In this document: positions 1 through 32,137 of the stretch, in pieces | Position numbering within the stretch: position 1 is the stretch's first letter | Layout of the letters: every line of letters starts with the position of its first letter | Source of the DNA: an uncultured bacterium | Lineage (GTDB): Bacteria; Bacillota_I; Bacilli_A; RF39; UBA660 | DNA length: 32,137 bases | Assembly: GCA_949293285.1 (NCBI GenBank) | Contig: CASFCU010000055.1 | Location: 1-32,137, forward strand | Direction: 5' to 3' | Translations under genes and position numbers: made by a program | Notes under the pieces: model-generated | The model's database searches: none | What the model was told of the DNA's origin: nothing | What the model saw: the letters and a program-made list of their open reading frames with translations, nothing else

Positions 1-1
1 T

Positions 2-775
2 AATTATAAAGTTAAAAAGGTTATTAGAAATAATCCTAAAGATTATATAATTGTAGAAAATACTCATGAACCTATTATTGATAAAGATATTTTTTATGCA
101 GCACAAAAAAGGATACCTAAAAATGTAGGAAGAAATGAAAAAAAAGAAAATCATTTATTAGATGGATTATTATATTGTGGTGAATGTGGACATAGAATTT
201 CAATACAAGCAAGACGAAAAAAAGATAATAGATGTTATACAATTTGCAATTATTATAGAACTTATATGAATGAAAGACGATGCACAACGCATTCAAATAA
301 CTATGATGAATTAGAAAAAGTCATTATCAAATCTTTAACTGAAATTTGCTTAAATTACATTAACAAATGTAAAATAAAAGAAAATACTTTAAATAATTTA
401 AAAGAAACTGATAAAGTGAACAACAAAAAAGAATTAGAAATGCTTGCTGATGATATTAAACAAATTAATGACAATTTAGACATTGTTTATATTGATAAGC
501 TAAATAAAAAGGTTACCGAAGAACAATTTAAGAGAGTTAAAACTAAGTTAGAAAATGAACTCTTTATTAAACAAAATAGGTATAATGAATTAAGTAATAT
601 TATGAATAATACTTTCAATGAAGTATCAAATAATAAAATGATTATGAAATATATTGATAAATTTTTATCTATGAAAGAACCTAGTAGAGAGTTAATTATC
701 AATTTAATTGATAAAATAGAAATCTTCGAAGATAAATCTATAAATATAAAAGTTAGTTTTAACAATTATAATTAA
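2..775 (+). CDS. Large serine recombinase, C-terminal part (5' end outside window)
   Basis: The frame is open from base 2, far upstream of the first ATG (266), so the gene enters from outside the window and lacks its N-terminal catalytic domain here. Visible parts, in order, are the end of a recombinase domain (HEPIIDKDIFYAAQKR), a zinc-ribbon (CGECG from base 176, with later cysteines in the CNYY and RRCTTHS stretches) and a long charged coiled-coil rich in K, E, N and I. This order is typical of large serine recombinases of phages and integrative elements, which perform attP x attB integration and excision. In such elements the recombinase gene usually lies close to an attachment site, so an element boundary is expected nearby. 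The assignment to the family is firm; the specific element type is unknown. Confidence 0.85.
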   Translation, partial: NYKVKKVIRNNPKDYIIVENTHEPIIDKDIFYAAQKRIPKNVGRNEKKENHLLDGLLYCGECGHRISIQARRKKDNRCYTICNYYRTYMNERRCTTHSNNYDELEKVIIKSLTEICLNYINKCKIKENTLNNLKETDKVNNKKELEMLADDIKQINDNLDIVYIDKLNKKVTEEQFKRVKTKLENELFIKQNRYNELSNIMNNTFNEVSNNKMIMKYIDKFLSMKEPSRELIINLIDKIEIFEDKSINIKVSFNNYN

Positions 776-808
776 AAGTATAGTATAATTTTTATAGTAG
801 GTGATAAT

Positions 809-1288
809 GTGAAGATTTATATAATTGGACCATCAGGTGCGGGTAAAACTACTTTTTCTAGGAAACTTGCAAAAAAATATAAAACAAATGCATATGAGTT
901 AGATTGTATTATATATGATGATGAAAATGGGCATATCAAAAGAACTGATGAAGAAATACAAAAAAAATTTAATAATATAATAAAGCAAGATTCTTGGATA
1001 ATAGAAGATGTAGGAAGAGATAAATTTGATAAAGGTCTTGAATGTTGCGATAAAATTTATTATTTAAAAATATCTAAATTTATAATATATATGAGAGTTA
1101 TAAAAAGATGGTTTAAACAAAGGTTAGGAAAAGAGAACTATAATTATCCCCCAACACTTTATCAATTTTATGATATGTTAAGAATTGCAAAATTATATTT
1201 TAAACATGAAAAAGATAAATTAAAAAAAATAAGCAAATATCAGTATAAAGTAAAATACCTGAGTAATAAAGATTTAAATTTAATGTAG
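809..1288 (+). CDS. P-loop kinase-like protein (FlaR / adenylate-kinase-like fold)
   Basis: 159 aa. The Walker A motif GPSGAGKTT lies at residues 7-15, followed by a charged central region and WIIEDVGR, resembling the 'DNA topology modulation protein FlaR'/adenylate-kinase-like P-loop family. It probably binds ATP or GTP; the substrate is not apparent. The start is GTG at 809, with AGGTGAT just upstream (799-805); no better ATG exists. It begins 33 bases after the recombinase stop and may be cargo of the same element or a chromosomal neighbour. The reading frame stays open beyond its TAG stop for 50 more codons, which encode unrelated-looking residues (see the fragment at 1289-1441). Family call moderate, function unknown. 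Confidence 0.6.
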   Translation: MKIYIIGPSGAGKTTFSRKLAKKYKTNAYELDCIIYDDENGHIKRTDEEIQKKFNNIIKQDSWIIEDVGRDKFDKGLECCDKIYYLKISKFIIYMRVIKRWFKQRLGKENYNYPPTLYQFYDMLRIAKLYFKHEKDKLKKISKYQYKVKYLSNKDLNLM

Positions 1289-1441
1289 TCTATCAAAAAG
1301 GGACACACACACGTTTGCCCAATCAGAACTAGAATAGTAAACAATCATGTTTTCCGTCATACTTATAGACCAAGTTTTTCTTGTTGTGAAGAAAATACTT
1401 GCACAAATATAAAGTGTGGTTCATGTTGTCAATTTAGATAA
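1289..1441 (+). pseudogene. Start-less His/Cys-rich fragment, possible 3' half of an interrupted gene
   Basis: An open frame follows the kinase stop in phase and has no ATG, GTG or TTG preceded by a Shine-Dalgarno. From base 1310 it reads HVCPIRTRIVNNHVFRHTYR, then PSFSCC and two further Cys clusters, ending CQFR-stop at 1439-1441. The composition (His, Cys, Arg, aromatic residues) is unlike the Lys/Asn/Ile-rich surroundings and recalls small spore-coat-type proteins, but I cannot name a family. An intrinsic terminator follows at 1470. One explanation is that the recombinase element inserted into this gene and the 5' half lies beyond the left end of the element. A chance open frame is the alternative. 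Confidence 0.35.
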
Positions 1442-1469
1442 ATGAAATAATTCAAAAAGCATGTTCATA

Positions 1470-1507
1470 AAAGATAGTACTTCCTAATTGAAGTGTTATC
1501 TTTTTTA
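1470..1507 (+). terminator. Intrinsic terminator
   Basis: AAAGATAGTACTTC and GAAGTGTTATCTTT form a stem with a CTAATT loop and one mismatched region, followed by a T run. It closes the kinase/fragment transcript. Confidence 0.65.
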
Positions 1508-1532
1508 CTTTTTTATTCCGGCAACATATGAT
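1504..1532 (+). promoter_or_regulatory. Sigma-A-like promoter of the superoxide reductase gene
   Basis: TTTACT (1504-1509), 17-base spacer, TATGAT (1527-1532). Transcription would start near 1539, leaving an untranslated leader of about 125 bases. Apart from a short hairpin around AGAGCTTGTAAGCTTCT (about 1574-1590) I see no recognisable regulatory element in that leader. Confidence 0.4.
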
Positions 1533-1663
1533 ACAATAATAAAAACTAGGTTTAATTATGCAAAAAAATTCAATGAGAGCTTGTAAGCTTCTATCACAAT
1601 AAAATTTATAATTTGAACTTGTCAAAGTAATGAAACAGAAAGAATAGTCTAGGAGGAATGAAA

Positions 1664-2032
1664 ATGAATGAACTAATATTAAAACAATGCAAAGAATGTA
1701 ACACATTAGTCAAAGTAATTAAAAACTATGATAGTAATTTGATTTGTTGCGGTAAACCAATGCAAATTATAAAGCCAAATACAACAGAGGCCAGTGCAGA
1801 AAAACATTTGCCAACTTATGAAAAAATAGGTAACACGTTGAAAATAACCGTAAATCATGTGATGGAACAGGAACATTACATAGAATGGATTTTAGTTGTT
1901 GGAAAAAAAGGATTCAAAGAACAAATTTTTAATCCTTTGGATATTCCTACAATGGAATTGCCCTATGAAGAAGGATTAACAATATACAGTTATTGTAATA
2001 AACACGGATTGTGGAAAACAGAAGTAAAATAA
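1664..2032 (+). CDS. Desulfoferrodoxin-type superoxide reductase
   Basis: 122 aa. Superoxide reductase reduces superoxide to hydrogen peroxide without making oxygen, as is typical of anaerobes. The N-terminal desulforedoxin-like centre is visible as C-x2-C (CKEC) and a later CC pair (LICCGKPM). The catalytic iron centre shows its ligands in EKHLP, NHVMEQEHYIEW (His-x5-His) and YCNKHGLWK (Cys-x2-His), so all four His and the Cys are present. The start is set at the second in-frame ATG (1664): the AGGAGG at 1651-1656 is 7 bases from it but only 1 base from the upstream ATG at 1658. The gene is monocistronic between its own promoter and a strong terminator. It suggests an anaerobe with oxygen defence. 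Confidence 0.93.
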   Translation: MNELILKQCKECNTLVKVIKNYDSNLICCGKPMQIIKPNTTEASAEKHLPTYEKIGNTLKITVNHVMEQEHYIEWILVVGKKGFKEQIFNPLDIPTMELPYEEGLTIYSYCNKHGLWKTEVK

Positions 2033-2045
2033 ATATAGAAAATAT

Positions 2046-2080
2046 AACCTATAAAGTAGATATTTCTTTATAGGTTTTTA
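2046..2080 (+). terminator. Strong intrinsic terminator after superoxide reductase
   Basis: Perfect 11-base stem AACCTATAAAG / CTTTATAGGTT followed by TTTTTA. The insertion sequence landed immediately beyond it (its target duplication starts at 2080), so superoxide reductase expression is probably not disturbed. Confidence 0.85.
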
Positions 2081-2088
2081 TATGAAAT
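2080..2088. repeat. 9-bp target site duplication, left copy
   Basis: ATATGAAAT, repeated exactly at 3349-3357 on the other side of the IS. The length fits the 8-10 bases usual for ISAs1 elements. Confidence 0.93.
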
Positions 2089-2107
2089 TAGGGCAACCGC
2101 ATAAAAA
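2089..2107 (+). repeat. Left terminal inverted repeat of the IS
   Basis: 19 bases, identical to the reverse complement of 3330-3348; the two ends diverge at the 20th base (C at 2108, T at 3329). Confidence 0.95.
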
Positions 2108-2115
2108 CCAGAAGA

Positions 2116-3267
2116 TTAATATTCAGTGGGAATAACATTGAATACTAATCTTTTTATATTGTCTAAATCGTGATTATATAATGTTAGTTTTTTCTTAAAA
2201 CTTAATTTAGTATTAATTGGATCAAGCTTAGTTAAGTTATAGCAAATTTTTCTTATAAGAGCTAGGTTCTTTAAAGCATTTTCTTCCTTACATAAACTCC
2301 AGTCTTCTCTAAAGTGCACGTCTAAAATCCAATGTAAATTATTTTCTATAGACCAATGACCTCTTGTATAATTTGCAAACTCTTTTGCAGACAATTTCAA
2401 ATCAGAAATATAAAACTTTTCTTGTATAGAAACCTCACCATTTATTTCTCTATAATTTCGTGTCATACCTATTAAATTTAAATTTTTCCAATTCTCTTTA
2501 CCATAAATAAAATCAACGTTATATGTTATAAAATGTTCTCTTCTTTCTATTCGCCCGTGATCTTTGCTTAGTTCAACATGTTGATAAATATCTTTTAGTT
2601 CTTCTTTATTTTTTAATGCAAAATCAAAATATTCTTTTAATTCAGAATATAAAAGTTTTTGATTGTTTTTAACGGCTAAGCAATAATGTCCTTCTTTATC
2701 AATAATTTTTTGAGTGATATCTTTTTGGCATCCCATTGCGTCTATAGTAACAATGGAATTAGTAATATCAATTAAATCTAGCAAATCAGGTATGGCAGTA
2801 ATTTCATTAGATTTATCGTCAACTTTTACTTGACCTATTGAGATTCCTAAGTCAGATAAGAAGGCAGAAACAACATAAGGAATATTACCACCGTTGATTT
2901 TGTCAGTAGCACTTTTGATAGCTTTGCCGTCAATAGGAATAAGTTTATATTTGTTTTTCAAAAGTTTATTCTTTTCTTCAATAATACTTTTTACCCAAGA
3001 AACAAAAATATTCATAAATTCTTCTGGATTTATTAATGAATAAATTCTTAATAGTGTATCAGGAGATGGTGTGCCATATTCTAATCCCAATTCGTTTGTG
3101 AAGTATTCTTCATTAAGTTTTAAAAAATATGCAATATTTTCTGCATCATAATGACCTGCTAGAATACCATAAATAGACATTACAATACAGTCAGTTAATT
3201 CGTGCTTTAATCCTCTGTTATCTCTAGTATCAGTTAATTCATTAAAAAACATAATAAGACTGTTCAT
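2116..3267 (-). CDS. ISAs1-family DDE transposase
   Basis: 383 aa, full length for the family. The N-terminal part (FFNELTDTRDNRGLKHEL, then GHYDAENIAYF) is the conserved ISAs1 H-repeat/DUF4338-like start. The DDE residues are visible: D113 (PIDGK), D176 (TIDAMG, followed by CQKDI) and E308 (GHWSIENNLHW). It cuts and joins the IS ends. The start is set at ATG 3267 because AGGATGTGAT (3281-3272), nearly the full anti-SD complement, ends 4 bases before it; an upstream in-frame GTG at 3276 overlaps that site. No frameshift or stop is present, so the enzyme looks active. Confidence 0.95.
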   Translation of the reverse strand: MNSLIMFFNELTDTRDNRGLKHELTDCIVMSIYGILAGHYDAENIAYFLKLNEEYFTNELGLEYGTPSPDTLLRIYSLINPEEFMNIFVSWVKSIIEEKNKLLKNKYKLIPIDGKAIKSATDKINGGNIPYVVSAFLSDLGISIGQVKVDDKSNEITAIPDLLDLIDITNSIVTIDAMGCQKDITQKIIDKEGHYCLAVKNNQKLLYSELKEYFDFALKNKEELKDIYQHVELSKDHGRIERREHFITYNVDFIYGKENWKNLNLIGMTRNYREINGEVSIQEKFYISDLKLSAKEFANYTRGHWSIENNLHWILDVHFREDWSLCKEENALKNLALIRKICYNLTKLDPINTKLSFKKKLTLYNHDLDNIKRLVFNVIPTEY

Positions 3268-3329
3268 TATTATCACATCCTATTATAATTTTAACTTACT
3301 TTTTGTTATATTCATAATACTATTGACAT

Positions 3330-3348
3330 TTTTTATGCGGTTGCCCTA
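3330..3348 (-). repeat. Right terminal inverted repeat of the IS
   Basis: Exact reverse complement of 2089-2107. The transposase start lies about 60 bases inside this end. Confidence 0.95.
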
Positions 3349-3357
3349 ATATGAAAT
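3349..3357. repeat. 9-bp target site duplication, right copy
   Basis: ATATGAAAT, identical to 2080-2088. Confidence 0.93.
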
Positions 3358-3386
3358 AAAAATTAATTTAAAGTTAGTTGAATTCA

Positions 3387-3395
3387 TGATATACT
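3387..3395 (+). promoter_or_regulatory. Extended -10 promoter of the helicase gene
   Basis: TGATATACT, an extended -10 (TGn + TATACT at 3390-3395), with a weak TTTAAA about 17 bases upstream (3367-3372). It lies just outside the IS right end, so the gene kept its own promoter. Confidence 0.45.
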
Positions 3396-3426
3396 AATAA
3401 TAAGTAGTAATCTAGAGGTTGTTAGT

Positions 3427-5808
3427 ATGAATAATTTAGATTTTAGTGATTTAATAAAAGAATTCCAACAAATGTTAACTTCTAACCATTACGTAACATT
3501 TAAAAGTTACAATAATTTTTTAAAAAAATATAAAAATATCTTTGAAAATCATTCTTCACCAGAGTATAAACCGAGACTAGATGATATCATAAGTAATGGA
3601 TATAGATACATTGACGCTTCAAATCAAAAATATATTGAAAAAAAATTAGTAGAGTATAAAGAGTACTTTGACAATATGTTTTACCATATCGATGATAATG
3701 TAAAATTAGACGAAGAGCAAAGAAAAGCAATACTAAATGAAGAGGATTATTCCTTAATCATTGCCGGAGCAGGTGCAGGGAAAACCACTACAATGGCAGC
3801 AAAAGTAAAATACTTGATTGAAAAAAAGAATATACCACCATCCTCTATTGCTGTGATATCCTATACAAACAAAGCTACAGAAGAACTTGAAGACAAAATA
3901 AAATATCAATTTAACTTACCTGTAGATATAATGACTTTTCATTCATTGGGAATAAAATTAATAAGAAAAAGTTTTAAACAACCATTAAAACCAGTTACAG
4001 AAAAAGAGCAAAGAGAAATTATAGAAAATTATGTCAAAAATATTTTATTCAACAATAAAGACTTACTAACACAATATGTAATAAGATTTAATAAGTACAA
4101 TATAAAAGGAAGCAGAATGTTTTCCAAAGGCTTTACTGAAAATTATGAGAAATTTAGCACTTTCCAAGAATACTTTAATGATTATAAAAGAAGAAAATAT
4201 CAAGAAAATAAAGACCACTTAAAAGAAATCATAAAACAGAGAATGGAAACATATTTAAAAATGGACACTCCAAAAACCTTAAAAAATGAGCACGTTCGTT
4301 CAGAAGCAGAAGCAAATATTGCTAATTTTTTATTTTTAAATGGTATAGAATATAAATACGAAGAGCCCTATCCTGAAAAAGTGGATGCAGAAAGGGTTTA
4401 TTTACCAGATTTTACGATAGAAATAAATGGAATTCCCATTTACATTGAGTATTATGGCCTATCTGGTTATTATGAAGATGGTACTTTAAGTGAAAAAAAC
4501 AAGAAAAAATACGAAGAATTACGAAAGAAAAAAAGAGCCTTTCATGATTCACACAAAAACTATTATATAGAATTAGATTATAAATATAATTCTGGAAATA
4601 AAGAAATTCCCTATCTAGAAGAATTAAAAAATCAATTAGAAAAGTTTCACGTTAAATTTCAAAAAAGAAGCTTAAAAGAAATCTATGAACAAATATTAGA
4701 TAATAATATGCAAGCAGAATTTTTTAGATTTGTCGATTTCATGTTAGACATTATTCAAGAAATAAAAGAAAGCCCTGATCGTGAGTTATTCATAGAGAAA
4801 TTAAAAAATTACATAATAAACGAAAAAATACCAGTAAGTCTTAGAAAAGAAATGTTAATGGAAGCAAATCTATTTCTAGAAGTATATAAATTTTATGAGA
4901 ATAATTTAATTCCTAGAGGAAAAATTGATTTTTCTGATATGATTTACTACGCCAACAAATATATTACATCTCTTGCCAAAGAAAAAAATATTCTAGACTA
5001 TCAATATATTGTAATAGATGAGTACCAAGACATATCTATAGAGCGTTATAAATTTGCTAAAAACTTATCACTAATAACAAATTCAAAGGTAGTATCTGTT
5101 GGTGATGATTGGCAGACTATTTTTTCCTTTGCAGGATCTAGAATAGATTTATTTTATCAGTATGCAAAACTATTTCCTGGGGCTAAGAGATTATTTATAA
5201 ACAGTACCTATCGAAATAGTCAACAACTAATAGAGCAAGCGGGCATGTTTATCATGAAGAACCCCCTTCAAATCAAGAAAAATTTAATTTCCTTAAAAAA
5301 AAGAGAAAATCCAATAAAAGTATGTTTATATGATGATGATAACCAATACGAATTAATATCAAAAATAATAATGAAAATTTATAATGAAAACCAAAAAAAC
5401 AGCATTTTAATATTATCAAGGAAAAATAGACACATTGAAATGATGTTAGAATCTTCTTTTTTCAAAAAAGGAATTGGTACCAGAATAATTTGTAGTATGT
5501 GCCCAAATGCCTTTATCGATGCCATGAGTGTCCATAGTGCCAAAGGATTGGGAAGTGACTACGTCATACTCATGAATGTAACTAACACGGATTTTCCCTG
5601 CTCACACGACAACGAAATATGGTTAAAAGAACTATTTAAACCCAAAATGGTAAAAGAAACGTATCCCCATGCCGAAGAAAGAAGGATATTTTATGTAGCA
5701 TTAACGAGAACTAAAAATGATGTTTATATATTAGCACCAAAATCGAAAGAAAAAAGATCACCATTTATAGAAGAATTATTTTATGAAAAAATGAAAATAG
5801 ATAATTGA
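3427..5808 (+). CDS. UvrD/HelD-like superfamily 1 helicase with nuclease-like insert
   Basis: 793 aa. All main superfamily 1A helicase motifs are present: Walker A GAGAGKTT (114-121), DEYQD (531-535), GDDWQTIF (559-566), STYRNSQQL, VHSAKGLGSDYV (702-713) and EERRIFYVALTRT (750-762). It should translocate on and unwind DNA with ATP. Inside domain 1, residues about 289-345, is an insert with RSEAEANIANFL, then PDF (D328) and IYIEYYG (E341), resembling a PD-(D/E)XK or Vsr-like nuclease core; E. coli helicase IV (HelD) proteins carry a comparable region. The third position of the E-x-K motif is Tyr here, so nuclease activity is uncertain. It is monocistronic. A role in repair or phage defence is inference. 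Confidence 0.85.
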   Translation: MNNLDFSDLIKEFQQMLTSNHYVTFKSYNNFLKKYKNIFENHSSPEYKPRLDDIISNGYRYIDASNQKYIEKKLVEYKEYFDNMFYHIDDNVKLDEEQRKAILNEEDYSLIIAGAGAGKTTTMAAKVKYLIEKKNIPPSSIAVISYTNKATEELEDKIKYQFNLPVDIMTFHSLGIKLIRKSFKQPLKPVTEKEQREIIENYVKNILFNNKDLLTQYVIRFNKYNIKGSRMFSKGFTENYEKFSTFQEYFNDYKRRKYQENKDHLKEIIKQRMETYLKMDTPKTLKNEHVRSEAEANIANFLFLNGIEYKYEEPYPEKVDAERVYLPDFTIEINGIPIYIEYYGLSGYYEDGTLSEKNKKKYEELRKKKRAFHDSHKNYYIELDYKYNSGNKEIPYLEELKNQLEKFHVKFQKRSLKEIYEQILDNNMQAEFFRFVDFMLDIIQEIKESPDRELFIEKLKNYIINEKIPVSLRKEMLMEANLFLEVYKFYENNLIPRGKIDFSDMIYYANKYITSLAKEKNILDYQYIVIDEYQDISIERYKFAKNLSLITNSKVVSVGDDWQTIFSFAGSRIDLFYQYAKLFPGAKRLFINSTYRNSQQLIEQAGMFIMKNPLQIKKNLISLKKRENPIKVCLYDDDNQYELISKIIMKIYNENQKNSILILSRKNRHIEMMLESSFFKKGIGTRIICSMCPNAFIDAMSVHSAKGLGSDYVILMNVTNTDFPCSHDNEIWLKELFKPKMVKETYPHAEERRIFYVALTRTKNDVYILAPKSKEKRSPFIEELFYEKMKIDN

Positions 5809-5964
5809 CATCATTTTTAATCATAAGCATATCAAACAAAAAAATTCGTTCATTTTATAGTATTTAGTTATATGTTTTGTGTAAAGTATTAATAGCACTT
5901 ATCAAGTAAGTAGAAAACTAGTATTTAGCAATATTGTGATATTTAAGTAAGAGTGGTGTTGTAG

Positions 5965-7140
5965 ATGAAAAAAGTAAATACAAAAAAAATAGTAAAAAGA
6001 AAAAAAATAAAAATAGGGCCATTATTATTTCTAATAGTAATAATTTCTCTTTTCATGTTTCTTAATTTTTCAAATTTTCTACTAGAGCAAGACGAAAATT
6101 TAAAAGAAAATGATAAAGGAAATGATTCCGTAATAACAGAAAGTAGTTTATCTTTAATCATGGTAGGAGATTGTTTAATACATGGAGCAGTATACAGTGA
6201 TGCAAAAACGGAAAACGGTTATGATTTTAATAAAATGGTCGATTTAGTAAAGCCAATCATAGAAAAATATGACCTTGCTTTCTACAATCAAGAGTCGATA
6301 TTAGGAGGAACAGAACTAGGTTTATCCAGTTATCCTGCTTTCAATTCACCACAAGAAGTGGGGGATGCTTTTATAAATATGGGATTTAATCTAGTATCTC
6401 TTGCTAATAATCACACTTTAGATAGAGGGAAAAAAGCCATCTATTCGTCTTTAGATTATTGGAAAACAAAAGAATCGGTACTTACAGCAGGCTCATATTA
6501 CAGTGAAGAAGATAGAATAACACCGAAAATAAAAGAAAAAAACGGGATTACCTATGCACTTTTATCCTACACAACAACCACAAATGGAATTCCCGTTCCA
6601 AAAGATGGAACATACTTAATTTCTGTTTATAACGAACAAACTGTAAAAGAAGACATCGAAAGATTAAGAGAACAGGTAGATTTATTATTAGTATCCATGC
6701 ATTGGGGTGAAGAATACACGCACACACCAAATCAAAATCAAATAAAAATTGCAGAATACCTTGCTAGTTTAGGAGTAGATATAATAATAGGTCATCATCC
6801 ACACGTTGTACAACCTATTGATTTTATAGGAGATACTATGGTAATATATTCACTTGGGAATTTCATATCTTCTCAATATGGAGTAAACAAACTAACTGGA
6901 TTAATGGCCGGAATAACTGTAAAAAAAGTAACTAAGGATGGTGTTTCTGTAATAACACTAGAAAATCCAACGGCTCAGCTAGTTTACACATATTCAGAAA
7001 TAACTTCGTATAGGCATTCCTATAGATTATATCCTTATAAAATGTTAAATAACGATCTACTAAGCAACTACCAAACCCACTATGAAAAATATATGGGAAT
7101 AGTAACAAGTATGAATAGTAGAATTATACCTATATTATAA
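5965..7140 (+). CDS. capA: CapA/PgsA-type metallophosphoesterase-fold envelope protein
   Basis: 391 aa. A Lys-rich N-terminus and one membrane segment (about 18-40) anchor an extracellular domain of the bacterial capsule synthesis protein CapA family, used in poly-gamma-glutamate capsule synthesis or release. Metal-binding motifs are visible: VGDCLIHG (D69), YNQES (109-111), LANNHTLDRG (N149, H150), MHWGEEY (H246) and GHHPHVVQ (H277-H280), ending with IYSLGNF. No CapB/CapC partner is present, so it may act on another anionic polymer. It is followed by two further membrane-anchored envelope genes. The ribosome site (GTGGTG) is weak. The symbol denotes the family only. Confidence 0.85.
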   Translation: MKKVNTKKIVKRKKIKIGPLLFLIVIISLFMFLNFSNFLLEQDENLKENDKGNDSVITESSLSLIMVGDCLIHGAVYSDAKTENGYDFNKMVDLVKPIIEKYDLAFYNQESILGGTELGLSSYPAFNSPQEVGDAFINMGFNLVSLANNHTLDRGKKAIYSSLDYWKTKESVLTAGSYYSEEDRITPKIKEKNGITYALLSYTTTTNGIPVPKDGTYLISVYNEQTVKEDIERLREQVDLLLVSMHWGEEYTHTPNQNQIKIAEYLASLGVDIIIGHHPHVVQPIDFIGDTMVIYSLGNFISSQYGVNKLTGLMAGITVKKVTKDGVSVITLENPTAQLVYTYSEITSYRHSYRLYPYKMLNNDLLSNYQTHYEKYMGIVTSMNSRIIPIL

Positions 7141-7149
7141 ACAATAATA

Positions 7150-7178
7150 TTGAAAAAAATGTCAATAAATGTTATATT
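7150..7178 (+). promoter_or_regulatory. Sigma-A promoter for the coiled-coil/glycosidase pair
   Basis: TTGAAA (7150-7155), 17-base spacer, TATATT (7173-7178), located between the capA stop and the next gene, giving the downstream pair its own start. Confidence 0.6.
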
Positions 7179-7196
7179 ACTAAGGTAGGTGATTTG

Positions 7197-7808
7197 ATGA
7201 AAAAAGAATATCTAAAATTATTTAGTTTTCTATTAGGAATTACATTTATATCAAGTGGAATAATTTTTACGCTTTCTAAAGTTTATAAAGAAAACAAACA
7301 ACAAAAAATAGAAGAAGAGGCCATTATTGCAGACGAGATAATCGATGTCTATGAAACATTTCGAGCAAAAACAGAAGAATTAAGTAGAAAAAGAGATTCC
7401 ATAAATATAGAGATTTCAGAATACACTTCTTATTACACTGGAATGGAAGAAAACTATGAGAAAATAATAGAAGAGTTAAAACTTTATGAAACGTTGGTAA
7501 AAGAAGTAGAAGATACAGCTAGTTATCTAAATGCAAATTGTATTAAGGAGACTTACAGTAACCATGATGCTAATAATAAATGTAATGCTTATATCATAAA
7601 TTATGAAAGAACAGTAAATAGTTTTGTTGGAGATATTGAATTTTTCAATAGCAAAATCGATGAATATAACCATTGGATTATTGAAGAAAACGAAGATTTA
7701 GAGGATGATGAAAAATATAAGGAAATAGAAAGATTTGTACCGATTTACTATAAAGAGTATATCGATGTAAATTCTGATGGAACTTATTTAGGAAGGACAA
7801 GTGATTAG
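7197..7808 (+). CDS. Membrane-anchored coiled-coil protein of unknown function
   Basis: 203 aa. The start is ATG 7197 (an in-frame TTG precedes it), with AGGTGAT at 7187-7193. It has a single N-terminal membrane segment (about 8-27) and then a long acidic helical region rich in E, K, I and N, with two cysteines about 12 residues apart (NCIKET, NNKCNAY) that could form a disulphide outside the cell. I do not recognise a family. It is 8 bases upstream of the phosphodiester glycosidase gene and almost certainly co-transcribed with it, so a scaffold or partner role at the cell surface is the simplest inference. Confidence 0.7.
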   Translation: MKKEYLKLFSFLLGITFISSGIIFTLSKVYKENKQQKIEEEAIIADEIIDVYETFRAKTEELSRKRDSINIEISEYTSYYTGMEENYEKIIEELKLYETLVKEVEDTASYLNANCIKETYSNHDANNKCNAYIINYERTVNSFVGDIEFFNSKIDEYNHWIIEENEDLEDDEKYKEIERFVPIYYKEYIDVNSDGTYLGRTSD

Positions 7809-7816
7809 GAGGAATA

Positions 7817-9088
7817 ATGATGGAAAATTATGAAATACCCAAGAAGAAATTGGGGAGAATATTTATAATATTAGGAATAATCTTTTTTCCACTTCTTTCT
7901 AGTTTTTATATTGTATCACTAAACAGTAACAATTTAATAAATGACACGTTATCAGTAATAGTGTTAATATTAGCATGTTTTTCTCTAGTATTACTAATAA
8001 CCGGTATTATTTTTTATAAAAAAGGAACCGATGTGATAAGAAGAAAATTAAAGAAAAGCGTTCGAATAGCACTTACTGCACTTGCCATAGCTTATGTAGT
8101 AGGAGGATACTCTATTGTTACGATACTATATTTTCCGGGAAGCAAATTTAAAGATTGGCTAATTACAACAGCCATGACAACAATGAATCATCAATATTTT
8201 GCTACCTGGTTTTATGATGATTATGCAGTAAACAGTGTACTTGCCAATAACACTGTAGTAGAATCAGGAGAAGATACGAACCCAGACTTAATAAACTTTA
8301 CGGAGCCTGATTTTAATCAAATAACATATAAAACAGAATATGAAAGAGATGTTTTAACCAAAGAAGAAGGAAATGATTTATACAAAATTATTGATATATC
8401 ACGTGATGGATTGAAAGGGAAACTAGCAGTAATATATGATCCATCAAAAGTAAAACTGGGAGTATCGAAAGGTATCGGAAATACACTTTCGAACTCATAT
8501 GGGCAATTTATCACAGAAATATCAAGTAGATATAATGCTGTAATTGCCACCAATGCCGGAGGATTTTACGATCCTGATTGGAATTCACTAGGCGGAGTAC
8601 CACATGGTGTTGTCATATCAGATGGAAAGTTAATAGCCAATAATTCAAGAGCTAACAGCAGTGGAGGAATCATTGGATTTAATCAAGAAAATAAACTAAT
8701 ACTTTCTAGAATGTCAGCCCAAGAAGCATTAAATAGTGGAATAAGAGATGCAGTAGATTTCGGACCATTCCTAATAGTAAATGGAAAGGCATCCTTTGTA
8801 AAAGGTAATGGTGGTTGGGGAGATGCACCAAGAACTGCCATCGGACAAAGAGCAGATGGAATTGTTCTATTATTAGTAATTGATGGAAGACAAACAGGAA
8901 GTATTGGAGCAGATATGAATGATTTAACACAAATAATGCTAGATTATGGTGCAATTAATGCGGCCAATTTAGATGGTGGAACCTCTTCAGCAATGTCTTT
9001 AAATGGGCAAATTATTTCCAATCCAAGAAATGGAAATTTTCAAGCAAAAACAAGACCTGTGCCAAATGCTTGGATAGTAGTAGAATAA
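7817..9088 (+). CDS. Membrane-bound phosphodiester glycosidase (NAGPA/DUF2233 family)
   Basis: 423 aa. Three predicted membrane segments (about 13-36, 46-67, 82-104) precede a C-terminal domain of the phosphodiester glycosidase family, related to mammalian NAGPA 'uncovering enzyme' and bacterial exopolysaccharide proteins. Hallmarks are TNAGGFYD (245-252), GGVPHGVVISDGK, RTAIGQRADG and NAANLDGGTSSAM (381-393). It likely cleaves sugar-phosphodiester bonds of a surface polymer. AGGAGG (7807-7812) serves either ATG 7817 or ATG 7820, the second having the more usual spacing. With CapA and the coiled-coil protein it forms an envelope-polymer cluster. The substrate is unknown. Confidence 0.85.
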   Translation: MMENYEIPKKKLGRIFIILGIIFFPLLSSFYIVSLNSNNLINDTLSVIVLILACFSLVLLITGIIFYKKGTDVIRRKLKKSVRIALTALAIAYVVGGYSIVTILYFPGSKFKDWLITTAMTTMNHQYFATWFYDDYAVNSVLANNTVVESGEDTNPDLINFTEPDFNQITYKTEYERDVLTKEEGNDLYKIIDISRDGLKGKLAVIYDPSKVKLGVSKGIGNTLSNSYGQFITEISSRYNAVIATNAGGFYDPDWNSLGGVPHGVVISDGKLIANNSRANSSGGIIGFNQENKLILSRMSAQEALNSGIRDAVDFGPFLIVNGKASFVKGNGGWGDAPRTAIGQRADGIVLLLVIDGRQTGSIGADMNDLTQIMLDYGAINAANLDGGTSSAMSLNGQIISNPRNGNFQAKTRPVPNAWIVVE

Positions 9089-9100
9089 AAAAACAAATAA

Positions 9101-9127
9101 AAAACGACAAAATCCTGTCGTTTTTTA
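9101..9127 (+). terminator. Intrinsic terminator after the envelope cluster
   Basis: AAAACGACA / TGTCGTTTT stem with a 6-base loop and a T run. Confidence 0.85.
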
Positions 9128-9281
9128 TGATGAACCTCTTTTTAAAAGAGATAATGATGATTAGAAAAAAATCATAATATAAAATAGATAAAAAATTGAC
9201 ATACTATTTTTGTAAAGTTTTGTATAAACTATTGAATTTTGAAATCCATTAAGATATTCTTAAAATAGGGACGGTGAAAGA

Positions 9282-9479
9282 ATGATATATCCATCAATTG
9301 ATAAACTTTTAAACATTGTAGATTCTAAGTATCAATTAGTACATATTTCTGCCAGAAGAAGCAAAGAAATAACTGCTACTGGTCATTTACAAATGCCGAT
9401 AAATAAATACGTATCAAGGAAAAATATCGGTAGAGCATTAGAAGAAATAGCAGAAGGTTATATAAAAATAAGAAAATAA
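9282..9479 (+). CDS. rpoZ: RNA polymerase omega subunit
   Basis: 65 aa, matching the short omega subunits of Bacillota. The conserved start PSIDKLLNIVDSKYQLVHISARRSKEI and the NIGRALEEIAEGYI helix are characteristic; omega helps assemble and stabilise RNA polymerase. GGTGAAAG precedes the ATG. A perfect -35 (TTGACA, 9196-9201) lies upstream, but the nearest good -10 (TATAAA, 9223-9228) is 21 bases away, so the promoter is unclear. Unlike in Bacillus, it is not next to gmk. A hairpin with a long T run follows. Confidence 0.9.
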   Translation: MIYPSIDKLLNIVDSKYQLVHISARRSKEITATGHLQMPINKYVSRKNIGRALEEIAEGYIKIRK

Positions 9480-9501
9480 ACAAATGATAATAAAAAAGTT
9501 A

Positions 9502-9562
9502 TATATAAATGAATACATTCTACTTATGCTAAGAATGAAAATGAATTTATATATTTTTTTTT
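9502..9562 (+). terminator. AT-rich terminator after rpoZ
   Basis: TATATAAAT ... ATTTATATA and CATTCT/AGAATG pair around an ACTTATGCTA loop, followed by a run of nine T. Confidence 0.6.
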
Positions 9563-9589
9563 ACTTACCACGTTAAAACAATTTTTACT

Positions 9590-9619
9590 TTGCATTATAG
9601 TATTCTTTTGATATATAAT
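9590..9619 (+). promoter_or_regulatory. recX promoter
   Basis: TTGCAT (9590-9595), 18-base spacer, TATAAT (9614-9619). The -35 variant TTGCAT recurs at 26362 and 27512. No SOS box is obvious nearby. Confidence 0.5.
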
Positions 9620-9635
9620 TTCTCTAGGTGATAAT

Positions 9636-10388
9636 ATGTTAATTAATAAATTCTCAAAGCAAAAAAATGGAATGTATAAAATACAATTAGAAGATGGAAA
9701 CAGTATCTTGGCACATGAAGACATTATATTAAAATATGATTTACTATTAAAGAAGAATATAACACAGGAAGACAAAGAGAAAATCGAAGAGGAAAACCTA
9801 ACTTATATTTCCTATGATCTAGCAATCAAATATATATCTAAAAAAATGAGAACAGCAAAAGAAATAAGAGAATACTTAGAAAATAAAAAAGTAGATAAAA
9901 CAATTATAGATCATACGATAACTATGCTAGAAAAATCAAATTACATTGATGAAAGAGTATATGCAAAATCCTTTATAAATGATAAAATTAACTTTACGAA
10001 TGATGGACCAAATAAAATATTAAGAGAATTAATTGTAAAAGGAATTAAAGAAGAAATAGCTACTGATGAAATACTAATATACGATAAAAAGCAACAATTA
10101 GAAAAGATAGAAAAAATATCTAAAAAAATAGTGAGTACGAACAGAAATAAAAGTGCCTATTTATTAAAAAATAAAATAATTAACGTTTTAATCAATTTAG
10201 GATATGAAAAATCATTAATAATTAGCAAAATCAATCAAATGTCTCTGAATGATAACCCTGACATAGCAAAAAAAGAATATGAAAAAATATACAAGAAATT
10301 ATCTAAAAAGTACTCCGGAAGTGAATTAGAATACAAAATGAAACAAAAAATGTCCACTTTGGGATTTAAAAATTATAATATGGATTAA
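9636..10388 (+). CDS. recX: Regulatory protein RecX
   Basis: 250 aa. RecX binds RecA filaments and modulates homologous recombination. After a short N-terminal barrel-like region, the tandem three-helix repeats are seen as YDLAIKYISKKMRTAKEIREYL, then the GPNKILRELIVKGI repeat, then further degenerate repeats to the C-terminus. The length agrees with the long RecX of Bacillus (about 260 aa). AGGTGAT is well placed before the ATG. No recA is in the window; the gene is monocistronic with its own terminator. Confidence 0.88.
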   Translation: MLINKFSKQKNGMYKIQLEDGNSILAHEDIILKYDLLLKKNITQEDKEKIEEENLTYISYDLAIKYISKKMRTAKEIREYLENKKVDKTIIDHTITMLEKSNYIDERVYAKSFINDKINFTNDGPNKILRELIVKGIKEEIATDEILIYDKKQQLEKIEKISKKIVSTNRNKSAYLLKNKIINVLINLGYEKSLIISKINQMSLNDNPDIAKKEYEKIYKKLSKKYSGSELEYKMKQKMSTLGFKNYNMD

Positions 10389-10400
10389 CACTCTCAAATA

Positions 10401-10433
10401 TAAAACTTGCAACTATAATTGCAAGTTTTATTT
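10401..10433 (+). terminator. Intrinsic terminator after recX
   Basis: TAAAACTTGCAA / TTGCAAGTTTTA, 12 perfect base pairs, 6-base loop, AT-rich tail. Confidence 0.8.
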
Positions 10434-10461
10434 ATTTAAGTAATAAAGCTATATAGTTAGC

Positions 10462-10496
10462 AAAATAAAAGCTATTAACAATCATTTGTCAATAGC
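10462..10496 (-). terminator. Intrinsic terminator after prsA
   Basis: Read on the minus strand: GCTATTGACAA, loop ATGA, TTGTTAATAGC, then TTTTATTTT. All 11 pairs form if one G-U is allowed. Confidence 0.75.
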
Positions 10497-10506
10497 ATAA
10501 ATCCAT

Positions 10507-11484
10507 TTAATTTGTTACATTATATACGTAGTTCTCATATTGCTTTTCTAAATCTTTATCTTCAATAGTTAGTCCATTATCTTTTCTTAATTCTATCAAA
10601 GCTTTATAACTTAAAGTATCATCATCATTCAATTTTTCTTCAGCAAGTATTTCTATGATTTCATCTTTTACTGACTCAAGAGTAGGCTTTTCTTTTTGAT
10701 TAGTCTTTAGAATAATATGATAACCGAATTCAGATTTTACTGGTTCTTTAGAATATTCTCCAACATTCAAAGCAAGTGCAGCTTCAAAAAATTCATCAAC
10801 TACATCATCACGGTTAAATTCACCTAAAGCGCCACCATTTGAAGCACTACCATCCTTAGAATATTCTTTAGCTAAAGTAGCAAAATCTTCTCCATTATTT
10901 AACTTAGCAATGATTTCCTTGGCGGTTTCCTTTGCTTTTTCATCTGCTTGGGTCTTTTCTTCCTCCGTAGCTCCATCTTCGTAATCAACAGTAATTAGGA
11001 TATGACTGGCTTCTATATTACCAACGGTTTCATCTTCATAATACTTATTTATCTCACTTTCTGAAACAATGGATTTAGCATAATCTTCTATTGCTTGATT
11101 CCTTTTGTAATCTAGAGCAAAAATTTCCCTCAATTCTTCTGTAGAACTAACACCATATTGTGATTGAACAAACATTTCAAATGAAGAATATTGCGTATTG
11201 TAGTAATAATCATAATACATTTGTACTTGATCAACCATTCCGTCAATATAACTTACCTCTTCTTCTGTTTCAGGATACTTTTCATTTAATATTTTTTCGT
11301 CCATCATATCTATTAGCACGCTTAAAGCATATTTGTTTTTCATTTCTTGATATAAGTCATCTACAGATATTGCACCATCATCAAGAGTTATTACTGCTTC
11401 TTCACCATTTGATAACACAGGTACCTTACCACAACTTGTTATCAAAAGTAACATTACTAACATACTTACAATTAATTTTTTCAT
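10507..11484 (-). CDS. prsA: PrsA-like lipoprotein foldase (parvulin peptidyl-prolyl isomerase)
   Basis: 325 aa. A lipoprotein signal peptide with lipobox LLITSC places the lipidated Cys at residue 18. A helical chaperone part surrounds a parvulin domain (about 158-262) with [31 protein letters not shown] and [10 protein letters not shown]. PrsA folds secreted proteins at the membrane-wall interface and would serve the many exported proteins encoded here. AAAGGAGAG lies before the ATG. The length is slightly above that of Bacillus PrsA (292 aa). Confidence 0.92.
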
Positions 11485-11513
11485 AATTCTCTCCTTTCAT
11501 AAAGTATACTAAT

Positions 11514-11542
11514 ATAATAACAAAAATTGAATAAATTAACAA
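11514..11542 (-). promoter_or_regulatory. prsA promoter
   Basis: On the minus strand: TTGTTA (11542-11537), 17 bases, TATTAT (11519-11514), about 30 bases upstream of the start codon. Confidence 0.45.
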
Positions 11543-11573
11543 TTATTTTACATAAATTTCATCTTAGTCCCGA

Positions 11574-11600
11574 ACCTTTTTCAAACTATTCCATAAAATA
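11574..11600 (+). promoter_or_regulatory. Sigma-K-like promoter before the YjcZ-like pair
   Basis: AC (11574-11575), 16 bases, CATAAAATA (11592-11600), which fits the mother-cell sigma-K pattern AC-N16/17-CATAnnnTA. The motif is short, so chance occurrence in AT-rich DNA is possible. Confidence 0.35.
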
Positions 11601-11631
11601 ATGTGAGTAATAAAAAAAGGAGGGCTAAATT

Positions 11632-11712
11632 ATGGGTAATTACGTTTCATCATCTGCTATAGTTTTAGTATTGTTTATCTTACTAGTAATAATTCTAGGT
11701 GCCTGCATATAA
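11632..11712 (+). CDS. YjcZ-like tiny membrane protein (sporulation-associated family)
   Basis: 26 aa. Nearly the whole peptide is one membrane helix: a short GNYVSSS head followed by AIVLVLFILLVIILGACI. The pattern (small/polar start, then 'VLFILLVIIGA') matches the tiny YjcZ-type membrane proteins annotated as sporulation proteins in Bacilli. A strong AAAGGAGGG (11616-11624) lies 7 bases before the ATG. Standard length cut-offs miss it. A second peptide of the same kind follows 18 bases downstream. Confidence 0.7.
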   Translation: MGNYVSSSAIVLVLFILLVIILGACI

Positions 11713-11730
11713 TTAAGGAGGTGAATTAGC

Positions 11731-11835
11731 TTGCAAACTGTTGAAAACAACTGTCCAAAAAATAATAATTATGTAATTGTAATTGTAATATACGTATTGC
11801 TAGCAATCATAATTGGTGGATTTTTCTCATACTAA
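11731..11835 (+). CDS. Second YjcZ-like tiny membrane protein, TTG start
   Basis: 34 aa. An N-terminal polar stretch (MQTVENNCPKNNN) leads into a single membrane helix (YVIVIVIYVLLAIIIGGFF). The start is TTG at 11731, chosen because AAGGAGGTGA (11715-11724) is 6 bases upstream and the frame is otherwise closed. It forms a two-gene unit with the preceding peptide and is followed by a terminator. Function unknown; a spore or membrane role is inferred from the family resemblance and the sigma-K-like promoter. Confidence 0.65.
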   Translation: MQTVENNCPKNNNYVIVIVIYVLLAIIIGGFFSY

Positions 11836-11846
11836 AAATTCATGTG

Positions 11847-11876
11847 AAAGTAAGTTGTAAAACTTGCTTTTTTTTG
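11847..11876 (+). terminator. Intrinsic terminator after the YjcZ-like pair
   Basis: AAGTAAGTT, loop GTAA, AACTTGCTT (one U-G pair), then seven T. Confidence 0.8.
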
Positions 11877-11890
11877 GCATCTTGATTACA

Positions 11891-12734
11891 ATGGACGGTA
11901 GTTGGAATGCAAAGGAAAATGTGACAATAAAAGAGTCGGAAGAAAAATACATCTGTCCTTAGAAAGTATAAAAAAAGAGCAGACTCTTTATAGAATCATA
12001 ATGTTAAAGAAAGGCACGAGTTATCCGAATTGATGGCAGAATTAAAAAAACATTAGAAAATCCCGCAAGAATAATAAATGAACTTGATGTTGCCAGTTTT
12101 TCTATGAATTGTCATAATCTGAGCGTTTTAGATAAGAAATATGATAAAGAAACAAAAACAATTCTCTGATGTGCTTATTACCTAGGAAAAAACAACCATT
12201 GAAAAAATAGAAAATAAGGTCGAAACAATAGAATATGCTCTAGAAGTGGAAAGAGATTGTATCTATTTAGAATTAATGTTAGAGTACCTAAAAGACAATA
12301 CCTGTTTAACAGAACAAGCAAGAAATAAAGTCTTAGACTACTTTTTATGTAAGACAACTAGTAGTAATCATTTTTGAACCACATTAAAAGAAGATACGAT
12401 GATAGCAAAAGTTCTTTCTGATAAAGAGTTATTTGCTGAAAAATATGCTTTATTGAAACACTCTTTAAAATGATTCATAACTCGATATTTCTTGTTTATG
12501 AAGTACGCATAAAAAACTACCGGAGTATGAAAAAAGACTATTCCTTATTGTTCTACGTGCCTTTTAGCATCTTGTTTAGTTCAAGGGAAAAATCATAATA
12601 TACAGTTAACTCCTCTTTTAATCAGAATGAAAGATGAAACATCATTAGAAATAGTGAAAACAATAGTGGAAATAGCAGAAAATCATTTATCCCCCCCTAA
12701 AGAAGAAGTAAAGAAAAAAGTGATTCATTTATAA
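11891..12734 (+). pseudogene. Decayed gene of unknown family
   Basis: About 850 bases with coding texture but broken frames. Open pieces are 12008-12170 (RKARVIRIDGRIKKTLENPA ... ELDVASFSMNCHNLSVLDKK), 12186-12473 in another frame with an in-frame TGA at 12375 (IENKVETIEYALEVERDCIY ... KEDTMIAKVLSDKELFAEKY), and a last piece ending KEEVKKKVIHL at 12734. At least two frameshifts and several stops separate them. Joined, they look like a helical soluble protein of about 260-280 aa. I cannot identify it. Exact 5' limit uncertain. It lies between two terminators. Confidence 0.6.
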
Positions 12735-12775
12735 TAAAAAGTGCTAAATAGATTACTCTATTGCACTTTTTATTT
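12735..12775. terminator. Bidirectional terminator overlapping the HIT stop codon
   Basis: AAAAAGTGC..AATAGA / TCTATT..GCACTTTTT pair with a two-base bulge and T runs on both strands. The HIT stop codon (12753-12755) lies in the loop. Confidence 0.7.
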
Positions 12776-13151
12776 TTTGATATATATCTTCTACATCGAT
12801 TAGGATATCTTTATTAAAGCATTGTTCTAATGAATCATTTTTATACCTTGGAGTAAGATGTAAATGATAATGTTTAATCTCTTGCCCATAAAAGTTATTT
12901 TGAATTAGAGTAAGTCCATCTATGGAAAGAGTATTTTTTAAAATGTCATACACTTTTTTACTAACTTCATGTATATGAGCAATAACCTCAGTAGGAATAT
13001 CTAAAATATTAGCATAATGTGCTTTAGGAACTACAAGACATTCTCCATTTGTAGATGGATTAATATCTAGAAAAACATAAACTAGCTCATCCTCATATAC
13101 CGTAAAACTAGGAATATCTCCACTTATAATCTTGCAAAAAACACAATCCAT
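12753..13151 (-). CDS. HIT family nucleotide hydrolase/transferase
   Basis: 132 aa. The start is set at ATG 13151 (MDCVFCKIISGD), the normal N-terminus of the Hint/Hit branch, with AAAGGATGATGAT upstream; a longer frame to 13205 adds an atypical leader. The histidine triad H94-Y-H96-L-H98 (KHYHLHLTP) and the early CVFC cysteines are clear. It likely hydrolyses nucleoside phosphoramidates or dinucleoside polyphosphates in the cytoplasm. Confidence 0.9.
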   Translation of the reverse strand: MDCVFCKIISGDIPSFTVYEDELVYVFLDINPSTNGECLVVPKAHYANILDIPTEVIAHIHEVSKKVYDILKNTLSIDGLTLIQNNFYGQEIKHYHLHLTPRYKNDSLEQCFNKDILIDVEDIYQKIKSAIE

Positions 13152-13180
13152 AATCATCATCCTTTCAAGATAATTGTAAC

Positions 13181-13209
13181 AAAAAAAAGAAAATGCATAA
13201 AGCATTTTC
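13181..13209 (-). terminator. Terminator-like hairpin just upstream of the HIT gene
   Basis: On the minus strand: GAAAATGC, loop TTTAT, GCATTTTC, followed by eight T, ending about 30 bases before the HIT start codon. It either ends an unseen minus-strand transcript or attenuates the HIT gene. A TACAAT (13178-13173) beyond it could be a HIT -10. Confidence 0.6.
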
Positions 13210-13550
13210 GGGGTGAATTCAGCAATATCATTATTATATTGGATAACTCTGCCATTATTTATACAGAAAATGAATTTAAAGATTCAATTTTTATAAATTA
13301 ATTATCTTTATGTTTAAAATGATACATGATATAATAGTAAATATAATACGACTACGACATCAAACTATTTGTTGCTAAATAGATGCTAAAAAAGATAATA
13401 TTCTGATACATTTAATATAAGTAATGATTCAATTTATGAATAAATTATTATTAGATAATAGTATAAATGGATAGTTAGCAATTGATATTTATAAATTCTA
13501 TAAATAACAACTAAGTGGTATATAAAATATTAAATATAGGAGGTGATATT
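13210..13550. other. Long intergenic region between HIT and sufS
   Basis: About 340 bases with no convincing gene. It contains the sufS promoter (13327-13335) and a leader of about 210 bases from there to sufS, with no riboswitch or RNA I can recognise. On the minus strand a 32-codon frame (starting MAELSNII) runs through the HIT-proximal hairpin but lacks a ribosome site. Confidence 0.5.
13327..13335 (+). promoter_or_regulatory. Extended -10 promoter upstream of sufS
   Basis: TGATATAAT: TGn plus a perfect TATAAT (13330-13335). The -35 is weak. It predicts an unusually long leader. Confidence 0.55.
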
Positions 13551-14747
13551 TTGAATAGAGAAGATTTTGAAATACTAAAAAGTAATATTATTTATTTTGA
13601 TAATGCTGCTACCACAATGAAACCAAATAAGGTAGTAAATAAAATAATAGATTATTACACAAAGTACACTGCAAATGCTCATAGAGGAGACTATGATAAC
13701 AGTCTACTGGTAGATACAGAGTATGAAAATGTAAGAAATAAAGTAAAAAAATTTATCAATGCTACATCTTTAGAAGAAATTGTTTTTACCAAAGGATCAA
13801 CGGAATCATTTAATATGATTATTTTTGGCTTTATGAGTATTTACTTAAAAAAAGGTGACGAAGTATTATTAACAAAAAGCGAACACGCATCGAATATTTT
13901 ACCATGGATAACATTATCAAAAAAAGTTGGATTTACAATAAAATATATAGAACTTACTGATAACTATGAGGTAACTGTAGAAAATGTTAAAAAATGTATA
14001 TCTCCGAAGACAAAAGTAATTTCCCTTTCTCATATAACAAATGCAATTGGAGATGTCAGACCCATAGAAAAGATAGGAAATCTATGCCAAGAAAAGAATA
14101 TTCTATTTGTTCTTGATGCAACACAGAGTATAGGGCACTTAAAAATAGATGTTCAAAAATATAACGTTAGTTTCATGGGATTTTCTGCTCATAAAATGTT
14201 AGGTCCAACTGGAGTAGGTGTCCTATATGGGAAAAAAGATTTATTAGAAAAATTAATACCTCTAGAATACGGAGGAGGAATGAATGTTTCCTTTTCTAGT
14301 AGCGGAGAGTATACACTCAAAAGTCTTCCAGAAAGACTAGAAGCAGGAACTAGGAATATTGCTGGTGTCATTGGAATGGGTGCAGCAGTCGATTATTTAT
14401 TAGAAATAGGCATGGATAAAATACATGAATATGAACTGGATTTGAAAAAATATCTAATAAAAAGATTAAACGAAATAGAAGACATAACAATATATAACAA
14501 AAATACAAGCTCTGGAATCTTGTTATTTAATTTAAAAAAATACTTTAGTCAGGATGTTGCAATTTATTTAAACCAATTTAAAATATGCATAAGAGCAGGA
14601 AATCACTGTGCCAAGATGCTTCAAGAACTAATAAAAGTTGGCAGTACTTGCAGAATAAGCCTATATTTTTATAATACTAAAGAAGAAATAGATAAATTAA
14701 TAGAAGTACTTAAAGATCAAGATAAAATACTAGATAATTTAGTATAA
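13551..14747 (+). CDS. sufS: Cysteine desulfurase SufS (TTG start)
   Basis: 398 aa. It is PLP-dependent and takes sulfur from cysteine for Fe-S cluster assembly. The start is TTG 13551: the complete AGGAGGTGAT (13538-13547) sits directly before it, whereas the longer frame from 13515 has none. Visible residues (from this start) are H112 (SEHASN), D189 (LDATQS), the PLP lysine K215 (FSAHKMLGPTG) and the sulfur-carrying Cys C353 in RAGNHCAK, the group II (SufS) pattern. sufU follows 24 bases later as its partner. SufB, SufC and SufD are not adjacent, unlike the usual sufCDSUB order. Confidence 0.93.
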   Translation: MNREDFEILKSNIIYFDNAATTMKPNKVVNKIIDYYTKYTANAHRGDYDNSLLVDTEYENVRNKVKKFINATSLEEIVFTKGSTESFNMIIFGFMSIYLKKGDEVLLTKSEHASNILPWITLSKKVGFTIKYIELTDNYEVTVENVKKCISPKTKVISLSHITNAIGDVRPIEKIGNLCQEKNILFVLDATQSIGHLKIDVQKYNVSFMGFSAHKMLGPTGVGVLYGKKDLLEKLIPLEYGGGMNVSFSSSGEYTLKSLPERLEAGTRNIAGVIGMGAAVDYLLEIGMDKIHEYELDLKKYLIKRLNEIEDITIYNKNTSSGILLFNLKKYFSQDVAIYLNQFKICIRAGNHCAKMLQELIKVGSTCRISLYFYNTKEEIDKLIEVLKDQDKILDNLV

Positions 14748-14771
14748 TAGAAACAATAAAAGGAGGATATT

Positions 14772-15197
14772 ATGGACAGCAAATTGAAAAGAGACACCAT
14801 GTTAGAGAATTATCAAAAACCAGCCAATAAAGGAATACCGGCTGATAATAGCTATGTTAAAGTTAATTCCAAAAACGAATCATGTGTGGATAACATTGAC
14901 ATTGCCGCAAAAATAAAAAACGGAGTAATAGAAGATATTAAATTTGATGGAGAAGCTTGTGCAATCTGTATATCATCAGCATCCATAATGACAAAAGAAC
15001 TAAAAGGGAAAACTTTAGAAAGTGCAAAACTGATCATTGATAATTTCGAACGAATGATTAATGAACTTCCGTATGATGAAGAACTTCTAGGAGAATTAAA
15101 TGTATATAATGAAGTTTACAAACAACCTAGTAGAAAAAGATGTGCTTTATTACCTATGCAATCGGCAAAAAAAATAATTGAATTGGAAAAGTATTAA
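14772..15197 (+). CDS. sufU: SufU, zinc-dependent sulfur acceptor for SufS
   Basis: 141 aa, the usual length. SufU accepts persulfide sulfur from SufS. The zinc ligands C38, D40 (ESCVDNID), C63 (EACAICISSAS) and C124 (RKRCALLP) are all present, which separates it from IscU scaffolds. AAGGAGG is well placed. It is co-transcribed with sufS and closed by a strong terminator. Confidence 0.93.
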   Translation: MDSKLKRDTMLENYQKPANKGIPADNSYVKVNSKNESCVDNIDIAAKIKNGVIEDIKFDGEACAICISSASIMTKELKGKTLESAKLIIDNFERMINELPYDEELLGELNVYNEVYKQPSRKRCALLPMQSAKKIIELEKY

Positions 15198-15280
15198 AAA
15201 ATTAAACTTTTAAACATGAGATAAAATCAATTGTCAAAAAAAATAAAATATCTAATTTATAATATTACATGAATGAATTA

Positions 15281-15332
15281 GAAAAAAAACAAAGTTTTCA
15301 TTAAAAGAAAAGTTGTTTTTTTTCTTTTTTTT
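15281..15332 (+). terminator. Strong terminator after sufU
   Basis: GAAAAAAAACAA (15281-15292) pairs perfectly with TTGTTTTTTTTC (15313-15324), with an inner TTTTC/GAAAA stem, followed by eight T. Confidence 0.75.
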
Positions 15333-15357
15333 AAGAAGAAATTAAAAAAATAATCAT

Positions 15358-15386
15358 TTGAACGAATAAAAAAAAGATGATAGAGT
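15358..15386 (+). promoter_or_regulatory. ssb promoter
   Basis: TTGAAC (15358-15363), 17 bases, TAGAGT (15381-15386) preceded by TGA as an extended -10. Transcription would start near 15393, just before the ribosome site. Confidence 0.45.
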
Positions 15387-15410
15387 ACTATAACGAAAGG
15401 AGGGAAGAAT

Positions 15411-15746
15411 ATTTTAAACCAAATAGTCTTAGTAGGAAGATTAGTAAAAGATCCAGAGTTAATAGAAACAGAAAATAACAAAAAACTCTCTAATATTACT
15501 CTGGCCGTACCAAGAAGCTTCAAAAATATGAACGGAGAATATGAAACGGATTTTATTAATTGTGTATTATGGGATTCTGTAGCAAAATCTACTGTAGAAT
15601 ACTGCAAAAAGGGAAGCATCGTAGGAGTAAAAGGTAGAATTCAAAGTAGAGTAGTAGAAAAAGAAGACGAAAGTAAAAAATATTATGTTGAAGTAATAGC
15701 AGAAAAAGTTACTTTTTTATCGACGGATAATAAGGACAAAAAATAA
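15411..15746 (+). CDS. ssb: Single-stranded DNA-binding protein (SsbB-like), apparent ATT start
   Basis: 111 aa as called. The OB fold starts with NQIVLVGRLVKDPELIE, the invariant SSB N-terminus, and continues with NITLAVPRSFKN, DFINCVLWDSVA and GSIVGVKGRIQSR. This N-terminus is upstream of the only in-frame ATG (15528), so that ATG cannot be the true start. AAAGGAGGG (15396-15404) is 6 bases before ATT at 15411, giving (M)LNQIVLVGRL; the frame closes with TAG at 15381 and holds no ATG, GTG or TTG in between. The length and the absence of an acidic C-terminal tip resemble Bacillus SsbB, the shorter paralogue. It binds single-stranded DNA. Confidence 0.85.
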   Translation: MLNQIVLVGRLVKDPELIETENNKKLSNITLAVPRSFKNMNGEYETDFINCVLWDSVAKSTVEYCKKGSIVGVKGRIQSRVVEKEDESKKYYVEVIAEKVTFLSTDNKDKK

Positions 15747-15834
15747 CAAAATAAAAAAGTTTCTATTTAGTTAACTTCAAACAAAACAACTTCTCGATTA
15801 AATATAATGTAAATATCCTGAAAGTGGTGATGTA

Positions 15835-16191
15835 ATGTTTTTGTTTGGGAGAAGACTAAAGGAATTAAGGAAAAAGTCAAATATGACTCAACAAGAATTA
15901 GGTGACACGATAAATGTTACCAAAGTAAGTATTTGTTGTTATGAAAAAGGAACTAGAATACCATCACTGGAAACTTTAATAGATATATCAAATTTATTCA
16001 AAGTAGATTTAGATTACCTTATAGGAAATGATACTTATGTAGTAAGTGAAGAAAATGAGTCTTATGGAATAAAGATGTCATATGAAGAAATAGAATTAAT
16101 TAAAGAGTTGAGAAAACATACTGACATTTATATCAAACTAATTGACAATCCTAGAAGAATGTTAGAACTTATTGATAAAAAAGTAAGATAA
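15835..16191 (+). CDS. XRE-family helix-turn-helix regulator
   Basis: 118 aa. The N-terminal HTH (about 6-61) reads RLKELRKKSNMTQQELGDTI, then VTKVSICCYEKGTRIPSLETL, then FKVDLDYLIGND, typical of XRE repressors. The C-terminal half is a short helical segment, perhaps for dimerisation. A TATAAT (15803-15808) and the ribosome site AGTGGTGAT precede it. No inverted-repeat operator or obvious target lies beside it, so what it regulates is unknown. A 14-base-pair terminator follows. Confidence 0.85.
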   Translation: MFLFGRRLKELRKKSNMTQQELGDTINVTKVSICCYEKGTRIPSLETLIDISNLFKVDLDYLIGNDTYVVSEENESYGIKMSYEEIELIKELRKHTDIYIKLIDNPRRMLELIDKKVR

Positions 16192-16240
16192 ACAATATAA
16201 ACTAATAATTACTAAATAAAAAGACGAAGTAAGGAATATA

Positions 16241-16278
16241 AAAAATAATTTCTGTATTATGCAGAAATTATTTTTTAT
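16241..16278 (+). terminator. Intrinsic terminator after the XRE gene
   Basis: AAAAATAATTTCTG / CAGAAATTATTTTT, 14 perfect pairs, 7-base loop. Confidence 0.8.
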
Positions 16279-16340
16279 TACATAACCAAAGAATTCTATT
16301 GACTACTTAACAATAATATTCATAGTTTTAAATTATATAC

Positions 16341-16369
16341 TTTCGTAATACAACATTATATGCTATAAT
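16341..16369 (+). promoter_or_regulatory. Promoter of the nucleoside phosphorylase gene
   Basis: TGCTATAAT, an extended -10 with perfect TATAAT (16364-16369); the TTTCGT 17 bases upstream is a weak -35. Confidence 0.55.
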
Positions 16370-16390
16370 TACCTTAATATAGGAGGCTAT

Positions 16391-17617
16391 ATGAATATTG
16401 TTGATATTATAAACAAAAAACGTAATAATTTAGAATTAACAAAAGAAGAACTAGAATATGCATTTAATGGTTATATGAATAAAACAGTGAAAGACTATCA
16501 AATGTCAGCTTTACTCATGGCAATATGTATCAATGGTTTAAGTGACGAAGAAGTTTTTTCTTTAACTGATATATTTATAAGAAGTGGAAATACAATTGAT
16601 TTATCAATGATTCCAGGAGTTAAAGTAGACAAACATTCGACTGGTGGAGTAGGTGATAAAACAACTTTAGTCATTGCTCCAATTGTTGCTTCACTAGGAA
16701 TCAAAGTACCGAAAATGAGTGGTAGAGGATTAGGATATACTGGTGGTACTATTGACAAATTAGAAAGTATTCCGGGACTAAAGGTCAACTTAACAAAGGA
16801 AGAATTCTTAAAAGAATTAGATAGCATTGGAATGGTTATCTGCAGTCAAACAGAAGCATTGGTCCCTTTAGACAAGGAGATTTATGCTCTAAGAGATGTT
16901 ACTGCTACAGTGGAATCTATTCCCTTAATTGCCGTAAGTATAATGAGTAAAAAAATAGCAAGCGGTGCCGATAAAATACTAATTGACATAAAATCTGGAA
17001 AAGGAGCTTTAATCAAAAATGATACAGAAGCCAAAATATTAAAAGATTTAATGATTAGAATTGGAAATAAATACAATAAAGAAGTAAGATGTATAATTTC
17101 TAATATGGATATTCCTTTGGGAATATGTGTTGGTAATGCACTAGAAGTAGCAGAAGCAGCAGAAGTATTAAGCGGAAGGATAAAAAATAACTTATATGAC
17201 TTATGCATTGACATAGCAAGTAACATGGTTAGTATGGCAAAAGAAATATCCATAATTGATGCAAGAGAACAAGTAATAGAAGCAATAGAATCCAAAAAAG
17301 CTTACAACAAGTTTATGGAATTCATAGTGTATCAAAAAGGTAACATTGAAGAAATGGAAATAAGTAATAATAAATTAGAGATAAAATCTGATAAAAAAGG
17401 AATTCTTACAGATATTGATGCCTATAAAATAGGAGAAGTATCTTGTAAGTTAGGTAGTGGAAGATTATCTAAAGATGATGTAATTGATCCCGCTGTAGGA
17501 GTTTTCTTGAATAAACAAGTAGGAGATTCTGTTGAATTAGGAGATATTTTATGTACTCTTTATTACAACAAAGTAAAAGATGATTTTGATATTATAAAGG
17601 CATTTTCAATACAATGA
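16391..17617 (+). CDS. pdp: Pyrimidine-nucleoside phosphorylase
   Basis: 408 aa, a little shorter than the usual 430. It phosphorolyses uridine and thymidine to base and (deoxy)ribose-1-phosphate. The family signature SGRGLGYTGGTIDKLESIPG (110-129) and the phosphate-binding KHSTGGVGDKTT (81-92) are intact, as is SIMSKKIASGADKILIDIKSG. AGGAGG is 4 bases before the ATG. In several Bacillaceae pdp lies just upstream of dacF-spoIIA (my recollection of gene order), and here it is also a few genes upstream of dacF. Confidence 0.95.
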   Translation: MNIVDIINKKRNNLELTKEELEYAFNGYMNKTVKDYQMSALLMAICINGLSDEEVFSLTDIFIRSGNTIDLSMIPGVKVDKHSTGGVGDKTTLVIAPIVASLGIKVPKMSGRGLGYTGGTIDKLESIPGLKVNLTKEEFLKELDSIGMVICSQTEALVPLDKEIYALRDVTATVESIPLIAVSIMSKKIASGADKILIDIKSGKGALIKNDTEAKILKDLMIRIGNKYNKEVRCIISNMDIPLGICVGNALEVAEAAEVLSGRIKNNLYDLCIDIASNMVSMAKEISIIDAREQVIEAIESKKAYNKFMEFIVYQKGNIEEMEISNNKLEIKSDKKGILTDIDAYKIGEVSCKLGSGRLSKDDVIDPAVGVFLNKQVGDSVELGDILCTLYYNKVKDDFDIIKAFSIQ

Positions 17618-17627
17618 TGTAAAATTG

Positions 17628-17650
17628 AACTACCAAATGGTAGTTTTTTA
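17628..17650 (+). terminator. Intrinsic terminator after pdp
   Basis: AACTACC, loop AAAT, GGTAGTT, T run. Confidence 0.8.
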
Positions 17651-17847
17651 ATACGAAAATAGTAAGCATTAAGGTAAAAATTTGCTAAAATTTTAGAATA
17701 AACACGAAGCATGGATGACTACAACAACTATATTGAAATAGTATCTATTTTATGATAAAGTTATATTAGAAAATAGAGTGTTGCTATAGTCTCTTTTGAA
17801 AAGGTAAACTTGTAAAACAATTTTGTATCAATAGGGAGTGTGATTTT

Positions 17848-18468
17848 ATGAAAAAAATGTATTTAATCATTACAATACTTTTAATTTTAGTTGTTTGTTT
17901 GATTTTCTCATTTAAAGAGAAAACATATAATATCAGTTCTTCAAATGGGTTATGGTATATCTATGATAGTAATTTAGAAAATATCGAAAATAATATGAAT
18001 GAGATAACGGAAAGTAATGATGAGTTTCTTTGGTATGTCTTATCGGATTTTAGTATTGAAGATACAGAATATAAAGATATGCTAAATGCTTTAGTAGCAA
18101 GGATTAGAATGAGTTATTATGAACTAACCCAAAACAAAGACTTTTACACAAACTCAAATGCAATTTTAAATTATAGGAATAAAGATAATATTACAGAAAA
18201 AGAACTAAAAATATTAACAGATGACATGTCTCGTGACCAAGAAATGTCACTGTTAAAAAACTTATCAAATTTTAAAATTAGTGATGATGAGGAAGTAAGT
18301 GAAAGATTTAAAAAAATGGTTCTTATCTATGATGATGTAAGTAAAAATGAATTATTTACTAAAGATAATCCAACATATGAAGAATTACTATCTAGAAAGA
18401 TAATTGAAACAAACATATTAAAAGATTTAAGTGATTTTTTAGTTATGGAATATTATCGATTAAAATAA
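17848..18468 (+). CDS. Membrane-anchored protein of unknown function
   Basis: 206 aa. One N-terminal membrane segment (about 4-22) is followed by a mostly helical, acidic extracellular domain with no recognisable motif. AGGGAGTGTGAT lies 5 bases before the ATG. In size and architecture it parallels the anchored protein at 7197-7808, but the sequences do not look related by eye. It lies alone between pdp and the sporulation peptidases; a link to sporulation would be guesswork. Confidence 0.7.
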   Translation: MKKMYLIITILLILVVCLIFSFKEKTYNISSSNGLWYIYDSNLENIENNMNEITESNDEFLWYVLSDFSIEDTEYKDMLNALVARIRMSYYELTQNKDFYTNSNAILNYRNKDNITEKELKILTDDMSRDQEMSLLKNLSNFKISDDEEVSERFKKMVLIYDDVSKNELFTKDNPTYEELLSRKIIETNILKDLSDFLVMEYYRLK

Positions 18469-18680
18469 TATTAGTATTTTTATGAATCAGTAAATAAAAC
18501 AAAGAAAGTAACTCATGTCTTCATAAAAGCAATAATTTTTTTATAATATCATGATTCAAAATATACAATAATACCATTTAAGTTGAAGAGATAAAAATTA
18601 TAAGAAGGCTAACAACAATTATTGCAAACAGCAGATACAAATAGAAAAACTACAAAGAAAATACAAAAAATTACTAGCAA

Positions 18681-18717
18681 AAAACTACCGAGATTGTCAC
18701 AAACGGTAGTTTTTATT
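18681..18717. terminator. Bidirectional terminator before the VanY-like gene end
   Basis: AAAACTACCG / CGGTAGTTTT, 10 perfect pairs with 13-base loop and T/A runs on both sides. The + strand stretch before it (18469-18680) has no confident gene, only a 40-codon Lys-rich open piece without a start. Confidence 0.75.
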
Positions 18718-19660
18718 TATCTAAAAATCTCACAAAATATTCTTCGTAGGTCATAGGATTATTTTGAATATAACTAGCAATATCCACACCAACATACCTA
18801 TAATGCCAAGGTTCTTCTTGATAACCAGTGATAAATTCAAACTCTTTCGTATATCTCAAGATAAAACCATATTTATAAGCATTTTCTTGCATCCATTCAA
18901 ACTCTTTTGTATTTCCAAAGCTAGTGTAAGAAAGAGTAACATTATCAACATCCACAGCAAGCCCTGTTTGATGTTCAGATGACCCAGCTCTAGCAGAATA
19001 GGTATCAGCTTTGTCTGTACCATCAGCTTTGGCATAATTAGAATAAAGCCTGCTTTGGTAATCATAACTTCTATACGTTGAAACAGCTCTAATATGATAC
19101 CCTTCACTTTGGGCATCTTTAGCCATTTGTTCAAATGCAATTTTAGCATCTTTTTCCATTAGTTTATTGCCAGAGGCAAAACTAGTATCGATGGTCTCTA
19201 AATTTTTAGGAACATAATCTTCTGCTAGTGAATAAAACTTATTCGTAAGAACAGTATGCGTATCTTGATTTGGACTAGGAGAAATACTGGAATAAAAATC
19301 TTGATCTAAACCAATATTAACATAAACAATCACTTTTTCTATACTTAAATCAGGATGACTGTTCTTATAAGCAATATATCTATCGATATAATCATCTTTG
19401 AAAAAAGAAATTTTTTTATCTATATTATCTAATTCCTCTAATTTTTTTTCTAATTCGGTAAGTTGGTTATTGTTCTCTTCTGTTTCATTACTTGAATTAT
19501 TTTCTACTCCCCCTTTTTTATCATCATGTAAAGAAGAAATAAAGAAAAATAAAAAAGCAATAGAACAAACAAGAAGAGCAAAAATAACAATCATAGGTAT
19601 TATATTCTGTTTTTTGTTGTGATAATTCTTATTTTTTAAATTATTCAAATCTTTATTCAT
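18713..19660 (-). CDS. VanY/LdcB-type D-alanyl-D-alanine carboxypeptidase (M15B)
   Basis: 315 aa. A membrane segment (about 20-43) and a low-complexity N/E linker precede an extracellular M15 zinc peptidase domain. Zinc and catalytic residues are visible: SSEHQTGLAVDVD (H230, D237) and EEPWHYRYVG (E283, H286). It trims D-Ala or L-Ala from peptidoglycan stem peptides. AAGGAGTG precedes the ATG. It is divergent from dacF, another D-Ala carboxypeptidase, with 83 bases and a palindrome between them. The gene before it could fit either vegetative wall trimming or spore cortex work. Confidence 0.9.
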   Translation of the reverse strand: MNKDLNNLKNKNYHNKKQNIIPMIVIFALLVCSIAFLFFFISSLHDDKKGGVENNSSNETEENNNQLTELEKKLEELDNIDKKISFFKDDYIDRYIAYKNSHPDLSIEKVIVYVNIGLDQDFYSSISPSPNQDTHTVLTNKFYSLAEDYVPKNLETIDTSFASGNKLMEKDAKIAFEQMAKDAQSEGYHIRAVSTYRSYDYQSRLYSNYAKADGTDKADTYSARAGSSEHQTGLAVDVDNVTLSYTSFGNTKEFEWMQENAYKYGFILRYTKEFEFITGYQEEPWHYRYVGVDIASYIQNNPMTYEEYFVRFLDK

Positions 19661-19700
19661 ACAAGCACTCCTTACATAATAATTATATCATAATTATAGT

Positions 19701-19716
19701 TATTGTTATAACAATA
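19701..19716. repeat. 16-bp perfect palindrome in divergent intergenic region
   Basis: TATTGTTATAACAATA, midway between two divergent D-Ala carboxypeptidase genes. It is a possible operator for both, though AT-rich palindromes arise easily by chance. Confidence 0.35.
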
Positions 19717-19743
19717 TTATCATATTTTTAATTAGGAGGAATT

Positions 19744-20907
19744 ATGAAGAAATTTATTATAATATTAAGCTTACTTTTATGTATAACACCAATTAGTACC
19801 TGGGCAGTAACAGACAGTGAAGAAACATCATTATTGGAAAATGCTAAAAGTGGAATTCTAGTAGAAGCCTCTACTGGAGAAATCTTATACGAAAAAAACA
19901 AAGATGAAATAGTATCAATAGCCTCTCTTACCAAAATGGTTGCTCAAATAATCATATTAGAGAATATAGAAAGTGGTAACCTAAAATGGGATGAAATGGT
20001 AACTACAAGCAGCAATGCTGCAGGAATGGGGGGAACACAAATTTGGCTTACCGCAGGAGAAAAAATGAGCGTAGAAGATCTATTTAAAGGATTAACAATG
20101 GCAAGTGCTAATGATGCAACTGTAGCATTAGCAGAAAGAATAGCAGGAACAGAAGCTGCTTTTGTAAAATTAATGAATGATAAAGTAAAAGAATTAGGTT
20201 TAAAAAATACAACATTTAAAAATTGTACTGGATTAGATGAAGAAGGACATCAATCTACAGCATATGATCTATCTGTAATAGCAAGAGAATTATTAAGTCA
20301 CGAAGAAATATTAAGATTTTCATCCGTATATGAAGACTATATAAGAAAAGATACGCCAAATAAATTCTGGGTAGTTAACACAAACAAATTAGTAAGATTC
20401 TATTCTGGTGCTGATGGACTAAAAACTGGATTTACAGATGATGCAGGATACACAATGGCCGTAACTGCTAAACGAGATGACATGCGTTTAATTGCCATAG
20501 TATTAGGAGAAAGCGTAAGTAAGGTACGAAACGAAGAAACGACAGAATTACTGGATTATGGATTTAACACTTATAAAATTGATTTAGTCAAACCGAAAGG
20601 AAGTGTAGTGGATAAAGTCAAAATAGATAAGGGAAGTCAAGAAGAAATAGAAATTATAACAAAAAATGATATATCTATATTAAATAAAAAAACAGATGCA
20701 AGCCTTAACTATGATACAAAAATAACCGTAAACAACATAAATCTTCCTATAGAAAAAGGAGATGTAGTAGGCAAAATAGAAGTATTATATAATGATAAAG
20801 TCATAAAAACAGATGACTTAATAGCAGGAAGTTCAGTAAAAAAAATAAACTACTTTAAATATCTTTATAACAATTTAAAAGATATCATCAATTGTTCATT
20901 TTTCTAA
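19744..20907 (+). CDS. dacF: D-alanyl-D-alanine carboxypeptidase, DacF-like (S11, PBP5 family)
   Basis: 387 aa. A signal peptide (cleavage after about residue 21) is followed by the serine peptidase motifs SLTK (61-64), SAN (121-123) and KTG (227-229), a C-terminal beta domain and a tail (FKYLYNNLKDIINC) likely used for membrane attachment. It removes terminal D-Ala from pentapeptides and controls cross-linking. In Bacillus, dacF lies directly upstream of spoIIAA and is forespore-expressed; the position here, one gene away from spoIIAA-sigF, supports the DacF name over a vegetative DacA. TTAGGAGG precedes the ATG. Confidence 0.9.
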   Translation: MKKFIIILSLLLCITPISTWAVTDSEETSLLENAKSGILVEASTGEILYEKNKDEIVSIASLTKMVAQIIILENIESGNLKWDEMVTTSSNAAGMGGTQIWLTAGEKMSVEDLFKGLTMASANDATVALAERIAGTEAAFVKLMNDKVKELGLKNTTFKNCTGLDEEGHQSTAYDLSVIARELLSHEEILRFSSVYEDYIRKDTPNKFWVVNTNKLVRFYSGADGLKTGFTDDAGYTMAVTAKRDDMRLIAIVLGESVSKVRNEETTELLDYGFNTYKIDLVKPKGSVVDKVKIDKGSQEEIEIITKNDISILNKKTDASLNYDTKITVNNINLPIEKGDVVGKIEVLYNDKVIKTDDLIAGSSVKKINYFKYLYNNLKDIINCSFF

Positions 20908-20935
20908 AAAAGTATGAAAATCCATACTTTTTTTA
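20906..20935 (+). terminator. Intrinsic terminator after dacF
   Basis: AAAAAGTATG, loop AAAATC, CATACTTTTT. Confidence 0.85.
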
Positions 20936-20956
20936 ATATACAATGTAAAATTATTG

Positions 20957-20965
20957 TGCTATTAT
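20957..20965 (+). promoter_or_regulatory. Extended -10 promoter of the clostripain-family gene
   Basis: TGCTATTAT: TGn plus TATTAT (20960-20965), about 30 bases before the start codon. Confidence 0.45.
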
Positions 20966-20994
20966 AAATAATAGATAAGTAAAGTAGGTGGGAC

Positions 20995-23121
20995 ATGTTT
21001 TGTACTAATTGTGGGATGAAAGCAGAAGCAAATGATAAGTTTTGTAATGAATGTGGAAGCCCTTTAAGAAAAGCATCCCTGTCAAATAACAATATAGATG
21101 AATTCAAAAAAGCAGATGGTTTTACTAACATAATCACATCACAAAAAGGATCTAACAATAACTGTAATAATTTTACATATGATAAAAACTATACAAGCAA
21201 TTATCATTCTAGAAAAAAGAATAAAAAATTAAAAACCATATTAGCAGTTTTAACAATCGTTTTGTTATTAAGTATATTAACCATAGTATTTATTAATAAA
21301 GATACCATATTTAATAAATACTCCGGCAAAAGAACCATTATGATTTACATGATAGGATCCGATCTGGAATCAAAATATGTAGCAGCAAGTAATGATATAA
21401 AAGAGATGATAAATTCACAAGCAGATTTTAAAAATATAAATATTCTTTTATACACTGGAGGAACTAAAACCTGGCATATGGAAGAAATTTCTAGTGATGA
21501 AAATGCTATATTTAAAGTAACAGCTAGTGGATTAGAAAAAGTAGAAGAATATCCAATAATGGACATTGGCAACGCCGATACATTGACAACTTTCATAGAA
21601 TATGGGTATGAAAATTACAAAGCAGAACATTATAGTTTAATTCTATGGAATCACGGTGGAGGCCCTATTTATGGTTATGGATACGATGAATACAATAAAA
21701 CCAACTCATTGACTCTTTTAGAATTGAAAACAGCATTAGAAAATAGTCCATTTCATGCTAATAACAAATTAGAATTCATAGGATTTGATGCTTGCTTAAT
21801 GGCTACAGCAGAAATTGCCTACATTCTATCTGATTATGCTGACTATATGATAGCATCTCAGGAAGTAGAGCCAGGATCAGGTTGGAATTATTCCTTTCTA
21901 GGAAATATTAAACCTTCAACAACAACTTATGAGATAGGAAAGAATATTGTAGATAGCTACATCGAGTATTACAGTAATAGAATAAATGGTAAAGGAATTT
22001 CACTATCTTTATTGAAATTAAATAGAATGGATTTTCTAGAGCAAAATCTAAACTCTTTATTTAAAGAGCTCGATCAAGATTTAATTATTGATTTTTCTTC
22101 TATCTCAAGAAGTAGAAGTAATTCAAAAACTTTTGGAAAAGTAACTGCTACAGGTTATGATTTGGTAGATCTATATGATCTATTAGAGCAGTTGCCAAAA
22201 AAATATTACGAAAAAGTAAACTCCCTAAAAAGTGTAATAGAAGACTTAGTGGTTTACCAAAAAACGGATTTAGTAGGGGCACATGGAATCTCTATTTATT
22301 TCCCATACGAAAATAAGGATCAAATCAGTGAAATTATTTATTTATACAAATATTTTAATTTTGCCTCTGAGTATACAAATTTTATAGATAATTTTTCTTC
22401 AAAATTAACGGGAACGAGATTATACAATTGGAATTTAGAAAATACCATTCCACAAGTAAAAGAAGAAGGACTGATAGAAGTTTCTATACCAGAAGAAGTA
22501 GCAGAAAATTATAGTGGTGCAAGTTATATAATATTTGAAAAGACAGATGATGATTACTATATTCCTAGATTTAAAGGAACCGATGTTACCTTAAATAATA
22601 CCACTCTTAGTACAACTGTTGCCAAAAAAGCTTTAGTAGCAACGGATTCTGATAAAAACGAAGTATACATAACAGCACTAGAATCAGAAAAAGGAAGTAA
22701 CTATACCAAATATATTATTCCAGCTACTTTGCAAAGATGGGAAGAAGATTTTATAAGTGATTTTGAAATGGTATCAGTATATCTACAGTTGGTAGTAACA
22801 GAAGAAAACCCAAACGGACAAATATCCGGGGCTATTGAAATAACAGAAAATGGAATATCACCAAAAGTAATCATAGATTTAGAAGAGTGGGAATGGATTC
22901 AACTTTTAACCTATAAATATAAAATCTTCGATGAAAACGGAAATTATACAACAAACTGGTTAAGTTCAGCAGAAATAACTGGATTAGAAGAAGAAATAAA
23001 TAAAGGGTTTACCTTAGAATTTAAAGATTTAGATGTTTCAAAAGAATATTATTGTTTATTTACAATTACCGATAGTCAAGGAAACAATTATACAACAAAC
23101 GTAGTAAAAGTAAATCAATAA
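20995..23121 (+). CDS. Zinc-ribbon, membrane-bound clostripain-family (C11) cysteine protease
   Basis: 708 aa. The order is an N-terminal zinc ribbon (C3, C6, C17, C20: CTNC...CNEC), a polar linker, a membrane helix (about 79-101), a C11 caspase-like domain and C-terminal beta-rich domains ending in a fibronectin-like repeat (TYKYKIFDENGNYTTNW...). Catalytic residues are H220 in LILWNHGGGP and C267 in FDACLMA, so it looks active; C11 enzymes cleave after Arg or Lys. The ribbon is cytosolic and the protease extracellular if the helix spans the membrane once. It sits between dacF and spoIIAA, where Bacillus has nothing, with its own promoter and terminator. Confidence 0.88.
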   Translation: MFCTNCGMKAEANDKFCNECGSPLRKASLSNNNIDEFKKADGFTNIITSQKGSNNNCNNFTYDKNYTSNYHSRKKNKKLKTILAVLTIVLLLSILTIVFINKDTIFNKYSGKRTIMIYMIGSDLESKYVAASNDIKEMINSQADFKNINILLYTGGTKTWHMEEISSDENAIFKVTASGLEKVEEYPIMDIGNADTLTTFIEYGYENYKAEHYSLILWNHGGGPIYGYGYDEYNKTNSLTLLELKTALENSPFHANNKLEFIGFDACLMATAEIAYILSDYADYMIASQEVEPGSGWNYSFLGNIKPSTTTYEIGKNIVDSYIEYYSNRINGKGISLSLLKLNRMDFLEQNLNSLFKELDQDLIIDFSSISRSRSNSKTFGKVTATGYDLVDLYDLLEQLPKKYYEKVNSLKSVIEDLVVYQKTDLVGAHGISIYFPYENKDQISEIIYLYKYFNFASEYTNFIDNFSSKLTGTRLYNWNLENTIPQVKEEGLIEVSIPEEVAENYSGASYIIFEKTDDDYYIPRFKGTDVTLNNTTLSTTVAKKALVATDSDKNEVYITALESEKGSNYTKYIIPATLQRWEEDFISDFEMVSVYLQLVVTEENPNGQISGAIEITENGISPKVIIDLEEWEWIQLLTYKYKIFDENGNYTTNWLSSAEITGLEEEINKGFTLEFKDLDVSKEYYCLFTITDSQGNNYTTNVVKVNQ

Positions 23122-23124
23122 GAA

Positions 23125-23163
23125 TGTAGTAAATCTATAAAGGAGATTACTACATTTTTTTTA
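23125..23163 (+). terminator. Intrinsic terminator before the spoIIA promoter region
   Basis: TGTAGTaAATCT / AGATTACTACA with one bulged base, followed by eight T. Confidence 0.8.
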
Positions 23164-23210
23164 GGAATTTTTTTTCTGAAAAGGAATAATATAAGTATCG
23201 ATAAATATAT

Positions 23211-23217
23211 TGTCGAA
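23211..23217 (+). promoter_or_regulatory. Spo0A box 1
   Basis: TGTCGAA within TTGTCGAATTT, a perfect core of the Spo0A-P binding site, 94 bases before the spoIIAA start. Confidence 0.7.
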
Positions 23218-23246
23218 TTTTAATATCTAAAAAAAATAAGATTATT

Positions 23247-23253
23247 TGTCGAA
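23247..23253 (+). promoter_or_regulatory. Spo0A box 2
   Basis: TGTCGAA within TTTGTCGAATT, exactly 36 bases after box 1 and in the same direction. A TATAAA (23258-23263) just downstream may be the -10 of the spoIIA promoter, with the box overlapping the -35 zone. Confidence 0.7.
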
Positions 23254-23304
23254 TTGGTATAAAAGCCAAAAAAAATAATCTATATTAAATATCAAGGAGG
23301 AGCC

Positions 23305-23643
23305 ATGTTAAAAATTGACACAATTTATAAAAAAGGAATACTTTTTGTAAGATTATATGGAGTTATAAACAAAACAACGAAATTAGAAATAGAAAAAACT
23401 TTAGAAAGTGCAATAAGTAAAGTAGGAATAAAATATCTATTACTAAATTTTGACAATATTTACTATATAAGTAGTGATATAACAAAAATAATAGGAAAAT
23501 GGAGCCAAAATATTATAAAAAATGGAGGTAAATTCTTTATATGTGGATATGACAAAATACAAAAAAAGTATTCTATAGATGTATCAAAATCTGTATTTGA
23601 AATGAAAGATGAAATCAGTGTATTTAATATGATAAAAATATAG
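23305..23643 (+). CDS. spoIIAA: SpoIIAA-like anti-sigma factor antagonist (STAS domain)
   Basis: 112 aa. The STAS fold is visible: FVRLYGVINKTTKLEIEKTL, then YLLLNFDNIYYISSDI, then GGKFFICGY. In Bacillus, SpoIIAA frees sigma-F by binding the anti-sigma kinase SpoIIAB and is phosphorylated on the serine of DSSG. Here that site reads ISSD (S56, S57): serines are kept but the preceding Asp and the following Gly-Leu are changed, and one residue appears to be missing. AAGGAGGAG is well placed. sigF starts 9 bases after the stop; no spoIIAB lies between. Regulation by Spo0A is indicated by the two boxes upstream. Confidence 0.82.
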   Translation: MLKIDTIYKKGILFVRLYGVINKTTKLEIEKTLESAISKVGIKYLLLNFDNIYYISSDITKIIGKWSQNIIKNGGKFFICGYDKIQKKYSIDVSKSVFEMKDEISVFNMIKI

Positions 23644-23652
23644 GGTGATAAT

Positions 23653-24348
23653 ATGAATGATAATGAAATGGCATCTTTATGTAAGAAATTAGTATATTCG
23701 ATAGCACGAAAATATAGTTATAATGAAAGTGATTTAGAGGATTTATATCAAGTTGGAAATGTTGGATTGTCAAAAGCCATGAAAAACTACAAAGAAGATA
23801 AAAATGCAAAATTTTCTAGTTATGCACATTTTTATATTGAAGGGGAAATCATAAAATATGTAAGAGGAAATAGGTTGATAAAAGTAAATCAAGAATTATC
23901 AAACTTGAAAAAAGAAATAAATAAAGCTAGAGAATATCTGACACAAAAATACATGAAAGATGCAACAATTGAAGAAATTGCATTGTTTTTAAACAGAGAT
24001 GTAAGTGAAGTAGAAGAAGCAATAAATAGTAGTTTATCAGTAAGAAGCCTTGACTATGAACTGAATGCTGATGAAGAAGGAAAAGATATTAACTTATATA
24101 ATTACGAAGCATATATTGAAAAAGGCTATGATGAAAATATTCTTACAGTAAGAGAAGAAGTAAGAAAGTTAGATCCAAAAGAAAGAAGAATAATACTCTC
24201 ACGATATTATCAAGATAAAAGTCAAAGTGAAACATCTAAGGAACTGGGCATGACACAGGTTCAAGTATCTAGAACAGAAAGTAAAATATTAGCCAAAATA
24301 AGGACAAATATTACAGACAAAAGTCGAGTAATGAGTAAATCTATTTAG
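23653..24348 (+). CDS. sigF: Sporulation sigma factor, sigma-F (sigma-F/G group)
   Basis: 231 aa, shorter than the 255 aa of Bacillus. Region 2 is seen as LVYSIARKYSYNESDLEDLY and KFSSYAHFYIEGEIIKYVR, region 3 as NLKKEINKAREYLTQKYMKD and region 4 as LDPKERRIILSRYYQDKSQS followed by MTQVQVSRTESKIL; the MTQVQVSR helix is typical of sigma-F, -G and -B. Neighbours (spoIIAA before, spoVA after) favour sigma-F, the first forespore sigma; sigma-G cannot be excluded by sequence alone. GGTGAT (23644-23649) lies just before the ATG. Translation is probably coupled to spoIIAA. Confidence 0.88.
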   Translation: MNDNEMASLCKKLVYSIARKYSYNESDLEDLYQVGNVGLSKAMKNYKEDKNAKFSSYAHFYIEGEIIKYVRGNRLIKVNQELSNLKKEINKAREYLTQKYMKDATIEEIALFLNRDVSEVEEAINSSLSVRSLDYELNADEEGKDINLYNYEAYIEKGYDENILTVREEVRKLDPKERRIILSRYYQDKSQSETSKELGMTQVQVSRTESKILAKIRTNITDKSRVMSKSI

Positions 24349-24376
24349 GATAAAGAAAAATTTATAAGAATTTCAT

Positions 24377-24432
24377 AAACTAGATAAACAGATTTTAAAA
24401 CTTTTGAAATCATAAGAATATCTAGTTTTTAT
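24377..24432 (+). terminator. Terminator between sigF and spoVAC
   Basis: AAACTAGATA (24377-24386) pairs perfectly with TATCTAGTTT (24419-24428), with an inner GATTT/AAATC hairpin and a T run. It separates spoIIAA-sigF from spoVA transcription. Confidence 0.65.
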
Positions 24433-24487
24433 CGTACTAAAAACGCAATAATATTACCATTTAAAATTAAATCATGATTGATCTTTA

Positions 24488-24518
24488 GAATAAGAAAAAG
24501 ATGCAAGTTAACATAATA
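24488..24518 (+). promoter_or_regulatory. Sigma-G-like promoter of spoVAC-AD-AE
   Basis: GAATA (24488-24492), 19 bases, CATAATA (24512-24518), resembling forespore sigma-G promoters though the spacer is slightly long. It fits the known sigma-G control of spoVA. Confidence 0.4.
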
Positions 24519-24564
24519 TTGTATAAAAAAAAGAAATCAATCCAAAATACTGATAGGTGATATT

Positions 24565-25008
24565 ATGGAAAAAAAAGATTATAAAAAGATAGTAGATAAA
24601 CACAAAGCAAAAGAAACTAGAGTTCAAAATGGAATAGTAGCCTTTTTAACGGGAGGATTAGTAGGTGTCATTGCCGAATTTTTAATACAAGTATATTCCT
24701 ACTTTCTAGATATATCAACACAAGATGCTTCCGTATTTATGATTGTTACTTTGATTTTTATAGCAGCACTATTTACAGCATTAGGGTTCTTTGACAAATG
24801 GGTTAATTTTGCAAAGTGCGGACTAATTATTCCCATAACAGGATTTGCTCATTCGATGATGAGTTCTGGTATGGAATACAAAAAGGAAGGGCTAATTTAT
24901 GGAATTGGCAGTAATATTTTCAAATTAGCTGGATCTGTCATTCTTTATGGAGTAGTAAGTGCATGGTTTTTTGGAACCATAAGATTCCTATTATTTGGAG
25001 GTGTATAA
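24565..25008 (+). CDS. spoVAC: SpoVAC, dipicolinic acid channel membrane protein
   Basis: 147 aa. Hydrophobic segments alternate with the conserved GLIIPITGFAHSMMSSGMEY and EGLIYGIGSNIFKLAGSVIL regions. SpoVAC is a membrane component of the SpoVA complex that imports dipicolinic acid into the forespore and releases it at germination. It is the first gene of a tight three-gene operon (1 base to spoVAD). AGGTGAT precedes the ATG. Confidence 0.93.
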   Translation: MEKKDYKKIVDKHKAKETRVQNGIVAFLTGGLVGVIAEFLIQVYSYFLDISTQDASVFMIVTLIFIAALFTALGFFDKWVNFAKCGLIIPITGFAHSMMSSGMEYKKEGLIYGIGSNIFKLAGSVILYGVVSAWFFGTIRFLLFGGV

Positions 25009-25009
25009 A

Positions 25010-26005
25010 ATGACATTTAAGTTTAATGAGGTATATATAAATAATACAGCCACCGTAGTAGGTCCCTATGAAAAAGAAGGACCACTTGGTAATAAATTTG
25101 ATAAAACTTATGACGATTTATATACAGGAGAAAAATCATGGGAAAAATCGGAAACAAAACTATTAGAAGAATCTATTGATATTTTGTTGAATAAAACAAA
25201 AAAGAAAAAAGATGAAATAGATTTAATCATAGCAGGAGATCTTCTAAATCAAATATCAGCCTCATGTTATGGTGTTGAAAAATTTAAAATTCCTTTTTTA
25301 GGAATTTATAGTGCATGTACTACAAGCACAGAAGGAATATTAATTGCATCTACTTTCATTGATAATAAAAGAATCAAAAATGCTATTGTATCCGTATCAT
25401 CACATAATATGGCTAGTGAAAAACAATTTAGAAATCCTACAGAATATGGAGCTCCAAAACCAAAAACAGCAACTTTCACTACTACTGGTGGAGCAAGCGT
25501 TTTACTTCAATCCACAAAAACGAAAGTAAAAGTAGAATCAGCAACAATTGGTAAAGTTTGCAATATGGATCAGACTGACCCGAACAACATGGGAGCAGCC
25601 ATGGCAGTAGCAGCAGCGGATACGATATATAACCATTTAAAAGACACAAAAAGAGATATCAATTATTATGATTTAATCATCACTGGTGATTTAGGAATCT
25701 ATGGAAAAGATATCTTAATCGAATATATGAAAAGTGAATACGGATTGGATATTTCTGCTAATTATAACGACAGTGGCGTAATGATTTATAACACAGAAAC
25801 GCAAGAAGAAGTCTTAGCAGGTGGAAGCGGACCAGCATGTAGCCCTTTGGTAAATTATTCCTACATCATACCATTATTAGAAAAGAAAACTTTAAATAAA
25901 GTTTTAATAGTAGCAACCGGAGCATTATTCTGTCCAACATTTGTTTATCAGAAACAACCTATACTATCAATTAGTCACGCAGTAAGTTTGGAGAGTGTAA
26001 AATGA
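25010..26005 (+). CDS. spoVAD: SpoVAD, DPA-binding thiolase-fold protein
   Basis: 331 aa. The start is ATG 25010, one base after the spoVAC stop, with GGAGGTG 6 bases upstream; an in-frame TTG at 24995 overlaps that site. The thiolase fold shows IYSACTTSTEG (C103), then ATFTTTGGASVLL and DSGVMIYN. SpoVAD binds dipicolinic acid at the inner membrane face of the spore. It lies between the two membrane partners, overlapping spoVAE by ATGA. Confidence 0.95.
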   Translation: MTFKFNEVYINNTATVVGPYEKEGPLGNKFDKTYDDLYTGEKSWEKSETKLLEESIDILLNKTKKKKDEIDLIIAGDLLNQISASCYGVEKFKIPFLGIYSACTTSTEGILIASTFIDNKRIKNAIVSVSSHNMASEKQFRNPTEYGAPKPKTATFTTTGGASVLLQSTKTKVKVESATIGKVCNMDQTDPNNMGAAMAVAAADTIYNHLKDTKRDINYYDLIITGDLGIYGKDILIEYMKSEYGLDISANYNDSGVMIYNTETQEEVLAGGSGPACSPLVNYSYIIPLLEKKTLNKVLIVATGALFCPTFVYQKQPILSISHAVSLESVK

Positions 26006-26352
26006 CATATTTAAATTCATTTTTATTTGCAGGATTTGTCTGTTTAATAGGACAAATCATATTAGATAATACAAAATTAACAGCTGGTCATATTACAAGT
26101 ATGTTTGTAGTAATCGGAGCCCTTTTAGATACCTTTAGCATCTATGATGAAATCATAAAATACGTAGGTGGAGGAGCCTTAGTACCAATTACATCGTTTG
26201 GACACTCTTTAATACATGGAGCACTATCAAAAGCAAATGATTTTGGTGTAATAGGTCTAATCATGGGAATGTTTGATCTTACTGCAGCAGGAATCACTTC
26301 CGCTATCATATTTACTTTTGTATTTACACTAACATTTAACCCAAAAGATTAA
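26002..26352 (+). CDS. spoVAE: SpoVAE (SpoVAEb type) membrane protein
   Basis: 116 aa. Several membrane helices, with GGALVPITSFGHSLIHGALS and FDLTAAGITSAII mirroring the matching region of SpoVAC, its paralogue. It is the third component of the DPA channel. It overlaps spoVAD by four bases (ATGA), indicating coupled translation. With no spoVAA, spoVAB or spoVAF here, the set is the minimal C-D-E type found in clostridia. No terminator is seen before the next gene, 43 bases away. Confidence 0.93.
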   Translation: MTYLNSFLFAGFVCLIGQIILDNTKLTAGHITSMFVVIGALLDTFSIYDEIIKYVGGGALVPITSFGHSLIHGALSKANDFGVIGLIMGMFDLTAAGITSAIIFTFVFTLTFNPKD

Positions 26353-26361
26353 TGTAAATAT

Positions 26362-26389
26362 TTGCATATTTTCATATTTATTATATAAT
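26362..26389 (+). promoter_or_regulatory. Promoter placing the transcription start at the SH3 gene ATG
   Basis: TTGCAT (26362-26367), 16 bases, perfect TATAAT (26384-26389). Six bases separate it from the ATG at 26396, so the transcript should begin at or within a base of the start codon. Confidence 0.6.
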
Positions 26390-26395
26390 AAATAT

Positions 26396-27406
26396 ATGGA
26401 AGAAAATAGAACAAATAAAAAACAAATGATAATAAACAACATCATTATAGCTATAATTATATTAATTATTGCTATTTTCTTTTTGCCTATTTCTAATGAA
26501 AAAAAGCAGAGTAATGAAATAGATAAGACAAAAACTCAAATCAAAATTATAGCAAAAAGAATTAATATTAGACAAAAACCAACAATTTACTCTGAAGACA
26601 TTGGAGATGTTTATGCTAATGAAATATATACAGTAATAGAGCATGTTGATAATGAAGAAGCTTATTGGTACAAAATTACTACGGCTAATAACATCACTGG
26701 ATATATAGCATCAGATCCTAACAATGAATATGTAGAAGTAATCAGTGGTCTCATCGATAGAACACCACCAGAAATATCTTGCAGTAAAAATTTTCTAATA
26801 TTTGTAAATGGAGAAGTAACATTTGATGACATAAAATGTATAGACAATGATAAAGGCTGTACATTATCATACGATAACTCCAATTCTAGTTATATAAATT
26901 TCATAGCCCAAGATGAAAGTGGCAATCAATCTACATTAAGTGTAAAATACTATAATGTTTATAACACCAATGAAACCTATTATGAGACGAACAAAAATTT
27001 AAATGCAACTTTTATGCAATACGAAGTTGATAACGGAGTATTAATTAAAGCAAAATATGAATTAAATAACACCATCTCGAAAGATAATAAGAGTATTAAC
27101 TATATTCCTATCATGACATTATTCGATGAAAACTTTAATGAATTGAAATTATTACCAATAAAATATAATAATTATCCATTAGAAGACACGTGTATCAATA
27201 ATGCCGACATGACCTTAAAAGAGGAATATTTAAATCAGGATTTATTAAAAGGAAATACCATTTGTATTAATTATTATTTTGATAATACGGATAATAGAAT
27301 AAATTACTTTGCTTTCGGATTTTCGGGAGTAGAAAACTATAATAAAGATGAAAACTACCTTGCCAGCTACTATTCTAGATATTATATATATAAAAATCAA
27401 AATTAA
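26396..27406 (+). CDS. Membrane-anchored SH3-domain protein, probably leaderless
   Basis: 336 aa. A cytoplasmic N-terminus and one membrane helix (about 12-30) lead to a bacterial SH3 domain (about 47-115: IIAKRINIRQKPTIYSEDIG and YWYKITTANNITGYIAS), an Ig-like segment beginning DRTPPEISC (with cysteines spaced to form a disulphide and ending AQDESGNQSTLSV), then a C-terminal beta-rich domain I do not recognise. SH3b domains bind peptidoglycan, so a wall-facing role is likely. No Shine-Dalgarno exists before the ATG. Its position right after spoVAE may suggest a sporulation link but it has its own promoter. Confidence 0.8.
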   Translation: MEENRTNKKQMIINNIIIAIIILIIAIFFLPISNEKKQSNEIDKTKTQIKIIAKRINIRQKPTIYSEDIGDVYANEIYTVIEHVDNEEAYWYKITTANNITGYIASDPNNEYVEVISGLIDRTPPEISCSKNFLIFVNGEVTFDDIKCIDNDKGCTLSYDNSNSSYINFIAQDESGNQSTLSVKYYNVYNTNETYYETNKNLNATFMQYEVDNGVLIKAKYELNNTISKDNKSINYIPIMTLFDENFNELKLLPIKYNNYPLEDTCINNADMTLKEEYLNQDLLKGNTICINYYFDNTDNRINYFAFGFSGVENYNKDENYLASYYSRYYIYKNQN

Positions 27407-27427
27407 AATAAAAATAATAAAAGGTAT

Positions 27428-27506
27428 GTTATGAAAATCGATAATAATACTTTTTTCTATATAAAGTTTCATAACCGTTATGAGGAATAAGAAAGTTTCG
27501 ATTTTC
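27428..27506. repeat. Two overlapping, mutually exclusive stem pairings
   Basis: GTTATGAAA (27428-27436) is complementary to TTTCATAAC (27467-27475), and the overlapping GAAAATCGA (27433-27441) is complementary to TCGATTTTC (27498-27506). The two stems cannot form together. Located between the SH3 gene and the scpA promoter, with no T run in the forward direction. Confidence 0.35.
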
Positions 27507-27511
27507 TCCGT

Positions 27512-27539
27512 TTGCATCTTGAAGTATACATGATATAAT
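27512..27539 (+). promoter_or_regulatory. scpA promoter
   Basis: TTGCAT (27512-27517), 16 bases, TATAAT (27534-27539) preceded by TGA. The same -35, spacer and -10 as at 26362-26389. Confidence 0.65.
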
Positions 27540-27588
27540 AACCTTGTTCAAAATTCTTATAATAGATAGACAAGTTAGGAAGTGTACT

Positions 27589-28308
27589 ATGGAAATAACT
27601 TTGAAAATAGATGATTTTGAAGGACCACTGGATTTACTTCTTCATCTAATAAAAGAAAATAAAATGGATCTTTTAAATTTAAAAATAGAAAAGATAATCG
27701 AAGAATACTTAGAATTTATAGAAAAAATGGAAGAGATGAATCTAGATATTGCTAGTGGTTATTTAGTAATGGCAAGTGAATTGTTAGAAATGAAATCAAA
27801 GCTTTTACTTCCAAGACAAGAAAAAGAAGAGGAAACAGAAGAAGATCCAAAGGAAAAATTAATAAATAGATTAGTGGAATATCAAAAATATAAAGAATTA
27901 ACAAAAGATTTTAGACAATTAGAAAAAGAAAGAAAAGAAATACATACGAAGCTTCCAGAAAACTTGAAAGAATATAAAGAAAATGGAATAGTAATCACAA
28001 ATACAAATGTGACTCTTGATGATTTGTTGAATGCCTTTCAAAAATTTCTCGAAAGGAAAAAACAAGAAGAACCACTAAATACTAAAATTACTAAAAAAGA
28101 AATCTCTGTAGAAGAGAGAACTTTATCGATTAGGAATACTTTAAACAAACAAAAAAAAGTCAACTTCTTAGAGTTTTTTGATGTACTCACAAAAGAATAT
28201 GTGGTTGTTACTTTTTTAGCAATTTTGGAGATGGCCAAAAAAAATGAAATAAAAATAACTCAAGAAAGTAAATTTGGAGAAATAATCTGTGAGGTGAAGT
28301 ATGAATAA
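27589..28308 (+). CDS. scpA: Segregation and condensation protein A (kleisin)
   Basis: 239 aa. The start is ATG 27589 (MEITLKIDDFEGPLDLLLHL), the invariant ScpA N-terminus, with AGGAAG 6 bases upstream; the longer frame from 27544 overlaps the promoter. The C-terminal winged helix (VNFLEFFDVLTKEYVVVTFL) is present. ScpA bridges SMC heads in the chromosome condensation complex. It overlaps scpB by eight bases, showing translational coupling. Confidence 0.95.
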   Translation: MEITLKIDDFEGPLDLLLHLIKENKMDLLNLKIEKIIEEYLEFIEKMEEMNLDIASGYLVMASELLEMKSKLLLPRQEKEEETEEDPKEKLINRLVEYQKYKELTKDFRQLEKERKEIHTKLPENLKEYKENGIVITNTNVTLDDLLNAFQKFLERKKQEEPLNTKITKKEISVEERTLSIRNTLNKQKKVNFLEFFDVLTKEYVVVTFLAILEMAKKNEIKITQESKFGEIICEVKYE

Positions 28309-28861
28309 AGAAGGAATTTTAGAAGGCTTGCTTTTTGTAGTTGGCGACGAGGGACTAACATTAAATCAGATAGAAGAAATATTAGAAATCAATAATGAAG
28401 AAGCAAAAGAATTATTATTAGCACTAAAAAGTAGATATGAAAGTAGTAACCATGGCATAAAAATAAGCTTCCTAGCAGATACCTTTAAATTAACAACCAA
28501 AAAAGAGCATAAAGAATATTATCAGAAATTAATAGAAAACAAAGAAACTAATATGTTATCACAGGCTGCACTTGAAACATTAGCAATTGTAGCTTATAAT
28601 GAACCAATTACCGTTCAAAAAATAGATGAAATCAGAGGAATAAATAGTAGAGAAATGGTAAGAAGATTAACGGCCAAAGGTTTTCTAAAAGAAGTAGGAA
28701 AAAGTGACAGCCTAGGAAGACCAACTTTATATGCTACAACAAGAGACTTTTTAGATTACTTTGGATTATCAAGTAAAGAAGAATTACCAAGATTCGAAAG
28801 TAAAAAAGAAAATCTTAACGAAGAAAAAGACTTGTACGAGTCAAAATATAAAGAAAATTAA
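28301..28861 (+). CDS. scpB: Segregation and condensation protein B
   Basis: 186 aa. Two winged-helix units are visible: GILEGLLFVVGDEGLTLNQI and ALETLAIVAYNEPITVQKID ... EIRGINSREMVRRL, then GRPTLYATT. ScpB dimers bind ScpA and regulate SMC ATPase. GAGGTGAAGT precedes the ATG inside scpA. The tail after residue 160 is charged and probably disordered. Confidence 0.95.
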   Translation: MNKEGILEGLLFVVGDEGLTLNQIEEILEINNEEAKELLLALKSRYESSNHGIKISFLADTFKLTTKKEHKEYYQKLIENKETNMLSQAALETLAIVAYNEPITVQKIDEIRGINSREMVRRLTAKGFLKEVGKSDSLGRPTLYATTRDFLDYFGLSSKEELPRFESKKENLNEEKDLYESKYKEN

Positions 28862-28892
28862 TTTCACAAAGCAAATTTGGAAAGAGGTATTT

Positions 28893-30119
28893 ATGCAAAT
28901 CATAACAGTAATTGGTGGCGGAGCGTCTGGCTTAATTGCAGCAATATATGCTGCAAGAAACAATAACAAAGTAGTTATATTAGAAAAAAGAAATATATGT
29001 GGAAAAAAAATATTAGTAACAGGAAACGGAAAATGTAATTTTTGGAATGAAGACCAAAACATATCCCATTATCATAGTACAACAATAGCAAATCTTTACA
29101 AAATAAATACTATAAAAAATAGAAAAGAAATACTCTCATTTTTTGATAAATTGGGAATTATTCCATATATAAAAAATGGCTATTATTATCCATATTCTAA
29201 AGAAGCAACAACAATAAGAAAGGTTTTATTAGAAGAAATAAAGAAACTTAAAATAGAAATAAAAAATGATTTTAAAGTAGATAAGATTATTAAAAAAGAA
29301 AATCTGTTCTATATCAATCCAGAAAAAGAAAATTTTAAAACAGACAAAGTAATTTTAGCCACTGGTTCACTAGCCTACTATAATGACATAGATGCCAACA
29401 TTGGATATGATATAGCAAAATCTTTTGGACATAATATCATAAAACCCCTTCCGGCACTAGTTCAATTAACGGCAGCAGAAGAATTTCTTTCTGATTGGCG
29501 AGGAGCTAGAAGTGATGTAATGCTATCTTTATACAGTAATAACAAGAAAATAAAAGAAGAAACTGGAGAAATTTTATTGACTGATTATGGAATAAGTGGA
29601 ATATGTGTGTTTAATATCAGTAGTATTGCTACTAGATTGTTGGATGAAGGAAGAAGTGTAAGTGTAGAGATTAATTTTATCCCATGGTACAAAGGGGATG
29701 ATTTTATCTCTTGGCTAGATAACAGAACTAAGAAAGTAAAAAATATGCCAATCGAAATTGTTTTAGAAGGATTTTTAAACAGTAAGATAGTTAATACTAT
29801 TTTGAAAATAGTAAAAGTAGCTAAAAATGAAAATTGGAAAGAGTTAACGTTAGAGAAAAAAAAGAAAATTGCAAATTTAATTTACAAATTTAATTTAAAA
29901 ATAGTAAGCACAAAAACCTTTAAAGAAGCTCAAGTTTGTAGTGGTGGTGTAAAATTAGACGAAATAATACCAGAAACTATGGAATCAAAAAAAGAAAAAG
30001 GATTATATATAATCGGGGAAATTTTAGACGTTGACGGAGATTGTGGTGGTTATAATTTATCATTTGCCTTCATATCTGGTATGTTAGCAGGAAAAAGTGC
30101 AGGTGAGTTTCATGATTAA
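28893..30119 (+). CDS. NAD(P)/FAD-dependent oxidoreductase, HI0933/BaiN-like
   Basis: 408 aa. The start is ATG 28893, after AGAGGTAT; the longer frame begins inside scpB. The dinucleotide-binding IGGGASGLIAAIYAAR (7-22), the KRNICGKKILVTGNGKCN segment and the C-terminal VCSGGVKLDEI ... GEILDVDGDCGGYNLSFAF identify the HI0933 flavoprotein family (COG2081). Members include the bile-acid pathway reductase BaiN, but the substrate of most is unknown. It lies 31 bases after scpB and overlaps the next flavoprotein by eight bases. Confidence 0.88.
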   Translation: MQIITVIGGGASGLIAAIYAARNNNKVVILEKRNICGKKILVTGNGKCNFWNEDQNISHYHSTTIANLYKINTIKNRKEILSFFDKLGIIPYIKNGYYYPYSKEATTIRKVLLEEIKKLKIEIKNDFKVDKIIKKENLFYINPEKENFKTDKVILATGSLAYYNDIDANIGYDIAKSFGHNIIKPLPALVQLTAAEEFLSDWRGARSDVMLSLYSNNKKIKEETGEILLTDYGISGICVFNISSIATRLLDEGRSVSVEINFIPWYKGDDFISWLDNRTKKVKNMPIEIVLEGFLNSKIVNTILKIVKVAKNENWKELTLEKKKKIANLIYKFNLKIVSTKTFKEAQVCSGGVKLDEIIPETMESKKEKGLYIIGEILDVDGDCGGYNLSFAFISGMLAGKSAGEFHD

Positions 30120-31701
30120 AATAAGACAATTAAAAGTAGACCTACAAGTTAAGAATATAAATGATATTAAAATAATATTAGCAAAAAGATTAAATGTGAA
30201 AGATAGTGATATTGAAAATATTTTTATTAGAAAGAAATCTCTGGATGCAAGAGATAAGAACAATATTCATTATTCCTATGAAATAGATATCATTTCCAAA
30301 AGGGAAAAGGAAATTTTAAAAAAGCATCATTCGATGGATATCTCTTTAACACAAGAAGAAAAATATACTTTGCCACTTAGTGGTGATAAAAAATTATTGG
30401 TAAGACCAATCATAGTCGGAAGTGGGCCATCAGGGCTTTTCGCAGCTTACATATTAGCGGAAAAAGGATATAGACCATTGATAATAGAACGTGGAGAAAA
30501 AATAGAAGATAGAATAAAAAGTGTGGAAAAATTCTGGGAAACCGGTTTTTTAAATGTAGAATCTAATGTTTGTTTTGGAGAAGGAGGTGCTGGCACATTT
30601 TCCGATGGTAAATTAAATACACTTGTCAAAGATAAGAAAAATAGAATTTTAAAAATCTTTACGACCTTTGTAGAGTGTGGTGCACCAGAAGAGATAATGT
30701 ATGAGAGCAAACCACACATCGGTACAGACTTACTCAGAAATGTTATTATCAATATGAGAAAAAAAATTATGAAAATGGGTGGAGATTTTCTCTATAACAC
30801 AAAACTTTCTGATATTATAGTAAAAAATGAAGAGATAAAATATATTGAGATTAATAACCAGAAGTTAATTCCATGTGAATTGTTAGTGCTTGCCATAGGT
30901 CACAGTGCAAAAGACACATACAAAATGTTGTACGAAAAAAAGATGAACATGACAACAAAACCTTTTGCAATTGGCATTAGAATTCAACATCCACAAGCTA
31001 TGATAAATAATTCCCAGTATGGAAATATAGATAATATTCTTCCTTCAGCAAGTTATAAATTAACTTATACAACATCCAAAAATAGGGGAGTTTATTCATT
31101 CTGTATGTGTCCAGGAGGATATGTTATTAATGCTTCTTCGGAAGAACAATGTTTAGTAATAAATGGAATGAGTAATCATGAAAGAGATGAAAAAAATGCC
31201 AATAGTGCCATTGTGGTAACTGTAACAGAAGAAGATATTGGTAAAAATCCTATGGAGGCCTTAGAATATCAAAGAAATTTAGAATTAATAGCTTACAAAA
31301 AAGGAAATGGTTCTATTCCTGTGCAACTGTGGAAAGATTTCAACGAAAACACTATTTCTAAAGCATTTCATGATGTTAAACCTGTTTTCAAAGGAAAATA
31401 TACTTTTGCTAACTTAAATGAGATTTTACCGACTTATATTTGTGATGCTTTAAAAGAGGCTATCCCATATTTTGATAAAAAAATAAAAGGATTTGCAAGA
31501 GATGATGCCATAATAGCAGGAATAGAAAGTAGAACTTCTTCTCCAGTTAGAATAGAAAGAGATGAAAATTTAATGTCTAATATTAAAGGAATATATCCAA
31601 TAGGAGAGGGAGCTGGATATGCTGGTGGTATAACGACTTCAGCAATAGACGGAATCAAAGTAGCAGAAAAAATAATAGAAGAATATTCATTAATACAATA
31701 A
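30112..31701 (+). CDS. FAD-dependent dehydrogenase, COG2509 family
   Basis: 529 aa. The start is ATG 30112, with AGGTGA 5 bases upstream, inside the end of the previous gene; an in-frame GTG at 30097 lies before that site. An N-terminal domain of about 95 residues precedes the FAD-binding VGSGPSGLFAAYILAEKG (102-119). Then come GEGGAGTFSDGKLNT and the C-terminal GEGAGYAGGITTSAIDGIKV, characteristic of this uncharacterised flavoprotein family. Pairing and overlap with another flavoprotein suggest a joint redox function, not yet assignable. Confidence 0.87.
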   Translation: MIKIRQLKVDLQVKNINDIKIILAKRLNVKDSDIENIFIRKKSLDARDKNNIHYSYEIDIISKREKEILKKHHSMDISLTQEEKYTLPLSGDKKLLVRPIIVGSGPSGLFAAYILAEKGYRPLIIERGEKIEDRIKSVEKFWETGFLNVESNVCFGEGGAGTFSDGKLNTLVKDKKNRILKIFTTFVECGAPEEIMYESKPHIGTDLLRNVIINMRKKIMKMGGDFLYNTKLSDIIVKNEEIKYIEINNQKLIPCELLVLAIGHSAKDTYKMLYEKKMNMTTKPFAIGIRIQHPQAMINNSQYGNIDNILPSASYKLTYTTSKNRGVYSFCMCPGGYVINASSEEQCLVINGMSNHERDEKNANSAIVVTVTEEDIGKNPMEALEYQRNLELIAYKKGNGSIPVQLWKDFNENTISKAFHDVKPVFKGKYTFANLNEILPTYICDALKEAIPYFDKKIKGFARDDAIIAGIESRTSSPVRIERDENLMSNIKGIYPIGEGAGYAGGITTSAIDGIKVAEKIIEEYSLIQ

Positions 31702-31719
31702 AATTTTGTGAATTAATAC

Positions 31720-31747
31720 TTCACAAGGCAAAAAAATGTGATATAAT
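31720..31747 (+). promoter_or_regulatory. tRNA-Leu promoter
   Basis: TTCACA (31720-31725), 16 bases, TATAAT (31742-31747) preceded by TGA. Confidence 0.65.
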
Positions 31748-31750
31748 GTA

Positions 31751-31768
31751 CTCAGGCATTTGCCTGAG
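31751..31768 (+). repeat. Leader hairpin competing with the tRNA acceptor stem
   Basis: CTCAGGC, loop ATTT, GCCTGAG. The second arm is the 5' acceptor strand of the tRNA, and the first arm is identical to the 3' acceptor strand (31837-31843). Confidence 0.6.
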
Positions 31769-31847
31769 TGATGGAATGGTAGACGTGTCGGACTCAAAAT
31801 CCGATGGTAGCAATACCGTGTGGGTTCAAGTCCCACCTCAGGCACCA
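31762..31847 (+). tRNA. tRNA-Leu, anticodon CAA
   Basis: The acceptor stem is GCCTGAG / CTCAGGC, with discriminator A and encoded CCA (31845-31847). The anticodon arm is TCGGA-CTCAAAA-TCCGA with anticodon CAA, reading TTG. The long variable arm (GGTAGCAATACCG region) marks a class II tRNA, and the T arm is GTGGG-TTCAAGT-CCCAC. Length 86 bases. Confidence 0.95.
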
Positions 31848-31884
31848 TAGGGAAATTAGTCGAACTAATCGACTTCTATATATG

Positions 31885-31911
31885 AAAGGTTAATTTCGGT
31901 TAACCTTTTTT
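31885..31911 (+). terminator. Terminator after tRNA-Leu
   Basis: AAAGGTTAA / TTAACCTTT with a six-base loop and T run. Confidence 0.8.
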
Positions 31912-31937
31912 GTTTGCTCGAAAGGAGTTGATTAGTT

Positions 31938-32137
31938 ATGCAGATAATAAAGGAAAAGTTAGATATTGACGAAACTTTAAATAAAAGAATTAATAATCTA
32001 CTTAAGTTTATTAGTATTAAGTCAAAGCTTATAAATGGAAATATTATTCATATTTCAAAAACTAATCTTGCTTATATTGAACCACATAAATTAGTTATTA
32101 ATGAAATAACTTATTTATTCTTTAATAATTGTGAAAA
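31938..32137 (+). CDS. Start of an unknown gene (3' end outside window)
   Basis: 66 codons are visible from ATG 31938, open to the window end. AAAGGAGTTGAT lies upstream. It begins MQIIKEKLDIDETLNKRINN and continues with beta/helix-forming residues; no motif or signal peptide is seen. Lysine is AAG in at least six positions, more than in the neighbouring genes, which strongly prefer AAA; together with its place directly behind a tRNA this could indicate acquired DNA, but the sample is small. Function unknown. Confidence 0.55.
   Translation, partial: MQIIKEKLDIDETLNKRINNLLKFISIKSKLINGNIIHISKTNLAYIEPHKLVINEITYLFFNNCE

Follow-up and report, generated by a model that had tools for sequence, protein, structure and literature searches.

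Activation of sigma-F by SpoIIAB, SpoIIAA and SpoIIE is the textbook first cell-fate step in spore formation. The stretch of DNA analysed here (32,137 nucleotides, hereafter the window) is contig 55 of a draft genome of 1.217 Mb in 90 contigs, 97.6% complete, from the family UBA660 of the order RF39, whose many members are uncultured bacteria of the gut. It carries a spoIIAA-like gene followed almost immediately by sigF, which raises the question of how sigma-F is controlled when the gene expected between them is missing. The features of the locus are as follows.

19744..20907, + strand: dacF-like D-Ala-D-Ala carboxypeptidase gene (PF00768)
20995..23121, + strand: clostripain-family (C11) protease, zinc-ribbon and transmembrane, between dacF and spoIIAA (PF03415)
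23305..23643, + strand: spoIIAA-like gene for a STAS protein of 112 aa with phosphorylation and contact residues lost (profiles, model, alignment)
23644..23652, + strand: 9-nt spacer GGTGATAAT at the place expected for spoIIAB, containing the sigF ribosome-binding site
23653..24348, + strand: sigF, 231 aa, a divergent sporulation sigma factor F (profiles, alignment, tree)
24565..25008, + strand: spoVAC, the downstream neighbour as in Bacillus (TIGR02838, 155 bits)
24995..26005, + strand: spoVAD (NF006160, 423 bits; PF07451)
26002..26352, + strand: spoVAEB (TIGR02839, 135 bits)

The window order is that of Bacillus, dacF-spoIIAA-[spoIIAB]-sigF-spoVA, minus spoIIAB and minus spoVAA/AB; dacF is the gene that precedes spoIIAA in Bacillus. 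Both reading frames were recovered as originally predicted, with the 9-base gap between them. The junction reads TAG-GGTGATAAT-ATG and its sole content is the ribosome-binding site of sigF, confirming that spoIIAB is missing from the locus. The proposed comparison with related genomes showed that the STAS-sigF arrangement without spoIIAB recurs, with a like junction in 30 other genomes. The distance from the STAS gene to sigF was −14 to +29 nt in 31 genomes, the exception being G012, where the two genes lie about 1.45 kb apart.

The membrane C11 protease, whose zinc ribbon is N-terminal, precedes spoIIAA/sigF in the genus of the window, with or without spoIIAA (window 20995-23121; L060, L061, L062, L080-L083, L085), and was not seen at the sigF locus of other genera. 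Elsewhere in the window, an apparently intact insertion-sequence gene encodes a DDE transposase (2116-3276, − strand; PF01609 with DDE_Tnp_1_assoc).

The original prediction offered two readings of the missing gene: that spoIIAB had moved and co-evolved, or that control of sigma-F dispenses with the partner switch of SpoIIAB. The genome-wide profile search for a SpoIIAB/RsbW-type GHKL kinase that was suggested as a check found no SpoIIAB in the 97.6%-complete genome. The SpoIIAB model TIGR01925 matched only frames of 382–768 aa, the length of histidine kinases or other GHKL proteins, together with a piece of an AgrC gene truncated by a contig edge; PF13581 gave no match above cut-off. That piece, a GHKL frame of 141 aa at C29, is SpoIIAB-sized but was rejected as a candidate: it lies next to an AgrB-like gene and represents the 3' end of an AgrC-type kinase gene that the start of the contig truncates.

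SpoIIAB was found in none of 48 family genomes from the closest relatives (0/48) and in none of an evenly drawn sample of 291 family genomes spanning 150 genera (0/291), in which almost every PF13581 match lay in a frame as long as a histidine kinase. Among 31 outgroup genomes of the same class, nine encoded SpoIIAB, and all nine also encoded a SpoIIE-type phosphatase. A SpoIIE-type PP2C domain was detected in 6/291 family genomes and not in the window genome; in four of the six, a GHKL domain lay in or beside the same reading frame, unlike the architecture of SpoIIE. At 80 named public-genome loci, canonical sigF was accompanied by the IIAA and IIAB genes unless a contig end intervened, and family-type sigF was accompanied by the family STAS gene or stood alone. 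The window genome was thus found to have neither SpoIIAB nor SpoIIE. Relocation and co-evolution of spoIIAB finds no backing in the genome or the family, and control of sigma-F without the partner switch is supported, with the changes in SpoIIAA described below pointing the same way. On the evidence of these profile searches, the loss of SpoIIAB and SpoIIE appears to be family-wide and ancient and not specific to the window genome.

The four genomes with paired domains (G140, G163, G317 and G224; L210-L213, L249-L252) carry PP2C and GHKL in one frame of about 625–670 aa, apparently split over two frames in G224. It is possible that this frame encodes a self-contained partner-switch enzyme.

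The protein encoded upstream of sigF has a STAS domain (PF01740, 28.6 bits against a cut-off of 22.6). Its best equivalog is SpoIIAA (TIGR02886), but at 34.8 bits against a curated cut-off of 114.75; a PHROGs scan gave no match. An AlphaFold2 model built on an alignment of 32 relatives had a pLDDT of 91.8, and its top five PDB matches in Foldseek were all SpoIIAA chains (1th8, 1thn, 1til, 1tid; TM 0.80–0.83). The gene also has the position in the sigF operon, and hence the synteny and ancestry, of spoIIAA.

Across the family, the STAS gene was present in 212/291 genomes and 121/150 genera, mostly as the gene immediately before sigF. About a quarter of the genomes (~27%) were without it while sigF persisted, and half of the genus of the window (g1) lacked it (absent in G001-G004, G006 and G011; kept in G000, G005 and G007-G009), which argues that SpoIIAA is not an indispensable regulator of sigma-F. 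Three genomes without sigF, SpoIIR and SpoIIGA (G016, G043, G046) were also without the STAS gene. Within the genus, dN/dS for the STAS gene was 0.09–0.53, of the same order as for sigF, and 0.25 for the closest pair (G008/G009), most other pairs approaching saturation. SpoIIAA is thus kept under purifying selection.

The g1 members without spoIIAA retain sigF, spoVA and mostly the Spo0A boxes, and constitute a natural deletion in which sigma-F can be studied in the absence of the STAS protein, for comparison with the members that have it.

To characterize the remodelling of SpoIIAA, 78 family and 45 canonical sequences were aligned and 111 columns were ranked by loss of constraint. Ser58 in the published numbering, the phosphorylated residue and the first serine of the DSSG motif, ranked first: it is serine in 45/45 canonical sequences and in only 9/78 family members, with threonine in a further 5/78, so that a phosphorylatable residue occupies the position in 14/78. 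Arg67 ranked second (44/45 canonical vs 0/78 family) and Glu21 fourth. Arg67 is reported to belong to both the kinase (SpoIIAB) and the phosphatase (SpoIIE) interfaces (PMC11418112), and partner switching depends on Glu21 clashing with D148 of SpoIIAB-bound sigma-F (PMC7340262); neither contact residue is conserved in the family. The chance that all three of these preselected columns would rank among the first four is about 2/100,000, with the Ser58–Arg67 stretch having been inspected before the ranking. The turn-shaping residues Asp57 (66/78) and Gly60 (58/78) are mostly retained in the family and not in the genus of the window, and a few members, such as G044, retain the DSSG motif.

Conversely, six residues that are variable in canonical SpoIIAA (L2, G11, F14, R16, C80 and E103) are fixed in 69–77/78 family members and map to the beta1-beta2 hairpin, the end of beta4 and the C-terminus. 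The two sets are about equally diverse, with mean pairwise identities of 0.35 and 0.34, and the shift in residues is therefore not explained by closer relatedness. Retention under selection together with newly fixed residues argues that SpoIIAA has been re-used and is not just degenerate.

For the window protein itself, the earlier claim that DSSG had been lost and reads ISSD holds in its first part, since the DSSG signature is absent, whereas the reading ISSD depends on a gapped alignment. Phmmer pairs the two serines of the window protein with those of SpoIIAA by means of compensating one-residue gaps, giving ISSD for DSSG, and the ungapped family alignment gives SSDI. A serine lies at or beside the Ser58 position in the window species, but the position is occupied by S, T, T and C (or N) in the species most closely related to it. 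Replacement of Ser58 by a phosphomimetic aspartate was considered and dropped, as Ser58 is the first serine of DSSG and the alignment is ambiguous in this genus.

The sigma factor has likewise diverged. The best sporulation equivalog of the window sigF is TIGR02885, at 159.5 bits against a curated cut-off of 321.45, and the gene is linked to dacF and spoVA as expected of SigF. In a tree of 33 family sigF, 24 canonical SigF, 19 SigG and 4 SigE-like sequences, the family sequences fall within the canonical SigF of Bacilli, with SigG separate; ultrafast bootstrap support was 79 for the joint SigF group and 93 for SigG, and low for the family group itself.

Sigma-F was then compared over 221 columns in 47 canonical and 99 family sequences, with a B. 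subtilis SigF sequence that we assume to be correct used for numbering only; it agrees with the published position of E39. E149 ranked third and D150 eleventh in loss of constraint, with Glu at 149 in 39/47 canonical vs 25/99 family sequences and Ser in the window. The equivalent residue in sigma-G, E156, is a site of SpoIIAB sensitivity (PMC3174212). One outgroup that bears SpoIIAB already has Gln at position 149, and the loss of E149 is therefore supporting evidence only; SigG gave no information on this point, as outgroup SigG also lacks Glu at the equivalent position. Taken at this strength, the alignment is suggestive of relaxation of sigma-F at a known SpoIIAB contact. Gln98, Asp134 and Lys215 (window numbering) are present in 90–95/99 family sequences and variable in canonical ones, and are candidate sites of a new contact.

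The remainder of the early pathway was largely retained. Among 48 family genomes, a SigF-type match was found in 44, SpoIIR in 44, SpoIIGA in 45 and Spo0A in 41. In the window genome SigG and Spo0A are intact and SigE, SpoIIGA and SpoIIR are present by profile, SpoIIGA directly 5' of sigE and SpoIIR after prfA- and prmC-like genes. This retention of the other early regulators indicates that the losses hit one module and not sporulation at large. SigG (340–357 bits), SigE (309–326 bits) and Spo0A (282 bits) of the window genome have diverged much less than SigF and SpoIIAA, which places most of the divergence in the sigma-F module. Near sigG, two tandem paralogues of about 130 aa with similar Cys-containing ends (L219:14578-15372) are possible surface or coat proteins.

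Upstream of spoIIAA, two copies of a predicted Spo0A box were identified, TGTCGAA being the well-established core of such boxes.

23210..23217, + strand: Spo0A box TTGTCGAA, upstream copy, its TGTCGAA core beginning 94 nt before the spoIIAA start
23246..23253, + strand: Spo0A box TTGTCGAA, conserved copy, its TGTCGAA core 58 nt before the spoIIAA start

These are the only two occurrences of TTGTCGAA in the whole window, vs 0.58 expected. TGTCGAA lies upstream of 37/42 family operons vs 5% of random stretches, and in a larger set upstream of 77/88 operons, most at 57–65 nt from the start codon. The box is also found 5' of sigF in members without spoIIAA. Canonical operons had the exact TGTCGAA in 8/45 cases, a count that rests on approximate start positions and leaves out other Spo0A-box variants. 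A scan for consensus promoters and terminators gave no more matches than chance. The putative Spo0A-box promoter, as judged from its sequence and position, is the best-supported remaining control on sigma-F.

With both SpoIIAB and SpoIIE lost, the sigma-F cell-fate step must be controlled in some other way. We consider it probable that the switch was removed cleanly and anciently, that SpoIIAA was re-used with a new partner and that Spo0A gates sigF. Under this explanation spoIIAB would have been lost cleanly from the spoIIA operon before the family diversified, along with the opposing phosphatase SpoIIE. Sigma-F would no longer be under phosphorylation-dependent partner switching, and the main gate on its production would be transcription driven by the Spo0A-box promoter. 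The descendant of SpoIIAA, produced along with sigma-F, would contact a new partner independently of phosphorylation, the candidates being sigma-F itself, RNA polymerase or another protein. The Spo0A promoter alone does not account for forespore-specific sigma-F, and the literature searched gave no report of a family member seen to sporulate.

A more specific version, which we hold as a tentative possibility, makes the SpoIIAA descendant a direct regulator of sigma-F, either anti-sigma factor or co-factor, translationally coupled to it: a former anti-anti-sigma factor after the loss of the middleman. The short or overlapping junctions between the two genes, the residues newly fixed in the hairpin, at the end of beta4 and in the C-terminus, the purifying selection and the absence of the STAS gene from sigF-less members would all fit. 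However, adjacency may be simply inherited, and the genes are separated in G012; sigF is kept without the STAS gene in about 27% of the genomes and half of g1. An AlphaFold2 model of the read-through STAS-sigma-F chain gave a pTM of 0.40 with no confident docking, in a weak test that lacked a sigma-F-only control. The full form of the idea, that the family makes compartment-specific transcription without an anti-sigma-F kinase or phosphatase, with SpoIIAA as a direct, phosphorylation-independent partner of sigma-F (or its RNA polymerase) and timing set by Spo0A, we regard as rather doubtful.

We think it unlikely that sporulation is a decaying relic in the family, with sigF and spoIIAA on their way out through ordinary genome reduction. 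The genomes are small (mostly 0.9–1.6 Mb), spoIIAA has been lost repeatedly and many sporulation genes are gone in related orders (PMC10868615). According to a 2025 predictor, every predicted spore former has spoIIAB and RF39 has a sporulation probability of 0% (PMC12536801). Decay is nevertheless difficult to reconcile with SpoIIR, SpoIIGA and Spo0A being kept in 41–45/48 relatives, with window-genome SigG and SigE scores near the SigF/G/E equivalog range, with dN/dS well below 1, with a Spo0A box fixed in position over tens of genera and with a STAS gene in 121/150 genera. Replacement of SpoIIAB by a relocated or strongly diverged GHKL kinase, whether a histidine-kinase domain or the fused PP2C-GHKL protein, is very improbable: histidine kinases do match the SpoIIAB profile weakly and PP2C and HATPase_c_2 domains are neighbouring or fused in four genomes, but no small GHKL protein was found in the window genome, the PF13581 matches of the family are nearly all of histidine-kinase length, the PP2C-GHKL pair is confined to 4/291 genomes and conservation is lacking at S58, R67 and E21, which a kinase of this kind would engage. 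That a contig gap in this draft of 90 contigs, or the misassembly of which the original prediction had warned, deleted spoIIAB can be discounted, because G005, G007, G008, G009 and about 26 other genera share the arrangement and SpoIIAB was found in none of the 291 genomes.

The clean and ancient removal of the switch thus remains the preferred explanation. A lineage of about 150 genera that appears to have shed the switch module and kept the parts upstream and downstream of it would be a natural experiment on the purpose of the switch, and the question of a spore former without an anti-sigma-F kinase becomes directly testable. It is also a caution that spoIIAB is unsafe as a marker of sporulation ability.

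The absence of spoIIAB and spoIIE in RF39 is not new, since Field et al. (2024) reported from annotation, in a single sentence, that both are reduced or absent in the order and predicted spores with different regulation (PMC10868615). Their account is one of presence and absence by KEGG orthologue, and the operon, the remodelled SpoIIAA and sigma-F and the promoter are not in its text; a search of the open-access literature found no earlier description of the rebuilt SpoIIAA, of the changes in sigma-F or of the Spo0A-box promoter. A named relative, Candidatus Coprosoma (L156), which has been placed in the order RF39 (PMC8035907), has the same STAS-sigF arrangement. Galperin et al. (2012) found spoIIAA, spoIIAB, sigF and spoIIE in all of the spore-forming bacilli and clostridia that they compared (PMC3533761). 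Segmented filamentous bacteria (Candidatus Arthromitus) are likewise spore formers of the gut, with small genomes and a streamlined set of sporulation genes, but they have kept SpoIIAA, SpoIIAB and SpoIIE (PMC3533761). The rsbV-rsbW-sigB module resembles the window locus in having a STAS protein encoded near a sigma factor of the SigB/F/G family; it differs in including the RsbW kinase, whereas the window sigma factor profiles best with the SigF group and its locus is linked to spoVA. A further counterpart is the spoIIAA-spoIIAB-sigF system of B. subtilis with SpoIIE, with which the window shares the dacF/spoIIAA/sigF/spoVAC-AD-AEB order, the STAS fold, SigF orthology and control of the operon by Spo0A (predicted here), and from which the family departs in lacking spoIIAB and spoIIE, in having lost the Ser58 context, Arg67 and Glu21, and in its strongly diverged sigma-F.
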